Of a stretch of DNA of 64,000 nt, positions 1 through 64,000 are shown one piece after another. A program made the translations under genes and the position numbers. Under the pieces are notes generated by a model. The model did no database searches. It was not told the DNA's origin and saw nothing but the letters and a program-made list of their open reading frames with translations. This DNA is from Streptomyces sp. Act143 (GTDB lineage Bacteria > Actinomycetota > Actinomycetes > Streptomycetales > Streptomycetaceae), in assembly GCF_003143935.1 (NCBI RefSeq), contig NZ_QFRX01000001.1, forward strand, positions 2,391,587 to 2,455,586. Direction: 5' to 3'. Within the stretch, counting starts at the first letter, position 1; each line of letters starts with the position of its first letter.

Positions 1-276
1 GGAGCGGTGGGCGTCGTAGAGGCCGTTGATGAGGTGCAGGTTGCCGGGGCCGCAGGAGCCGGCGCAGGCGGTCAGCTTGCCGGTGATCTGCGCCTCGGCG
101 CCCGCGGCGAAGGCGGCGGTCTCCTCGTGCCGTACGTGCACCCAGTCGATGGCGCTGTTGCGGCGTACGGCGTCGACGACCGGGTTGAGGCTGTCGCCGA
201 CGACGCCGTAGAGGCGCTCGACGCCGGCGCGGACGAGGATGTCGACGAACTGTTCGGCGACGTTCTGCTTGGCCAT
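1..276 (-). CDS. poxB: Pyruvate dehydrogenase (quinone)/pyruvate oxidase, N-terminal fragment (runs off the window)
   Basis: Only the first 92 residues are present; the gene continues to the left of position 1. The protein starts [18 protein letters not shown] and carries the N-terminal pyrimidine-binding domain of thiamine-diphosphate enzymes. The segment [19 protein letters not shown] is followed by [17 protein letters not shown], where the Glu is the conserved glutamate that activates the cofactor. [20 protein letters not shown] comes next. Members of this family oxidise pyruvate to acetate and CO2, passing electrons to the quinone pool at the membrane. Acetolactate synthase-like enzymes share the fold, but the [12 protein letters not shown] and [17 protein letters not shown] segments favour PoxB. 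The ATG at 276 is the only sensible start. Confidence 0.88.
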
Positions 277-303
277 GAGTCCATCAATCCACAACCCCCG
301 CCG

Positions 304-1920
304 TCACGCCTCCCACACGGCGGCCGCCGTACGGTCGTCGGCGTAGCCCTTCACCCGGACCTGGGTGTCGGCGAGGAACGCGGCGAGGCCCGGTGGGGTG
401 GGGCCGGACCAGCGTCCGGTGAGGTACTCGCACAGCTCCGGCTCACCGCGCAGCGGCTCCGCGAGACCGCCGCTGCACATCAGGAGCGTGTCACCCGGGC
501 GGGCTACCGAGGCGCGGAAGCGGAAGGGTTCGCGGGGTGGCTCGGGGGCGGGTTCGTAGGGGCTCGGCGGGGTGGGGATGCCGAGGTCCATGGTGAGCCG
601 GTCGCCCTCGGGGGTCTCGGCGGGGAGCGAGCCGAAGCCGACGACCGGTTCGCCGGTGGTGTCGGTGACGCGGGGCTCGATGTCCTGCCACTCGCCGTCG
701 CGGAGACGGAACAGGCCGCCGGCGCCGACGCCGAAGAAGACGCGGGTACGGCAGTCGGTGTCGGCGGGCAGAAGCAGGCAGCGCAGGGTGGCGGAGTACT
801 CCTCCGGATCGATGCCCTGTTCGGCGGCGCTGGCGCGGAGTTTGCCGAGGCTGCGGTCGGTGAGGCGGTGCAGGCCGGACTTGAGGTCGCCGCGGCGGGC
901 GGCCCTTATGTCCTCGGCGAGGCGGGCGTGACTGCGGCCGACCGCGCGGCCGATCCAGTGACAGGCCTCGGCGGCGGCGCGGTGGGCGCCGGGGGTGGCG
1001 CGGGCGCCGGTGGCCATCGCGACGAGGACCAGGGCGTGGTCGCCGGTGCCGAAGCGGGCGGTGAGGAGGGAGTCGCGGCGGGGTTCGCCGCGGAAGCGGG
1101 CGGAGTCGCCGCGGACGGAGGCGGCGCGGAGGGTGCAGGAGCCGTAGTGGGCGCCGTCGAGGACGGTGTCGGCGACGAGGTCGTCGAGGTCGTCGGGGTC
1201 GGCGGGCGGGAGGGCGGTGGGTTCGGCCTCGTAGGTGGGCGGGCCGGAGCCTACGTAGGTGACGGGGGGTGGGGGGAGGGTGGGGAGGTCGAGGCGGGTC
1301 GCGGTGCGGGTGGGTTGCGGTGGTGCGGGGGGCGTTTCGGTGGGCGGGGGTTCGGGGTCGGCCGGGGCCGCTGCCGGGGGGTGGGTTTCGCTTGCCCGCG
1401 CTTGCGGGGTGCCGCCGCGCCCACCCGTGCCGCCCTGCGGCACGACTGCCCGCAGCGACGGCGGTGGCGGCGGGGACGGTGGTGATGGCGGCGGGGACGG
1501 CAACGGCGGCGACGAGGATGCGGTCGCGTCCGCACGCGGCGACGGAGGCGAGGGCGCCGTCTCGTCTGCCCGCGGCGACGACGGGTACGCAGTCTCGCCT
1601 GCCCGCGGCGACGGCGAGGACGCCGTTGCGTCCGCCCGCGACGGAGAGGAGGCCGTCTCGCCCGCCCGCAGCGGCGGCGACGGGAATGCGGTCTCGTCTG
1701 CCCGCCGCGGTGGCGAGGTGTCCTCGTTGCCCTCCCTCGGTGCCGGAACGCCCGTGTCACGGGGTTCCGTGGGCCCGTTCACCGCTCCCGCCGCCGACTC
1801 GTAACGGTCGTCCAGCGTGTCGGGGGCCGAGGTCGGGCCCGCGTCCTCGGTCTTGTCGTCGTACAGCTGTCCCCACCAGTCGTCCTCGCGGCCGGTGGGC
1901 CTTCCCCCCTGATGGCTCAT
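304..1920 (-). CDS. PP2C-like protein phosphatase with long repetitive Pro/Ser linker
   Basis: The protein is 538 residues long. The first 40 are acidic and polar. A low-complexity linker (roughly 70-220) contains repeated RADETA-like units and proline runs. A C-terminal domain (about 245-538) has a PP2C-type fold: GDHALVLVAMATGARATPGAHRAA near the start, DTLLMCSGGLAEPL, and the final YADDRTAAAVWEA, which resembles the conserved C-terminal metal-binding DDRT motif of PP2C enzymes. The usual N-terminal DG(M/V)GG metal motif is not intact, so catalytic activity is uncertain. No signal peptide or membrane span is visible. It starts at the ATG at 1920, the only start that keeps the MSHQGGRPTGRED opening. 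It may act opposite Ser/Thr kinases, but nothing beside it shows a partner. Confidence 0.7.
   Translation of the reverse strand: MSHQGGRPTGREDDWWGQLYDDKTEDAGPTSAPDTLDDRYESAAGAVNGPTEPRDTGVPAPREGNEDTSPPRRADETAFPSPPLRAGETASSPSRADATASSPSPRAGETAYPSSPRADETAPSPPSPRADATASSSPPLPSPPPSPPSPPPPPSLRAVVPQGGTGGRGGTPQARASETHPPAAAPADPEPPPTETPPAPPQPTRTATRLDLPTLPPPPVTYVGSGPPTYEAEPTALPPADPDDLDDLVADTVLDGAHYGSCTLRAASVRGDSARFRGEPRRDSLLTARFGTGDHALVLVAMATGARATPGAHRAAAEACHWIGRAVGRSHARLAEDIRAARRGDLKSGLHRLTDRSLGKLRASAAEQGIDPEEYSATLRCLLLPADTDCRTRVFFGVGAGGLFRLRDGEWQDIEPRVTDTTGEPVVGFGSLPAETPEGDRLTMDLGIPTPPSPYEPAPEPPREPFRFRASVARPGDTLLMCSGGLAEPLRGEPELCEYLTGRWSGPTPPGLAAFLADTQVRVKGYADDRTAAAVWEA
1518..1704 (-). repeat. In-frame RA(D/G)(E/A)TA repeats in the phosphatase linker
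   Basis: Residues 73-134 of the phosphatase contain six copies of a six-residue unit (RADETA, RAGETA, RADATA, RAGETA, RADETA, RADATA). They are separated by short Ser/Pro spacers. On the DNA this is a tandem array with a period of about 30 bases, which probably varies in length by slippage. Confidence 0.75.
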
Positions 1921-1994
1921 GCCCCTAATTGTCCACCGCGCGGGCCGGATGAAAACGGGGCAACCGGAAAATCAGCAGGTCGTGCGAAACAGGC

Positions 1995-2034
1995 CGCCGG
2001 GCGGTCCCACCCCCCACGGGAGAACCGCCCGGCG
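1995..2034 (-). terminator. Intrinsic hairpin terminator
   Basis: A perfect 11-bp inverted repeat pairs CGCCGGGCGGT (1995-2005) with ACCGCCCGGCG (2024-2034). An inner CCC/GGG pairing extends the stem. It lies just beyond the end of the peptidase pseudogene at 2072 and before the phosphatase start on the same strand, so it would end transcription of the upstream gene. There is no U-tract, as is usual in this group. Confidence 0.65.
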
Positions 2035-2071
2035 ACGTCCGGGTGACCCGGGCCCGCGATCCCCTGGTGTG

Positions 2072-3309
2072 CTAGCGCACGTCGTAGGCCCGGGTCACGA
2101 TCTGGGTGACCGCATTGCCGTCGGCGTCGGTCAGGTCGGCCCTGAGTGTGACCTGCCTCCCTGTCGCGGAGCTGTGGTCGACGACCGCCTGCCAGCCGCC
2201 GTTCCGCTGTTCCGTGCGCGCCTCGGTCCAGGTCCGGCCGCCGTCGTAGGACCAGGCGAGCTTCACCGCGGTCAACGGGCCCGGGTGGTAGCCCGCGTGG
2301 CCCGTCGCCGTGAGTGTGATGCGCTGGCCGTCCTGCGCCGGGAGGGTCTTGCGGCCGTCCTCGGGGAGGGCGTAGTGCGGGAAGAGCAGCGGGATGCCCT
2401 GGGAGTGGGCGTTCTCGTCGAGGGCGGAGCGGAACGGCCAGGTGGTGGTCGTCTGCGTCGTCCTGTTCCAGAAGCGGGCCGGCTGCCCGAACTTCGCGGT
2501 GTTCAGGGTGAGTTCGTACGACGCCTCCGCCGCCGGGACCGTGAACACCCCGAACGGGTACGGGCTGTCGCCGATGGTCTCGCCGTTCCGCTTCAGGATC
2601 ATGTTGCCGAGGTCGCCGAACCCGCCCTGGACACCCATGTGCTGTCCGTCGCCGTAGAAGGCCGGGGCGACGCCGATGAGGTTGCCCTGGCGCTCGGCGG
2701 CCGGCGCCTCCGTGCCGGTGTCGTCGAGGGGGCCGGTCGGCGCGAGGACACCGCCGTACCACTCCTCCTGACGGCGCTCGCCCTTCTCGTACGTCCGGAC
2801 GGGGTCGGTCATGAACTCGCCCCACGGGAAGCTGCTGGACACCTGGTGGCCCAGCCGGTCGTGCCCGGCGTGAGGTACTCGGTGCGCTCGAAGGGCGCGG
2901 GCACGGTCTCGATGTCGCCGAAGTAGCCGATGAGTCCGTTCGGCCGGGTCATCGACGGGAGGTCGACGTGGTCGGTGGCAGCGCCCGACATCGACGTGTA
3001 CGTCGCCGCCGTAGCCGCCAGTTCCTTGTCGCGGGCGCGGTAGACGCGGTCGCTGCGGATCTGGCCCGCCTCCGGATAGGCGAGCTGGTAGACGTACGCG
3101 CTGCCGCTGTCCGGCAGCTCGACGAGCGCGATCTTGCCCGCGGCCCTCGAAAGGTCGGCCTCGGTACCGGACTTGGCGTCGTAGAGCGGGGCCTGTCCCT
3201 TGCCGTCGAGGTTGACCGAGCTGGTGGACGCGGTCACCGGGTGGAGCTTCTGCCCGCCCACCACGGCGGTCGCCGCCCCCATGGCCGTACGGCGTATCGC
3301 TCTCGCCAA
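2072..3309 (-). pseudogene. Decayed secreted peptidase, probably subtilisin family (S8): internal deletion plus frameshift
   Basis: A TTG start at 3309 with a good ribosome site (AGGAG, 7 bases away) opens LARAIRRTAMGAATAVV, a typical secretion signal. The frame then passes straight into the middle of a large secreted protein (GGQKLHPVTASTSS, then AAGKIALVELP, like the protease-associated domain of subtilases). No catalytic Asp, His or Ser region exists, so a large internal piece appears to be missing. Near 2857 the frame is lost: the upstream frame reads YLTPGTTGWAT and the downstream frame resumes as HQVSSSFPWGEF. Adding one C to the GGGCCACC stretch would restore the reading. The second part (to 2072) ends in AWSYDGGRTWTEAR and VTQIVTRAYDVR, a usual subtilase C-terminus. 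The family name rests on these end domains only. Confidence 0.72.
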
Positions 3310-3511
3310 GATCGCTCTCCTGCCGTGTCGTTGCCTGCCCGCGTACGCGAGACGCGCAGGCCGAAGAGGCCCGGTACGGGCATGGCGGACGGTGGGTGGT
3401 GCTGCGGTGGCGTCACCATGGCAGAGCGGCGGGTGGTGCGGCGATGATGTGCCGAGGCGGGTTTGCGCCGTGGCCGATTCCCGCCACGGGGCCACTGGGG
3501 AGGGGGCGTTG

Positions 3512-4492
3512 ATGCTGGGTGTGCTGGGGCTGGACGAGACGCACGAGTCGGCGTACCGGACGCTGGTGTCCGTGGGTGCGGCCGATGTGCCCGAGCTGGC
3601 ACGGCGGTTGACACTCGGTGAGCACGACACCGAGCGTGCCCTGCGCCGCCTGGAACGGCACGGGCTCGCGGCCCAGTCCTCCGCCCGGCCCGGCCGCTGG
3701 GTCGCCGCGCCTCCGGGGGTGGCGCTGGGCGCCCTGCTCACCCAGCAGCGGCACGAGCTGGAGAAGGCGGAGCTGGCGGCGGCGCTGCTCGCCGAGGAGT
3801 ACCGGGCGGCGGCGGCCGAACCGGCCGTGCACGACCTGGTCGAGGTGGTGATCGGCGCGGCGGCGGTGGCGCAGCGGTTCCTCCAGTTGCAGCTGGGGGC
3901 GACCGACGAGGTGTGCGCGCTGGTCACCGGCAACCCCGCCGTGGTCTCCGGGGGCGACAACGATGCCGAGGAGCAGGCGGCCGGGCGCGGGGTGCGCTAC
4001 CGGGTGGTGGTCGAGCGGTCGGTCCTGGATCTGCCGGACGGCATCACCGAGCTGTCGGCCGCGCTGGGCCGGGACGAGGAGGTGCGGGTGGTGGACCGGG
4101 TGCCGACCAAGCTGGTCGTCGCCGACCGCGCCCAGGCCCTCGTACCGCTGACCTCGCGCTCGGCGGAACCGGCCGCGCTGGTCGTGCACGCGAGCGGGCT
4201 GCTGGAGCTGCTGACGGGACTGTTCGAGTCGGTGTGGCGGGAGGCGCTGCCGCTGCGCCTCGGGGAGTCGGGGGTCAGCGAGGAGTCGGCGGACGGTCCC
4301 GACGCCGCCGATCTGGAGGTGCTGTCCCTGCTGCTGGCCGGGCTGACCGACGCGAGCGTGGCCAAACAGCTGGACCTGGGGCTGCGGACCGTGCAGCGCC
4401 GGGTGAAGCGGCTGATGGAGCTGGCGGGGGTGACGACACGGCTGCAACTGGGGTGGCATGCGCGCGAACGGGGCTGGGTGGCCCGTAAGTGA
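3512..4492 (+). CDS. LuxR-type transcriptional regulator with TrmB-like N-terminal domain
   Basis: The 326-residue protein starts MLGVLGLDETHESAYRTLVS. Residues about 1-70 form a winged helix of the TrmB/MarR kind (LARRLTLGEHDTERALRRLERHGLA). The middle resembles the sensor-like region of this Streptomyces regulator family. Residues about 265-320 form a C-terminal LuxR helix-turn-helix (LEVLSLLLAGLTDASVAKQLDLGLRT). No receiver or ATP-binding domain is present. The ATG at 3512 (or TTG at 3509) was chosen because this protein family begins at that point; the frame stays open far upstream, but without convincing coding character. It is transcribed away from the peptidase pseudogene, with about 200 bases between the two starts. 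Regulators of this type are often found beside secreted protease genes, so the pair may have been functionally linked before the decay. Confidence 0.82.
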   Translation: MLGVLGLDETHESAYRTLVSVGAADVPELARRLTLGEHDTERALRRLERHGLAAQSSARPGRWVAAPPGVALGALLTQQRHELEKAELAAALLAEEYRAAAAEPAVHDLVEVVIGAAAVAQRFLQLQLGATDEVCALVTGNPAVVSGGDNDAEEQAAGRGVRYRVVVERSVLDLPDGITELSAALGRDEEVRVVDRVPTKLVVADRAQALVPLTSRSAEPAALVVHASGLLELLTGLFESVWREALPLRLGESGVSEESADGPDAADLEVLSLLLAGLTDASVAKQLDLGLRTVQRRVKRLMELAGVTTRLQLGWHARERGWVARK

Positions 4493-4547
4493 CCGGAGTG
4501 AACCTTTCTGACCTGCGGTTTCTCCCGCCGTCGGGCACTCTGGAGCC

Positions 4548-5030
4548 ATGGGAGTGTGGGACCTCCTGCTGGTCGGCCTGGTCCTCCTGCTCGGCCTGTG
4601 CGGAGTGCTGGTGCCCGGAGTGCCGGGATCGTGGCTCGTGTGGGCCGCGGTCTTGTGGTGGGCGCTGAAGGATCCGCGCCCCGTCGCGTGGTGGGTGCTG
4701 GTCGGGGCCACCGTCGTGCTGTTCCTGTCCCAGGTGGTGCGCTGGGCGCTGCCCCCGCGCCGGCTGCGCACGAGCGGCGCGACTCCCCGGATGGGCGTGT
4801 ACGCCGGTGTCGGCGCGTTCCTCGGCTTCCTCCTGGTTCCCGTGCTGGGCGCGATCCCCGGCTTCATGGGCGGCGTCTACCTGCATGAACGCCTCCGCCT
4901 CGGCCGGCACGGGGAGGCGGTCGCGGCCCTGCGCACGGTGATGCGCGCGGGCGGCTCCAGCGTGCTGGCGGAGCTGTTCACCTGCCTGCTGATCGCGGGG
5001 GTGTGGCTGGGGGCGGTGATCTGGGGGTGA
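4548..5030 (+). CDS. DUF456 family membrane protein
   Basis: The 160-residue integral membrane protein begins MGVWDLLLVGLVLLLGL. Hydrophobic spans lie near residues 4-25, 28-42, 45-65, 82-112 and 138-160. The Gly-rich stretch VYAGVGAFLGFLLVPVLGAIPGFMGGVYLHERL is characteristic of DUF456. The function of the family is unknown. There is no Shine-Dalgarno site at a usable distance. Instead CACTCT lies six bases before the ATG, compatible with a leaderless transcript. It follows the LuxR gene by 55 bases on the same strand. Confidence 0.85.
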   Translation: MGVWDLLLVGLVLLLGLCGVLVPGVPGSWLVWAAVLWWALKDPRPVAWWVLVGATVVLFLSQVVRWALPPRRLRTSGATPRMGVYAGVGAFLGFLLVPVLGAIPGFMGGVYLHERLRLGRHGEAVAALRTVMRAGGSSVLAELFTCLLIAGVWLGAVIWG

Positions 5031-5115
5031 CGGGGCGTGTGCCGTCCCGGGGGGACCGAGGCCCTGGGTCGAGGGGCCGATGTGCGGGCCGGGTGGGCTG
5101 TGTTCGAGTGGGCGT

Positions 5116-5496
5116 ATGACCGAATTCAGCGAGGCCGAACGCGCGTGTCTGAAGTCGCAGCGGCTGGGGAGGTTCGCCACGGTGGACCCCCAGGGGCAGC
5201 CGCAGGCGAATCCGGTCGGCTTCTTCCCGCAGGACGACGGCACGATCCTGATCGGCGGCTACCAGATGGGCCGCAGCAACAAGTGGCGCAACCTCCAGAA
5301 GAACCCGAAGGTCGCTCTGGTCGTCGATGACGTCGTCAGTCTCCGGCCCTGGAAGGTGCGGGGCATCGACATCCGCGGGGAGGCTGAGCTGCTGGTGGGT
5401 CCGCACGGACTGGGGCCGCACCTCAGCGAGGAGGTCATCCGTATCCGTCCGCGGCGGATTCGCAGCTGGGGCCTGGCGGAGGCGCCCGAGGGCTAG
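5116..5496 (+). CDS. PPOX-class F420-dependent oxidoreductase
   Basis: The 126-residue protein MTEFSEAERACLKSQRLGRFATVDPQG has the split beta-barrel of the pyridoxamine-phosphate-oxidase-like superfamily. In actinobacteria these small proteins bind the deazaflavin F420 (or FMN/heme) and reduce or scavenge small molecules. Recognisable segments are RLGRFATVDPQGQPQANPVGF, GRSNKWRNLQKNPKVALVVDDV and GIDIRGEAELL. It is convergent with ogt, and the stop codons of the two genes overlap in the palindrome CTAG (5493-5496). The ATG at 5116 is preferred over an upstream in-frame codon because the conserved fold begins directly after it. Confidence 0.85.
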   Translation: MTEFSEAERACLKSQRLGRFATVDPQGQPQANPVGFFPQDDGTILIGGYQMGRSNKWRNLQKNPKVALVVDDVVSLRPWKVRGIDIRGEAELLVGPHGLGPHLSEEVIRIRPRRIRSWGLAEAPEG

Positions 5497-5975
5497 AGGG
5501 CCCCCTCCAGGGTCAGCAGCGCGGTCTTGCGCTGCAGCCCGCCCGCGTACCCGGTCATCGCCCCGTCCGCGCCGATCACCCGGTGGCAGGGCCGGAGGAT
5601 CAGCAGGGGGTTGGCGCCGATCGCGCCGCCGACGGCTTGGACGGCGGCCCTCGCGGCCCCGATACGGGCCGCGATCTCTCCGTAGGTGACCGTCGCCCCG
5701 TAGGGGACGTCGTCGAGGGCGGCCCAGACCCGCTCCCGGAAGGCGGTGCCCTCGGCCCGCAACTCCAGCCGGAACTCCTTGAGTTCTCCGGCGAAGTAGG
5801 CGGCGAGCTGCTCCTCGGCGTCCCGGAAGGGGCCGGGGTCGTGCTGCCAGCCCTCCTGCACGACGCGCCCGTTCTTCTGTCCGGGCACGGACAGGGACGT
5901 CAGGGCGCCGTTCGGGTCGGCGGTGAGGAGGAGAGGACCGACGGGGCTTTCGACGGTCGTCCAGCGGGTGCTCAT
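5493..5975 (-). CDS. ogt: Methylated-DNA--[protein]-cysteine S-methyltransferase
   Basis: This 160-residue suicide repair enzyme moves the methyl group from O6-methylguanine or O4-methylthymine in DNA to its own cysteine. The acceptor is Cys130 in RPCHRVIG. The helix-turn-helix-like DNA-binding segment (about 92-115, PYGATVTYGEIAARIG) and the asparagine hinge (GANPLLI) precede it. Length is normal for Ogt proteins. The start ATG at 5975 overlaps the stop of the upstream Ada-AlkA gene as ATGA, so the two are translationally coupled. Together they form a compact alkylation repair operon. Confidence 0.94.
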   Translation of the reverse strand: MSTRWTTVESPVGPLLLTADPNGALTSLSVPGQKNGRVVQEGWQHDPGPFRDAEEQLAAYFAGELKEFRLELRAEGTAFRERVWAALDDVPYGATVTYGEIAARIGAARAAVQAVGGAIGANPLLILRPCHRVIGADGAMTGYAGGLQRKTALLTLEGAL

Positions 5976-7330
5976 CGGTACTCCAACTCCCCTGCGGTGC
6001 GCAGGTGTTGCAGGGCGTACGAGCGCCAGGGGCGCCAGCTGTCGGGGAGATCGGGGCCGGGAGGGGCCACGTCCGGGTCGCCCAGGGCGCGGGTGCGGAT
6101 GACGGCGACCGTGCGGGCGTCCATGCCGGGCAGGGCGAGCAGCGCGGCCTGCGCTTCGTCGCGGTCGGCGCCCGGGTCGAGAGGTACGGCGCCGTCGGCG
6201 AGGGCGGCGGCGAGTGTGCCCACCGGGCCGTCGGCCTGGGCGAGGGCGGCGGCCTCGGGGAAAAGGTGTGTGAGGCTGCCGCAGGGCGCGTCGAGGGCCT
6301 TGCCGTACCGCCGGACCAGGTGCCCGGCCGCTTCCGTGCCGACCAGTGCCCGCACCGCGAGCTCCTCGGGGTCGACCGCCCCGGGTGACCGCAGTCCCGG
6401 CCGGGCGGCGACCAGCGGGGCGAGCCTCGGGTCTGCGCCGAGCCGCTCGTCGACGGCGTACGGATCGGCGTCGAGGTCGAACAGCCGCCGCAGCCGGCCG
6501 ACGGCGGTCGTCAGATCGCGCAGGTCGGTGAGGTGGAGCCGGGCGTCGAGCCAGCCCCGGGGCCGCTCGTCGACGGCGACGATGGCGGTGCCGTGGGGCA
6601 GCCGGAGGGTCCGCCGGTAGACGCGTCTCCCGGGAGGCCCGCCGACCTCCTCGACGCCCGGTACGGCCTCGGCGGCCAGGACGTCGAAGAGCGCGGAGGA
6701 CTGGTGGACGCCCCGGTAGGCGAGCCGCAGCGGGACGCCGGCCGCCGGGGTGGCCGTCCGCCGGGAGCGGGGGCCGGGGGCGGCGGCGCGCAGCTCGCTC
6801 GGGGTGGTGGCGTACACGGTCCGGATGGTGTCGTTGAACTGCCGCACGCTGGCGAAACCGGCGGCGAACGCGATCTGGGTGACCGGCAGCTCGGTGGTCT
6901 GGAGCAGGACGCGTGCGGTGTGCGAGCGCTGCGCCCGGGCGAGGGCCACGGGGCCGGCCCCCAGCTCGGCGGTGAGCTGCCGCTGGACCTGCCGGGCGCT
7001 GTACCCGAGCCGCCCGGCGAGCCCCGCGACGCCCTCCCGGTCGACGACCCCGTCGCCGATCAGGCGCATCGCCCGCCCCACCACGTCGGCCCGCGTGTTC
7101 CACTCCGCCGACCCCGGTACCGCGTCCGGCCGGCAGCGCCGGCAGGCCCGGAACCCCGAGCCCTGAGCGGCGGCGGCGGTCGCGAAGAACCGCACGTTCC
7201 GCCGCTTCGGCGTGACGGCCGGACAGCTGGGCCGGCAGTAGATGCCGGTGGTGGAGACGGCGAAGAAGAACTCTCCGTCGAACCGCGCATCCCGGCTGCG
7301 TACGGCTTCGTACCTGGTGTCCTCGTCCAT
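5972..7330 (-). CDS. alkA: Ada-AlkA fusion: methyl-sensing regulator domain plus 3-methyladenine DNA glycosylase
   Basis: The protein has 452 residues. Residues 1-75 form the Ada zinc domain with Cys32, Cys36, Cys63 and Cys66 (YCRPSCP and CRRCRP). The first of these corresponds to the phosphotriester methyl acceptor. Residues about 85-190 form an AraC-type helix-turn-helix (VTQIAFAAGFASVRQFNDT). Residues about 200-450 form an AlkA glycosylase domain with the helix-hairpin-helix motif LLALPGMDARTVAVIRTRALGD followed by the Asp-containing active-site loop. The enzyme excises alkylated purines, and the N-terminal half probably senses methyl damage and activates its own operon. The downstream partner is ogt, with a 4-base overlap. 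The ATG at 7330 was chosen because it precedes the conserved DEDTRYEAVRSRDARFDG opening. Confidence 0.92.
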   Translation of the reverse strand: MDEDTRYEAVRSRDARFDGEFFFAVSTTGIYCRPSCPAVTPKRRNVRFFATAAAAQGSGFRACRRCRPDAVPGSAEWNTRADVVGRAMRLIGDGVVDREGVAGLAGRLGYSARQVQRQLTAELGAGPVALARAQRSHTARVLLQTTELPVTQIAFAAGFASVRQFNDTIRTVYATTPSELRAAAPGPRSRRTATPAAGVPLRLAYRGVHQSSALFDVLAAEAVPGVEEVGGPPGRRVYRRTLRLPHGTAIVAVDERPRGWLDARLHLTDLRDLTTAVGRLRRLFDLDADPYAVDERLGADPRLAPLVAARPGLRSPGAVDPEELAVRALVGTEAAGHLVRRYGKALDAPCGSLTHLFPEAAALAQADGPVGTLAAALADGAVPLDPGADRDEAQAALLALPGMDARTVAVIRTRALGDPDVAPPGPDLPDSWRPWRSYALQHLRTAGELEYR

Positions 7331-7481
7331 CACGCTGTCCAGTGTGCGTCCTGGACGGCGAGCCGGCTGGCGGATTTCGGACACGGCATCGACCACGCCC
7401 TGGAGGGGTGCGGGGAACCGCGCGGCCGGCCACAACGTGCCCGCGGCCGCCACCGGGCGCGCCCCGGCACCCCCACGAGGG

Positions 7482-8597
7482 CTACTGCCACCTACCGCCC
7501 CGCTTCGCCTCCATCGCCGCCTTCCCCTCGGCGCCCCGCTTCTTCCACTCCCGGCGCAGCTCCGCGCGGACCCGGGCATCGGTCTTGGCGACGATCCGCT
7601 GGTTCTCCCGGATCAGCTTGCGGTAGCTCTCCAGCCGCCGCTCGGGCAGCCGCCCGTCCTCGATGGCGTCGAGCACCGCGCACCCCGGCTCGCTCTCGTG
7701 GGCGCAGTCATGGAACCGGCACTCCCCGGCGAGTTCCTCGATCTCGGAGAACACCTGCCCGACCCCGGTCTCGGCGTCGAATAGCCCGACGCCTCGCAGC
7801 CCGGGTGTGTCGATGAGGACACCGCCGCCCGGCAGCGCGAGCAGATTGCGGGTGGTGGTCGTGTGCCGTCCCTTGCCGTCGACGTCGCGCGCGGCCTGGA
7901 CCTCCATGACCTCCGCGCCGACCAGAGCGTTGGCCAGGGTCGACTTGCCCGCGCCGGACTGCCCGAGCAGCACGGACGTGCCGCCGGACACCACCGCGGT
8001 GAGGACGTCGAGCCCGTCCCCGTCGAGCGCGCTGACGGTCAGCACCGGCACGCCCGGCGCCGTCGTCTCCACGTCCTGGACGAGGTGCCCGAGCGTCGCG
8101 TCGTCCGGGACGAGGTCGGCCTTGGTGAGGACGACGACGGGCTGCGCCCCGCTCTCCCAGGCGAGGGCGAGGAACCGCTCGATGCGGCCGAGGTCGAGTT
8201 CGACGGCCAGCGAGACGGCGACGATCGCGTGGTCGACGTTGGCGGCGAGGATCTGCCCCTCGGACCGCTTGGAGGAGGTGGAGCGCACGAAGGCGGTGCG
8301 GCGCGGCAGATACGTGCGTACGTAGCGCGGGGTGCCGCCGGGTTCGACGGCGACCCAGTCGCCGGTGCAGACGACGCGCAGCGGGTCGTGCGGGGTGACG
8401 AAGGCGGTGTCGGCGCGCAGCATCCCGGCGGCGGTGACGACGTCGCACTGCCCGCGGTCGACACGGACGACCCGCCCGGCGAGCAGTCCTTCGGCGTCAT
8501 AGGAGGCGAACGCGTCCGCCCATGCCTCGTCCCAGCCGTAGGGAGCGAGTGCGGAGAAAACAGAAGAGGTGGAGCTGGTAGAGCTGGAGGAAGTCAA
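7482..8597 (-). CDS. rsgA: Ribosome small subunit-dependent GTPase A
   Basis: This is a 371-residue circularly permuted GTPase that checks late maturation of the 30S ribosomal subunit. An OB-fold precedes the GTPase part, in which the motif order is rotated: G4 (LTKADLV, near residue 155) comes before G1 (GQSGAGKST, near 205) and G3 (DTPG, near 255). The C-terminal zinc-binding domain follows (CRFHDCAHESEPGC, with Cys and His ligands) and a basic tail ends the protein. The likely start is TTG at 8597, with AAGGG six bases ahead. The first 12 residues are a Ser/Thr run. The ribosome site sits in competing hairpins downstream of a 22-codon ORF (see 8596-8616 and 8646-8714), so translation may be regulated. 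Confidence 0.92.
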   Translation of the reverse strand: MTSSSSTSSTSSVFSALAPYGWDEAWADAFASYDAEGLLAGRVVRVDRGQCDVVTAAGMLRADTAFVTPHDPLRVVCTGDWVAVEPGGTPRYVRTYLPRRTAFVRSTSSKRSEGQILAANVDHAIVAVSLAVELDLGRIERFLALAWESGAQPVVVLTKADLVPDDATLGHLVQDVETTAPGVPVLTVSALDGDGLDVLTAVVSGGTSVLLGQSGAGKSTLANALVGAEVMEVQAARDVDGKGRHTTTTRNLLALPGGGVLIDTPGLRGVGLFDAETGVGQVFSEIEELAGECRFHDCAHESEPGCAVLDAIEDGRLPERRLESYRKLIRENQRIVAKTDARVRAELRREWKKRGAEGKAAMEAKRGGRWQ

Positions 8598-8616
8598 GGG
8601 TGACCCTTCACAAGGG
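8596..8616 (-). promoter_or_regulatory. Alternating hairpins covering the rsgA ribosome-binding site
   Basis: On the coding strand the order is CCCTT-GTG-AAGGG-TCA-CCCTT(G). The AAGGG is the presumed ribosome site of rsgA and the final TTG is its start. AAGGG can pair either with the CCCTT before it or with the CCCTT after it, which includes the first base of the start codon. The two stems exclude each other. The pattern is seen directly; a regulatory role is inferred. Confidence 0.4.
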
Positions 8617-8645
8617 CGGCCCCGGCGCGGTTTCTCTGCTGGTGG

Positions 8646-8714
8646 TCAGCCGGCGGCCACGGAGGTGGACGTGATGATCTGGATGCGGGCAACGCTCATC
8701 GCAATGACAGCCAT
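8646..8714 (-). CDS. 22-residue small ORF upstream of rsgA (possible leader peptide)
   Basis: The peptide is MAVIAMSVARIQIITSTSVA followed by AG and a TGA stop. It is preceded by one of the strongest ribosome sites in the window: GAAGGAGGTG, placed 7 bases from the ATG at 8714. It ends 48 bases before the rsgA start on the same strand. The peptide is hydrophobic, with no charged residue except Arg10, and has no signal cleavage site or cysteine. I do not recognise it. It could be a leader ORF coupling ribosome movement to rsgA translation, or an independent micropeptide. Codon third positions are mixed (for example GCT, ATT, GTT), unlike the neighbouring genes. Confidence 0.5.
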   Translation of the reverse strand: MAVIAMSVARIQIITSTSVAAG

Positions 8715-8812
8715 CGGTCGACACCTCCTTCGCACAGCTCACGCGGCCGGTCCGTCCGGCTGCGACATGCACACCGTAGCCGGAGCCCCCTCGGCCCCGT
8801 CAACCGAATTAA

Positions 8813-10297
8813 TCAGGCCTTGGCGCAGCTCTCCCCGTTGAGTGTGAAGGCGTATCCCGGCCCGTTCGCCCCCTGCCAGGAGGCGAGGAAGCCGAATGCG
8901 AGGCTGTCGCCGGCCGCGACGGTCCTGTTGTAGTCGGCGGCGGAGGCGGTGACGCGGGAGCCGTTCTGGGAGAAGTCCGCGTCCCACATCTGCCCGACCT
9001 CCTGGCCGTCCTTGAAGGACCAGGCGACCCGCCAGTCGTCGAGGGCCTGTGTGGTGGTCACGGTGACGGTGGCCTGGAAGCCGTCGGGCCACTGGTTGAC
9101 GAGGCTGTAGTCGTAGGTGCAGGCGGCCGGGCGGGGTGTGCCGGGGGCCGGTCCGCCGTCGTCCTGTGCGGCGGAGGAGGTCGTGCCCTGGGGTTCGGGG
9201 TCGGGGTTCTCCCGGGTCGGCGAGGCGTGGGTGGCGCTCGCGGTGGGGGTCGGGGAGCCCGGCGGGCGGGTGCTCGCGGAGGGCCCGGTGGTGCCGGGGT
9301 CGGCCGCGACCGGCTGGCGGTCGGCGGAGTCGCCGGGGCTCGCGGAGCCGTCGTCCATGGTGCCGCTGCCGAACGGCATCATCGAGACGCCGAGCGCCAG
9401 CAGCGAGACGAGTACGGCGGTGACGAGGAGGCCGTTGCGCACGACCCGCGCCTTGTGCGCGCCGGGGTTGGGCGGGCCGGTCTCGGCCGGTTCCGGGCGT
9501 CCGGCGCCCAGCCGCACCTCGGCGGCCCGGCGCCTGCGCTCCAGGTAGGCGAGGCCGCCCCAGCCGATGACGCCGCCCGCGAGCGCGGCGGGCAGGCCGC
9601 CGCCGTGCAGCCGCAGACAGGCGGCGGCCTCGGCGCACTGCACGCAGGTGGCGAGGTGCCGGGAGAGGTCCTCGGGGGTGTCGGCGCCGGCGGACCGCGT
9701 GACCGCGTCGAGGAGGCGGGCGTAGCTGCGGCACTGCGCGTCCATCGGGGTGTCGAGGTGGTTGCGATGGCTGCGGTCCCTGAACAGGCCGCGCACCTGG
9801 GCGAGTTCCTCGGACACCTGCGCCAGGTCGAGGCCGAGCCGGCGGGCCACCACGGGCAGCGGCAGCGCCTCGACCTCGGCCAGCCAGAGCAGATCGGCGT
9901 CGTGTTCCTGCATGTCGCGCAACCCGCGCAGGGCGAGCGGGCGTTGCAGGGGCGGGCCGGTGTAGCGGTCGGCCTTCTCCGAGTTGAGCCACAGCCGCAG
10001 GTCGGGGTCGAGCTTGTGCCCCTGACCGCCGTTCTCCCAGGCGGCCGCCGTGGTGCGTACGGCGGTCAGCAGCAGCGGGAGCATGGGCAGCCGCGGCGCA
10101 CGCCGGCCGGCGCTGCGGGCCGGGCCGGTGCCGGCGGCCCGGGCCTCGCGCATACCGAGGGTGAACGCCTCCGTGGCCAGTTGGTGGGCGGCGGTGGACC
10201 CGGACGTGCACAGGTCGGCATAGGAGAGCACCGCGTCCCAGCACTCCGAGAACAACGCGGCCTCGGTGGCGTCCTGAGGGGTCGGCAGGTCGGGCAT
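8813..10297 (-). CDS. Sigma-like HTH / zinc-finger / transmembrane protein with C-terminal CBM2
   Basis: The 494-residue protein combines unusual parts. Residues about 10-180 resemble an ECF sigma factor, including a region-4-like helix-turn-helix (LAEVEALPLPVVARRLGLDLAQVSEEL). Residues about 185-228 resemble an anti-sigma zinc domain with His214, Cys218 and Cys221 (HLATCVQC). Hydrophobic spans lie at about 235-252 and 287-309. A Ser/Thr/Pro linker follows, and residues about 392-494 form a family 2 carbohydrate-binding module (CTYDYSLVNQWPDGFQATVTV, ending GYAFTLNGESC). The start is at ATG 10297. The most likely reading is a membrane protein with a cytoplasmic regulator-like part and an external cellulose/chitin-binding module. 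Whether the first hydrophobic span really crosses the membrane decides the topology. No partner sigma factor gene is adjacent. Confidence 0.75.
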   Translation of the reverse strand: MPDLPTPQDATEAALFSECWDAVLSYADLCTSGSTAAHQLATEAFTLGMREARAAGTGPARSAGRRAPRLPMLPLLLTAVRTTAAAWENGGQGHKLDPDLRLWLNSEKADRYTGPPLQRPLALRGLRDMQEHDADLLWLAEVEALPLPVVARRLGLDLAQVSEELAQVRGLFRDRSHRNHLDTPMDAQCRSYARLLDAVTRSAGADTPEDLSRHLATCVQCAEAAACLRLHGGGLPAALAGGVIGWGGLAYLERRRRAAEVRLGAGRPEPAETGPPNPGAHKARVVRNGLLVTAVLVSLLALGVSMMPFGSGTMDDGSASPGDSADRQPVAADPGTTGPSASTRPPGSPTPTASATHASPTRENPDPEPQGTTSSAAQDDGGPAPGTPRPAACTYDYSLVNQWPDGFQATVTVTTTQALDDWRVAWSFKDGQEVGQMWDADFSQNGSRVTASAADYNRTVAAGDSLAFGFLASWQGANGPGYAFTLNGESCAKA

Positions 10298-10561
10298 CGG
10301 ACTCCTGCATCCAGAGCGAGGTCAACTCACCTTATTGGCAACGGAGTTGTGGGGAACCTCGCGACAGTGCACGAGCTTTTCACGGGTCCCACACAACTGA
10401 CAAGCGGGCTATTCATATCCGGTTACCGGGAGTTGGGGAGTTCCCACGTCGCGTTGCCCCTGTTACGCCTGTTGCGTCTGCTACTTCTGGTGCTGCTTCT
10501 GGATACATACGCGAAGAAGGCCCGGACGTCTCGATCCGGGCCTTCTCTCTCTGGAATGGGG
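10298..10561. other. Intergenic region, less GC-rich than its surroundings
   Basis: These 264 bases separate the CBM2 fusion gene from the radical SAM gene, both on the minus strand. Besides the terminator at 10516-10545 the region holds short AT-richer stretches that presumably contain the promoter of the CBM2 gene. I see no convincing promoter hexamers, ORF or RNA gene. Confidence 0.5.
10516..10545 (-). terminator. Intrinsic terminator after the radical SAM gene
   Basis: A perfect 11-bp stem pairs GAAGGCCCGGA (10516-10526) with TCCGGGCCTTC (10535-10545) around an 8-base loop. It lies 17 bases past the stop of the radical SAM gene. The stem is symmetric and could work on both strands. Confidence 0.85.
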
Positions 10562-11881
10562 CTACACCTGCGCCGGCTCCTCCGCCGGCAGGCTGTCCAT
10601 GAAGGAGCTGACGGAGAAGACCGCGCGGCCGGGGCCGGGCTCGCCGTAACCGGGGGGCGAGGAGAGGCCGAACTCCTCCATCGTCTGCCGGTAGGCCTGG
10701 AGCAGCCGGATGTGGTACTCCAGCGGCGCGCCCTGCGGGTTGGCCTTGCCGAGCGGGGTGGTCGGCTCCGGGCACCAGGTGGTGAAGCGGGGGGTGATGC
10801 CCTGCGACATGAAGAAGCGCAGCCCCTCCGTGGTCGACGCGATCGCCTCGTCGACCGTCTTGAAGCCGAAGGGCTCGGCCATCTCCACACCGGCCACGAA
10901 GTTGGGGATCACGTTGCGCGCGCCGAAGATCTCCGCCGAGTCCAGGATGCGCTTGTGCCACTCGTCGCGGCCGACGTAGCGCTCCTTGCCCGGGCAGTAC
11001 ATCTTGAACAGGTACTCGTCCCACACCTCGTAGTTGGGGTGGTAGATCTGCACGCCGTAGTCCTTGAACCGCTGCACGTCGTCCTTGGGCAGCGCCTGGG
11101 CGACGACCTTGCCGATCCAGCGGCCCGGGAAGCGCTCCTCGATGGCCTTGGCGTAGTGGCCGTAGAAGTCGGCCTCGTCGCGCCCGGAGACGGTCTTGGT
11201 GATCGCGCCGCCGGTCAGCGTGTACGCGGTCGACGCCTTCTGGGTGTCGTACCGGTCGATGATCTCCAGGGCTTCGAGGACCTCCTCGACGTCCTTCACG
11301 CCCGTGTACGGCCGGCCCGCCGCCTTGTGCTGGCGCCAGTTGTGGTTGATGTCGCAGTACTGGCACTCCTCCTTGGCGCCGAAGTACTGGCAGACCCGGA
11401 AGACGGTCAGATAGATGAGGTAGCCCCACTGGATGGTCGGGGCGACCTCCATCACGGACTTCCCGTTGGCGAGCTTGTGCCGGTAGTACTCCGGCATCGG
11501 GGGCACGCCGACGTCGGCGATCCGCTTGCCGTCGAGGTAGAGGCCGAGCATCCCCTCGTCGTCGGCGGCGACGCGGTACGGCGAGGCCGGGTTCACGCGC
11601 ACGGAGACGACGGTGCGGCGCAGGTCGTACGGTCCGCCGGTGAGGATGATCTCCTCCGGCGGGCGGCGCAGCGCCGCTTCGCCGAGCTCGGGGAGGGTGC
11701 CGTGGTCGAAGGAGAAGATGAAGTACGACTTCGGCTTGACCTCACCGCCCTCGTTGTCGCTGAGCGCGGACGGGTCGAAGGCCACCCCGCCGCGGAGCAG
11801 ATCCTCCTTGAAGACGGCTTCCCGCGGCACGTGCGGGAACCTCTCCATCAGATCTTCGACCAGCGCGGTACGGCTGCCCAT
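10562..11881 (-). CDS. Radical SAM protein with non-canonical CX8CX2C cluster motif
   Basis: The protein has 439 residues. Cys164, Cys173 and Cys176 (VCQYFGAKEECQYCDIN) stand where the [4Fe-4S]-binding motif of radical SAM enzymes is expected, but the first spacing is eight residues instead of three. The following Asp-Ile-Asn and the TLTGGAITKTVSGRDE segment, a GGE-like SAM contact region, support the fold. The C-terminal half is barrel-like (IYHPNYEVWDEYLFKMYCPGKERYVGRDEWHKRILDSAEIFG). A leading domain of about 145 residues precedes the motif. The substrate is unknown. No maturation, peptide-precursor or cofactor gene adjoins it to give a clue. The ATG at 11881 has GGAGG nine bases upstream. 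Confidence 0.8.
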   Translation of the reverse strand: MGSRTALVEDLMERFPHVPREAVFKEDLLRGGVAFDPSALSDNEGGEVKPKSYFIFSFDHGTLPELGEAALRRPPEEIILTGGPYDLRRTVVSVRVNPASPYRVAADDEGMLGLYLDGKRIADVGVPPMPEYYRHKLANGKSVMEVAPTIQWGYLIYLTVFRVCQYFGAKEECQYCDINHNWRQHKAAGRPYTGVKDVEEVLEALEIIDRYDTQKASTAYTLTGGAITKTVSGRDEADFYGHYAKAIEERFPGRWIGKVVAQALPKDDVQRFKDYGVQIYHPNYEVWDEYLFKMYCPGKERYVGRDEWHKRILDSAEIFGARNVIPNFVAGVEMAEPFGFKTVDEAIASTTEGLRFFMSQGITPRFTTWCPEPTTPLGKANPQGAPLEYHIRLLQAYRQTMEEFGLSSPPGYGEPGPGRAVFSVSSFMDSLPAEEPAQV

Positions 11882-11939
11882 CCGTCATCTCCTCCCGGCT
11901 AAGGCGTTCGACTCCTCACGGTATGCCCCCGCCCGTCCG

Positions 11940-12632
11940 TCACGCGTACCGGGTCCCCTCGCGGCGAGCGATATGTTCCGGTACGAGGGTTTCGGCGGCC
12001 AGCGTGGGGTCGGCGACCGGCGCTCCCCAGAGCGGAGTGAGCGGGAGCACACCGGCCCACAGGCCCAGCGCGGCGTCGGGACCGTCGCCGTCCTCGGGCG
12101 GGCCGGTGCGGATCTTGACGGACGCCTCGTCGAGGGGAAGGGCGAGGAGGGTGGTGGCGGCGAGTTCCTTGCGGTTGGGCTGCCGGGCGTACGACCACTG
12201 CCCCGGCGTCGCGTGTTCGGTGAGCCGGCGCAGGCCTTCGAGCTTCTCCTCGGGGTCGGTGACCTTGCGGGCCTCGCCGTGGATCATCGCGCTGCGGTAG
12301 TTCACGCCGTGCTCGAAGACGGACCGGGCGAGGACCAGGCCGTCCACGTGCGTGACGGTGACACAGACCGGCGCCCCGCCGGCGAGGCTGCGGCTCGCCA
12401 CGGACCCGTGGACGTAGAGCTGCCGCTCGTCACACCCGTAGACGGTCGGGACGACCAGGGGCCGCCCCTCGATCACGACACCCAGGTGACAGACGAACCC
12501 GGCGTCGAGGATCGCGTTCAGGTCGGCCCGGTCCAGGCTGCCCTGCCCGCGCAGGCGGCGGTGCCGGGTGAGGTCGGTCTCGGGGAGCGGGCCGAGGGGG
12601 GCGGGATCGACGAGGGCCGGATCAAGGGTCAT
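11940..12632 (-). CDS. Pyridoxamine 5'-phosphate oxidase-like flavin-binding protein
   Basis: The 230-residue protein has the split-barrel fold of flavin-nucleotide-binding (NimA-like) proteins. ILDAGFVCHLGVVIEGRPLVVPTVYGCDERQLYVHGSVASRSL is the typical first half, followed by VCVTVTHVDGLVLARSVFEHGVNYRSAMIHGEA. The last 60 residues are also typical (KELAATTLLALPLDEASVKIRTGPPED). The family binds FMN and is thought to reduce or sequester small molecules; the substrate is unknown. TAGCTT lies eight bases before the ATG and no ribosome site is present, so the mRNA may be leaderless. It is transcribed alone, away from the downstream dehydrogenase gene by about 90 bases. Confidence 0.85.
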   Translation of the reverse strand: MTLDPALVDPAPLGPLPETDLTRHRRLRGQGSLDRADLNAILDAGFVCHLGVVIEGRPLVVPTVYGCDERQLYVHGSVASRSLAGGAPVCVTVTHVDGLVLARSVFEHGVNYRSAMIHGEARKVTDPEEKLEGLRRLTEHATPGQWSYARQPNRKELAATTLLALPLDEASVKIRTGPPEDGDGPDAALGLWAGVLPLTPLWGAPVADPTLAAETLVPEHIARREGTRYA

Positions 12633-12724
12633 GACGCCAGAAGCTACTGATATCGCGGCACAATCACCAGACCTTCATGGATATCAACAGTCGGACACTG
12701 AATCGCCGACGAAAACCGCAAGCG

Positions 12725-15093
<2,369 letters not shown>

Positions 15094-15204
15094 CTTTATA
15101 AAGCCCCTTTCCTAACCCCTTGTAGAAAGGTCCCGGCGGTCATAGCCTTGCGGCGCGCCGGTGCCGACGTCGCCCCGGCAGGAGCGAAGGGACGGAGCTA
15201 CCCG

Positions 15205-16449
15205 GTGAAGCGCACCTCACGTGACATCCGCACCGCGAACCGCTACGAGGTACTGCGCCAGATCATCGCCGAGTCGCCCACGTCCCGGCAGGAGCTGGCG
15301 GCCGCGACCGGGCTGAGTCTCGCCACGGTCGCCACGCTCGTCGGTGAGCTGCTCGACCTGCGGATGATCACCGAGGTCGGGTTCGAGGACTCGGCGGGCG
15401 GCCGTCCCCGGGGGCTCGTGGCGGTCAACGCGTCGGGGGGCGCGTTGATCGGTGTCGACATCGCGGAGACGTACGTCCATGCCGAGCTGTTCGACCTGGG
15501 GTTGAACGTGCTGGCCCGCGCCGAGGAGGACGTCCGGTCCAGCGAGAGCCGGCCCGAGCAGGTGGTCGGGCACGTGGCCGCGGCCGTCGGTTCGGTGGTC
15601 GCGCAGGCCGGTGTCGAGGGGGCCCGGGTGCTCGGCGTCGGGGTGAGCGTGCCCGGCCAGGTGGACCGGGCCACCGGCATCTCTGAGTACGCGCCCAACT
15701 GGGACTGGCACGACGTGCCGTTGCTCGATCTGCTGACCGAGCACATCGCCTACCCCCTGTATCTGGACAACCCGTTGCGCGCCTCGGCGGTCGCCGAGCT
15801 GTGGTTCGGGGCGGCGCGCGGGCACGGGGACGCCGTGGTAGTCAACCTCGGGACCGGTGTGGGTGCCGGGCTCATTCTCGGCGGCGGGCTGCACCGGGGG
15901 GTCAGCAACAGCGCAGGCGAGTGGGGCCACACCACGATCGTGCTGGACGGCCGGCTGTGCCGGTGCGGCAAGAACGGGTGCGTGGAGGCGTACGTCGGGG
16001 CGTCCGGGATCATGCTGACGCTGCGCGAGACCAGCGCCGGCAGTCCGCTGCTGCACCCGGAGGACCAGACGGCGACGATCGCCGCGCTGGCCCGGGGGCT
16101 GGCCGAGCGGGACCCGGTGGCGGTCAAGGTGGTCCGCGACACCGTCCGCTACCTCGGTGCCGGTGTGGCCGACCTGGTCAATCTGTTCAACCCCGAGGTG
16201 GTCGTGCTCAGCAGCTGGGTCGCGGCCGCCCTCGGCGAGCCCCTGGTCGCGGAGGTGCGCGAGGCCGTCGCCCGGCACGCGCTGCCGCGCCCGAACGCCG
16301 CCACCGAGATCGTCCTCTCCCCGATTCCCACCGACCCGGTGTGCCTGGGCGCGGCGACGTTCGCGCTCGAAGGGGCCCTGCAGTCGGTCGGGCAGAGGCA
16401 GCCCAAACGCACCACGCCGACCCGGCCGAAGGCCCGCCACCCGCAGTAA
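15205..16449 (+). CDS. ROK family transcriptional repressor
   Basis: The 414-residue protein has an N-terminal winged helix (about 10-65, IAESPTSRQELAAATGLSLATVATLVGELL). A sugar-kinase-like ROK domain (about 80-390) follows. The zinc motif CRCGKNGCVEAY and the ATP-site-like glycine run NLGTGVGAGLILGGG are both present. In this family, sugar binding relieves repression of neighbouring transport genes. GTG 15205 was chosen because GGAG lies seven bases upstream and the protein then begins VKRTSRDIRTANRYEVLR, as in relatives. It is followed by an ABC transporter and a beta-galactosidase on the same strand, probably its targets. The tail after residue 395 is basic and low in complexity. Confidence 0.9.
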   Translation: MKRTSRDIRTANRYEVLRQIIAESPTSRQELAAATGLSLATVATLVGELLDLRMITEVGFEDSAGGRPRGLVAVNASGGALIGVDIAETYVHAELFDLGLNVLARAEEDVRSSESRPEQVVGHVAAAVGSVVAQAGVEGARVLGVGVSVPGQVDRATGISEYAPNWDWHDVPLLDLLTEHIAYPLYLDNPLRASAVAELWFGAARGHGDAVVVNLGTGVGAGLILGGGLHRGVSNSAGEWGHTTIVLDGRLCRCGKNGCVEAYVGASGIMLTLRETSAGSPLLHPEDQTATIAALARGLAERDPVAVKVVRDTVRYLGAGVADLVNLFNPEVVVLSSWVAAALGEPLVAEVREAVARHALPRPNAATEIVLSPIPTDPVCLGAATFALEGALQSVGQRQPKRTTPTRPKARHPQ

Positions 16450-16557
16450 CTCCCGCCCCGCGCAAGGGGGTTGCGGGCCGCCCGACCGGCGGTCCGCACC
16501 CCGTGACGTCCGGTATCCCGAACGCTACGCAACGCTTCGAACAGACTTCGTCCAACC

Positions 16558-16580
16558 CCTTGCCGAAGCCTTAGCCGAAG
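16558..16580 (+). promoter_or_regulatory. Tandem CCTT(A)GCCGAAG repeat upstream of the sugar transporter operon
   Basis: CCTTGCCGAAG (16558-16568) is followed directly by CCTTAGCCGAAG (16569-16580), about 80 bases before the binding-protein start. The 207-base gap between the ROK gene and the transporter has no other clear signal. This could be the operator for the ROK protein or part of the promoter; that is inference. Confidence 0.35.
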
Positions 16581-16656
16581 GTTAACGTCCCGCACCGCAA
16601 CTCCTTTTGAGCCATGGGCGCTGAGCCGCAGCCGTACTCGAGACAAGGACGTCAGC

Positions 16657-17919
16657 ATGTCGGCATCGAGCAACAACAACTGGTCCCGCCGATCCCTCTT
16701 CCGGGCCGCAGCCGGCATGGCCGCCGCCGGCACGCTGGCGGCCTGCGGCAGCAACAACGGCCGCAGCGGCGGGGGTTCGGGCGACAGCCTCACCCAGTAC
16801 TTCCACGCGTACGGCGAGGCGGGCACCGAGCAGGCCATCAAGCGCTACGCCAAGGCCTACAAGGGTGCCGACGTCACCACCCAGTGGATCACCGGCAGCA
16901 ACTTCGAGAACAAGCTGTTCCCGGCCCTGCTCACCAAGAACGCGCCCGACGTCTTCGAGTTCCACCCGCAGCTTCAGCTGGTCACGAGCGGGCAGGTGGC
17001 CGACCTGTCCGACATCATCAACCCGGTCAAGGACGACTTCAACCCGGCCGACATCGCCTCGCACACGGTCGACGGGAAGATATACGGCGTCCGGATGATC
17101 GACGACCCGCAGTTCTTCTACTACCGGCCCTCGCTCTTCGAGAAGGCCAAGGTCGAGGTCCCCCAGACGCTGGAGGAGCTGATCGAGGCCGTCGACAAGC
17201 TCACCACCGACAAGGTCAAGGGCGCCTTCCTCGGCAACGACATCACCCCCGTCCAGAACCCGCTGATCTGGTCGGCCGGCGCGGACACCCTGAACGAGAA
17301 GAACGAGATCGCGTACCACACGGACGCCGTGGCCGACGGCCTCGGCCAGCTCCGCAAGCTGTTCACCAGCGGCAACCTGCTGCTCGACGCCCCCGCCGAC
17401 TGGTGGGACCCCTCCGCCTTCACGCAGGGCCTGACCGCGATCCAGTGGTGCGGCATGTGGGCCATGCCGGTCATCCAGAAGGCGCTCGGCGACGACGTCG
17501 GCATCTTCCCCTTCCCGAAGGTGGGCTCCGCCGGCAGGTTCTCGGTCACCAACGGCGGCTGGTCGATGTTCGTCAACGCCAAGGGCGACAACGTCGACGC
17601 GGCCAAGGAATACGTCAAGTGGCTGTGGATCGACCAGAAGGAGTACCAGGAGGACTGGGCGCTCTCCTACGGCTTCCACATCCCGCCGCGCACCTCCATC
17701 GCGCAGTCCGCCACCAAGCTGAAGTCGGGTCTGCCGGCCGAGGGCGTCAAGCTCTTCACCGACTACGGCCACTTCGACAACATCGGCTGGACGCAGGCCA
17801 TGATCGCCGCGATCAACGACGTGATCGCCAACTCCGTGCGCAAGGGCGGCAGCCCGGACGCCGCGCTCAGCGCCGCCGACAAGAAGATCAACGCCGAGCT
17901 CAAGAAGCTCTTCGGATAG
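16657..17919 (+). CDS. ABC sugar transporter, extracellular binding lipoprotein
   Basis: The 420-residue protein starts with a twin-arginine-type signal (SRRSLFRAAAGMAAAGT) and a lipobox (LAAC), so it should be a lipoprotein on the outer face of the membrane. The body is a family 1 solute-binding protein (YFHAYGEAGTEQAIKRYAKAY near the N-terminus, WDPSAFTQGLTAIQWCGMWAMP in the middle, ending KKINAELKKLFG). AAGGA precedes the ATG. It is followed after 20 bases by two permease genes and then by a GH2 beta-galactosidase. A galactose-containing oligosaccharide is therefore the most likely ligand, by inference from the enzyme. Confidence 0.92.
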   Translation: MSASSNNNWSRRSLFRAAAGMAAAGTLAACGSNNGRSGGGSGDSLTQYFHAYGEAGTEQAIKRYAKAYKGADVTTQWITGSNFENKLFPALLTKNAPDVFEFHPQLQLVTSGQVADLSDIINPVKDDFNPADIASHTVDGKIYGVRMIDDPQFFYYRPSLFEKAKVEVPQTLEELIEAVDKLTTDKVKGAFLGNDITPVQNPLIWSAGADTLNEKNEIAYHTDAVADGLGQLRKLFTSGNLLLDAPADWWDPSAFTQGLTAIQWCGMWAMPVIQKALGDDVGIFPFPKVGSAGRFSVTNGGWSMFVNAKGDNVDAAKEYVKWLWIDQKEYQEDWALSYGFHIPPRTSIAQSATKLKSGLPAEGVKLFTDYGHFDNIGWTQAMIAAINDVIANSVRKGGSPDAALSAADKKINAELKKLFG

Positions 17920-17939
17920 GCCGGCGGACGGACCCCGAC

Positions 17940-18901
17940 ATGTCGACCACCACCGAGATCGACCTCGCGAACCCCGCCCCGGCCACGCCTGCCAAGGCCC
18001 GGCCGCGGCGGGGCCTGCGGGCCAACGCCACGCTCAACTTCTGGCTGTTCACCGGCCCCTTCCTCATCGGCCTGATCGTCTTCGTGTTCGTGCCGATGGG
18101 CTGGAGCATCTACCTCAGCTTCTTCGAGGCCCGCTTCACCGTCTCGCCGAGCCAGTTCATCGGCTTCGACAACTACCGGGCGATCCTCGACAACCCCGAC
18201 TTCACCGGGGCGCTGGTCACCTTCACCGTCTTCGCCGCGTTCATCGTGCCCACCACCTGGGCGCTGTCGCTGGGGCTGGCGCTGCTGGTGCACCGCATCC
18301 GGTTCATGAAGGCGTTCTTCCGGTCGGTGTTCTTCCTGCCGACCGCGGTGTCGTACGTCGCCGCCGCGCTGATCTGGAAGATGTCCATCTTCAACGGTGT
18401 GCGCTTCGGCATGGCGAACACCATCCTGAGCTGGTTCGGCGTCGACAACGTCGCCTGGCTCGCCAACCCCGACCCGCCCTGGTACTGGCTGGTCATCGTG
18501 ACGCTGCGGCTGTGGCTCCAGGCCGGCTTCTACATGATCCTGTTCCTGGCGGCGCTCCAGAACATCCCCGCCGAGCTGTACGAGGCCGCCGCGATCGACG
18601 GCGCCAAGCCGGGCTGGCAGACCTTCCGCCACATCACGCTCCCCCAGCTGCGGGCCACCTCCACCGCGGTGATCCTGCTCCTGCTGATCGCCGCCTACCA
18701 GGCATTCGACGAGTTCTGGAACCTGCTCAGCAAGGCCACCTGGGGCCAGCCGCCGCTCGTCGAGCTGTACAAGACGGCGCTCGGCGAGAACCAGGACTAC
18801 GGCCAGGGCAGCGCGGGCGCGGTCATCCTGACCCTGCTCATCCTGGTCATCACGCTCTTCCAGGGCAGGATCATGGGCTTCGGAAGGGGTGAGGAGTCCA
18901 A

Positions 18902-18905
<4 letters not shown>
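17940..18905 (+). CDS. ABC sugar transporter permease (MalF type)
   Basis: The 321-residue membrane protein has about six spans after a 30-residue basic, Ala/Pro-rich N-terminus. The cytoplasmic EAA loop that contacts the ATPase reads YEAAAIDGAKPGWQTFRHITLPQL. The gene begins 20 bases after the binding protein and overlaps the next permease gene by four bases. No ATPase gene is in the operon; in Streptomyces such systems usually share one ATPase (MsiK type) encoded elsewhere. Confidence 0.92.
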
Positions 18906-22682
<3,777 letters not shown>

Positions 22683-22734
22683 GCACGATCAACGGCTGAC
22701 CCGTCGGCCGCCCCGTTCAGTACGCTCGGGCGCG

Positions 22735-23310
22735 ATGGACGAGCGAGGAGAACGGGAGCGGGCGTACGCCGCCGAGGGGGTCGTCTGGTCCCGGCTCGCC
22801 GGGCTGCTGCCGGGCGCCGAGGACGTGGCCGAGATCCAGGCGTGCTGGGACATCGGCGAGCAGGAGGGTGGCCTTTTCCGCCTGGTGGACCGGCTGTTCG
22901 CACGGGAGCTGTCCGTGGCCGACCGGACGCGGGCCGAACTCGCGGCGATGGCCGAGCAGTGGGGGGTGTGGGACCAGCTGGCCACGGATGTCGTCGATCT
23001 GCCCGGTTTCGAGGGAGAGCTGCGGGTGGTCGAAGGGCTGGAGCCGGTCGACCGGGCCGGCGGGACGACGCTGGTGGCGTGGATGCGGTGCGAGCCGTGC
23101 GGCCGCATCCTCGCCCGGGAACACCGGCGCGAGGCGTGGGGCGGCCTGTCGTTCTCGCCCGTGTCGTACGTCGTGTCAGTGCCGGACGGCTCGGGCACCC
23201 AGATCGTGGTCGACGCCGAGGGAGCGGGCGCGGTGTGGCGGGCACTGGACCTGCTCACGGCGAGCTGCCGGGAGGCGGCGGCCTGCCCGGGGTTCGGTCC
23301 GACGGGCTGA
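22735..23310 (+). CDS. Hypothetical protein, 191 residues
   Basis: I do not recognise this protein. It starts MDERGERERAYAAEGVVWSRL and is acidic, with an all-helical first half (residues about 10-85). A short beta-rich middle follows, with one Cys-x2-Cys pair (MRCEPCGRIL), and then a segment VSYVVSVPDGSGTQIVVDAEG. No signal or membrane span is visible. TACGCT lies eight bases before the ATG with no ribosome site, suggesting a leaderless message. Its last 56 bases overlap the convergent AraC-type gene. Confidence 0.6.
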   Translation: MDERGERERAYAAEGVVWSRLAGLLPGAEDVAEIQACWDIGEQEGGLFRLVDRLFARELSVADRTRAELAAMAEQWGVWDQLATDVVDLPGFEGELRVVEGLEPVDRAGGTTLVAWMRCEPCGRILAREHRREAWGGLSFSPVSYVVSVPDGSGTQIVVDAEGAGAVWRALDLLTASCREAAACPGFGPTG

Positions 23311-24280
23311 GCGCCCGCAGTTCGCGCGCGCTCAGCCCGTACTGCTCCTTGAGCCCGCGGCCGACGTGGCGCGGGTCGTGGACGCCCCAGCGGGCCGCCA
23401 CGGCCGCGACCGTGCGGTGGCCGTGGGACGGGTCCCGCAGGTCGCGGTGGATACGGGCGAACCGTTCGTGGCGCAGCCAGGCCCAGAACGGGGTGCCGGA
23501 GCGCTGGAACAGCCGGTGCAGCTGGCGGGCGGAGATGCCGTGGGCCGCTGCCACCGAGGCGACGCACAAGGAGGGGTCGGAGATGTTGGCCAGGGCGTAG
23601 ACCCGGATGCGGTCGACGAGTTCCGTCGCGGTGTCCATGCGGCCCGGGGCCCGTTCGGTGAACGCCGCGACCAGCAGGGACACCAGGGCGTCCGCCAGAT
23701 GGGCGTCGGCGGGCCCCGCCAGCTCGTGGAGATGCCGGCCGAGGCCGTCCAGGAACGCGGCGAGGACCGCCTGGGCGCCGGTGTCCGCGGGCAGCCTGCG
23801 GGCGGTCTGCCGGGCCACGGTGTCGGCGTGGCGGCCCAGCTCCCCGCGAGGGACGCCGACCGCCAGGACGTCACAGCCGTCGACGACCTCCAGCCGGTAG
23901 GGCCGGTTCATGTCGAACACCACGAAGTCGCCGCTCTCCGCCCGGCTCTGGCGGCCGCCCTGGTCCGCGACCGCGGGCCGCGCGCGGTGCAGCGTCAGTT
24001 TCAGCAGCTCCGGGTCGGTGGAGGTGATCGCCCGCGTCGTGCGGGTGACCAGGTGACCGGAGCCGCGGACCCGGGCCACCGCGACCCGGCCCAGCGCCGC
24101 CGCGTCGATGGACGCCTGGAAGGGGGCCCGCACGGCGTCCGTCCCCGGCGCCGTCACGACGAGCGGGGCGAGGACCGTGGAGGCCGCGCTCTGCAACTCC
24201 CCCACCCCGACACCGTGGGCCCGCATCGTCCGTGCCTCCCCCGCGCCGCCCCCGCGGTCCTGTAACGCGCCCTCGCTCAT
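23255..24280 (-). CDS. AraC family transcriptional regulator
   Basis: The 341-residue protein has an N-terminal AraC-binding-like domain (about 45-200), with SGDFVVFDMNRPYRLEVVDGCDVLAVGVPRGEL typical of the family that includes feaR-type regulators. A C-terminal double helix-turn-helix (about 225-330) contains GISARQLHRLFQRSGTPFWAWLRHERFARIHRDL and a second helix pair around VAAVAARWGVHDPRHVGRGLKEQYG. The ATG at 24280 keeps the conserved length; an upstream ATG at 24364 would add an unlikely basic stretch. The ligand is unknown. The tail overlaps the convergent gene at 22735-23310. Confidence 0.87.
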   Translation of the reverse strand: MSEGALQDRGGGAGEARTMRAHGVGVGELQSAASTVLAPLVVTAPGTDAVRAPFQASIDAAALGRVAVARVRGSGHLVTRTTRAITSTDPELLKLTLHRARPAVADQGGRQSRAESGDFVVFDMNRPYRLEVVDGCDVLAVGVPRGELGRHADTVARQTARRLPADTGAQAVLAAFLDGLGRHLHELAGPADAHLADALVSLLVAAFTERAPGRMDTATELVDRIRVYALANISDPSLCVASVAAAHGISARQLHRLFQRSGTPFWAWLRHERFARIHRDLRDPSHGHRTVAAVAARWGVHDPRHVGRGLKEQYGLSARELRALSPSDRTPGRPPPPGSSP

Positions 24281-24376
24281 GAATGCGTCCCCCTCACCGG
24301 CCGGGCACCGACGCCATTCCGTCCGTCTGCCCTGACGCAACGAGAATGCACCCCGTCGCGGCACCGGGGCGGCCGT

Positions 24377-25561
24377 TCAGCCGTACATCGCCGTACGGAA
24401 GAAGGCCGCGAGCGCGTCGTCGATGGGGTGGGGCTGCGGCCGGCCCGCGGAGTCGAGCCGGTTCCAGCGCTGAAGGTTCACCGCGACCGCCATCCGCCGC
24501 CGCCCGTCGGCACGGATCACGGCCAGCGTGCCGCCGCCCCACACCGTGCCCCCGTGGCCCCAGAAGGTGTCCTGGCCCGGGGCCTCCGTCGGGTGCAGGC
24601 CGAGCCCGTAGTCGATGATCTTTCCCTCCTGCGAGACGACGGGGACGGTGCGCTGCATCTCCGCGAGCGACGCCGGGCTGACGATCTCGCCGGCCAGCAG
24701 CAGACCGAAGAAGCGGTTGAGGTCGCTCACCGTCGAGATCAGCGCGGCCGCCGGTCCCACCCACGACATGTCGAAGACGCTGTAGTCGCGCGGCGGGTCG
24801 ATCATGCCGAACCACGCCTCGTACAAACGCGCGTGCGGGCCGTCGACATGCGGTCCGGTGGGGAACGCGGTGTCACGCAGCCCGGCGCGTTCGATGACGT
24901 CGCGGGTGATGCACTGCTCGGCCGTGGTGCCGCTGACCCGCCCCAGGAGTGCGCCGAGGAGCAGGTAGTTGGTGTTGGAGTACACGCCGGGTGTGCCGCC
25001 CGGGGTGCCGACCGCGGGCGCGCCGACCCCCATCGCGATCAGTTCCTCGGCGTGGAACCGCGTGAGCCGGTGCTCGTCCAGGCTGTCGGGCCGGGTGTCC
25101 GCGAGGACGGGGTACGGCTTGAGGGAGGGGTAGGCGTACGGCAGGTACTCGGCGAGTCCGCTGGTGTGGTCGAGCAGCATCCGGACGGTGATCGCGGCAC
25201 CGCGTCCGCCGGGCACCAGCTCGGGGAGGTAGCGGCCGATCGGCGCGTCGAGCTCGATCCGGCCCGCCTCGACCTGTCGCAGCACCGCCGCGGCGGTGAA
25301 GGTCTTGGTGACACTGCCGATCCGGTGCCGCAGGCCGGCGGTGACCGGGCGGCCGGTGGTGACGTCGGCGACCCCGGCCGCGCCGCGCCAGACCTGGTCG
25401 CCGTCGCACACCTCGGCGAAGACGCCCGGTACTCCGGCGTGGTGGACGGCTTCCACAGCGGTTTCCAGCGCGGTCACCAGCGTGGGCTCCAGCGCGGCTT
25501 CCGGTGCGTCCCGCGGGCCTTCCGGTGCGTCTTCCAGTGGCGCTTCCAGTGGGTTCCTCAC
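24377..25561 (-). CDS. Serine hydrolase, beta-lactamase/D-alanyl-D-alanine carboxypeptidase-like
   Basis: The 394-residue enzyme has the class C beta-lactamase-like fold. The serine motif is HRIGSVTKTFTAAAV (S-x-x-K), the tyrosine motif is YSNTNYLLLG (Y-x-N), and the third motif is the HGG in FWGHGGTVWGG. These proteins hydrolyse peptides, esters or amides; the substrate cannot be told from sequence. No signal peptide is apparent, since the N-terminus is a Pro/Glu/Ala-rich segment. GTG 25561 has AGGA upstream; the ATG at 25585 has none. It diverges from a TetR gene across a striking repeated operator, so it is probably repressed by that TetR protein. Confidence 0.87.
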   Translation of the reverse strand: MRNPLEAPLEDAPEGPRDAPEAALEPTLVTALETAVEAVHHAGVPGVFAEVCDGDQVWRGAAGVADVTTGRPVTAGLRHRIGSVTKTFTAAAVLRQVEAGRIELDAPIGRYLPELVPGGRGAAITVRMLLDHTSGLAEYLPYAYPSLKPYPVLADTRPDSLDEHRLTRFHAEELIAMGVGAPAVGTPGGTPGVYSNTNYLLLGALLGRVSGTTAEQCITRDVIERAGLRDTAFPTGPHVDGPHARLYEAWFGMIDPPRDYSVFDMSWVGPAAALISTVSDLNRFFGLLLAGEIVSPASLAEMQRTVPVVSQEGKIIDYGLGLHPTEAPGQDTFWGHGGTVWGGGTLAVIRADGRRRMAVAVNLQRWNRLDSAGRPQPHPIDDALAAFFRTAMYG

Positions 25562-25619
25562 AGCAATGCGTCCTCTCGTCACCATGGCGGCCCGAGGGCC
25601 CGGCCCCTTGTCCTCATTA

Positions 25620-25673
25620 TGCACGCACCGCGTGCAACGCCAAGTGCAATAGTGGGTGCAATGGCGAGTGCAT
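25620..25673. promoter_or_regulatory. Operator array: four GTGCA(A) iterations at exact 12-bp spacing plus an inverted repeat
   Basis: GTGCAA, GTGCAA, GTGCAA and GTGCAT start at 25632, 25644, 25656 and 25668, each exactly 12 bases apart. The first overlaps a perfect inverted repeat, TGCACGC-N3-GCGTGCA (25620-25636). The array fills the gap between the divergent serine hydrolase and TetR genes, so it is the likely binding site for the TetR protein and covers both promoters. Confidence 0.7.
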
Positions 25674-25715
25674 GGGTTAGGGTGGGAGCCGTCGAAAGTC
25701 GGCAGGAGGAGCGAA

Positions 25716-26375
25716 ATGGCAGGTCGAAGGCGCTGGTCGACCGACGAGATCCTGGACGCGGCGGCGGAGCTGCTGCGCACGAGCGACGCCGAGTCGTTCA
25801 GCGTGCGCAAGCTCGCCGCGGCCCTCGGCACCGACTCCTCCAGCCTCTACCGGCACTTCCGCAGCAAGACGGAGCTGCTGCGGGCGGTCGCCGACCGGAT
25901 TCTCGTGGCCGCCGTGGACGGCTACCGCCCCGAGGGCGACTGGAAGCAGCGCATCACCGAGCTGGCGCTGCGCGTGCGGGAGGCCTTCGGCCGGCAGCCG
26001 CAGCTCGCCGCGGTCTGGGGACGCTACGCGTCGGGGGGCACGGGCTCCCGGATGGTGATGGAGGAAGTCCTCCAGGCCCTGCGGGAGTCGGGGCTGCCCG
26101 ACGAGGAGGTCCCGGCGCGCTATCACCGGATCGCGGTCCTGCTCGCCGCGTTGATCGCCTCCGAGGCCGGGGTCAGCACCATCAGCCCGGAGGAACACGC
26201 GCAGGGAATGGAGCTCTTCCGCGTCGCGGTCCTGGGCGCCGACCCCGAACGCTTCCCCGCCCTGGCGCACTTCGCCCGTGAGGTGCGCCCGCTGGGGGCG
26301 GACCGCGGCGCCGTGTTCGAAGAGCTGCTGGCGGTCCAACTCGCCCACATCGAGGCCTCGATCCACCCGAGCTGA
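25716..26375 (+). CDS. TetR/AcrR family transcriptional regulator
   Basis: The 219-residue protein has an N-terminal TetR helix-turn-helix (about 10-55, SVRKLAAALGTDSSSLYRHFRSKTELL) followed by an all-helical ligand domain. AGGAGG precedes the ATG at 25716. It is divergent from the serine hydrolase gene, and the gap holds a 12-bp iterated operator. Local repression of both genes, released by an unknown small molecule, is the expected role. Confidence 0.92.
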   Translation: MAGRRRWSTDEILDAAAELLRTSDAESFSVRKLAAALGTDSSSLYRHFRSKTELLRAVADRILVAAVDGYRPEGDWKQRITELALRVREAFGRQPQLAAVWGRYASGGTGSRMVMEEVLQALRESGLPDEEVPARYHRIAVLLAALIASEAGVSTISPEEHAQGMELFRVAVLGADPERFPALAHFAREVRPLGADRGAVFEELLAVQLAHIEASIHPS

Positions 26376-26498
26376 CCTGACAGGCGTCGGCTCGGGCGCC
26401 GATCGGCGACATCCCGGGCGGATTTCGGCGACTCGCGGCGCTGCGGCGTCCGTAGCGTGTGCCGAGGGGAGCAAAGCCGGCCGAAGCCCTCACCACAG

Positions 26499-26664
26499 CT
26501 CCGGCCGGCTCACCCTCGTACGCCGACTCCGGCCGCCTCACGCTCGTCCGTCAGCTCCAGCCGCCTCAGGCTCGTACGCTCCGGCCGCCTCACCCACGTC
26601 CGTCAGCTCCACCAGGTTCCTCCCCCGCACGCCAACTCCGCCCGGCTCACCCTCGTCCGTCGCG
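26499..26664. repeat. Six degenerate 28-bp tandem repeats
   Basis: Units begin with CTCC(G/A)GCCG at 26499, 26527, 26555, 26579, 26607 and 26636. The period is 28 bases except for one unit shortened to 24 and one of 29. Most units end CTCGTCCGTCAG or similar. They fill the space between the ends of the TetR gene and the convergent MFS gene. I see no ORF in them and no long stem. They could be a length-variable spacer or bind a protein. Confidence 0.75.
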
Positions 26665-26669
26665 GCGGC

Positions 26670-28016
26670 TCAGGCGTCGGCGGGTTCGTACCGCTCCATG
26701 GAGTCCAGGGTGCGGATGCCCGGTATCGGCGACGGCAGCAGCCACAGCAGCGACAGCATCCCGCCGACGGCCGCCACGACGAAGGTCGTCCGGAGCCCCG
26801 CGCCGCCCGCGAGCGCCCCGCCCACGACGGCGCCGAGCGGCCGCACCCCGTAGTTGACGGTGCTGTAGGCGCCGGTGACCCGACTGCGCACCTCCACCGG
26901 GATCGCCGCGGCCATCAGCGAGTTGAGGCTGACGTCGAACAGCATGACGCCGAGGCCGATGAGGAACTGGGCGGCGCCCAGCACCCCGGCGCGCGCCCAG
27001 AGGGGGCCGTCGGCCACGACCGCGAGGGCGAAGGGCGCCGGGAACAGCACGGTTCCCACGGCGACGGCGCGGCCGATGCCGATCCGCCGGGACACCCGGG
27101 GCGCGACCAGCGCGCCGACGAGGGAGCCGGTCGCGCCGATACCGAGGGTCAATCCGATGACACCTGGCGGGAGTCCGAGTTCCCGGTCGGCGAACAGCAC
27201 GACCAGCCCGCTGCCCGTCAGGAAGGTGAAGAAGTTGATGGTCGTCGTACAGCCGAGGCTCGCCCGCAGCACCGGATGACGCAGGACGAGCGCCAGCCCT
27301 TCCCGGGCGCCCTGCCACACCCCCTGCCCCTGCCGACGCTCCGGCACCGCCTCCGCCACCCGCACCCGGCGCAGCAGCAGCGCCGAGGCCAGGAAGGACA
27401 CGGCGTCCACGACGACCGCGACCGGTGCGGTGAGCGCCTGCACGAGCCCCCCGCCCAGCGCCGGACCGGCGATGAAGGAGGCCGAACGGGCGGCGCTGAA
27501 CTTGCTGTTGGCGTCGACGTAGGACGATGCCGGCAGCAGCCACGTGAAGAACGGCGTGAACGCGCAACCGGCCAGCACGCCCGCGGCACCGCACAGCAGG
27601 ACGACGGCGTAGAGGTGTGCCGTCGTGAGCGTGCCCCACAGCCAGGCGGCGGGCAGCGAGAGCAGCGCCACCGCCCGGAACACGTCACACCCGATGATCA
27701 GTCGCCGCTTCCCCGGGCGGCCGTCGACCCACGCCCCCAGCAGCATCCCGAGCAGGTTGGGTGCCCAGGCCAGCGCGGTCAGCCAGGCCACCTGCCCGGC
27801 GGAGGCGTCCAGCGCGGTGACGGCGATCAACGGCACCGCCACCTCGGAGACCCGGTCGCCGGCCTGCGAGATCGCACTGCTGGTCCAGGTGAGGAGGAAG
27901 GGCCGGTGCCGCCACAGGGAGGTCGCGGTCCCGGAGGCGTCTCGCGGCCCGGAGACCACGTGCCGGGAGCTTGCATCGGAGGCCGCTCGCCGGGAGGCCG
28001 CTCGCCACGGGGTCAC
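26670..28016 (-). CDS. MFS transporter (enterobactin exporter EntS-like group)
   Basis: The 448-residue membrane protein has about 12 spans. The first begins near residue 35 (FLLTWTSSAISQAGDRVSEVAVPLIAVTAL), typical of the MFS group that includes macrolide and siderophore exporters. The motif-A-like loop is GAWVDGRPGKRRLIIGCDV. The GTG at 28016 overlaps the TGA of the upstream ArsR gene (GTGA), so it is translationally coupled and co-regulated. Export of a toxic compound is likely; the substrate is unknown. The frame stays open further upstream but only as a shadow of the ArsR gene. Confidence 0.9.
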   Translation of the reverse strand: MTPWRAASRRAASDASSRHVVSGPRDASGTATSLWRHRPFLLTWTSSAISQAGDRVSEVAVPLIAVTALDASAGQVAWLTALAWAPNLLGMLLGAWVDGRPGKRRLIIGCDVFRAVALLSLPAAWLWGTLTTAHLYAVVLLCGAAGVLAGCAFTPFFTWLLPASSYVDANSKFSAARSASFIAGPALGGGLVQALTAPVAVVVDAVSFLASALLLRRVRVAEAVPERRQGQGVWQGAREGLALVLRHPVLRASLGCTTTINFFTFLTGSGLVVLFADRELGLPPGVIGLTLGIGATGSLVGALVAPRVSRRIGIGRAVAVGTVLFPAPFALAVVADGPLWARAGVLGAAQFLIGLGVMLFDVSLNSLMAAAIPVEVRSRVTGAYSTVNYGVRPLGAVVGGALAGGAGLRTTFVVAAVGGMLSLLWLLPSPIPGIRTLDSMERYEPADA

Positions 28017-28621
28017 TCGGCCTCGCCCGCCTCCGGCAGGGCGTACCGCAGCAGTCGTACGCCGCGTGTGCCCGGCGGGCGGTCCGCCGCGTCGCGCGTC
28101 ACATAGGGCGCGAGCACGGCCTCCACGGCGTCCTCGATCGCGGCGAGTTCCTCGGCGGAGACGACGACCCGGGTGTTGGCCAGCCGGGAGACGCGGCGCC
28201 ACTCGGGCTCCAGTTCCGGCTCGGTCTCCGCCGCCCATCGTTCGATCTGCTCGGCGCCGCGGGCGAACATCTCCATGCCCAGCGCCCGTGCGGCCGAGAG
28301 CCCGTCCTCGTCGTCCGGCATCTCGAACCGGAATCCCCGGGCCACCGCCTCCCACCGCCGTTCGCGCCGGTCGACGCTCCCCTCGGCGTCCCGCACCAGT
28401 CCGAAGCCGGCCAGATGACGCAGATGCCAGCTGGTCACGGACGGAGTCGCGCCGACATGCGGGGACAACTGCGTGGCCGTGGCGGGCCCGTGGCGCTGGA
28501 GGCGCTCCAGGACGGCCAGCCGTACGGGATGCGCGAGCGCCCGCATGGTCTTCGGATCGGTGATCTCGATGTCGCCGAGACGGTTCCCGGACGTGCCCTC
28601 GGGACGAACTTCGGAATCCAT
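28013..28621 (-). CDS. ArsR-like winged-helix transcriptional regulator
   Basis: The 202-residue protein has a winged helix at about 15-90 (MRALAHPVRLAVLERLQRHGPATATQLSPHVGATPSVTSWHLRHL). A longer helical C-terminal part follows, as in the ArsR/HTH_20 regulators of MFS exporters. No metal-binding cysteines are seen. The ATG at 28621 was chosen because a promoter-like TTGACT-N17-GACACT ends eight bases before it, giving a leaderless message; a GTG at 28642 would lie inside the operator. Two identical inverted repeats overlap this promoter, so it almost certainly represses itself and the coupled exporter. Confidence 0.85.
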   Translation of the reverse strand: MDSEVRPEGTSGNRLGDIEITDPKTMRALAHPVRLAVLERLQRHGPATATQLSPHVGATPSVTSWHLRHLAGFGLVRDAEGSVDRRERRWEAVARGFRFEMPDDEDGLSAARALGMEMFARGAEQIERWAAETEPELEPEWRRVSRLANTRVVVSAEELAAIEDAVEAVLAPYVTRDAADRPPGTRGVRLLRYALPEAGEAE

Positions 28622-28625
28622 GACG

Positions 28626-28664
28626 TGAGAGTGTCCTCTCACAAAGTATGAGAGTCAACTCTCA
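28626..28664. promoter_or_regulatory. Two TGAGAG-N4-CTCTCA operators for the ArsR-like regulator
   Basis: Perfect inverted repeats lie at 28626-28641 (spacer TGTC) and 28649-28664 (spacer TCAA). Their centres are 23 bp apart, close to two helical turns. They span the putative -35 and -10 elements of the ArsR-MFS operon, the classic layout for repression. Confidence 0.82.
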
Positions 28665-28803
28665 CGTCGTCTGTGAACGGTGAACGGCCCCGCGCGTGGC
28701 GTGCGCGCCGATCGGCCGAACGGGTCTGGGGACGCTCCGAGTTGGAGTTTCCGGCCACCGGCCTGTACGTAAGGGGTGATCAGTACACGCTGGAGGGGGA
28801 CCG

Positions 28804-30345
28804 GTGACACCGGAGGCTCTTGGACCGTTCAACCGCCGGGTCCGTCTGGTCGTCGAGGTCCGCGACGACCAGGACGAACGGGACCTGGCGACCCACCTGT
28901 TCGAGGCCCAGGGGTGGGGGGTGCGGCCGGTCCGCGACGGTGACGCGGTCACCGCCGAGGACGGCTACACGGCGCTCGTCGTCGAGATACCCGTGCACGG
29001 CTCACGCTGGACGGCGCGCGGAGCGGCCGCCGAGCGGCTGACCTCCCTCGCCGACCGGCGGAAGATCGACGTGTGGGTGCGGGAGACCAAGCTGGTCCCG
29101 CTCAAGTCGCCGGTCCCGCACACCACTTACCACGTGCATCACAAGGTGCCGGAGGGCGCTGGGCCCGTCCTGCGCAGACTCGCCGAGCAGTGGATCGCCG
29201 TGGGCGGGTGGGACGTTCGGCACACCCTGCACCTGCGCGGGGAGCCCACCGAGGAGCAACGCGAGCGGGCACTGGCCGAGTTGGCGGCGCGCAACATCGG
29301 CGGCCGGCCGTTCGACCGCGAGGTGCATGACGTCCGGGTGGCGCTGGGGCCGCGGAGCGACGGCACTCCGGAGCGTCCGCGCCGTCAGGCGCTCACGGTC
29401 GCGGCGGTGCTCGCCGTCGCCCTGGTCTGCCTGGCGTGCGGCGGCGTCGCGGGCGGCGCCGCGACCGGGTGGCGGTGGGCGGCACTGCTCGCCCCGGCCG
29501 GCCTCTCCTGGCCGGTGGGTGCCTGGCTGACCTCCAACGCGCCGCGGCCGTGGCTGGTCCGGCTGGCGTGTGGGGCCGCGTTCATGGCGGCCCTGACCTG
29601 CGTCGGATACCTGTGGGGGCACTCCCAGGAAGCAAGCCTCTCCCAGCAGTTCGTCTGGCTCGTCGTGACCCTCGGCATCGGCTTCGTCGCCTTCGGCCTC
29701 TGGTACGCGCTCAGCGCGTCGTGGTTCAGCCGCAACGTGCAGTGGTTCCTGCCGGTGCTGGCGGCGCCGCTGCCCTTCGTCATCCCCTGGGTGGGGACGT
29801 TTCTGCATGCCGTCTACCTGGAGGACATGTTCGGGATCCCGGCCGACGCCGTGCACGTGCCGTTCTTCTGGCAGTACGCGGTGGCGCTCAAGCCGCTGGC
29901 GGTGGCCGTGATCTGCGTGCTGACCGCCATCGCGACAGGGGGCTGGGCGCGGCACTTCAACGTGGCGGCGTCCGTCGCCGGCTTCTTCCGCCTGATGCTG
30001 GTGCTGGCCGGCATCGTCGCCGTGCTCACCACCGTGACCCTCTCCCTCGGCACGGTCGAGAGGGCGGCCGACCGGGCCATGGACGCGGCGGCCGAGGGCC
30101 GGCGTCCCGCCGCCTACTACGGCCTGCGGCCCGAACTGGTCTGCGTGCACCCCCTCGCCAAGAGCATCCCGGTCATCAACGGCCCCGTCCCCACGACCCG
30201 CCCCGTCATCTCCTTCCAGGCGAGCGGCGACACCCTCTGGCTCTGGGACCCGTCCCCGTCCCGGGGCGCCGACACCCCGCGCCATGCGCTGCGGCTGAGA
30301 GCGGAGGACGTGACCCTGACCGCCGCGCACGGCACGCACTGCTGA
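28804..30345 (+). CDS. Hypothetical multi-span membrane protein
   Basis: The 513-residue protein is of unknown function. Residues 1-190 are soluble and consist of two similar alpha/beta halves: VRLVVEVRDDQDERDLATHLFEAQGW near the start, and HTTYHVHHKVPEGAGPVLRRLAEQWI later. They resemble a duplicated small domain. Seven or so hydrophobic spans follow between about 197 and 420, and a soluble tail of 85 residues ends at AAHGTHC. GTG 28804 has GGAGGGGG just upstream. It is transcribed alone, divergent from the ArsR-MFS operon. Confidence 0.7.
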   Translation: MTPEALGPFNRRVRLVVEVRDDQDERDLATHLFEAQGWGVRPVRDGDAVTAEDGYTALVVEIPVHGSRWTARGAAAERLTSLADRRKIDVWVRETKLVPLKSPVPHTTYHVHHKVPEGAGPVLRRLAEQWIAVGGWDVRHTLHLRGEPTEEQRERALAELAARNIGGRPFDREVHDVRVALGPRSDGTPERPRRQALTVAAVLAVALVCLACGGVAGGAATGWRWAALLAPAGLSWPVGAWLTSNAPRPWLVRLACGAAFMAALTCVGYLWGHSQEASLSQQFVWLVVTLGIGFVAFGLWYALSASWFSRNVQWFLPVLAAPLPFVIPWVGTFLHAVYLEDMFGIPADAVHVPFFWQYAVALKPLAVAVICVLTAIATGGWARHFNVAASVAGFFRLMLVLAGIVAVLTTVTLSLGTVERAADRAMDAAAEGRRPAAYYGLRPELVCVHPLAKSIPVINGPVPTTRPVISFQASGDTLWLWDPSPSRGADTPRHALRLRAEDVTLTAAHGTHC

Positions 30346-30362
30346 GGAACCGAGGCTCACCC

Positions 30363-30396
30363 TGCATGCACTAGCATGCAACCTAGACCCCCTAGG
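30363..30396. promoter_or_regulatory. Inverted repeats upstream of a TetR operon
   Basis: TGCATGC-N4-GCATGCA (30363-30380) is a perfect 7-bp inverted repeat. It is followed at once by CCTAG-N5-CTAGG (30382-30396). Both lie 50-80 bases before the TetR start and are the likely autoregulatory operator of the TetR-hydrolase operon. Confidence 0.65.
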
Positions 30397-30443
30397 ATCA
30401 CCCTCTTGGGATCTCCCCAGGACAGAGAGCCGGAGACGTCCCC

Positions 30444-31028
30444 ATGGCCCGCGCAGGAATCACCGCCGACCGCCTCACCGAGGCCGCCGCCGACCTCGCC
30501 GACGAGGTCGGGTTCGAGAAGGTCACCCTGTCCGCGCTCGCCCGGCACTTCGGGGTCAAGGACGCGAGTCTGTACTCGCACGTCAAGAACCTCCAGGAGC
30601 TGCGCACCCGGGTCGCGCTGCTCGCCGGGGCGGAGATGATCGACCGGATCGCCGTCGCGGTGGCGGGCCGGGCCGGCAAGGACGCGCTCGCCGCGTTCGC
30701 GGGGGCGTACCGGGAGTACGCCCTGGAGCGGCCGGGCCGTTACGCGGCCACCCAGATCCGCATCGACCAGGCCCTCATCGCCGACTCCCCCGGCTTCCGC
30801 CGCACCGCCGAGATCACCTACGGCATGCTCCGCGCCTACGGCCTGGAGGAGCCCGACCTCACCGACGCCGTCCGCCTGCTGCGCAGCACCTTCCACGGCT
30901 ACTGCGCCCTGGAGTCCACCGGCGGCTTCGGCGCCGCCCGCGACGTACGTACGTCCTGGGACCGCGCGATCGACGCGCTGCACGTCCTGCTGGAGCACTG
31001 GCCCCGCGAGGAGTCCGCCGATGACTGA
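30444..31028 (+). CDS. TetR family regulator with WHG-type C-terminal domain
   Basis: The 194-residue protein has an N-terminal helix-turn-helix (about 8-52, VTLSALARHFGVKDASLYSHVKNLQEL). The C-terminal ligand domain contains STFHGYCALESTGGF, as in the TetR_C_33 (WHG) group. GGAG lies upstream of the ATG at 30444. The end overlaps the following alpha/beta hydrolase gene by eight bases, so the two are coupled, and the regulator probably controls that enzyme. Confidence 0.92.
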   Translation: MARAGITADRLTEAAADLADEVGFEKVTLSALARHFGVKDASLYSHVKNLQELRTRVALLAGAEMIDRIAVAVAGRAGKDALAAFAGAYREYALERPGRYAATQIRIDQALIADSPGFRRTAEITYGMLRAYGLEEPDLTDAVRLLRSTFHGYCALESTGGFGAARDVRTSWDRAIDALHVLLEHWPREESADD

Positions 31029-31803
31029 GCCGTACCACGACGTCCGGGGCGCCGGCCCCGTCCTGCTGATCATGCCCGGCGGCGCGGGCCACCCCATGGG
31101 GCTGGAACCGCTCGTCGAAGCCCTCGCCGCCCGCTGCACCGTCGTCACGTACGACCCCCTCGGCCTCGCGCACGGCCGACTCGGCCTCCCCGTCGCCGAC
31201 CAGCGGGCCGAGGAGTGGAGCGACGGCGCGCGGCGGGTTCTCGACGAGGTGCTCGCCGAGGGGGAGACCGCTCATGTCCTCGGCACCAGTTCGGGCGGCA
31301 TCGCCGCCCTCGACCTGCTCGCTCGCCACCCGGAGCGGCTGCGGCACGTGATCGCCCACGAGCCGCCGTGTGTGAGCGTGCTGCCGGACGGGGCGGAGCT
31401 CCAGGCCAAGTTCCGTGAGGTGTACGGCACTTACCGCGCCGCCGGGCTCCAGGCCGCGGGCGCGCACCTGGGTGCCGTCCTGGCGGAGCGGACGCCGGAG
31501 GCGTCCCCGCAGGGCCGGCCGCTGTCCCGGGAGGAGGAGCTGACCCACCCCATGGCGCTCTTCCTCGGCCATGTGCTGAGGCAGTTCACCTCCCACCCCC
31601 TCGACCTCACCGCCCTCCCCGCCGCCCGGCTCACCCTCGCCGCCGGAAGCGAGTCACGCGGTCAACTCCTCTACCGCACGGCGGAGTTCGTCGCCGACCG
31701 GACGGGGAGCGACTTCGTGGAGTTCCCGGGCGGGCATGTGGGTGCGGTGCAGCATCCCGCCGCCTTCGCGGCGGCGCTCATGAAGGCGTTCCGGCTCGGC
31801 TGA
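31021..31803 (+). CDS. Alpha/beta hydrolase
   Basis: The 260-residue hydrolase has the nucleophile elbow GTSSGG (Ser in HVLGTSSGGIAALDLLARHPERL) and an oxyanion region GGAGHPMG. The catalytic His is near the C-terminus (GGHVGAVQHP). There is no signal peptide. It is co-transcribed with the TetR gene, and its last 26 bases overlap the convergent gene at 31778. The substrate is unknown; an esterase or lactonase role under TetR control is plausible. Confidence 0.88.
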   Translation: MTEPYHDVRGAGPVLLIMPGGAGHPMGLEPLVEALAARCTVVTYDPLGLAHGRLGLPVADQRAEEWSDGARRVLDEVLAEGETAHVLGTSSGGIAALDLLARHPERLRHVIAHEPPCVSVLPDGAELQAKFREVYGTYRAAGLQAAGAHLGAVLAERTPEASPQGRPLSREEELTHPMALFLGHVLRQFTSHPLDLTALPAARLTLAAGSESRGQLLYRTAEFVADRTGSDFVEFPGGHVGAVQHPAAFAAALMKAFRLG

Positions 31804-32539
31804 GGGCCACGACCTCACCGTACGAGGGAGTCGCGCCCTGCGGCGAACGGCCCTCCGTGACGTCCGAGACCGCCTCCAGCAGGGCGCCCAGCGCCCGCCG
31901 GTACAGCAGCGAGCCGAGGCTGACGCGGCGGACACCGAGGTCGGCCAGTCGGTCGACGGTGGGGCCGGTCGGCGAATAGAGGATGTTGAGGGGGACGTCC
32001 AGCCGGCCGACGAGGGGTCCGATGATCTCCGGGTCGGCGAGACCGGGCACGAACACCCCGTCGGCACCGGCCCGTTGGTAGGCGTCGAGGCGCTGGAGGG
32101 TTCCCTCGCCGTCGCCGAGCCAGTACGTGTCGGTGCGGGCGTTCACGAAGAGGTCCGGTGCCGCCGACTTGACCGCGGTGATCTTCGCGGCGTGCAGCTC
32201 GACCGGTCCGAGCCCGTCCTCCAGGTTGATCCCGACGGCGCCGACGGCCGCCAACTCCTGTGCAAACTGCGCGACTTCCTCGGGATCGTCGCTGAACCCG
32301 CCCTCCGCGTCCACCGACACCAGAAACGGCTCCGTCCCCAGCGTCAACGCCAGCCGCAGGGTCTCGTCCCGGGTGGCCGAGGCCCCGTCGGGCAGCCCGG
32401 CCGCGGCGGCGACGGCCAGGCTGGTGGTGCCGACGGCCGGGAAGCCCCGGCCGGCCAGCAGCACGGCCGAGGCGTGGTCCCAGGCGTTGGGCAGCAGGAG
32501 GGGGCCGTCGCCGTGGTGAAGTGCGGCGAAGGGGGTCAC
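31778..32539 (-). CDS. Isocitrate lyase/phosphoenolpyruvate mutase family protein
   Basis: The 253-residue TIM-barrel protein has LLPNAWDHASAVLLAGRGFPAVGTTSLAVAAAAG, then SVDAEGGF (metal-binding Asp-Glu), then GINLEDG and FVNARTD. These belong to the PEP mutase/isocitrate lyase superfamily, whose members make or break C-C or P-C bonds next to a carboxylate. The isocitrate-lyase KKCGH motif is absent, so a PEP-mutase-like or 2-methylisocitrate-lyase-like small-acid lyase is more likely. GTG 32539 overlaps the stop of the upstream DinB-like gene (GTGA), so the two are coupled. Confidence 0.85.
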   Translation of the reverse strand: MTPFAALHHGDGPLLLPNAWDHASAVLLAGRGFPAVGTTSLAVAAAAGLPDGASATRDETLRLALTLGTEPFLVSVDAEGGFSDDPEEVAQFAQELAAVGAVGINLEDGLGPVELHAAKITAVKSAAPDLFVNARTDTYWLGDGEGTLQRLDAYQRAGADGVFVPGLADPEIIGPLVGRLDVPLNILYSPTGPTVDRLADLGVRRVSLGSLLYRRALGALLEAVSDVTEGRSPQGATPSYGEVVALSRAGTPS

Positions 32540-32994
32540 GACAACTCCCCCACCGCGTCGGCGTAGTACGTGGATCCCGCGAGGTGACGGGCGAGCTCGC
32601 GGAAGCTCCATCCCTCCCCGGGGGAGGCGTCGAGCTGGTCGTCGTCCAGCGCGTCCAGACGGTTCGCCCAGATCCGGGCGAGCCGGGTGAGCCTGCTGCG
32701 GGCCTCGTCGAGGTCCTCCTGCGTGAAGGGCGCGAGGTCCGCCCCGGTGGTCGTCGTGGACGCGTGCCACCGGTCCGGCTGCGGCTTCTCGCCGGCCAAC
32801 CGGGCCTCCAGCTCGGCCAGATGGTCGACCAGGTGATCGGCGACCCGCCGGATGGCCTTGTGCGGGGTGTAGACACGGTCGTCGATCTCGAAGAGCCTGC
32901 CGTCCCAGCGCGTCCAGGTCGCGGCCAGGGCGAGTACGTGAGCGACCATGCCGGTGACGGCCTGGGCGGGGGTGTCGTGGGGATGCTCGGTCAT
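32536..32994 (-). CDS. DinB/mycothiol-dependent enzyme-like protein
   Basis: The 152-residue four-helix-bundle protein has AIRRVADHLVDHLAELEARL and a second His region (WSFRELARHLAGSTYYADAVGELS). His residues in these helices usually form a metal site in the DinB superfamily, which includes thiol-S-transferases and the maleylpyruvate isomerase fold. The ATG at 32994 has TAGCGT seven bases upstream and no ribosome site, suggesting a leaderless message. It is coupled to the next gene by a GTGA overlap. Confidence 0.78.
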   Translation of the reverse strand: MTEHPHDTPAQAVTGMVAHVLALAATWTRWDGRLFEIDDRVYTPHKAIRRVADHLVDHLAELEARLAGEKPQPDRWHASTTTTGADLAPFTQEDLDEARSRLTRLARIWANRLDALDDDQLDASPGEGWSFRELARHLAGSTYYADAVGELS

Positions 32995-33077
32995 GGACGG
33001 CACGCTAGAGCCGTGTTCCTTCGGCGCCCGCCGAAACGTCCCGCCCCGCACCGCGGCCCCGGGACTAGGATCGGCCC

Positions 33078-33401
33078 ATGATCTGTCGTGTGTGGCGGGG
33101 CTGGACCACGAAGGACAACGCCGACGCCTACGAAGGCATCGTGCGCGGACAGGTGATCCCGGGCATCGAGGAGCGGCACATCCCGGGGTTCCTCTCGATC
33201 GATCTGGTCCGGCGCGAGCGGGACGACGACGTGGAGTTCATGACCCTGATGTGGTTCGAGTCCCTGTCGTCGGTCCAGGCGTTCATGGGCGAGGACTACG
33301 AGACGGCCCATGTGCCGGAGGCCGCACAGGCCGTACTCGCGGACTACGACAGGCGCTCGGCCCACTACGAGGTCCTGGACCGCCGGGAGCAGGCGGGCTG
33401 A
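33078..33401 (+). CDS. Antibiotic biosynthesis monooxygenase-like (ABM) domain protein
   Basis: The 107-residue protein consists of a single ferredoxin-like ABM fold (MICRVWRGWTTKDNADAYEGIV, then EFMTLMWFESLSSVQAFMGEDYETAHVPE). Members are dimeric, cofactor-free monooxygenases or heme/quinone handling proteins; the substrate is unknown. TAGGAT lies six bases before the ATG with no ribosome site, the clearest leaderless-type promoter in the window. It is divergent from the DinB-like gene. Confidence 0.85.
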   Translation: MICRVWRGWTTKDNADAYEGIVRGQVIPGIEERHIPGFLSIDLVRRERDDDVEFMTLMWFESLSSVQAFMGEDYETAHVPEAAQAVLADYDRRSAHYEVLDRREQAG

Positions 33402-33471
33402 GCGGCCGGGTCACCCGCTGCGGCGAGCGGTCGGGCCGGGCGCGCGGCGCGGGCGCGCAGTGGTCCGCCGG

Positions 33472-33840
33472 TCATTCGCCCCGCTCCGCCGCGCTGCGCT
33501 CCACACAGAACTCGTTGCCCTCCGGATCGGCCATCACCACCCACCCGGTGCCGTCCGGCCTGCGCTGGTCGTCGGCGACGGTCGCGCCGAGTGCGAGGAG
33601 CCGTTCGACCTCCTCGTCGCGGGTGCGGTCCTGGGGCTGGAGGTCGACATGGACGCGGTTCTTGGCGGTCTTGGTGTCGGGGACGGTGACGAAGAGCAGG
33701 CCCGCGGCCTCGATCAGGGCCATGGGATCGCCGGGCTGGTCCTCCTCGTGGAGGGGCTGGTCGAGGACCTGGGACCAGAAGGTGGCGAGGCCGTAGGCGT
33801 CGGCGCAGTCGATCGTCACGTGGCGGATCACGGAAGTCAT
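33472..33840 (-). CDS. VOC family (glyoxalase/bleomycin resistance-like) protein
   Basis: The 122-residue protein has two beta-alpha-beta-beta-beta modules of the vicinal-oxygen-chelate fold. MTSVIRHVTIDCADAYGLATFWSQVLDQPL forms the first strand and helix, KNRVHVDLQPQDR follows, and WVVMADPEGNEFCVE is the typical C-terminal Asp-Pro-x-Gly-Asn motif. The ATG at 33840 starts the fold exactly. It may modify or bind a small molecule; nothing nearby tells which. Confidence 0.9.
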   Translation of the reverse strand: MTSVIRHVTIDCADAYGLATFWSQVLDQPLHEEDQPGDPMALIEAAGLLFVTVPDTKTAKNRVHVDLQPQDRTRDEEVERLLALGATVADDQRRPDGTGWVVMADPEGNEFCVERSAAERGE

Positions 33841-33919
33841 GTGATCGATCTTTGTGCACTGCTGTGAAACCAGGCAACCAGTGGGGCAACCTTCCGGCGG
33901 CCGGCGGCGACCTGTAGGC

Positions 33920-34231
33920 ATGACTTCGGCACTGCACAGCGCCTCCCACCGCCGCGTCCACGGTGTCCGCAAGCCCCTCGTCGCGGGGCTCGCCGCCACC
34001 GCGGCCTGCGGGCCGGCCGCCTCCGCCGCTTCGGGGGCGCTGTCGGCCAAGTTCCCCTGCCGGCCGACCGGTTGCACCAACGTCCGGGAGTGGCCGCCGA
34101 CGGCGACGGCGACCACCCCGAGCGGCACCCTGCCCTGGGCCTCCGTCCCGGTCACCTCGTCGTACGCGACCGCCCTGACCGGCGCGTCCCCGACCACGGC
34201 AACCCTGAAGAACACCCGCCTGACGCCCTGA
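33920..34231 (+). CDS. Small putative secreted protein (103 residues), possibly a gene remnant
   Basis: The frame MTSALHSASHRRVHGVRKPLVAGLAATAACG... has a basic start, then a weakly hydrophobic Ala/Gly/Pro stretch like a secretion signal. A Thr/Ser/Pro-rich mature part with two Cys residues follows (FPCRPTGCTN), ending TGASPTTATLKNTRLTP. GC in third codon positions is very high, as in real genes. There is no good ribosome site and no recognisable domain. It could be a short secreted protein or the ends of a larger one that lost its middle. Confidence 0.35.
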   Translation: MTSALHSASHRRVHGVRKPLVAGLAATAACGPAASAASGALSAKFPCRPTGCTNVREWPPTATATTPSGTLPWASVPVTSSYATALTGASPTTATLKNTRLTP

Positions 34232-34413
34232 CGAACCGGGCCGGTCAGCCCCGAGACACCGCCTCCCCCGTCCTGCACGACGCATGCGGCCGGGGGAGGC
34301 GGGCCAAGCCCGGGCCACCCGCACCTCCGGCACCCCTCACCCGGCTCGCGTACCCCGGACACAGCTCACACGCCCCACCCGGCTCCCGCATCACGGGCAC
34401 GGCAACGCACCCT

Positions 34414-36414
34414 TCACCCGGCTCCCGCGACCGCCCCGGCCACCACCGCGTCGACCATCCGCCGCACGACGTCGACCGGCAGTCCCGGGTTCCGTGCCGC
34501 CGTCTCCGCCCCGCCCCCGCGCAGCAGTCCGACCAGCAGCCGGGCCGGCATCCGCGGGTGCAGGGCCGCGGCCTGGCGTACGTGCTCGTGCGGGTCCTCC
34601 AGCAGGCGTGCCGCCGCGGTGGCCGACAGGCGCGGGTCGGTGGCGGCGCGGTACCGCACCTCCTCGCTCATGTCCCGGCTGAGCCGCTCGACCAGTTCGG
34701 GGGTCGACTCGGGGTCGTCCAGGGCCAGTCGACGCATCCGCGGGCTCGGGTCGTCGGCGTATCGGAGGAGGTCGTGGCGGGGGAAGTTCGGATGTCCGCG
34801 CGGCCGGTCGGGGGTGCTGAGGCTGCCGTCCCACCAGCGCCACACCCGCAGCAGCAGGTCGGCGGGCGCGTCGTCGCAGGACTCGGCGAGGAAGAGCTGG
34901 ACGATCCGGTCCTCGTCACGGGCGAGGCGTTCGACGACGTCCGGCGGGAGGTGCCGGGCCCTGGCGACGCCCCGGCGCACCAGGAAGTGGGAGGAGGCGG
35001 CCAGGCGGCGCATGGCGTCCTCGTCGTGGTGCAGGGCCTTGACCCAGTCCAGTTCGAAGTGGCGGGTGCCCGGATCGGGCTCGACCGGGATGCCGGACCG
35101 CTGCTCCTCCGTGAGGTCGGGCCGCTTGGACACCTCGAAGCGGACCCCGTCGTCGTGGTCCTCGGCGAGGAGGGCGACCAGGTCGGGGTCCAGGCGCGGG
35201 TTGGCGGCGAGCGACCGGCGCTGCGCCCGCTCCCCGTGGCGGGCCAGGTGCTCGGCGAGGTCGCGCTCCAGGAGGCAGGTCTCCAGGGCCCGGCCGTCGG
35301 CTCCCTCGACGTCCTCGGCGTCGAACACCGCCCGGGGCATCGGCCGGTCCTGGTGGTACAGCACGCGCGACCTGGCGCGCACGATGGCGTGGGAGTCGGC
35401 GAGGAGCGCTTCCCGGCCCGCCGCGTCGAGATGGGGCCAGGCGGTCCGGCAGGCCACGGCGCGCACGCCGTCGGCCGGGTCGGCGGCCAGCTGGACCGCT
35501 ACGGAGGCGGGCAGGCCCCGGAGCCGCGCGGCCTCGGAACGTACGCGCGCGGACGGGTCCGCGGCGAGGGCGCGGCAGGCGTCCTCGGCGACGCGGGCCT
35601 GGCGTTCCGCCGCCGTCATGGCGAGGAGCCACCGCTGCCGCTCGTCCTGCTCGGCGAGGAGCACCCGGGCCCACTGCCCCGGAGTGATGTCCGGCTGGGC
35701 TGCGGCGGCCCGGGACCGGACCTCCCAGTCGGGGTCGGCCAGCAGCGCGTCGACCGCCTCGGCCGGCAGCGCGCCGTACAGGGCGTAGGAGGTCCGCGCC
35801 GGGAGCAGCGGCCGCAGCTGTGCCGGTGTGGCCGGGTTGAGCGAGAGTCCGCTCGCCCACGCGTCGAGCACCCGCTGCGGACACCTGGGCCCCCGGAACA
35901 GCGTCTCCCAGGCAGCCTCCCGCTCCTCCGGGCTCTCCAGGCCCGCCATCCGGGCGGCTTCCTCCCGGCGCTGCCGCACCCGGTCGACGGCGACGAGCCA
36001 CACCGCGTACTCCTCGGTCGTGGCCCCCACCAGGACGTCCCCGTCCAACGACATGGTGACGAACTCCGGTTGCCCGGACCGCTCGCCGAGCACGCCCGCG
36101 AGATCCCACCGGTCGCACAGCCGCACCCTCACCCACCCGTCCGTCCCACTGCCGGGGAAGTCGACGAGGAACACCCCGTCCGCACCGAAGATCCCGGCGT
36201 CGGACGCCAACCGGTGCCACTCGGCGTTGAGGTCACCGACCAGGTCGGGCCGGTCCGAGGCGACCGTCACACTCGGCTCGGCCTGCCACGCGGTCACGTA
36301 CCGCCAGGCGAACGGGGCCGGCAGCACCTCCTCGACCCGCCGCTCGCCCACCATCTCGAGCCCGGCCCGCCCCAGCAGTTCTACGAGTTCCGCTCCCCCA
36401 CGCATGATCCCCAT
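34414..36414 (-). CDS. Large helical-repeat protein (leucine-rich repeat variant type)
   Basis: The 666-residue protein begins with a globular part of about 150 residues (MGIMRGGAELVELLGRAG, then ERSGQPEFVTMSLDGDVLVGATTEEYAVWLVAVDRVR). From about residue 170 to the end it holds many repeats of roughly 24 residues, with the pattern D-P-x-x-x-V-R-x-x-A-A-x-x-P-x-L (DPDWEVRSRAAAAQPDITPGQW, DPSPRMRRLALDDPESTPEL, DPHEHVRQAAALHPRMPARL). This is the leucine-rich repeat variant/HEAT-like solenoid seen in Streptomyces proteins of unknown function, likely a protein-binding scaffold. No signal or membrane span is seen. The bases before it (34232-34413) hold only short CACCCGGCTC repeats. Confidence 0.75.
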   Translation of the reverse strand: MGIMRGGAELVELLGRAGLEMVGERRVEEVLPAPFAWRYVTAWQAEPSVTVASDRPDLVGDLNAEWHRLASDAGIFGADGVFLVDFPGSGTDGWVRVRLCDRWDLAGVLGERSGQPEFVTMSLDGDVLVGATTEEYAVWLVAVDRVRQRREEAARMAGLESPEEREAAWETLFRGPRCPQRVLDAWASGLSLNPATPAQLRPLLPARTSYALYGALPAEAVDALLADPDWEVRSRAAAAQPDITPGQWARVLLAEQDERQRWLLAMTAAERQARVAEDACRALAADPSARVRSEAARLRGLPASVAVQLAADPADGVRAVACRTAWPHLDAAGREALLADSHAIVRARSRVLYHQDRPMPRAVFDAEDVEGADGRALETCLLERDLAEHLARHGERAQRRSLAANPRLDPDLVALLAEDHDDGVRFEVSKRPDLTEEQRSGIPVEPDPGTRHFELDWVKALHHDEDAMRRLAASSHFLVRRGVARARHLPPDVVERLARDEDRIVQLFLAESCDDAPADLLLRVWRWWDGSLSTPDRPRGHPNFPRHDLLRYADDPSPRMRRLALDDPESTPELVERLSRDMSEEVRYRAATDPRLSATAAARLLEDPHEHVRQAAALHPRMPARLLVGLLRGGGAETAARNPGLPVDVVRRMVDAVVAGAVAGAG

Positions 36415-36429
36415 ACTGCCCGAACCGGC

Positions 36430-38121
36430 TCAGCGGCCGGCGGTGACTTCCACCCCGGTGCCGTCCATCCGGGCCTCGGCCTCCCGGCCGTCGCTCCACC
36501 GCACGTGCAGCACACCGGAGTCGTCGAGACGTACGCTCACCGCGTCCGCCAGCGGCCGGGGCTCCGCCTCACCGGTGAGCCGGGCGAGGGCGACGAACAG
36601 GGTGTCCCCGTCGCCGGTCACACCGGTCAGCTCGGCGCCCAGTGCTACGGCCGGCAGGATCTCCGCCCGCAGCCCCTGCGCCGCGGCCCACCCCGTGACG
36701 CGCACCGGCGTCCCCGGCGCCGCCCCCGCCACCAGATGGGCCCGCACCTCCACCGCCCCGTGCGCCAGCACCAGACTGGTCACCCGCGCTCCCCCGCCGG
36801 CGGCATGCCGCGAGGCCGCCCAGCCGTCACCGGCGCCCAGCGGTTCGATGTCCGTACGGCTCGGATCGCCCCCGACGAGCACGCTGTTGTCGTACGACGG
36901 GGAGGGCACCGTGGCCGTCGAGTAGGCGAGGCGCGTGTAGTACGGGTCGTAGCGGACGTCCTCGCTGCCGTGGTTGTGGAGGCGCACCAGGCCGTCCGAA
37001 CGCGTCGACTGGAGGAGCCAGTTGGGGGCGGCGATCGGGCGGGTCGCATCCGTCCGCTCGGCCGGGGCCGGTTCCTCGGGCGCCGTCCACGCCTCGTGCT
37101 CCGGCGGCAGCAGCAGGCCGAGGAACGCCTTGCTCGCCCAGTACGGGGAGGCGGGGCCCGAGTAGCCCTGGAGGACGGCCTCGTCGGGGCCGAGCCAGCC
37201 CAGGGTCAGCACACCGTCGGCGTTCACCGCACCCCGGTCCAGGAAGTACTTCAGGGCACCGGAGGCCAGCCGTCGTGTCGCACCCGGCGTGAGGGGTGTC
37301 CGGCCGGTGAGGGCGCCGAGCCAGAGGGGGGCCGCGGTCGCGAAGCGGTAGGTGAGGGAGCGACCCTGGTGCATCGGGGCGCCGTCGCCGCCGAACAGGT
37401 GGGCGTAGTCGGCGAGATGGGCTTCGAGGCGGTCGCCGTAGCGGCTGAGCAGGCGGGTGTCGCCGGCCAGGTAAGCGTGCAGCACCGGGTACAGGTGCAT
37501 CGCCCAGCCGTTGTAGTAGTCGTACTTGCGGCCGTCGCCGTCGGTGTACCAGCCGCCGCCGACGTACCACCCCTCGATACGCTCCAGGCCGCGGTCGACG
37601 GCCTTGCCGGACGCCTCGGTCTCGTACCCGATCTCCTTCAGGAAGCCGCCGACGGTGACCGGGAAGAGCTCCCAGTTGCAGGGCCAGGCCTCGGCGGTGA
37701 GTGCGTCGCCGAGCCACGCCGCCGCGCGCTGCCGTACGGCGTCGTCCAGCCGGTCCCACAGCAGGGGGCGGGTCAGGCGCAGCGCGAGGGCGATCGACGC
37801 CGCCTCGACCAGGGGCTGGCTGCGGTCCTCGATGCGGGGCCAGACACCGCAGACGCCGGCGGCGAGGCCGTCCGCGTACCGCTGGAGCGCGGTCTCGTCG
37901 CGGCGGAAGGCCGCCAGCAGCAGCGTGCGGGCGTAGCCCTCCAGGCCGTCGGAGAGCCGGCCGGACCAGCTCGTGTGCGCGCCGGGGAAGTGGTAGAGGG
38001 CGCGGTCCTCGGTGGCGTACGGCTCGGTCGCGGCGAGCAGGGCGTCGGCGGCGGCTTCCCAGTGGGCGCGGGTGTAGCCGGTGCAAGGACTCAGGGCACG
38101 GTCTTCGGACGGAAGGTGCAT
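36430..38121 (-). CDS. DUF2264 domain-containing protein (polysaccharide degradation locus)
   Basis: The 563-residue protein MHLPSEDRALSPCTGYTRAHWEAA is a DUF2264 protein. It is mainly an alpha/alpha-barrel-like part (about 15-370, with KYDYYNGWAMHLYPVLHAYLAG and HQGRSLTYRFATAAPLWLGAL) followed by a beta-sandwich C-terminal part. This architecture resembles polysaccharide lyases and unsaturated-uronyl hydrolases. No signal peptide is present, so it would act on imported oligosaccharides. It lies at the left edge of the rhamnogalacturonan cluster, before the acetylesterase on the same strand. The activity is not known to me; cytoplasmic processing of unsaturated pectin oligosaccharides is an inference from location. 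Confidence 0.85.
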   Translation of the reverse strand: MHLPSEDRALSPCTGYTRAHWEAAADALLAATEPYATEDRALYHFPGAHTSWSGRLSDGLEGYARTLLLAAFRRDETALQRYADGLAAGVCGVWPRIEDRSQPLVEAASIALALRLTRPLLWDRLDDAVRQRAAAWLGDALTAEAWPCNWELFPVTVGGFLKEIGYETEASGKAVDRGLERIEGWYVGGGWYTDGDGRKYDYYNGWAMHLYPVLHAYLAGDTRLLSRYGDRLEAHLADYAHLFGGDGAPMHQGRSLTYRFATAAPLWLGALTGRTPLTPGATRRLASGALKYFLDRGAVNADGVLTLGWLGPDEAVLQGYSGPASPYWASKAFLGLLLPPEHEAWTAPEEPAPAERTDATRPIAAPNWLLQSTRSDGLVRLHNHGSEDVRYDPYYTRLAYSTATVPSPSYDNSVLVGGDPSRTDIEPLGAGDGWAASRHAAGGGARVTSLVLAHGAVEVRAHLVAGAAPGTPVRVTGWAAAQGLRAEILPAVALGAELTGVTGDGDTLFVALARLTGEAEPRPLADAVSVRLDDSGVLHVRWSDGREAEARMDGTGVEVTAGR

Positions 38122-38230
38122 GGGCTCGCTTTCGATCTTGGCGAAGTATGACGCCCTGAAGGGGCGCGGGGAGCTGCGCGGCCTGCCTCCACCGTCCCGC
38201 AGAGGAGCGACCGCCCCCCGGCCGGCAGGC

Positions 38231-38264
38231 CTGAGGCGCCCCGGTTCCGGTCGGGGCGCCTCAG
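38231..38264 (-). terminator. Strong intrinsic terminator after the acetylesterase gene
   Basis: A perfect 13-bp stem pairs CTGAGGCGCCCCG (38231-38243) with CGGGGCGCCTCAG (38252-38264) around an 8-base loop. It lies five bases beyond the stop of the gene at 38269, so the acetylesterase is transcriptionally separated from the DUF2264 gene downstream. Confidence 0.9.
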
Positions 38265-38268
38265 GGGC

Positions 38269-39312
38269 TCAGTCCGCCCGCACCAGGCCTTCCGGGACCA
38301 GGTGCTGGGCGAGCAGTTCGTCGCGGACGAGTCCGGCGTACACCGTGGCTCCGTGCACGGACGTGTGCGTGTTGTCGCGCTTCTCGTTGTACAGGTACAG
38401 CGCCTTGGAACCCTCGGGGCCGAGGGACTCCACGAGCGACTTGGTCCTCGCGGTCAGGTCGATCAGCGGGACGCCGTTGTCTGCCGCGACCGAGCGGATG
38501 ACGGCGGGGTGGTCGACGCCGAGGCCGTTGACCAGGAGTGCGGTGTTGTTGTTCAGGGTGCCGTCCGAGTTGAACCAGCGTCGCACGATCGGCGTCACGA
38601 GGACAGGCTCACCGCCCTTTTCGCGGATCCCGGCGACCAGAGTCTCCAGGTTCGCCCGGTAGGTCGCCTCGTCGGTGGTCTTGTCGTTGTGGGCGAGCTG
38701 GACCAGGACGAGGTCCCCGGGTCGGATCAACGGCTGGACGGTGCCCCAGAGTTGGGCGCTCGCGAGGTAAGTGACCGTGGACTCGCCGGAGTCGGCGTAG
38801 TTGGCGACGGAGAGATTCCTGCGCAGGTACTGCGGCAGCTGCTGCCCCCAGCCGGAGTACGGGTCGCCGGGCTGGTCGCAGACCGTGGAGTCGCCGACCA
38901 GGAAGATCTGGCGGGCCCGGTGGGCCGGGGTGACCTTGATGTCGGCGAGGGCGGGCGCCGCGCCGCCGATGACCAGATCGAGGCCGGGGGTGCCCGCGGC
39001 GCCGGTGGGCTCGCCCTCGGGGGTGCGGACGTTCACGGTGAAGCTGCGGGCGATCCGCTCACCGGCGGGCGCGGCCGTCTCCGGCAGCAGGGAGCGCCGC
39101 GTCTCGCCGCTGATCGCGGTGCTCGACGCGGTGTCGCCGCCGAGGAGGACCTTCACGTCGTAGGTGCCCGCCGGGACGTCGAAGTGGCAGGCGCCGGCGG
39201 TGCAGTTGTCGATGCCGAGGGGGGCGGACCCCGCAGCGGCGTGGGCGGGTACGGCGGTCAGTCCGGCACCCAGGGTGAGCGCCGCCAGCACGGCGAGGTT
39301 GAAACGTCTCAT
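38269..39312 (-). CDS. Secreted SGNH hydrolase, rhamnogalacturonan acetylesterase type
   Basis: The 347-residue protein has a secretion signal (MRRFNLAVLAALTLGAGLTAVPAHA). A beta-rich segment of about 100 residues follows (CHFDVPAGTYDVKVLLG), and then the SGNH catalytic domain. The blocks are FLVGDSTVCD (Ser), DSGESTVTYL (Gly), QLAHND (Asn) and the C-terminal DNTHTSVHG (Asp/His). This is the arrangement of rhamnogalacturonan acetylesterases (CE12), which remove acetyl groups from the galacturonate backbone. GGAGG precedes the ATG at 39312. It is divergent from a PL4 rhamnogalacturonan lyase, so the substrate assignment is well supported by context. Confidence 0.88.
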   Translation of the reverse strand: MRRFNLAVLAALTLGAGLTAVPAHAAAGSAPLGIDNCTAGACHFDVPAGTYDVKVLLGGDTASSTAISGETRRSLLPETAAPAGERIARSFTVNVRTPEGEPTGAAGTPGLDLVIGGAAPALADIKVTPAHRARQIFLVGDSTVCDQPGDPYSGWGQQLPQYLRRNLSVANYADSGESTVTYLASAQLWGTVQPLIRPGDLVLVQLAHNDKTTDEATYRANLETLVAGIREKGGEPVLVTPIVRRWFNSDGTLNNNTALLVNGLGVDHPAVIRSVAADNGVPLIDLTARTKSLVESLGPEGSKALYLYNEKRDNTHTSVHGATVYAGLVRDELLAQHLVPEGLVRAD

Positions 39313-39368
39313 TCGCTGCTCCTCCGACACATGGCTAGACCTGGCGGCTGGACGGTACCGCCATCGGC

Positions 39369-39449
39369 AAGCGCTTTCTAGACCTTGAATCGATTTCACA
39401 AGATTGCCAACCTCCCGCGAGCGAAAGCCCTTTCGCGAAATCGATTCAA
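39369..39449. promoter_or_regulatory. Operator cluster between rhamnogalacturonan acetylesterase and PL4 lyase
   Basis: Three types of site lie together. AAGCGCTTTCT (39369-39379) belongs to a motif also found at 43844, 60223 and 62661. TTGAATCGATTTC (39385-39397) and its exact inverse GAAATCGATTCAA (39437-39449) stand 52 bp apart, each with the palindromic core AATCGATT. Between them lies the perfect repeat GCGAAAG-N2-CTTTCGC (39421-39436). All have the look of LacI-family operators and would control both divergent genes. Confidence 0.7.
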
Positions 39450-39505
39450 CTGTCACTCTGCGAGTCACCCGCACCTCCCCCGCATGTCTCGAAGGAGGCA
39501 CCCCC

Positions 39506-41188
39506 ATGTCCGGAGCCGCACCCAACGGAGGCGTCGGCCGCCGCGCCTTCGTGCTCGGCAGCGCCGCCGCGGCCGGTACGGCCGCACTCGCCGGGCCGCT
39601 CGCCCAGACGGCGTCCGCCGCGACCTTCGGCTGGACCGACGACGGCTCGAACTACGTCGTCGACACCGGCGCCAACCTCGTCTTCAAGGTCAGCAAGACC
39701 AATGGCGACCTGACCTCACTGGTCTACAAGGGCACCGAGTACCAGGGCTACGGCGGCAAGAACTCGCACATCGAATCCGGCCTCGGCACCTCGACGGTGA
39801 CGATCCGTCAGTCCGGGTCGACGATCCTGGTCTCGGTCGCGTACGGCACGCTCCGCCACTACTACGCGGCCCGCAGCGGCGAGAACAACATCTACCTGTG
39901 GACCAACCGCGCCGACACCTCGGTGGCCTCCACCCGCTTCATCCTGCGCGTCAAGGCGGGCCTGTTCCTCAACGACGAACCCGATTCCTACACTTACGCG
40001 CCCACCACCATCGAGGCCTCCGACGTCTTCGCCAAGTCCGACGGCCAGACCCGCTCCAAGCACTACTCGAAGCTGCGGGTCATGGACTACAACTACATCG
40101 GCTGGACGACGGGCAGCGTCGGCCTGTGGATCGTCCGCTCCAACCACGAGAAGGCCTCCGGCGGTCCCTTCTACCGCTCCCTCCTGCGCCACCAGAGCGC
40201 CGACGGCGGCGGACTGTACGAGATCCTGCACTACGCCCAGAACCAGACCGAGGACGAGCGCTTCGGCCTCCAGGGCCCGTACGTCATCGCCCTCACCGAC
40301 GGCGGCGCCCCCTCCTCCTCGCTCTACCCGGGCACGCTGGCCACCTCCTGGGCCGACTCCCTCGGCATCTCCGGCTACGTGGCCGCGAGCGGCCGGGGCC
40401 GGGTCGCGGGCGTCGGGATCACCGGCCGCAACACGGCCTACCCGTACACGGTCGGGCTCGCCAACTCGGCCGCCCAGTACTGGGGTTCGGCCCGCTCGTC
40501 CGACGGCTGGTTCTCGATCACCGGGGTGCTGCCGGGGACGTACACGCTCACCGTCTACAAGGGCGAACTCGGCGTCCACACCACGTCGGTGACGGTGACC
40601 GCGGGCGGCACGACCACCCTCAACACCATCGCGATCCCGTCCTCGAACGATCCGAGCAACGCGAGCGCGATCTGGCGCATCAACGACTGGAACGGCACGC
40701 CGAGCGGTTTCAAGAACGCCGACCTGATGACGTACGCCCACCCCTCCGACGTCCGCGCCGCCGCCTGGACCGGCAATGTGGTCATCGGCAGCGGCACCGA
40801 GACCTCCGCGTTCCCCTGCTACCTCTGGAAGGACGTCAACAGCGGTCTGCTGGTGTACTTCAAGCTGACCGCGGCCCAGGCCGCCGCCGCGCACACCCTG
40901 CGCATCGGCGTGACGACGGCCTACGCCAACGGACGGCCGCAGGTCGTCGTCAACGACACCTGGACGTCGGCGATCCCCTCCCCGCCCACCCAGCCGAGCA
41001 CCCGGTCGCTGACCAACGGCTCCTACCGGGGCAACAACTACACGTTCGCCTACAGCGTCCCGGCGAGCGCCTGGCTCACGGACACCAGCCAGTACAACAT
41101 CCTGAAGATCAACGTGGTGAGCGGTTCGGGGACGACGGCCTATCTCAGCGCCGGCACGTCGATCGACGCGATCGACCTGCTGGCCTGA
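39506..41188 (+). CDS. Secreted rhamnogalacturonan endolyase, polysaccharide lyase family 4
   Basis: The 560-residue enzyme has a twin-arginine-like signal (GRRAFVLGSAAAAGTAALAGPLAQTASA). The N-terminal beta-sandwich catalytic domain (about 35-270) includes YVVDTGANLVFKVSKTNGDLTSLVYKGTEYQ and HYSKLRVMDYNYIGW. A fibronectin-III-like domain follows (about 325-390, GWFSITGVLPGTYTLTVYKGELGV), and a C-terminal jelly-roll (about 395-560) is cut at INDWNGTPSGFKNADLMTYAHP. This is the usual PL4 three-domain layout. It cleaves the rhamnose-galacturonate backbone by beta-elimination outside the cell. GAAGGAGG precedes the ATG at 39506. It ends seven bases from the convergent GH43 gene. Confidence 0.92.
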   Translation: MSGAAPNGGVGRRAFVLGSAAAAGTAALAGPLAQTASAATFGWTDDGSNYVVDTGANLVFKVSKTNGDLTSLVYKGTEYQGYGGKNSHIESGLGTSTVTIRQSGSTILVSVAYGTLRHYYAARSGENNIYLWTNRADTSVASTRFILRVKAGLFLNDEPDSYTYAPTTIEASDVFAKSDGQTRSKHYSKLRVMDYNYIGWTTGSVGLWIVRSNHEKASGGPFYRSLLRHQSADGGGLYEILHYAQNQTEDERFGLQGPYVIALTDGGAPSSSLYPGTLATSWADSLGISGYVAASGRGRVAGVGITGRNTAYPYTVGLANSAAQYWGSARSSDGWFSITGVLPGTYTLTVYKGELGVHTTSVTVTAGGTTTLNTIAIPSSNDPSNASAIWRINDWNGTPSGFKNADLMTYAHPSDVRAAAWTGNVVIGSGTETSAFPCYLWKDVNSGLLVYFKLTAAQAAAAHTLRIGVTTAYANGRPQVVVNDTWTSAIPSPPTQPSTRSLTNGSYRGNNYTFAYSVPASAWLTDTSQYNILKINVVSGSGTTAYLSAGTSIDAIDLLA

Positions 41189-41195
41189 TGTGACG

Positions 41196-42608
41196 TCATG
41201 TTCCGCGCGTCCACTGCTGGTTCGTCGCTCCGCTGCAGGTGTAGGTGATGATCGCCGCGGAGTTGGCGGTGGACGCGCCGTTCACGTCGAGGCACTCGCC
41301 GGTGGCGCGGGCCTTGATGGTGACGTACGAGCCCGAGGTGACCACCGACCACTGCTGGGTGGTCGTGCCGGAGCTGCAGTTCTCCTGGGTGACGTTGGTG
41401 GCGTTCTCCTGGAGGCACAACGAGCTGCCGCGGCCGACCAGCTGGTAGTAGCCGGTACCGAGGTCCTTGAACCACCACTTCTGGTTGCCGCCGCCGTTGC
41501 AGGTGTACTGGCTGATCGCGATGCCCTGCCACAGCGACTGGTCGGGCACGTCGGCGCACTTGGAACTGTGGCGCGCGATCAGCGTGTTGTACGTGGCGCT
41601 CGTCCCGCCGATCGTGCCGGCGGCCGTGTCCACCGTGACCTCGGGGTACCAGGACATGGACATCTTGGTGGAACTCGGGAAGGTCAGCGGCAGCCACACG
41701 TACCGGGAGTCGTTGACCGTGCCGCCGAAGGAGTTGCCCCAGCGGTCGCCCATGTAGAGGTACGAGGTGCCCGAGGTCCCGGTGACCGGGAGGACGTACG
41801 CGGTCTGGGAGTTGTACGTCGTGGAGTCGCCGACGTTCGCCATCGCGCTCCACGGCCCGGCGAGGGAGGTGGCGGTGGCGTACTGCTGCTGGTTGGCGCT
41901 CCAGCCGGTGGCGCCGGAGGTCAGCATGAAGTAGACGCTGCCCCGTTTGAACAGCGCCGGTGCCTCGCGGTGGCCGCCCGGCCAGGGGTTGGCGACCAGG
42001 CTGTCGATGCCGGTGTAGGAGGCGTTCAGCTTGTAGATGTGCAGGTCGTAGTTCTCGTTGGCGGCCGAGACCATGTAGCCGGTGCCGTCGGTGTCGACGT
42101 ACGTGGTGATGTCCCGGGACATGTACTGGCCGAGCGGGCGGAAGCTGCCCTGGTAGGTGTAGGTGCCGTCGACGGTGTCGGAGACGGCGACGGCCGCGCG
42201 GGCCTCGCTGTAGTCCGTGCCGTTCTCCTTGTGCATCCACATGACGAACTTGCCGGTGGAGGCGTTGTACATGACCTTGGGCCGCTCGATGTAGGCGGTG
42301 CCCAGCTCGGTGGCGGAGGACTGGGTCAGGACGTTGTTCCTGAACTCCCAGTTCTTCAGGTCGGTGGAGCGGTAGACGGAGACGGCCTTGAAGGTGTTGT
42401 CGGCGTTGCGGTTCTCGCCGAACCAGTAGTAGTACGAGCCGACCTTGATGACCCCGCCGCCGTGGGCGTGCAGGGCGTTGCCCGAACTGTCCGTGAACTG
42501 CACCCCGTTGGGGATCGTCAGGGCCGCGGCCTGGGCGGGACCCGCGGTGACGAGGGCGCCGGCGAGGGCCAGGCAGAGGGCGAGCAGTACCGCGTACGCA
42601 CGTCTCAT
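41196..42608 (-). CDS. Secreted GH43 enzyme (exo-beta-1,3-galactanase type) with CBM13 ricin-like domain
   Basis: The 470-residue protein has a signal peptide ending AGPAQAA. A five-bladed beta-propeller follows (about 30-330): HAHGGGVIKVGSYYYWFGENRN, then YIERPKVMYNASTGKFVMWMH and HREAPALFKRGSVYFMLTSG. This closely fits the GH43 subfamily that trims beta-1,3-galactan from arabinogalactan. The C-terminus (about 340-470) is a ricin-type CBM13 with three Q-x-W motifs (NQKWWF, QQWSV, QQWTR). This GH43 group is known for lacking the usual catalytic base. The start ATG overlaps the upstream GH43 stop (ATGA), so both enzymes are made together. Confidence 0.88.
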   Translation of the reverse strand: MRRAYAVLLALCLALAGALVTAGPAQAAALTIPNGVQFTDSSGNALHAHGGGVIKVGSYYYWFGENRNADNTFKAVSVYRSTDLKNWEFRNNVLTQSSATELGTAYIERPKVMYNASTGKFVMWMHKENGTDYSEARAAVAVSDTVDGTYTYQGSFRPLGQYMSRDITTYVDTDGTGYMVSAANENYDLHIYKLNASYTGIDSLVANPWPGGHREAPALFKRGSVYFMLTSGATGWSANQQQYATATSLAGPWSAMANVGDSTTYNSQTAYVLPVTGTSGTSYLYMGDRWGNSFGGTVNDSRYVWLPLTFPSSTKMSMSWYPEVTVDTAAGTIGGTSATYNTLIARHSSKCADVPDQSLWQGIAISQYTCNGGGNQKWWFKDLGTGYYQLVGRGSSLCLQENATNVTQENCSSGTTTQQWSVVTSGSYVTIKARATGECLDVNGASTANSAAIITYTCSGATNQQWTRGT

Positions 42609-43714
42609 GACGCGACCTCCAGGTCCGTGACGGTGGTGTCCGCCACCGGGATGCCGAAATCGGGGGTGCCGTCCGCGTGCCAGCCCAGCTTCTGGACGCG
42701 GGTGTGCCGGTTGGGGTCGTTCAGCGGGTCGCCGACGATCTCCTTGTACTGGCGGGCGTGGTAGACGAGGACGTCGCTGCGGCCGTCCTCGGCGACGGTG
42801 AAGCAGTTGTGGCCGGGGCCGTACTGCCGGGTGGTGTCGTTGCTGGTGAAGACCGGGGCCGGCGACTTGGACCAGCTGGCCGGGTCCATGAGGTCGGCGT
42901 CCGCGTCGACGGTCAGCAGGCCCATGCAGTAGTGGAAGTCGGTGGCGCTGGCCGAGTAGGACATGAAGAGCCGGCCGTTGCGGGCGATGACGGACGGCCC
43001 CTCGTTGACCTTGTACCCGACGCACTCCCAGTCGTACTCGGGTGTCGACAGCCGCACCTGAGGCCCCGTCAGAGTCCAGGGGTTCGCCATCTTCGACAGC
43101 CACAGGGCGGTGTTGTTGGCCATGCCGGGTTCGTGCTGGGCCCAGGCGAGGTAGCGGGTGCCGCGGTGGGTGAAGGTGGTGGCGTCGAGGGAGAAGGTCT
43201 CCCAGGCCGTCCTGATCTGGCCCCGCTCGGCCCAAGTGCCCTTGAAAGGATCGGGGTTGGCGTTCTCCAAGACCCAGATCCGGATGTCCCACACGCTCTC
43301 GGCGGGCGCGGAGGCGAAGTAGATGTACCACTTGCCGCCGATGCGGTGGATCTCCGGAGCCCAGATGTGCGCGCCCATCGGGCCGGTGGCGTGCTTGGTC
43401 CAGATGACCGACTCGGCGGCGGTCGCCAGGCCGTTCAGGGTGCGGGAACGGCGCAGGATGATCCGGTCGTACTCGGGGGCGGTGGCGGTGAAGTAGTAGG
43501 TGCCGTCGGAGTGGCGGTGGATGTGCGGGTCGGCGCGGTGGCGGACGAGCGGGTTCACGAACGGGGGTGCCTTCTTCGGGCTCGATGCGGTCGGGCTCGG
43601 GGCGGTCGGGCTCGGGGCGGCTGCGGCAGCGGTGGGGGTCGTGGCCAGGGCGCCCGCGGCCAGGGCGCCCTTCAGCAGCAGCCGGCGGTCGGGGACGGGG
43701 GGAACGCGGCTCAT
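42605..43714 (-). CDS. Secreted GH43 enzyme, exo-alpha-1,5-L-arabinofuranosidase type
   Basis: The 369-residue protein has a signal (DRRLLLKGALAAGALATTPTAAAAA) and a Pro/Ser linker with PSPTAPSPTASSP repeats, then a GH43 beta-propeller. The general base Asp lies in VRHRADPHIHRHSDGTYYFTATAPEYDRI, and the pKa-tuning and acid residues in WAPEIHRIGGKWYIYF and EGPSVIARNGRLFMSYS. The set resembles the GH43_26 arabinofuranosidases of Streptomyces that release arabinose from arabinan. First gene of a two-gene operon with the CBM13-bearing GH43. The ATG 43714 keeps the twin-arginine-like signal intact. Confidence 0.88.
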   Translation of the reverse strand: MSRVPPVPDRRLLLKGALAAGALATTPTAAAAAPSPTAPSPTASSPKKAPPFVNPLVRHRADPHIHRHSDGTYYFTATAPEYDRIILRRSRTLNGLATAAESVIWTKHATGPMGAHIWAPEIHRIGGKWYIYFASAPAESVWDIRIWVLENANPDPFKGTWAERGQIRTAWETFSLDATTFTHRGTRYLAWAQHEPGMANNTALWLSKMANPWTLTGPQVRLSTPEYDWECVGYKVNEGPSVIARNGRLFMSYSASATDFHYCMGLLTVDADADLMDPASWSKSPAPVFTSNDTTRQYGPGHNCFTVAEDGRSDVLVYHARQYKEIVGDPLNDPNRHTRVQKLGWHADGTPDFGIPVADTTVTDLEVAS

Positions 43715-43750
43715 ACGGACTGCCTCTCGGGTGGGGGTGTCCTGAGAGCG

Positions 43751-43789
43751 ATGTTCGATATTGAGAACATCTGTTGTTATTGCGAACAG
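43751..43789. promoter_or_regulatory. Paired palindromes in the GH43 operon promoter
   Basis: ATGTTC-N8-GAACAT (43751-43770) is followed directly by CTGTT-N9-AACAG (43771-43789). Each contains an ATTG(A/C)GAACA half, so the two are also direct repeats. They lie 37-75 bases upstream of the GH43 start in an AT-rich pocket. The motif differs from the other operators of the locus, suggesting a separate regulator encoded elsewhere. Confidence 0.68.
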
Positions 43790-43843
43790 CCGAAAGGTAC
43801 GGCCGGCAACAAGGGAGGTCAACGGGTCGGACGCGACAAGAGA

Positions 43844-43854
43844 AGGCGCTTTCT
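43844..43854. promoter_or_regulatory. ARGCGYTTTCT operator-like site near the GH43 operon
   Basis: AGGCGCTTTCT here sits inside a 15-base string (43841-43855) that is identical to one at 60220-60234 in the binding-protein/dehydrogenase promoter region. It lies about 130 bases upstream of the GH43 start, at the edge of a decayed gene. Confidence 0.5.
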
Positions 43855-43857
43855 GCG

Positions 43858-44260
43858 AGCGCTCTCCGGGCGGGTGACCTCGACCTGGCGGCGGCCGGGG
43901 CCAACCTCGCGAAGAAGATCACCGTGCTGGACCACCAGGGGACCCCGAGGACCACGGGCACCTTCACCGGGCTGAAGGGAGGGCGCGCAGATCAAGCTCG
44001 CGGACACCGCCCACTGGATCACCGACAAGGGCGGCGACGGCAACGACGTCGTCCTCACCGCCCGCCACAGGCGAGACCTCCGAACCGGAGGGAATCCCGG
44101 CCTCCACAGCCGACGTGACCCGCATCGCGGGCGCCGCGCAGGACGACGAGCTCGCCTGTGGCCGTACGCCCTGTACCTCGGCCTGCTGGGCGGCCTGGCG
44201 GTCCCGGCGGCCAGGCACCGGCCCGCACGCCACGGCGGCGGACGACATGCGGTGCGCTGA
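43858..44260 (+). pseudogene. Remnant of a large secreted protein (autotransporter-type beta-strand repeat C-terminus), frameshifted
   Basis: Pieces of one protein C-terminus are spread over three frames: LRAGDLDLAAAGANLAKKIT and VLDHQGTPRTTGTFTGL (to about 43975); then EGAQIKLADTAHWITDKGGD followed by GNDVVLTA (about 43978-44070); then GETSEPEGIPASTADVTRIA (about 44072-44160); then WPYALYLGLLGGLAVPAARH with a stop at 44258-44260. The GGDGNDVVLT ending is typical of Streptomyces secreted proteins with autotransporter-associated beta-strand repeats, often polysaccharide-active. The upstream part is gone. At least three frameshifts are needed to join the pieces, so the gene is dead. Confidence 0.72.
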
Positions 44261-44392
44261 GAGACGGTCCGAGTTCTGCCGGGCTCCCCAGACCCCCTGG
44301 GGCACGGGGCTGTGCCGATGCGCGGTTCCGCCGCGTGGGCGCGACCGGCCACAACCAGCCGCACCCGGCCCCCGACAGCAAGAGGCACCCCC

Positions 44393-45343
44393 GTGGCCGC
44401 AACGACTACTGTCAACACCATGACCAGCTCCTCCACCCTCGCCCAGGCGCTAGCCACCCGCACCGTCGTCCTCGACGGCGGCATGTCCAACCAGCTCGAG
44501 TCCGCCGGCCACGACCTGAGCGACGAGCTGTGGTCGGCCCGGCTGCTCGCCGAGCGCCCCGAGGCGATCACCGAGGCGCACCTGGCCTACTACGAGGCCG
44601 GCGCGGACGTCGCGATCACCTCCAGCTACCAGGCGACTTTCGAGGGCTTCGAGAAGCGCGGCATCAGTCACGACCGCGCCACCGAGCTGCTGTCCCTCAG
44701 CGTGGAGCTGGCCCGCGAGGCGGCCCGGCAGGCGCAGGCGAAGGGCGTCACCCGACCGCTGTACGTCGCCGCCTCCGTCGGCCCCTACGGGGCGATGCTC
44801 GCGGACGGCTCCGAATACCGCGGCCGGTACGGGCTGAGCGTGGCGGAGCTGGAGGCGTTCCACCGCCCGCGCCTGGAGGTGCTGGCCGCGACCGGGCCTG
44901 ACGTCCTGGCCCTCGAAACCGTGCCGGACGCCGACGAGGCGCAGGCGCTGCTGCGGGCGCTGCGCGGGCTGGACACGCCCGCCTGGCTGTCGTACTCGGT
45001 CGCGGGCGACCGCACCCGTGCCGGGCAGCCGCTGGAGGAGGCCTTCGCCCCGGCCGCCGACGCGGACGAGGTCGTCGCGGTCGGCGTGAACTGCTGTGCG
45101 CCGGAGGACGTGGAGAGGGCGGTCGAGATCGCGGCCCGGGTCACCGGCAAGCCGGTCGTGGTCTACCCCAACAGCGGCGAGGCCTGGGACGCCGAGGCCC
45201 GCGCCTGGAGCGGCCGGTCCAGCTTCGCGCCGGGCGAGGTACTGGCCTGGCAGGGGGCCGGGGCGCGGCTGATCGGCGGCTGCTGCCGGGTGGGTCCGGC
45301 GGCGATCGCGTCGATCGCGGGGACCCTGTCGTCGCACGCGTAG
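44393..45343 (+). CDS. mmuM: Homocysteine S-methyltransferase
   Basis: The protein has 316 residues and transfers a methyl group from S-methylmethionine (or S-adenosylmethionine) to homocysteine, giving methionine. The zinc ligands are the Cys in VGVNCCAPEDV and the Cys-Cys pair in LIGGCCRVGPAAI near the C-terminus. LDGGMSNQLESAGHDLSDELWSARLL is the conserved N-terminus. GTG 44393 has AAGAGG seven bases upstream; the ATG at 44420 (9 codons later) has no ribosome site but begins the conserved part, so the start is uncertain. It is an ordinary metabolic gene inside the polysaccharide locus, with no evident link to it. Confidence 0.92.
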   Translation: MAATTTVNTMTSSSTLAQALATRTVVLDGGMSNQLESAGHDLSDELWSARLLAERPEAITEAHLAYYEAGADVAITSSYQATFEGFEKRGISHDRATELLSLSVELAREAARQAQAKGVTRPLYVAASVGPYGAMLADGSEYRGRYGLSVAELEAFHRPRLEVLAATGPDVLALETVPDADEAQALLRALRGLDTPAWLSYSVAGDRTRAGQPLEEAFAPAADADEVVAVGVNCCAPEDVERAVEIAARVTGKPVVVYPNSGEAWDAEARAWSGRSSFAPGEVLAWQGAGARLIGGCCRVGPAAIASIAGTLSSHA

Positions 45344-45388
45344 TCCGCGCCCTCCCCCTCCTCCCCGCCCGCTGCTAGCCTCCGTTTC

Positions 45389-45401
45389 GGGAACCGGTTG
45401 C
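45389..45401. promoter_or_regulatory. LacI-type operator ahead of the first LacI gene
   Basis: GGGAACCGGTTGC reads on the minus strand as GCAACCGGTTCCC, one base different from the site at 46573. It lies about 60 bases before the LacI start, consistent with autoregulation. Confidence 0.7.
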
Positions 45402-45462
45402 TGACGCGTTGCCGCAGTTCCCGAGGGGTGGCGGGAGCACGGGGAGAGGGGCGTGGCCGGGG

Positions 45463-46515
45463 ATGACCAGAAAGAGCGAGGACGCGAGCCGGAGCACCAT
45501 CCGGGACGTGGCGGCCCGCGCGGGGGTGTCCGCGTCGACCGTGTCGCGGGTGCTCGGCGGGGTCTATCCGGTGAGCACGACGACCCGGACGCGCGTGCTG
45601 CGGGCCGTGCGCGAGCTGGACTACGTCGCCGACGCGCGCGCCAAGGCCGTCGCGGGTGCCGGCACGCCCACGCTGGCGTTCGTGCTGGAGGACATCACCG
45701 GACCGTCGTTCGCGCTGATGGCGCACGGCGTGGAGCGCGAGGCTACCCGGCTGGGGCATCTGTGCCTGGTGTGCAGCACCGAGGGCGACGCCCGGCACGA
45801 GGTCGAGTTCGTGGAGATGATGCGCGCCCAGCGGGCCGCGGCCGTGATCCTGGTCGGTGGCGGCGCCGACACCGCCGAGTACCGCGAGCGCACCCGGCGC
45901 ATGGCCGACTCGCTCGCCTCGGCCGGCTCCCGACTGGTGCTGTGCGGGCGCCCGCCGCTCGGGCCCGGGGCGCCGGTGACGGTCATCGAGTACGACAACG
46001 AGGGCGGCGCCTACGCCCTGGTCGCCCACGTCCTCGCGCAGGGCCACCGCCGGGTGCTGTTCCTCGGCGGCGGGCCGGACCACACCACGGCCCAGGGCCG
46101 GGAGCGCGGCTATCTCGCCGCCCACCGGGCCCGTGGCCTGGAACCCGACCCGGAGCTGGTGCTGCACGGCGACTTCACCCGCGACTCGGGCCACCGGCTG
46201 ATGCGCCAAGTCCTGGAGCGGCGGCTGGAGTTCACGGCCGTGGTGGCCGCCACCGACATGGTCGCCGCGGGGGCGCTCACCGCCCTGCACGAGGCGGGCC
46301 TGAGCGTGCCGGACGACGTGTCGCTGGCCGGGTACGACGACATCCCGTTCGCCCGGGATCTGCATCCGGCGCTGACGACCGTGCATGTTCCCTACGAGGA
46401 GCTGGGCAGGCTCGCGGTACGGACCGCGCTGGGGCGCGAGCCGAACGCACCGGACGAGCATCTGCTGCTGGGGACGCATGTGGTGGTGCGGAACTCGGTG
46501 GCGGCAGCGCGGTAA
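45463..46515 (+). CDS. LacI family transcriptional repressor
   Basis: The 350-residue protein has a LacI helix-turn-helix and hinge (about 9-60, TIRDVAARAGVSASTVSRVLGGVYPVSTTTRTRVLRAVRELDYVADARAKAVAG). A periplasmic-binding-protein-like sugar domain follows (FVLEDITGPSFALMAHGVEREATRLGH, ATDMVAAGALTALHEAGLSVPDDVSLAGYDDIPFA). It is similar along its length to the LacI protein at 61541 (both end GTHVVVRNSV). A GCAACCGGTTTCC-type site lies before it and before the adjacent GH127 gene, so it probably represses itself and the arabinose-releasing genes until a sugar is bound. Confidence 0.93.
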   Translation: MTRKSEDASRSTIRDVAARAGVSASTVSRVLGGVYPVSTTTRTRVLRAVRELDYVADARAKAVAGAGTPTLAFVLEDITGPSFALMAHGVEREATRLGHLCLVCSTEGDARHEVEFVEMMRAQRAAAVILVGGGADTAEYRERTRRMADSLASAGSRLVLCGRPPLGPGAPVTVIEYDNEGGAYALVAHVLAQGHRRVLFLGGGPDHTTAQGRERGYLAAHRARGLEPDPELVLHGDFTRDSGHRLMRQVLERRLEFTAVVAATDMVAAGALTALHEAGLSVPDDVSLAGYDDIPFARDLHPALTTVHVPYEELGRLAVRTALGREPNAPDEHLLLGTHVVVRNSVAAAR

Positions 46516-46572
46516 CGGCACCGCGGCGCCCCCTTGTCGCCGCACCGGTCGTTTCCTATGCTCACGGCTACA

Positions 46573-46585
46573 GCAACCGGTTTCC
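46573..46585. promoter_or_regulatory. LacI-type operator directly upstream of GH127
   Basis: GCAACCGGTTTCC lies 18 bases before the GH127 start, between the LacI gene and its presumed target. It is the best copy of the recurring motif and was used as the reference for the others. Confidence 0.78.
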
Positions 46586-46603
46586 ATCCGGGGAGTACCG
46601 CCC

Positions 46604-48460
46604 ATGTCCACCGGCCCGATCCGTCTCACCGACCGCGCGTCGAGCGCCCTGCGCCCGGCGACCGGCGCCCGCATCACCGGCGGCTTCTGGGCCGAGCGGC
46701 GCAGAATCAACGCCGAGGTGAGCATCCCGCAGGGCCCGGCCCGGCTGGAGTCAGCCGGGAATCTGGCCAACCTCCGGGCCGCCGCCGACGGCAAGGGCGT
46801 CTTCACCGGCGACTTCCCGTTCCAGGACTCGGACGTCCACAAGTGGCTGGAGGCGGCGTCCTGGCAGCTGGCCGACACCCCCGACGACCACGAACTGACC
46901 GCCCGAGTGGCCGGGTTGACGCGTCTGCTCGCCGACGCGCAGGAGGCCGACGGCTATCTCCAGACGTACTACCAGGTCGCCCACCCCGAGAAGCGCTGGC
47001 AGGACCTGGGCTGGGGCCATGAGCTGTACTGCGCGGGTCATCTGATCCAGGCCGCGGTCGCCCACCACCGGGCCACGGGTCGCCGCGAACTCCTGGACGT
47101 GGCCGAGCGGTTCGCCGTACTCGTCGACTCGGTGTTCGGCATGGACAAGGAGATCGACGGGGTGTGCGGGCATCCCGAGATCGAGACCGCGCTGGTGGAG
47201 CTGTACCGGGAGACCGGGGAGCGGCGCTGGCTCGACCTCGCCGGGTACTTCGTGGACCGGCGCGGGCACGGGTTGCTCGACGGCGGCGTCAACCCCCATC
47301 TGGGCCGCACCTACTGGCAGGACCACACACCGGTACGCGAGGCCGCGTCCGTCACCGGGCACGCCGTACGGCAGCTGTATCTGCTGGCGGCCGTGGCGGA
47401 CCTGGCCGCCGAGACCGGCGACGCCGGACTGCGGGCCGCGGCCGAGCGGTTGTGGGACGCGATGGTGGCGGCGAAGACCTATCTGACGGGCGGGCTCGGG
47501 GCCCGGCACGAGGGCGAGGCGTTCGGGGAGCCGTACGAACTGCCGCCGGACCGCGCCTACGCGGAGACCTGCGCGGCGATCGCGTCGATCCAGTGGTCGT
47601 GGCGGATGGCGCTGCTGACCGGCGAGGCGAAGTACTCCGACCTCGTCGAGCGCACCCTCTACAACGGTTTCCTGGCCGGGGTCGGTCTGGACGGGGACAG
47701 CTGGCTGTACGTCAACCCGCTCCAGGTCCGCGAGGCGTACGAGGGCGCCTTCGAGCCGGACAAGGCGGCCCGCCGCACCCCCTGGTTCCGGTGCGCCTGC
47801 TGCCCGCCGAACGTCATGCGGCTGCTGGCGTCCCTCCCCCACTACCTGGTGAGCGGTGATGCCGAAGGACTCCAGCTGCACCAGTACGCCACGGGGCAGT
47901 ACGAGGCCGGTGGCGGCCGGGTCCGGGTGGAGACCGAATATCCGTGGCAGGGGCGGATCTCGGTGACCGTCGAGGAGGCTCCGGCCGACGCGGACTGGAC
48001 GCTGTCGCTGCGCATCCCGTCCTGGTGCACGGACTTCACCGCGTCGGCCCCCGACGGGGCGGCGCCCACCGAGACCCACCCGGGCTGGCTGCGGCTGCGC
48101 CGCCGCTGGTCCCCCGGCGACACCCTCACCCTGGACCTGGAGCTGACGCCCCGGCTGACCCGCCCCGACCCCTACGTGGACGCCGTACGGGGCTGTGCGG
48201 CCATCGAGCGCGGCCCGCTGGTGCACTGCCTGGAGGCCGCCGACCAGCGGCCCGGCGTCCCCTTCGAGGACCTCGTCCTGCCCGCCGGCGCCCGCCTGGC
48301 GGCCCACCACGATCCCGGGCTGCTCGGCGGGGTCACCGTGGTCACGGCCGACGGACGGAGCCGGGGAGGCGAAGGCGTCGTACCACTGACCGCAGTTCCG
48401 TACCACGTGTGGGCGAACCGGCGGCCGGGGGCGATGCGGGTGTGGATTCCTCAGGAGTGA
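46604..48460 (+). CDS. Beta-L-arabinofuranosidase, glycoside hydrolase family 127
   Basis: The 618-residue enzyme has an alpha/alpha barrel (about 20-430) followed by two beta-sandwich domains. The zinc-cysteine active site is recognisable: [22 protein letters not shown] contains the Cys cluster, where one Cys acts as nucleophile and others bind zinc. A Glu from SGYL-like helices is a further ligand in known members. No signal peptide is present, so it acts in the cytoplasm on imported beta-arabinosides (for example from arabinogalactan or hydroxyproline-linked arabinans). GGGGAG precedes the ATG 46604, and a LacI operator lies just before it. The last 119 bases overlap the convergent carboxylesterase gene. 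Confidence 0.92.
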
Positions 48461-49922
48461 GGTCGCGGGCCCACAGGGCCAGCGCGGCGTCGAGCGGCCC
48501 GTACGCGGTGTGCGGCGCGCCGTCCCCGAAGATCCGCACCGGGTGCGTGGCGTCCCACGCCTGCCACCCCGGGTTGCCGTGCTCCGCGAACCGCACCCAC
48601 GCCCCGTGCATGGCGTCACTCAGCTCCTGCGGAGCGCCCTCGCCCGCCAGTTTGGCCGACTCGGGGCTCTCCCCGGTGTCGAAGACGAAGCCGAGCTCCA
48701 GCGCGTGGCAGGAGCCGAGGCCGGGGAGGTTCGAGGGCCAGGCGAACTCGTAGACGTACGCCCTGCCGGGGCGGGCGTCGGCCAGCCGGTGCAGCGGAAG
48801 GCGCAGCAGGTGGTCGGTGACCATCTGGCCGACGATCTCGGCGGTCCCGGCACCGGGGTGCAGGGCGCGGTAGCCGCGCGGCACCTCGTGTCCGGTGTGG
48901 CAGCGTGCCATGGCACCGGCGAGGGCGACCGGGCCGAGCCGGTCGACGCGCTCCAGCAGGCCGCCGGGGACCAGCCAGAGCCGGTACTCGTCCCGGGTCC
49001 AGCCCGTCATCAGCTCGACGCCACGGGCCGCGTCCCCCTCGACGAGGGCGTCCAGGGGGTCGCGCGGGACGAGGTCGCCGTCGACGACGATCCCGAAGGC
49101 GGGGCCGCCGAGCACCGGGCTGCTGAGCTTGCCCACCTCGGCCTGGGTGCGCAGCAGCAGCTCGCGGTCGACCTCGGCGAAGGCGGCGGCGGTGGCCGGG
49201 ATCTTCAGCCGGGCCGCCATCCGGCGCACCATCCGCCGCACCTTGTCCCGGTCGGCGGCCTCCGGCGGGCCGCTCTGCAGGATCGCCCGCCGGACCAGGC
49301 CCTGGGCCTGCGGCGCGGCGAGCAGGGCGCCGGTGCTGATCGCGCCGGCCGACTGACCCGCCAGGGTGACCCGGGCGGGGTCGCCGCCGAACGCCTCGAC
49401 CGACCGCTGCACCCACTCCAGGGCGGCGAGCTGGTCGCGCAGGCCGGGGTTGGCGGGGGCGTCCGGGAACAGCCCGTAGCCCTCGACCCCCAGCCGGTAG
49501 TTCACGGAGACGAACACCACGCCGTCGCGGGCGAAGGCGTGCCCGTCGTAGACCGGCACGGCCGAGGAACCCCTGGTCAGAGCGCCGCCGTGCAGCCAGA
49601 CCAGAACCGGGAGCCGGGCCCCGCGGCCCGGCTCCGGTGTCCACACGTTGAGATTGAGGCAGTCGTCCCCGGGCACCGCCGGGTCGGACAGGTACTGCGC
49701 GAAGGCCTCGGAGTACGGCGGTTTCGGCGCCGTCGGCCCGAATGCGGCGGCGTCCCGCACCCCGTCCCAGGGCTCGGGCGGCAGGGGCGGCCGGAACCGG
49801 CGCGGCCCGAACGGCGGGGCCGCGTAGGGGATGCCCCGGAACACCGCCACACCCCGCTCGTACCGGCCGCGGACGGCCCCGTAGGGCGTCCTGACCACGG
49901 GGTTCGCCTGGTCTGCCGTCAT
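48342..49922 (-). CDS. Carboxylesterase (type B)
   Basis: The 526-residue esterase of the cholinesterase/type-B family has the oxyanion loop [11 protein letters not shown], the nucleophile in GQSAGAIS (Ser about 193), and the catalytic His in [15 protein letters not shown] (about 401). [14 protein letters not shown] is the family signature. It lacks a signal peptide. The last 40 residues (after [10 protein letters not shown]) are low-complexity and run 119 bases into the convergent GH127 gene, which suggests the original stop was lost. A role in removing ester groups from plant oligosaccharides fits the location but is not proven. Confidence 0.9.
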
Positions 49923-49947
49923 GCGCCCACCAGCCCTTCGCCGCGCT

Positions 49948-50000
49948 CGTGCACCGGTAATACCAGAGCATCACAGTCCCTGCTCGTATTCCGGTGCACG
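49948..50000. promoter_or_regulatory. Large near-perfect inverted repeat between two genes
   Basis: CGTGCACCGGTAATAC (49948-49963) and GTATTCCGGTGCACG (49986-50000) pair over 15 bases with a single bulged T and a 22-base loop. The repeat lies between the carboxylesterase start and the end of the alginate-lyase-fold gene, both on the minus strand. It may end the upstream transcript or act as an operator. Confidence 0.55.
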
Positions 50001-50014
50001 GGCACTTGCCAGGG

Positions 50015-51259
50015 CTATTTGGCGTACATGAGGGTGCCGAAGCCGAGCTGGTCGAAGCCTCCGCTGGTGGTGCCGTAGTCACCGCCGCCGCCCTCGGGCG
50101 CGACGAGGTCGTAGTACATCTGCGAGATGTACTTGTCGTCGAGGTGGAGACGGCGGTTGTAGTGGAAGTGGAGCATGGCCCAGACCGGGCGGATCTGGCC
50201 GCGGCTGCCGGAGCCGATCACGGTCTGCGACTGCTGGGCGCAGTTCTGGCCACTGCCCCAGGTGTAGGTGGTGTAGGGGACGTCGTTGCCCAGGTTGTAC
50301 TTGGCCACGTACTGGGCGGCCTTCATGAAGCGGCGGTTGTCGTACGAGTAGAGGTCCTCGCCCTGGTTCCAGGCCATCTCGCAGATCGCGCCCATCTGGC
50401 CCATGCCCATGACGGTGTGCCCCTGGTCGCGGCCGGACTCCTGCCACTGGCCGAGCGCGTAGCCGTCGGAGTCGGTGTACAGGTACGGCACCGCGTGGGT
50501 GAGGGAGCCGTTTCCGGCGCCGGACTTGAAGTAGGTGACGGCCTGGTCGTACTTGGCGGCGTCCTCGTTGAGGATGCCGATGGCCAGGACGGAGGCCATG
50601 TTGCACAGGTCCCAGTTGGCCCAGTAGTTGGTGATGCAGGCGTCGTTGTGGCCGGTGAGGAACTGGTTGTTGAGCGGGTAGAAGACTTCGGCCAACATCT
50701 CCTGGGCCGCGGCGAGATCGAATCCGCCGTAGCCGCGCATGAGTTCGCAGGCGTTGGCGAACTGCCAGCCGTAGATGCCGGCGGCGAGGAAGCGGTCCGC
50801 GTTGCCGGTGACCGTGGTGAGCGTGCGTGACCAGGCGTTGAGGATGTCCGCCGCGCAGACGGCGTTGGCCTCGGTGCCGCCGACCAGCCAGCGCAGGGCG
50901 TTCTGGTAGGCGGCGGCGATGTCGTTGTAGAGCAGTCCGTAGTTCTCGCCGGTGCCGCCGCGGATGACGGTGGCGGTGGCCCGGTTCGTCCAGGTGGACT
51001 GGGAGTGGGAGTTGGCGGTCAGGCGGTTCCAGCCGGACAGCCAGGGGTCGGTGCCCGCGGCGACCCTGACCTTGGCGCGGTTGATGTCCCCGGCGTTGTG
51101 CAGCATGCCGGGGTGGGTCCAGGTCGACGGGGCGGCGTCCGCGGTGCCGGCCGTGCCCGCGACGGCGAGTCCTGCGGCGAGACCGCCGGCGGCCCTGAGC
51201 AGGCCGCGGCGGCTCAACTCGCTTTCTTCGGAGTGCTGGTGGGGGGAGGTGCGGCTCAT
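50015..51259 (-). CDS. Secreted alginate-lyase-fold polysaccharide lyase
   Basis: The 414-residue protein has a twin-arginine-type signal (ELSRRGLLRAAGGLAAGLAVAGTAGTADA). A single alpha/alpha-toroid domain of the alginate_lyase superfamily follows. Conserved segments are AYQNALRWLVGGTEANAVCAADILNAWSRTL, NYWANWDLCNMASVLAIGIL (the Asn-Trp-Asp region) and ESGRDQGHTVMGMGQMGAICEMAWNQG (the Gln-Glu-Ser-Gly-Arg-Asp-x-x-His region), which contain the probable catalytic His/Tyr/Arg. The second protein (51290-54631) shares all of these. The substrate is unknown to me; in this locus a uronic-acid or glucuronan-type side chain is more plausible than alginate. Confidence 0.82.
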   Translation of the reverse strand: MSRTSPHQHSEESELSRRGLLRAAGGLAAGLAVAGTAGTADAAPSTWTHPGMLHNAGDINRAKVRVAAGTDPWLSGWNRLTANSHSQSTWTNRATATVIRGGTGENYGLLYNDIAAAYQNALRWLVGGTEANAVCAADILNAWSRTLTTVTGNADRFLAAGIYGWQFANACELMRGYGGFDLAAAQEMLAEVFYPLNNQFLTGHNDACITNYWANWDLCNMASVLAIGILNEDAAKYDQAVTYFKSGAGNGSLTHAVPYLYTDSDGYALGQWQESGRDQGHTVMGMGQMGAICEMAWNQGEDLYSYDNRRFMKAAQYVAKYNLGNDVPYTTYTWGSGQNCAQQSQTVIGSGSRGQIRPVWAMLHFHYNRRLHLDDKYISQMYYDLVAPEGGGGDYGTTSGGFDQLGFGTLMYAK

Positions 51260-51289
51260 GACAGCGGGTCTCCAATCCGTGGGGGGGAT

Positions 51290-54200
51290 CTAGGGAGAGG
51301 TGACGATCACCTCTTCGAACTGCGTGGTGCAGCGGACCAGCGGGCTGCGGGAGCAGACCACGAGGCCCACGTGGAAGGAGGCGTCACCGAAGCCGGGGAT
51401 CTCGCCGGTGCCGAGGTCGGTCCAGGTGGCGCCGTCATCGGTGGACACCGCTGCGGTGAAGGCGGTCCCGGTGCGCCTCAGCCGCAGCAGCAGGGGCAGT
51501 CGGACGGTGGTGGTGCCGGTGAATGCGGAGGCTCCGGCGACGGTCCTGCGCAGCATGAGCTGTGCGGTGGTGCCGCCGGTGACGATCGCTCCGGCGGCCT
51601 GGTCGAACGGGGACAGCGACTTGGCCATCAGCAGTCCGACCCGGTCGGCGGTGGCGCCGGTACGGGAGCCGAGCCGCGCGGTGATCTCGCAGTCGCCGGT
51701 GACGGGCCGCCGTACGAACTGGCCGGTCATGCCCTGGTTGTTGACGGTGAGGTCGGTGCCCGCACCGCGGACCGTGAACGTCCCGTCGGTGCAGGAGGTG
51801 CTGCCGGGTGTCACGACCGCCGCCACCCCGAGGGTGCCGAAGGCGCGGTCGTCGAGGACCGGGTCGCCCAGGTCGCCGTATGTCCAGGGGGCGGGCGGGG
51901 GTGTGCCGACGGTGAGGGCGAGGGTGCCGGTGCCGTCGCCGGCGGCGTTGCCGGCGGTGGTGGCGACGGTGAACTCCCCGGTCTCCGTGGGGGTTCCGTG
52001 GATCAGCCCGGTGCGCCGGTCGAGGCGCAGGCCGTCCGGGAGTCCGTCGGCGGTGAAGCGCACGGGCTCGTGCGAGCCGCGCAGGAGGTGGCGGAAGGCA
52101 TCCCCCTTGTTGGCGAATGCGGTGGCGGGCGAGGCGAGTTGGGGGACGGACGGGGTGGGCATCACGGCGCCGGCTGCCTGCGACAGGGGACCGCGGCCCG
52201 CGCTGTTCGTCTTCGCGACGACATAGTGGTACGTCGTGCCGGGGGTGCCGGTGGCGTCCGCGTACCGGATGCGGGTGCCGAAGCCGACCGGGCCGACGCA
52301 GGTCGCGATGGTCTCGAACGGGCCGTCGGCCGCGGTGCCGCGCAGCACCTTGTAGCGGGCGGAGAGGTCCGGGTCGGTCCAGGTCAGCCGGACGGCGTCG
52401 GCGCCGGTGACGGCCCTCAGGTCAGGGGCGGCGCGGGTCGGGCGGGGCACCGACCACAGGGCGCCGGCCGTCCGCGAGGTCACGCTCACGTTGTCGAAGG
52501 CACCGGCGCCGGTCCCGGCGTACTCCGCCGCGACGCCGAGACAGGAGGTGAGGGCGAGGCCCGCGTACGCGGTGCGCCCCAACTCGACCTCGGTGGCGCC
52601 GACTTCGGTCCAGCGGATGCCGTCCGGAGAGATCGCCCCGGTGCACAGCCGGCCCTTGCGGGTCACGCGCACCCAGTAGGGCGCCCGCAGCCGGTAGCCG
52701 TCGCCCGCGCCCTCGACGTACGGCGCCTCCAGGGGAGTCGCCGACTCCGGGAGGCTGCCCAGGCTGGAGATCGGGAAGGACGCGTTGACGGTGAGGGCAT
52801 CCTGCTGGGAGGGCGGCACGGGGGTGCTGCCGGTCGCGGAGACCGCCGCCCCCGCCTCCGGCCGTACGCTCCACACGCCGCTCCAGGTGTGCAGCGGCAA
52901 CCCCTGGATCAGCATCGAGGCGTGCGCGGCGTCCGGGTCGAGGGAGGCGCGCAGGGTCACGCCGATCTGGGAGTACTGGGAGCTGAGCGGGAACACGATC
53001 CGCGCGCTGATCGTGCCGTCCCCCGGCAGCGGTAGGTGGACGAGCCGGTGGCTGTCGGCCGTGCCGGACGCCTCCAGGACGAACCGCTCGCCGTCGAACG
53101 CGGCGGAGCCGGGGACCCTCACCTCGCCGACGTCCTGCGTGGACCACGGGTCGGGCAGTGCGGCGGAGGCCGCGGCGACACCCGAACCCTGGCTGTCGCC
53201 AAGGGAGTTGGCGGCGGTGACGGTGTAGTGGTGGGTGCGCCCGCCGCGCGCGCCGGTGTCGGTGTACGTCGTGCCGTCGACGCCTGCCGCGATCTCCTCG
53301 TACGGCCCCTCGGGGCGGGTCGCCCGGCGGACGGTGTACGTCGTCGCCCATGCGGAGGGCAGCCAGGACACCACGACGCTCTTGCCGTCGCCGACCGCGG
53401 TGACGCCCGCCGGTGCCGTCGGCACGGCCGGCGACGGGGCCCGGGCGCCGGCGTAGGCGAAGGTGCCGAAGCCGGGCAGGTCGTCGTTGCTCCCCTCGAC
53501 GACGCGGGCGCCGCCGGTGCCGCGGAAGACGGCCGCCTCGGTGTACGGGGTGTCGAGGCCGCGCACGCCGGCGTAGTGGGCGTGGTACATCTCGTAGATC
53601 GGCGGCAGGGTGCCGCGGACCTTCTCGGAGACGGCCGTCTTGATGTACTTGCCGGTGCGGTCGAGATCGGGGGTGAAGGGGACGTCGCCGCCGAGGTTGT
53701 ACTTCGCCGCGTACTCGGCGTTGGCGAGGATGCGGTGGTCGTCGTAACCCCACAGGTCGACGCCCTGGTTCCAGGCGACCTGTGCGGCGTCGCCCATCAG
53801 GCCGACGGCGAGCTGCTCGTGGCCCTGGTCGCGGCCGGACTCCTGCCCCTGGCCCGCGTCGGTGACCACGCGGTTGCGGACGCTGCCGTTGCCCGCGCCG
53901 GCCGCGACGAACCGCAGCGCGTCCTCGAAGAGCGCGGGCTCCTCGCAGAACACCCCGATGGCCAGCACGGACTGAATGGCCGTCAGGTCCCAGTTGCCAT
54001 TGGCGTAGAGCATGTAGCCGGAGATCGCCGGATACCAGACGTCGAGGAAGGACGCCTCGCAGCGTGCGATGCCCGCCGCGCTCCAGCCGTCGTAGCCGGT
54101 GTGGCGCAGCAGTTCGGCCGCGTTGACGAACTTGAAGGCCTGGAGTCCCGCGCCGAGCGGACCGTCGGCGCCGGTGATCATGGTCAGCGAGGCCGACCAG

Positions 54201-54631
54201 GCGTCGAGGATGTCGCGGGCCTTGTCCGCGTTCGCCCGGTTGCCGGTGACCGCCCACATCAGGGCGTTCTGGTAGGCGGCGGCCGAGTCGGCGACCGCCT
54301 GGTTCATGAAGTTGGTCGGGCCGCGGCCCCAGGAGGTGATCTGGCCGGTGTTCTGGATCGTGTACGTCGGCTTCGAGCGGGCGTGGGCGGCGAACGCCAG
54401 GTAACCGTCGTGGATCGGCGGTTCCTGGGCGGCGACCGCGGCCTTCATCCGGGCGAGGTCGGCGGCGCTGTGCAGCAGTCCGGGGTGGGTGAAGGCACGG
54501 GACGACAGGTCGGCGTCCTGGGCCCGGGCCGCCGCGGCGGAGACGGACAGCAGTCCACCGCCGGCCGCGGCCGCGAGGCCCGCCGCGCCGAGGAAGTTCC
54601 GTCGGCTGAGAGGAAGCACGGGTGACTCCAT
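51290..54631 (-). CDS. Giant modular secreted alginate-lyase-fold protein with fibronectin III and putative immunoglobulin domains
   Basis: The protein has 1,113 residues. A twin-arginine-like signal (LSRRNFLGAAGLAAAAGGGLLSVSAAAARA) comes first, then the alginate_lyase-type domain (about 45-395) with NGNWDLTAIQSVLAIGVF and ESGRDQGHEQLAVGLMGDAAQVAWNQG. Two fibronectin III repeats (about 405-490 and 735-820) flank a beta-sandwich module (about 495-725). A putative immunoglobulin/cadherin-like module (VRFTADGLPDGLRLDRRTGLIHGTPTETGEF) and a final laminin-like sandwich (about 925-1113) follow. It is adjacent to, and co-directional with, the 414-residue single-domain paralogue. The accessory modules suggest attachment to insoluble plant material. 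Confidence 0.85.
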   Translation of the reverse strand: MESPVLPLSRRNFLGAAGLAAAAGGGLLSVSAAAARAQDADLSSRAFTHPGLLHSAADLARMKAAVAAQEPPIHDGYLAFAAHARSKPTYTIQNTGQITSWGRGPTNFMNQAVADSAAAYQNALMWAVTGNRANADKARDILDAWSASLTMITGADGPLGAGLQAFKFVNAAELLRHTGYDGWSAAGIARCEASFLDVWYPAISGYMLYANGNWDLTAIQSVLAIGVFCEEPALFEDALRFVAAGAGNGSVRNRVVTDAGQGQESGRDQGHEQLAVGLMGDAAQVAWNQGVDLWGYDDHRILANAEYAAKYNLGGDVPFTPDLDRTGKYIKTAVSEKVRGTLPPIYEMYHAHYAGVRGLDTPYTEAAVFRGTGGARVVEGSNDDLPGFGTFAYAGARAPSPAVPTAPAGVTAVGDGKSVVVSWLPSAWATTYTVRRATRPEGPYEEIAAGVDGTTYTDTGARGGRTHHYTVTAANSLGDSQGSGVAAASAALPDPWSTQDVGEVRVPGSAAFDGERFVLEASGTADSHRLVHLPLPGDGTISARIVFPLSSQYSQIGVTLRASLDPDAAHASMLIQGLPLHTWSGVWSVRPEAGAAVSATGSTPVPPSQQDALTVNASFPISSLGSLPESATPLEAPYVEGAGDGYRLRAPYWVRVTRKGRLCTGAISPDGIRWTEVGATEVELGRTAYAGLALTSCLGVAAEYAGTGAGAFDNVSVTSRTAGALWSVPRPTRAAPDLRAVTGADAVRLTWTDPDLSARYKVLRGTAADGPFETIATCVGPVGFGTRIRYADATGTPGTTYHYVVAKTNSAGRGPLSQAAGAVMPTPSVPQLASPATAFANKGDAFRHLLRGSHEPVRFTADGLPDGLRLDRRTGLIHGTPTETGEFTVATTAGNAAGDGTGTLALTVGTPPPAPWTYGDLGDPVLDDRAFGTLGVAAVVTPGSTSCTDGTFTVRGAGTDLTVNNQGMTGQFVRRPVTGDCEITARLGSRTGATADRVGLLMAKSLSPFDQAAGAIVTGGTTAQLMLRRTVAGASAFTGTTTVRLPLLLRLRRTGTAFTAAVSTDDGATWTDLGTGEIPGFGDASFHVGLVVCSRSPLVRCTTQFEEVIVTSP

Positions 54632-54658
54632 GGGGGTACGGGTTCTACGGGTGCGGGG

Positions 54659-56446
54659 TCACGCGTGCTCGACGGTGAACGTGACGGTCTGCGTGGCGGT
54701 GCCGACGCTGTTGGTGGCCGAGACGGTGGCGGTGAAGCTGCCGACGCGGTCGCGGACTCGACCGGAGACGAGGCCGGTGGCGGTGTCGATGTCCAGGCCC
54801 TTCGGCAGGCCCTCGGCCGCGAACGAGGTGGGCAGCGCGCTGGCCGTGATCAGGTAGTGGAAGACCTGGTTCTTGGTGGCCGTGGCCTGCTCCGGGCTGG
54901 TGATCGTCGGCTTGTCGGTGGCGGTGGCCTCGGTGGAGTTCAGGAACCGGGTGTTCAGCACGTGCTCGTTGGCGTACGCCGGCATCATGTCCTCGAACCG
55001 GTACCAGCCCGGCTTCTTCATGCCGTTGGCGATGGCCTTGCCGTTGATGACCAGGTTCTGGAAGGTGACGTTCTTGATGGCGTGGTCCGCGTCGTAGCCC
55101 ACCATGACCGACGGGTTGGCGTGGGTGCCGTTGTAGGACAGATTCCTGATGAACACGCCGTCGATGCCGCGGCCGATCGAGGTGTTGTACTTCGTGTTGT
55201 ACATGACCCGCATGTTGATCAGCTGGCCCCAGCGGAAGTCCTCCACCCGGATGTCCTGGAAGCGGGCGTTCTTCAGCAGGTTGCTGTCGCCGGGGTTGAG
55301 CGCGATGCAGCCCTGGTAGTCCATCTGCGGTTCACGGTGGTCGAGGATGTCGATGTTGCTGAAGACGAGGTTCTCGATCGTCTCCGGGTGGTCGGTGTTG
55401 CCGTGTGTGCCGACGTTGACCGGGTGCGCGACGTCCGCCCAGAGGGTGGAGTCGCGGACGGTGATGTTGCGGACGTCGCCGTAGTAGTCCCAGCGGTGGG
55501 TGTAGATCGCGATGCAGTCGTCGGAGTTGCGCATCCACACGCCCTCGATGAGGACGTCCTCGCTGGAGAAGATGTCGATGCCGTCGCCCCACTGGCCGGC
55601 GCTGTAGGAGTGCAGGTTGCGGATGGTGACCTGCATGGACTGGCCGACGGTGACCGAGTAGCCGCTGCTGGGGTTGAGGACGAGGATGCCGTCGATCTCG
55701 ATGTTCTTCGAGTACTGGAGGAGCACACCGCTGGGCGAGTTGTAGAGCACGCCGCGGCCGATGAGCCGGGAGTTCTCGACGTTGACGAACTCCACCCGGG
55801 AGGTGAGCACGGCGCCGCCGGCCAGGTAGACCGTCTTGCCGCTGGGCACCTTCAGCACGTTGTCGGTGGTGGTGTGCAGACCGGGGCCGAAGTAGAGGAC
55901 GTCCGGGTCGTCGGGGTCGGGGGCGTTCTCCTCCAGCGGGTTGGCGTGCAGCTGGAGGTTGTCGAAGATCTCGCCGTTGATCTCGATGGAGAGGTTGCGC
56001 GGTTCGGTGAGGGTGAAGGTGACCGTGTCGCCGGACACCGTGTACTTGATGTCGTACGACAGCGGGCGGACCTTCGCGGAGGCGATGGTGCCCTTGGCGG
56101 AGGTGACGGCGACCTCGACCGTGCCCCGGAAGTCGAAGGTGGCTACGGAGGAGTTGTAGACCGGGCCGCTGCCCGTGTCCGCGTTGATCCACTTCGCGCG
56201 GGCGCGGTAGACGGGGATCGTCTGCCAGTCGCCGCCCGCCGTACGGGCCTTGACCGTGAAGCTCGCCTGGGTGGGGACCCCGCTCGGGATGGGGTACGTC
56301 ACCAGCTTGTCGGCGGCGGCCGGCGTCGTGTCGTCCGCTCTCGCCGTGCCGGCCGTGCCGCCTATGAGGGAGTACGCGGCGGCGGTGGCGCCGGCCGCCT
56401 GGAGGACGGTGCGCCGGGACAGACCGGTGCTCTGGATTTCGTTCAT
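54659..56446 (-). CDS. Secreted right-handed beta-helix protein, GH28-like (polygalacturonase fold)
   Basis: The 595-residue protein has a signal (TGLSRRTVLQAAGATAAAYSLIGGTAGTARA), a beta-rich domain (about 40-165), a beta-helix (about 175-480) and a C-terminal putative Ig module (AAEGLPKGLDIDTATGLVSGRV). The helix carries GDGIDIFSSEDVLIEG and NSDDCIAIYTHR, which match the NTD and DD acid regions of GH28. VGTHGNT stands where GH28 has its G-H-G motif, and the R-I-K motif is not evident. It may be a diverged galacturonidase or a GH49-like enzyme. AAGGA precedes the ATG 56446. It follows the MalG-type permease gene in the same direction. Confidence 0.8.
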   Translation of the reverse strand: MNEIQSTGLSRRTVLQAAGATAAAYSLIGGTAGTARADDTTPAAADKLVTYPIPSGVPTQASFTVKARTAGGDWQTIPVYRARAKWINADTGSGPVYNSSVATFDFRGTVEVAVTSAKGTIASAKVRPLSYDIKYTVSGDTVTFTLTEPRNLSIEINGEIFDNLQLHANPLEENAPDPDDPDVLYFGPGLHTTTDNVLKVPSGKTVYLAGGAVLTSRVEFVNVENSRLIGRGVLYNSPSGVLLQYSKNIEIDGILVLNPSSGYSVTVGQSMQVTIRNLHSYSAGQWGDGIDIFSSEDVLIEGVWMRNSDDCIAIYTHRWDYYGDVRNITVRDSTLWADVAHPVNVGTHGNTDHPETIENLVFSNIDILDHREPQMDYQGCIALNPGDSNLLKNARFQDIRVEDFRWGQLINMRVMYNTKYNTSIGRGIDGVFIRNLSYNGTHANPSVMVGYDADHAIKNVTFQNLVINGKAIANGMKKPGWYRFEDMMPAYANEHVLNTRFLNSTEATATDKPTITSPEQATATKNQVFHYLITASALPTSFAAEGLPKGLDIDTATGLVSGRVRDRVGSFTATVSATNSVGTATQTVTFTVEHA

Positions 56447-56490
56447 GAGGAAGGTCCTTACGTACAAGGGGAGATGAGAGATGCGGAAGG

Positions 56491-57381
56491 TCACTTGAGG
56501 CCGCTGGTGGACATTCCGGCGACGAAGCCGCGCTGGGCGACGAGGAAGATCAGCAGGATCGGCACGACGTACATCACGGAGGCCGCGGCCTGGAGCTGCG
56601 GGACGGGCGTACCGCCCTCGTTGACATAGGCGGTCATGACCGCGACGGCGAGCGTGGTGCGGTCGGTCGACAGCAACAGCTGCGGGGCGATGTAGTCGCC
56701 CCAGGTCCAGGTGAAGGCGATGATGAAGCTCGCGGACAGCACGGGCCACGACTGCGGCAGGAAGATCCGCCAGAAGACCGAGGTGTAGCCGCAGCCGTCG
56801 ACGATCGCCGCCTCCTCCAGTTCGCGCGGCATGCCGGCGAAGAACTGCCGGAAGAGGAAGACCAGGTAGGGCGCGGCCGACAGGCCCCACAGCACCCACG
56901 GCCAGTAGGTGTTCACCATGCCGAGCTTGGCGAAGATCAGGTAGGTGGGCAGCAGGGTGACCATCTGCGGCAGCATCATCGAGCCGAGCAGCACCCCGAA
57001 CAGCACCTTCTTGCCGGGCGCCTCGAGACGGGCGAAGCCGAAGCCGACCCAGGCCGAGCTGAGCGTGACGAGGGTCGCGTAGATCAGCGCGATGGCCATG
57101 GAGTTGCGGGCGTAGCCGAGGAAGTCGATCTCGTTGAAGGCGTCGGCGAAGTTGTGCCACTGGAAGGCGTCGGGCAGCCAGTGCACGGGCGAGGCGGCCA
57201 ACTCCCCCTGTGTCTTGAGTCCGGAGAGGACCAGCCAGCCGAAGGGGCCGAGGAAGAGCCCGGTGACGGAGACGAGGACCGTGTAGAGCGCGAGCCGCCT
57301 GGCGCGCACCCGGACCCGGACGGGCGGCGGCGCGGACTGGGCCGGCACGGAGGACGTGGTCGGCAGGATGGTGGCGGTCAC
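56491..57381 (-). CDS. ABC sugar transporter permease (MalG type), pectin locus
   Basis: The 296-residue membrane protein starts at GTG 57381 in a GTGA overlap with the MalF-type gene. It has six spans and the EAA loop LEEAAIVDGCGYTSVFWRIFLPQ. It ends QRGFVAGMSTSGLK. Together with the next two genes it forms a complete membrane part of an oligosaccharide importer without its own ATPase. Confidence 0.92.
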   Translation of the reverse strand: MTATILPTTSSVPAQSAPPPVRVRVRARRLALYTVLVSVTGLFLGPFGWLVLSGLKTQGELAASPVHWLPDAFQWHNFADAFNEIDFLGYARNSMAIALIYATLVTLSSAWVGFGFARLEAPGKKVLFGVLLGSMMLPQMVTLLPTYLIFAKLGMVNTYWPWVLWGLSAAPYLVFLFRQFFAGMPRELEEAAIVDGCGYTSVFWRIFLPQSWPVLSASFIIAFTWTWGDYIAPQLLLSTDRTTLAVAVMTAYVNEGGTPVPQLQAAASVMYVVPILLIFLVAQRGFVAGMSTSGLK

Positions 57382-58382
57382 TTCTTCTTCGCCTCCGGGT
57401 CGACGTTGTAGAACACGGCGCCGGACGTGAACTTGAAGATGAGTCCGGTCACGACGAGGATCAGGACGAAGAGCACCCACAGCAGTGCGGAGGCGTAGCC
57501 GTACCGGCCGAGCGCAAAGTACTGCGCGAACACGTGCATCATGTACAGGTAGTTGGACTGCGGGACCGTGGTGATACCGCTCGTGTCGCCGAGCGGCGCC
57601 AGCAGCAGCGGCATGATGGTCTGCACCGAGGCGATCATCCCGGTCACGGTCTGGAAGAGCAGGACCGGCGACAGCAGCGGAACGGTGATGCTGCGGAAGG
57701 TGCGCCAGGCGCTCGCCCCGTCGATGCGGGCGGCCTCGTGGAGCTCCCTGGGTACGTCCTGGAGCCCGGCCAGCGAGATGATCATGACGTTTCCGGCGGC
57801 CCAGAGGACTGTCATCAGCAGCACGTACCGGGCGTAGGGGTCGGCGAGCCAGGGCACGGCGTCGACGCCGAAGAAGGTCAGCACGCCGTTGGAGGCACCG
57901 GAGTTCTGGTCGAAGAGCAGCTTGAAGGCGAGGCCCGCGCCGACCGGCGGCACCACGGCGGGCAGATAGAGCAGGGTGCGGAACACACCGCGCGCCTTGA
58001 GCGGCCGGTTGACCAGGACCGCGAGACCGAGGCCCGCCATGATCGACAGCGGTACCGAGGTCACCGCGAACAGACCGGCACGGCCCAGGGAGTCCCAGGT
58101 GACCGGATCGTTCAACAACTCGCGGTAGTTGCCGAGTCCGACGTACTTCCAGTCGGGCGAGATGCCGTCGAACGTGGTGAAGCTCAACCACAGCGCGTAA
58201 CCCATCGGCGCCACGGTCAGCAGCAGGAAACCGGTGATCCACGGCGAGGTGAACAGGTAGAAGGCGCGATGGCGACGGGCGGTCATGGAGGTCCGTGGGC
58301 GGCCCGCGGCCCGTGCGCGCCCGGCGGTCGCGGGGGCGCCGGACCGGCCCGCGACGGAGGAGATCTGATCGGCAGCCGTCAT
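57378..58382 (-). CDS. ABC sugar transporter permease (MalF type), pectin locus
   Basis: The 334-residue membrane protein has six spans after a 38-residue basic N-terminus (RHRAFYLFTSPWITGFLLLTVAPMGYALWLSF is the first span). The EAA loop is LHEAARIDGASAWRTFRSITVP. The start overlaps the upstream binding-protein stop as ATGA, so the three genes are translationally coupled. Confidence 0.92.
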   Translation of the reverse strand: MTAADQISSVAGRSGAPATAGRARAAGRPRTSMTARRHRAFYLFTSPWITGFLLLTVAPMGYALWLSFTTFDGISPDWKYVGLGNYRELLNDPVTWDSLGRAGLFAVTSVPLSIMAGLGLAVLVNRPLKARGVFRTLLYLPAVVPPVGAGLAFKLLFDQNSGASNGVLTFFGVDAVPWLADPYARYVLLMTVLWAAGNVMIISLAGLQDVPRELHEAARIDGASAWRTFRSITVPLLSPVLLFQTVTGMIASVQTIMPLLLAPLGDTSGITTVPQSNYLYMMHVFAQYFALGRYGYASALLWVLFVLILVVTGLIFKFTSGAVFYNVDPEAKKK

Positions 58383-59737
58383 CCCACCTGCTCCTTACCG
58401 CGCTTCAGCTGTTCGTTGATGGCCGAGTTCAGCCGCCCGGCGAGGGTGTCGACGGAGATCTGGCCGTTCATCGCGGCCGGAGCTATCTGGTTGAAGAGGG
58501 CGTCGATCGCGTCCGCCCGGGAGTAGGGGGTGAAGGACACCACCGAGAAATGCCTCAGTTCGTTCTGCTGCACCTTCAGCACCCGCCTCTGGTATGCCTC
58601 CTGAGCGGGCATCAGCCCCCGGAGGGAGGTGAGTGTGGGGATGCCCCAGCCCCCGGAGGCGCGCGCCCTGGCCGGCTCCTCGCCGAAGAACCATTCGAAG
58701 ACCCGCCAGGCGGCGTCCTTGTTCTTCGCGCCGCGCGGCATCCACAGACCGGTACCGCCCTGACAGGCGCTGATACGGCGGCCACCCGCGAACATCGGGG
58801 CGGGCGCCAGCCGGGACACGTCCGCCAGCTTCCTGTCCGGGTAGATCATGCCGCCCAGCCAGTAGCCGGAGTTGGACATGGCCATCCGCCCGGCCTGATA
58901 GGTGGGCCCGTCCCAGCCGTTGGGGTCGGGCTGGACGAGGCTGGGCCCGACCTTGGTCCGGCAGTAGTCGATGTACCAGGCCAGCGACTTGCGGGCCTCG
59001 GGGGTGGTGAAATCGACCCGGGAGAAGTCGTCACTGAAGAGACTGCCGCCGGCGGAGGCGGTCAGGGTCGCGAAGAGCGTGGCCCGGGTCAGCCCGCTGT
59101 AGCTGCCGCCGAAGACGGTGGTCTGCCCCCTCTTGCGCTGCACGAGACGCTTCGCCGTCTCCAGCCACTCCTCGTAGGTGACCGGCTCGGTCTCGGACGG
59201 CAGGTCGACCCCGCCCTTGTCGAAGGCCGCGGTGTTGTACCAGTACATGGAGTCCTGGGAGAAGTCCTTCGCCATGCCGTAGCGCGGGCCCTTGCCCTGG
59301 GTCCGGCCGTCGTACCGCCACAGGTCGTTGACGGGATCCAGGTCGGACGCCTTGAGGACGGTGCTCCGGGCGAAGTACGGATCGAGGTTCTCGGCCACGT
59401 CCCGTGCCGCGAAGAACGGCAGGTCCACGGCGCCGACACCGCGCACCAGGTCCGGTGGGCTGCCGCTGGTGAGCATCGCGATCAGCTTGGTGATGTCGTA
59501 CTTGACCAGGGCGATCCTGATGCCGAGTTCCTGCTTCGCCTGCTGGACCTGCTCCGGGAGGATGTCACCGGAGTTGACCATCACGGTGACGGTCTCGCCC
59601 GAGCCACTGACGCCGCTCGACACCTGCATCGCGCAGCCGCTCAACGCCGCCGCGCCGGCCGTGGCACCGCCCGCCGACAGCGCCAGGAAACGACGGCGAC
59701 CCAACGGAACACCGGCCCGGGTGGCATCGGTGTGCAT
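58379..59737 (-). CDS. ABC sugar transporter binding lipoprotein, pectin locus
   Basis: The 452-residue protein has a twin-arginine signal (GRRRFLALSAGGATAGAAALSGC) with a lipobox cysteine at residue 35. The family 1 solute-binding fold includes KLIAMLTSGSPPDLVRGVGAVDLPFFA, GRMAMSNSGYWLGGM and the C-terminal SVDTLAGRLNSAINEQL. First gene of the operon with both permeases and, beyond a gap, the GH28-like gene. The large intergenic region upstream carries several LacI-type operators. It probably imports oligosaccharides released from rhamnogalacturonan. Confidence 0.92.
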   Translation of the reverse strand: MHTDATRAGVPLGRRRFLALSAGGATAGAAALSGCAMQVSSGVSGSGETVTVMVNSGDILPEQVQQAKQELGIRIALVKYDITKLIAMLTSGSPPDLVRGVGAVDLPFFAARDVAENLDPYFARSTVLKASDLDPVNDLWRYDGRTQGKGPRYGMAKDFSQDSMYWYNTAAFDKGGVDLPSETEPVTYEEWLETAKRLVQRKRGQTTVFGGSYSGLTRATLFATLTASAGGSLFSDDFSRVDFTTPEARKSLAWYIDYCRTKVGPSLVQPDPNGWDGPTYQAGRMAMSNSGYWLGGMIYPDRKLADVSRLAPAPMFAGGRRISACQGGTGLWMPRGAKNKDAAWRVFEWFFGEEPARARASGGWGIPTLTSLRGLMPAQEAYQRRVLKVQQNELRHFSVVSFTPYSRADAIDALFNQIAPAAMNGQISVDTLAGRLNSAINEQLKRGKEQVG

Positions 59738-60284
59738 GAACTACCCACTCTCTTCATCGAGGGGACGGGGAGGGGGGAACGGGGGGAGGACAACGAGGGG
59801 ACGGGGAAGGTGCGCACACTCGGGGCGGGGTGGGAGGCGGCGTGCGAAGTTTCGGCAACCGGTTTCTACGGCGGTGGTGGGAGCTTCGGCCCGAACGCAC
59901 GGCACGTCAAGAGGCGTGACCAACTTTCGAAAACCGTGCGGCGCCCGAGCGGGGACGGGCTGCGGGGCCCGCGATCCGGACGGATCTGGGCAACCGGTTG
60001 TCCCGATGCCGAAGGGCGCGAGGCGCCTACCAGGGCTTTCCGGCTGGGCGCGTTCCGGCGGGGGACCGACGGAAACGGATTCCGGGGCCGGCCCCGCGCC
60101 CGGCGACGGATCGGGTGTCGCGTCGGACGTGACGGACGCATCGACCCGGCCGGGGATCGAGCCGGACACCAGCGTCTCCACCTCGGTGATTGACCACCGC
60201 TTCTCGACAGATCTACGGTAGAAGGCGCTTTCTGAAACAGTTTCCGCTCAGCATGTCCTCACCCCTCAGCGCGTCAGGAGACCC
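59738..60284. promoter_or_regulatory. Operator-rich divergent control region
   Basis: This 547-base gap separates the divergent binding-protein and hydroxyacid dehydrogenase genes. It contains GCAACCGGTTTC (59855-59866), GGGCAACCGGTTGTCCC (59988-60004, core perfectly palindromic), GGAAACGGATTCC (60071-60083), AGGCGCTTTCT (60223-60233) and GAAACAGTTTC (60234-60244, perfect). No credible gene lies inside. The density of sites makes it the main control point of the locus. Confidence 0.7.
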
Positions 60285-61298
60285 ATGCCCAGCCCCCAGC
60301 CGCCGCGGGCCGTGTTCGCGATGGATCCGGTACACCTCCCCCTGCTGTTCCCCGCGCCGCTCATGGCCCGGCTGCGCCGGGCGGCCGACCTCGACCCCGC
60401 CCTGGTCCTCCAGGACTTCACCGACCCGAGGGCCGCCGACGCGCTGGCCCGGGCCGAGATCCTCATCACCGGCTGGGGCTGCCCGCCCCTCGACGCCGAC
60501 GTCCTCGCCGCCACTCCCCGCCTGCGCACCGTCCTGCACGCCGCCGGCTCCGTGCGCTCCCTAGTCGGCGAGGCACTGTGGGAACGCGGGATCACGGTGT
60601 CCAGCGCGGTCACCGGCAACGCCCTGCCCGTCGCCGAGTACACCCTTGCGATGATCCTGCTCGCCGGGAAGGACACCTTCGTCCACCGCGAACGGTTCAG
60701 AAGCACCCACGCCTATCCGACACCGGCCGACACCGCCCGCACCGGGAACGTGGGGCGGCGGGTCGGCGTCATCGGCGCCTCGCGGGTGGGGCGGCGGCTC
60801 CTGGAGCTGCTGCGGCCGTTCGACCTCGAGGTGCTGCTGCACGACCCGTATGTGAGCACCGGGGAGGCGGCCGGGCTGGGCGCTCGACTCGTCTCCCTCG
60901 AGGACCTGTTGCGGCACAGCGACATCGTGAGTCTGCACGCGCCGGACATCCCGGAGACCTATCGGATGCTGGATGCGGGGCGGCTGGCGCTGATCAGGGA
61001 CGGCGGGGTGCTGATCAACACGTCCCGGGGGGCACTGGTGGACCCGGAGGCGCTGACGGAGGAGCTGGTGTCGGGGCGGCTGCACGCGGTGCTCGACGTG
61101 ACCGAGCCCGAGCCGCTGCCGGCCGGATCGCCGCTGTACCGGCTGCCCAACGTCTTCCTCACACCCCATATCGCCGGGTCGCTCGGCAACGAGCTGGAGC
61201 GGCTGGGGCGGATCGTGGTGGAGGAGCTGGAGCGGCTGGGGGCGGGGGTGGGCGTGGTGCACGAGGTGCGGCGGGCGGATCTGGCCCGGGTCGCCTGA
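60285..61298 (+). CDS. D-isomer-specific 2-hydroxyacid dehydrogenase (paralogue of 12725-13732)
   Basis: The 337-residue NAD-dependent enzyme has the Rossmann region GRRVGVIGASRVGRRLL, the Arg in LINTSRGALVDPEAL, the Glu in TEPEPLPAGSPLY and the His in FLTPHIAGSLGNEL. It shares long stretches with the enzyme at 12725 (for example LPVAEYTLAMILLAGKD). CAGGAG precedes the ATG 60285. Divergent from the binding-protein operon, it likely reduces or oxidises a keto or hydroxy acid formed from galacturonate or rhamnose breakdown; that role is inferred. Confidence 0.88.
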   Translation: MPSPQPPRAVFAMDPVHLPLLFPAPLMARLRRAADLDPALVLQDFTDPRAADALARAEILITGWGCPPLDADVLAATPRLRTVLHAAGSVRSLVGEALWERGITVSSAVTGNALPVAEYTLAMILLAGKDTFVHRERFRSTHAYPTPADTARTGNVGRRVGVIGASRVGRRLLELLRPFDLEVLLHDPYVSTGEAAGLGARLVSLEDLLRHSDIVSLHAPDIPETYRMLDAGRLALIRDGGVLINTSRGALVDPEALTEELVSGRLHAVLDVTEPEPLPAGSPLYRLPNVFLTPHIAGSLGNELERLGRIVVEELERLGAGVGVVHEVRRADLARVA

Positions 61299-61322
61299 GG
61301 GGGAGCCGGCGCCCCGCGGACA

Positions 61323-61430
61323 GTGCGCGCTGGTGGGCCCGTACCCGGGAGAGGAGAAGTGCGCCCTGGTGGACCCGCGCCCGGGAGCGGAGACGTGCGC
61401 CCTGATGGGCCGATACCCGGGAGGGGCGAG
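61323..61430. repeat. Three 36-bp tandem repeats
   Basis: Units start GTGCGC(G/C)CTG at 61323, 61359 and 61395, exactly 36 bases apart, and share the central (A/G)CCCGGGAG block. In one plus-strand frame each unit reads like 12 residues (for example CALVDPRPGAET). No start codon or ribosome site supports translation. They lie between the dehydrogenase and the LacI gene, just before the LacI operator. Confidence 0.78.
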
Positions 61431-61455
61431 CTGGGCGCACTGTTGGGAAACGGCC

Positions 61456-61478
61456 GGAAACCATGGGATACGGTTTCC
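61456..61478. promoter_or_regulatory. LacI-type operator ahead of the second LacI gene
   Basis: GGAAACC-N9-GGTTTCC is a perfect 7-bp inverted repeat, about 65 bases before the LacI start. Its right half is GGATACGGTTTCC (61466-61478), a variant of the motif at 46573. Autoregulation is likely. Confidence 0.7.
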
Positions 61479-61540
61479 GGGCCGGAGCGAGACGGGTGCC
61501 GGCCGGCCAGGCTTTACGGGAACGACGAAGGAGCCGCAGG

Positions 61541-62629
61541 GTGAGTCAGCGCAAGGCGTCCGGGGACGCCGGACGGGCCACCATCCGTGACGTGGCGGAG
61601 CGCGCGGGTGTCTCCGTCGCCAGCGTGTCGCGTGTGCTGTCGGGCAACTATCCGGTGTCGGAGGACCTGCGGCGCCGGGTGATGAAGGTGGTCCGGGACC
61701 TGGACTACGTCACCAATGCCCATGCCCGCTCACTGGCGGGCGGGGGAACGCCCACGGTGGCCATCCTCATCAACAACATCACCGGTGCCGCCTTCGCCCA
61801 CGTGGCCAAGGGCGTGGAGGGCGCGGCCACCCTGCGGGGCTGGCTGTCGCTGGTGGGGACCACCGGGGACGATCCCGAGCGGGAGCTGGCGCTGGTCAAC
61901 CTCATGCGGCAGCAGGGGGTCGCGGCTGTCGTGCTGCTCGGTGGCGCCTATGACTACGACGAGTACCAGCTGCGCATGGCCCGGTTCGCGCGGTCGCTGG
62001 ACGCGGCGGGCTCGCATCTGGTGCTGGTGGGGCGTCCGCCGCTGGAGGGGGACGTGCCGGCCACGACCGTGGACTACGACAACGAGGGCGGCGCCTATGC
62101 CATGGCCAGCCATCTGCTGTCCGCCGGTCACCGGAGGGTGCTGGTCCTGCCGGGACATGCCGAACTGACCACCGCCCAGGGGCGGTTGGCGGGTGCGCGG
62201 CGGGCGTTCGAGGCGTACGGGGTGGAGTTCGATCCGGGCCTCGTCCGGCACGGGCCGTACGACTACGAGCACGGGTACGAGGCCGTCGAGACCGCGCTGC
62301 ACGAGACGCCGGACTTCACCGCCGTCCTCGCGGGCACGGACGTGGTCGCCGCCGGCGCCATGCAGGCGTTGCGCGCGGCGGGGCTGCGGGTGCCGGACGA
62401 CGTGTCCATCGTGGGGTACGACGACATTCCGCTGGCCTCCCAGCTGACCCCGCAGCTCACCACTGTCCATGTGCCGTACGAGGAGATGGGGCGGGTGGCG
62501 CTGCGGGCCGTCGCCGATCGGCGGGAGGGTGGTTCCGGGCGCCGCAAGGGCGCCGACGGCGATCACCTGGTGCTGGGCACCCATGTCGTCGTACGCAACT
62601 CCGTCCGGCCGCCCACGCCCCGGACGTGA
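61541..62629 (+). CDS. LacI family transcriptional repressor (second copy)
   Basis: The 362-residue protein has the LacI DNA-binding and hinge region (about 15-70, ATIRDVAERAGVSVASVSRVLSGNYPVSEDLRRRVMKVVRDLDYVTNAHARSLAG). A sugar-binding domain follows (ILINNITGAAFAHVAKGVEGAATL, AGTDVVAAGAMQALRAAGLRVPDDVSIVGYDDIPLA). GTG 61541 has AAGGAG seven bases upstream. It is similar throughout to the protein at 45463. It sits between the operator-rich control region and the second binding-protein gene, so it is the best candidate regulator for the ARGCGYTTTCT or GCAACCGGTTTCC sites nearby. Confidence 0.93.
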   Translation: MSQRKASGDAGRATIRDVAERAGVSVASVSRVLSGNYPVSEDLRRRVMKVVRDLDYVTNAHARSLAGGGTPTVAILINNITGAAFAHVAKGVEGAATLRGWLSLVGTTGDDPERELALVNLMRQQGVAAVVLLGGAYDYDEYQLRMARFARSLDAAGSHLVLVGRPPLEGDVPATTVDYDNEGGAYAMASHLLSAGHRRVLVLPGHAELTTAQGRLAGARRAFEAYGVEFDPGLVRHGPYDYEHGYEAVETALHETPDFTAVLAGTDVVAAGAMQALRAAGLRVPDDVSIVGYDDIPLASQLTPQLTTVHVPYEEMGRVALRAVADRREGGSGRRKGADGDHLVLGTHVVVRNSVRPPTPRT

Positions 62630-62660
62630 CAGGGAAGCGATCCCTGAGCGATCGTTTCGT

Positions 62661-62671
62661 AAGCGTTTTCT
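62661..62671. promoter_or_regulatory. ARGCGYTTTCT operator-like site upstream of the second binding protein
   Basis: AAGCGTTTTCT lies within the AT-rich part of the gap after the LacI gene, before the terminator. It matches the sites at 39369, 43844 and 60223 at 10 or more of 11 positions, allowing the A/G and C/T variants. Confidence 0.45.
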
Positions 62672-62690
62672 CAATGTTTTTCAGGACTGC

Positions 62691-62718
62691 GTCAGGCCGC
62701 CGCACAGGGCGGCCTGAC
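62691..62718 (+). terminator. Intrinsic terminator after the second LacI gene
   Basis: A perfect 11-bp stem pairs GTCAGGCCGCC (62691-62701) with GGCGGCCTGAC (62708-62718) around a 6-base loop. It lies 60 bases beyond the LacI stop and would separate it from the binding-protein gene that follows. The rest of the gap to 63011 shows no gene. Confidence 0.85.
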
Positions 62719-63011
62719 GCCGTTCGGCCCCCTTCTCCAGGGCTTTGACCTGCCCATATGGTGACCGCCGCCGTTCCCAGGGCGCCATGGTCCCGGCTTA
62801 CGCGACAGACAGACCGGCGTAACAAATCTCCGCGCACCTCTTGCTCTGGACAGACGCCTCGTCCTACCGTCCCAGCAACCGCTTACTACATCTTCCGCTT
62901 GGCCGACCCCCCGCAACCGCGAGCCGACGGATTTCCGGCCGCCGTTCCCGGCCCGCACCGAGCCGCCGTCCTCGTTCCGAGACGCCCTACTTTCCGAAGG
63001 AACACGGTCAG

Positions 63012-64000
63012 ATGAACTTCACCAGCCCCCGGAGAAGGTTCGCCCATGCAGCCGTCGCGGGTATCGCGCTGACGGGTCTGCTCGCCGCCTGCGGCGGTTC
63101 GGACTCCGGCGACGACGGGTCCTCAGGGGCGTCGGGTCCGGTCACCCTCCCCTTCTGGGGATGGGCCAACGGCCAGGACGCGGTCGTCAAGGCGTTCAAC
63201 GCCTCGCACAAGGACATCAAGCTCAAGTACACGAAGGTCACCGACCAGCTGACCATGCAGAAGCAGCTGACCAACGCGGTGAAGGCGGGCAACGCCCCGT
63301 GCCTGGTGCAGAACACCGCCGAGTACGTGACCAGCTGGGTCTCGCAGGACGCGCTCGCGGACATCTCGCAGTACGTCGGGTCCAGCGCGGGCAAGTTCAA
63401 CGCCGGGGCGTGGGCCGGTGCGCAGGTGCAGGGCAAGTCGTACGGGGTGCCGACCAGCTCCGCGCCGAACTTCACGATCTACCGCACCGACATCTTCCAC
63501 AAGTACGGACTGAAGGCGCCCACGACGTGGGACGAGTTCATCGCCGCGGGCAAGGTGCTGAAGAAGCACGGTGTGAAGATCACCAACTACGCGGGGGAAG
63601 ACCCCAGCACTCTCGAGGTGCTGGCCATGCAGGCGGGGGCGCACTGGTACGCCATCGACGGCAGCTCCTGGAAGGTGGACTTCCAGGACGCGGGGACACT
63701 GAAGGCCGCCGAGGTCATCCAGGAGATCATCGACGACGACCTGAACTCGAAGCTGTCGTTCGCGGACTACGCCGCCGTGCAGCGGAACTACGACAACGGC
63801 GGTACGGCGACCCGGCAGATCTCCACCTGGCAGCAGGCGGGCATGGTGCAGAACTTCACCAAGTCGTTCGGGAAGTGGGCGCTCGCGCCGTGGCCGTCCT
63901 TCGACGGGGAGGCCGCCAAGACGCCCGCCGGCACCAACCTGACCGGCAGCGTGACGCTGGTGACCAAGCAGTGCGAGCACCGGAAGCAGGCCGCGGAGGC
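63012..64000 (+). CDS. ABC sugar transporter binding lipoprotein, partial (runs off the window)
   Basis: The first 329 residues are present. A basic signal with a lipobox (RRRFAHAAVAGIALTGLLAAC) and a Gly/Ser linker precede a family 1 solute-binding fold (WGWANGQDAVVKAFNASHKDI, GAQVQGKSYGVPTSSAPNFTIYRTDIFHKYGLKAPTTWDEF). Permease genes probably follow to the right of the window. It is the second importer of the locus, preceded by a LacI gene on the same strand and by operator-like sites. The ligand is unknown; a pectin-derived sugar is the natural guess. Confidence 0.92.
   Translation, partial: MNFTSPRRRFAHAAVAGIALTGLLAACGGSDSGDDGSSGASGPVTLPFWGWANGQDAVVKAFNASHKDIKLKYTKVTDQLTMQKQLTNAVKAGNAPCLVQNTAEYVTSWVSQDALADISQYVGSSAGKFNAGAWAGAQVQGKSYGVPTSSAPNFTIYRTDIFHKYGLKAPTTWDEFIAAGKVLKKHGVKITNYAGEDPSTLEVLAMQAGAHWYAIDGSSWKVDFQDAGTLKAAEVIQEIIDDDLNSKLSFADYAAVQRNYDNGGTATRQISTWQQAGMVQNFTKSFGKWALAPWPSFDGEAAKTPAGTNLTGSVTLVTKQCEHRKQAAE

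What the first reader, a model, noticed from the sequence alone, without database searches (positions are those of the whole stretch)
8813..10297. Fusion of sigma-factor-like, anti-sigma-like, membrane and cellulose-binding parts in one protein
A protein with a regulator-like N-terminal half and an external CBM2 looks like a built-in sensor: polysaccharide binding outside could alter a DNA-binding or sigma-sequestering part inside. Two hydrophobic spans make the topology ambiguous. I know of no described mechanism for such an architecture.
Basis: partly seen in the sequence, partly recalled or inferred. Interest (0 to 1): 0.62.

Follow-up and report, generated by a model that had tools for sequence, protein, structure and literature searches.

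The report
Membrane cellulose-binding protein with eroded sigma domain
A Streptomyces membrane protein joins an outside cellulose/chitin-binding module to an inside sigma-factor-like and anti-sigma part; the general design is already known (ECF52), but here the sigma part has lost its usual DNA-contact residues and may act as a decoy rather than switch genes on itself.

Summary
Minus-strand ORF 10297-8813 (494 aa) carries sigma2- and sigma4-like domains, a zinc anti-sigma (ZAS-type) motif, one strong membrane span, a Pro/Ser/Thr-rich linker and a C-terminal CBM2. Pfam on the single protein sees only the CBM2. The sigma part emerges from profile-profile comparison with ECF sigmas, from bridging hits to genuine fused ECF sigmas, and from a predicted fold whose listed PDB neighbours are nearly all sigma factors (modest scores).

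The architecture is not new: it is that of ECF52 sigma factors (SCO4117 of S. coelicolor). A tree joins the window protein and four ricin-lectin paralogues of its genome in a clade next to SCO4117. What differs is the sigma half. The sigma4.2 recognition helix is acidic (Glu164 in 81 of 81 sequences, where 8 of 10 ECFs compared have Arg), region 2.4 has lost its basic residues, and region 2.2 part of its core-binding motif. Yet sigma and ZAS parts are more constrained than the CBM2, so this is not decay. I favour a membrane-anchored sigma mimic plus ZAS switch, controlled by polysaccharide binding, over a directly acting sigma factor; that step is inferred. New variant of a known kind.

The parts
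8813..10297 (-). whole ORF, 494 aa: sigma2-like, sigma4-like, ZAS, TM, linker, CBM2
10028..10270 (-). sigma2-like region, residues 10-90
   Evidence: hhalign to ECF sigmas, alignment, predicted fold
9752..9943 (-). sigma4-like helix-turn-helix region, residues 119-182, acidic recognition helix
9635..9733 (-). zinc anti-sigma (ZAS-type) motif C189, H214, C218, C221
   Evidence: 81 of 81 sequences; kept in 11 of 11 paralogue rows and 7 of 7 fused-ECF rows; hhalign to 8 anti-sigmas of the genome E 8.3e-5 over 16 columns, shuffle minimum 0.0034
9512..9610 (-). juxtamembrane hydrophobic helix, residues 230-262; very constrained; probably not a TM span
   Evidence: pN/pS 0.14; hydropathy
9377..9445 (-). 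transmembrane helix, residues 285-307
9128..9376 (-). Pro/Ser/Thr-rich linker, residues 308-390, presumably outside, unconstrained
   Evidence: pN/pS 0.99; pLDDT under 50 at 306-387
8825..9121 (-). CBM2 with three conserved Trp (W403, W438, W474)
10298..10409 (-). conserved 112-bp upstream (promoter/leader) region
   Evidence: mean pairwise identity 82% among 81 sequences against 47% in the 48 bp before it

Best explanation
The protein is a single-chain membrane sensor related to the ECF52 type of fused sigma/anti-sigma factor. SHOWN by sequence: N-terminal sigma2-sigma4 homology, zinc-type anti-sigma motif, one strong TM candidate, linker, CBM2. INFERRED from topology: N-terminus inside, CBM2 outside. 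INFERRED: the CBM2 holds on to insoluble polysaccharide (cellulose, chitin, or the hypha's own beta-glucan), and this changes the inner sigma-like/ZAS pair through the TM, by proteolysis or a conformational change. INFERRED from the loss of DNA- and core-contact residues: the sigma-like part no longer starts transcription itself but serves as a sigma mimic (plug) for a ZAS domain, so that the sensor acts through a real sigma factor. The orthologue of SCO4117, the nearest relative with a recognisable sigma domain, is the first candidate partner.
For: Domains: CBM2, sigma profile match with controls, ZAS match with controls, sigma fold. Bridging: profile A1 finds the SCO4117-type protein of the same genome (E 2.2e-23) and a second fused ECF (5.1e-17), both over the Pfam Sigma70_r2 cut-off. 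Tree: window type plus lectin paralogues form one branch (100/99); with SCO4117 types they form the next (98/95). Loss of contact residues: mean net charge of the recognition helix -1.1 (11 window-type rows) and -1.3 (11 paralogues) against +1.8 (4 SCO4117-type) and +3.2 (10 ECFs); region 2.3-2.4 -0.4 and +0.2 against +3.5 and +3.6. Glu164 in 81 of 81; the position of Arg in 6 of 10 ECFs and 4 of 4 SCO4117-type rows (R176 of sigmaE, recalled) is Gln in 77 of 81. Constraint: pN/pS 0.39 sigma2, 0.38 sigma4, 0.27 ZAS, 0.14 juxtamembrane, against 0.77 CBM2 and 0.99 linker.
Against: No sigma gene among the neighbours examined (rsgA, radical SAM, dehydrogenase and oxidoreductase genes). The sigma2.2 Glu is kept in 79 of 81, the fused ECFs also lack the usual Gln there, and in 4 of 11 diverse window-type rows the Asp position is Glu, so core binding is not excluded. 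SCO4117 types are themselves only partly canonical in the recognition helix (Leu, not Arg, at position 164), and over the whole helix-turn-helix the net charge of the window type (+0.6) is not below that of SCO4117 types (0.0). AlphaFold confidence for the inner half is low (mean pLDDT 60.5, pTM 0.45, below 50 over 178-252), so sigma-ZAS docking is not shown. Synonymous change is compressed by GC bias, so only the ranking of regions is used.
Confidence: 0.55

Rival explanations
1. An active ECF52-like sigma factor with an unusual promoter: CBM2 binding leads to cleavage of the TM, the ZAS lets go and residues 1-182 start transcription of a private regulon, as proposed for SCO4117.
For: Same domain order as the SCO4117-type protein (PMC5826349); both sigma domains under purifying selection; region 2.2 Glu kept in 79 of 81 and R169 in 79 of 81; whole helix-turn-helix charge no lower than in SCO4117 types; upstream region strongly conserved, compatible with autoregulation.
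Against: Acidic recognition helix, Glu164 invariant, basic region 2.4 lost; no Pfam sigma match while both fused ECFs of the genome pass Sigma70_r2. The conserved upstream word GCTTGTCAGTTGTGT has one exact copy in the genome, and matches with up to two mismatches are about as many as in the reversed-pattern control (5 against 4), so no regulon shows by that word.
Confidence: 0.28
2. A membrane anti-sigma factor acting in trans: the ZAS sequesters another ECF sigma, and the sigma-like part is only a structural relic.
For: All four zinc ligands in 81 of 81; ZAS pN/pS 0.27.
Against: Sigma2 and sigma4 parts are constrained as well (0.39, 0.38); no sigma gene among the neighbours examined.
Confidence: 0.1
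3. A surface anchor: CBM2 fixes the hypha to cellulose or chitin and the cytoplasmic part only holds it in the membrane.
For: CBM2 with all three Trp in 77 of 81; long linker.
Against: The cytoplasmic domains are more conserved than the CBM2 (mean identity 0.77-0.93 against 0.69); a plain anchor would not need them.
Confidence: 0.05

Closest known systems
ECF52 sigma factors, type member SCO4117 of Streptomyces coelicolor (PMC5826349, passages)
   Same: Order sigma - zinc finger - TM - proline-rich linker - carbohydrate-binding domain; homology of the sigma-ZAS part.
   Different: CBM2 instead of NPCBM; sigma domains not recognised by Pfam; usual DNA-contact residues lost or charge-reversed.
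PhyR sigma-mimic domain, general stress response of Alphaproteobacteria (PMC8103513, passages)
   Same: Sigma-like fold with degenerate promoter and core contacts.
   Different: PhyR has a receiver domain and no membrane part; here membrane-bound, with its own ZAS and CBM. Whether this domain binds an anti-sigma is untested.
RsgI anti-sigma factors of Clostridium thermocellum (PMC4711584, passages)
   Same: Cytoplasmic anti-sigma part, one membrane/wall-spanning segment, outer CBM that binds polysaccharide.
   Different: Different anti-sigma domain (no RsgI match); the sigma is a separate gene next door in Clostridium; no fused sigma.
RsrA and other ZAS anti-sigma factors
   Same: H-x3-C-x2-C with an upstream Cys at nearly the same distance (24 residues between Cys and His here, 25 in the RsrA-like locus L140; the name RsrA is recalled).
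   Different: Separate protein in that case; here fused to a sigma-like part, TM and CBM2.

Membership tests
ECF52 | sigma2 domain recognised by Pfam Sigma70_r2 | tested here: not met
   No match at E<=10; the SCO4117-type protein gives 4.4e-12
ECF52 | sigma4 domain recognised by Pfam Sigma70_r4_2 | tested here: not met
   No match by the window protein; 1 of 22 members at 0.088. Weak test: the SCO4117-type protein also stays below the cut-off (3.3e-4, 20.7 of 25.7 bits)
ECF52 | homology of the N-terminal half to ECF sigma factors | tested here: met
   fold neighbours
ECF52 | zinc finger after sigma4 | tested here: met
   four ligands in 81 of 81. Pfam zf-HC2 does not list it
ECF52 | transmembrane region | tested here: met
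   hydropathy
ECF52 | proline-rich extension and carbohydrate-binding domain | tested here: met
   CBM2 instead of NPCBM; linker read from the sequence
ECF52 | found only in Actinobacteria | tested here: inconclusive
   5 of 149 genomes of the phylum hit at 1e-10, 4 of them of the window's genus (at most 18 candidates scored per genome); other phyla not searched
ECF52 | directs transcription as a sigma factor | not testable with these tools
   contact residues argue against it
PhyR-like sigma mimic | sigma fold with degenerate DNA/core contacts | tested here: met
   by sequence and low-confidence model:
PhyR-like sigma mimic | receiver domain | tested here: not met
PhyR-like sigma mimic | binds an anti-sigma factor | not testable with these tools
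RsgI | RsgI N-terminal domain | tested here: not met
   no match at E<=10
RsgI | sigma gene next to it | tested here: not met
   neighbours
CBM2 | Pfam CBM_2 and Trp triad | tested here: met
   structure match Z 18.6, rmsd 1.1 over 102 (6qfs)

The most novel reading that the evidence does not exclude
Streptomyces carry a family of membrane-anchored sigma mimics: several paralogues per genome, each with an eroded sigma part, an intact ZAS and a different outer lectin or CBM, which tune a real sigma factor (perhaps SCO4117) according to which polysaccharide is bound outside. This would be sigma mimicry fused to carbohydrate sensing.
Probability: 0.4. Interest if true: 0.68.

Novelty: new variant of a known kind. 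Interest (0 to 1): 0.47.

Why it matters
SCO4117 affects antibiotic production and differentiation (PMC5826349, passages), and I saw no established signal for it. A related family in which the sigma part has become a likely decoy, with CBM2 or ricin-type lectins outside, would offer a testable link between polymers met by the hypha and development, and a case of sigma mimicry outside the alphaproteobacterial PhyR system.

Tried and rejected
Pfam and NCBIfam on single sequences: no sigma or zinc-finger match above cut-off; not taken as absence, because profile-profile and bridging searches succeed.

Family searches in the window's own genome: PF04542 lists 71 places (E<=0.01) and PF13490 13 places (E<=0.1); neither lists the window protein or its four paralogues, though both list the two fused ECFs. 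In one search, 150 of 187 candidates were scored. This is against calling it an ordinary sigma factor.

A sigma gene next to paralogue L135:5917-7407 looked like a partner pair. By reading, it resembles SigB/SigF-type sigma, not ECF, and the window gene has no such neighbour; dropped.

Full-length model: the fold search was filled by the CBM2, so the inner half was modelled alone. Foldseek gave no match at E<=0.001; the best is 1.4e-2, and Z up to 9.7 (rmsd 16 over 134, two domains placed differently) is modest for helical proteins by the tool's own note. The argument rests on nearly all of the 50 listed Foldseek rows being sigma factors or PhyR, by title or as a chain of an initiation complex; exceptions or unclear rows include KorA (39), a terpene synthase (46) and an RNA-guided transcription complex (45). 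One search also lists two UPF0122-type helix-turn-helix proteins.

Upstream region: the one Rfam line at E<=1 is a threonine-leader match far below its cut-off (24 of 55 bits) and outside the conserved stretch; no sigma-70 promoter consensus and no terminator by the simple scan; no regulon by the conserved word.

Rows left out: one search used 16 of 30 fetched Sigma70_r2 loci (13 group 1-3 sigmas and L112 left out). The tree used 39 rows: 11 chosen window-type rows, all 11 fetched paralogues, 4 SCO4117-type, 3 other fused ECFs, 10 ECFs; the program warned of long branches, including between paralogue pair L125/L163 and the window type, and paralogues did not come out as one group. Model 2 used 64 of 81 rows. 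pN/pS used 600 random pairs of the 3240 possible. One search used 8 of 13 PF13490 loci; its best match covers 16 columns around H-x3-C-x2-C and does not include C189. Genome surveys scored at most 18 or 26 candidates per genome, so counts of matches are lower bounds. Genes of the window beyond about 15 kb were not examined.

Papers: PMC5826349, PMC8999054, PMC10766802, PMC8103513 and PMC4711584 were seen as passages only, the others only as search listings. Searches aimed at a published CBM2 or ricin-lectin sigma-like protein of Streptomyces listed no title or abstract opening that describes one; the hits were not opened apart from PMC8103513, and most subscription journals are not held. Huang 2015 and Pinto and Mascher 2016 were not read; what is said of them is as quoted in PMC5826349 and PMC10766802. 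Numbering of sigmaE R176 and sigma70 D403/Q406/E407, the role of the three CBM2 Trp and the identity of RsrA are recalled (the paper tried is not held).

Full report
WHAT IS THERE. The ORF at 8813-10297 lies on the minus strand and encodes 494 residues with strongly biased third positions (95% GC). By its relatives the genome is a Streptomyces (all 80 loci bear that name; 9.6 Mb). Pfam on the single protein gives CBM_2 at 393-491, E 7.3e-27, and otherwise only a chance TM line at 0.36. The closest solved structures by sequence are CBM2 domains of the C. fimi type, and the modelled domain superposes on 6qfs with Z 18.6, rmsd 1.1 over 102 residues. Three tryptophans aligned with those of that CBM are kept: W403 and W438 in 81 of 81 and W474 in 77 of 81 sequences (that they form the binding face is recalled).

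SIGMA PART. 80 Streptomyces orthologues were fetched, all with ATG at the aligned start. An alignment of the N-terminal 265 residues of the window protein and 17 of them (A2) was compared with 16 ECF sigmas of the same genome: E 3.3e-5, probability 72, colinear over residues 11-163. Twenty column shuffles gave at best E 0.024, probability 2.0; reversed ECFs 0.27 and 0.2. With four paralogues added (A1), the profile finds in the same genome two proteins that are genuine fused ECFs: one at C1:4816031-4816822 (E 2.2e-23 and 1.9e-12 for two stretches) and one at C1:1030733-1031362 (5.1e-17), and more weakly two other places that also carry Sigma70_r2 (8.6e-5, 8.9e-4). The first fused protein has Sigma70_r2 over its cut-off, Sigma70_r4_2 and zf-HC2 below theirs, and NPCBM, and follows a gene that reads as TetR-type, as SCO4117 follows atrA (PMC5826349). 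I take it as the SCO4117 orthologue; the neighbour's identity was not tested. A Foldseek search with the modelled N-terminal half listed sigma factors or PhyR in nearly all of 50 rows, though none at E<=0.001. The sigma4 part aligned to a sigF chain with Z 9.1, rmsd 2.0 over 64 residues.

ANTI-SIGMA PART AND TOPOLOGY. C189, H214, C218 and C221 are each in 81 of 81, and in 11 of 11 paralogue rows and 7 of 7 fused-ECF rows aligned with them. A profile of this part matches eight anti-sigmas of the genome at E 8.3e-5, over only 16 columns round H-x3-C-x2-C (30 shuffles: at best 0.0034). The span 285-307 has mean maximal hydropathy 2.44 and the span near 234-252 only 1.27 over 81 sequences. The latter is followed by ERRRR, is broken in the model (helices 235-240 and 246-262, low confidence), and lies in a stretch, 230-262, with pN/pS 0.14, the lowest of the regions of ten or more residues. 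I read it as part of the cytoplasmic unit, not a TM. One TM then puts the N-terminus inside and the CBM2 outside.

WHAT IS ODD. In one alignment the Asp of canonical ECF region 2.2 (AEDLVQE.F) is kept in 10 of 10 ECFs, 4 of 4 SCO4117 types and 3 of 3 other fused ECFs, but is Gln in 69 of 81 window-type sequences (Asp or Glu in 7 of 81) and, in a more diverse set of 11, Gln in 6, Glu in 4, His in 1. The following Gln is already lost in the fused ECFs; the Glu is kept in 79 of 81. In the sigma4.2 recognition helix Glu164 is in 81 of 81, where 8 of 10 ECFs have Arg and SCO4117 types Leu; the preceding residue is Glu or Asp in 70 of 81; and the position that is Arg in 6 of 10 ECFs and 4 of 4 SCO4117 types is Gln in 77 of 81. 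Mean net charge of that helix is -1.1 in 11 window-type rows and -1.3 in 11 paralogues, against +1.8 in 4 SCO4117-type, +1.3 in 3 other fused ECFs and +3.2 in 10 ECFs; for region 2.3-2.4 the values are -0.4, +0.2, +3.5, +2.0 and +3.6. Against this, over the whole helix-turn-helix the values are +0.6, -2.5, 0.0, +2.7 and +3.3, so window and SCO4117 types do not differ there. These parts are constrained: pN/pS 0.39 and 0.38 for sigma2 and sigma4, 0.27 for the ZAS, against 0.77 for the CBM2 and 0.99 for the linker, in 600 random pairs of 81 sequences (synonymous change is compressed by GC bias, so only the ranking is used).

FAMILY AND SPREAD. The genome has four paralogues of the same build with ricin-type lectins in place of the CBM2; none of the four matches a Pfam sigma model. 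In a tree of 39 rows the window type is one branch (100/100), window type plus paralogues a larger one (100/99), and these plus SCO4117 types the next (98/95), with long-branch warnings. Of 101 genomes of the genus, 99 have some relative at E<=1e-10 and 31 have one at E<1e-100, which I count as the window type; many others show only a match near 1e-34, as SCO4117 types do (counted from its table). In the order 141 of 147 genomes match; in the phylum 5 of 149, four of them of the genus.

SURROUNDINGS. The radical SAM gene lies upstream on the same strand in 80 of 80 loci, within 700 bp in 74; rsgA is found in 53 of 80 (some loci are cut short). No sigma or cellulase gene is among the neighbours examined (the DNA-repair genes at about 5.5-7.6 kb are named by reading). 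The 112 bp before the start codon are 82% identical on average among 81 sequences, against 47% in the 48 bp before, so the gene probably has its own, tightly held promoter or leader. No regulon was found by its best word.

MECHANISM. The architecture is that of ECF52, for which carbohydrate-triggered proteolysis or conformational change has been proposed (PMC5826349, PMC8999054; passages). RsgI shows an anti-sigma with an outer CBM that binds polysaccharide (PMC4711584, passages). PhyR shows that a sigma-like domain with degenerate promoter and core contacts can work by titrating an anti-sigma (PMC8103513, passages). Put together, the likeliest reading is a polysaccharide-responsive membrane switch whose sigma-like half is a mimic for a ZAS domain. 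Steps shown: domains, ancestry, loss of contact residues, constraint. Steps inferred: topology, ligand, transmission, the mimic role and its partner. The chief rival, a still active sigma with an unusual promoter, is not excluded.

VERDICT. Real, largely as described, with a known architecture; the eroded sigma half in a conserved clade next to SCO4117 is the new part. New variant of a known kind; interest 0.47.

Noticed in passing
window 8646-8714, minus strand: Small ORF of 22 codons (MAVIAMSVARIQIITSTSVAAG) after a GAAGGAGGTG stretch, between the finding's gene and rsgA; a similar peptide occurs in 6 of 80 orthologous loci (L011, L012, L013, L066, L067, L071; in L066 about 4 kb further away). 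Possible leader peptide.
   Followed up: partly
window 10298-10409: 112-bp region before the start codon conserved at 82% mean identity in 81 Streptomyces sequences, no Rfam family, no sigma-70 consensus.
   Followed up: partly
window 10562-11881, minus strand: Radical SAM protein (NCBIfam variant_rSAM) upstream of the gene in 80 of 80 loci, within 700 bp in 74; 92-99% identical except one short match at 69%; no function assigned.
   Followed up: partly
L133:3805-5466 and L134:8496-10685 (same genome): Two lectin paralogues only about 20 kb apart; similar close pairs are seen in other genomes (e.g. G128, G169, G173).
   Followed up: no
L135:4806-5795 and 5917-7407: A sigma gene that reads as SigB/SigF-like directly upstream of one lectin paralogue on the same strand; a possible functional pair.
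   Followed up: no
L137:4596-6209: Second fused ECF (Sigma70_r2, weak Sigma70_r4_2, zf-HC2, Pro-rich tail) without a recognised carbohydrate-binding domain.
   Followed up: no
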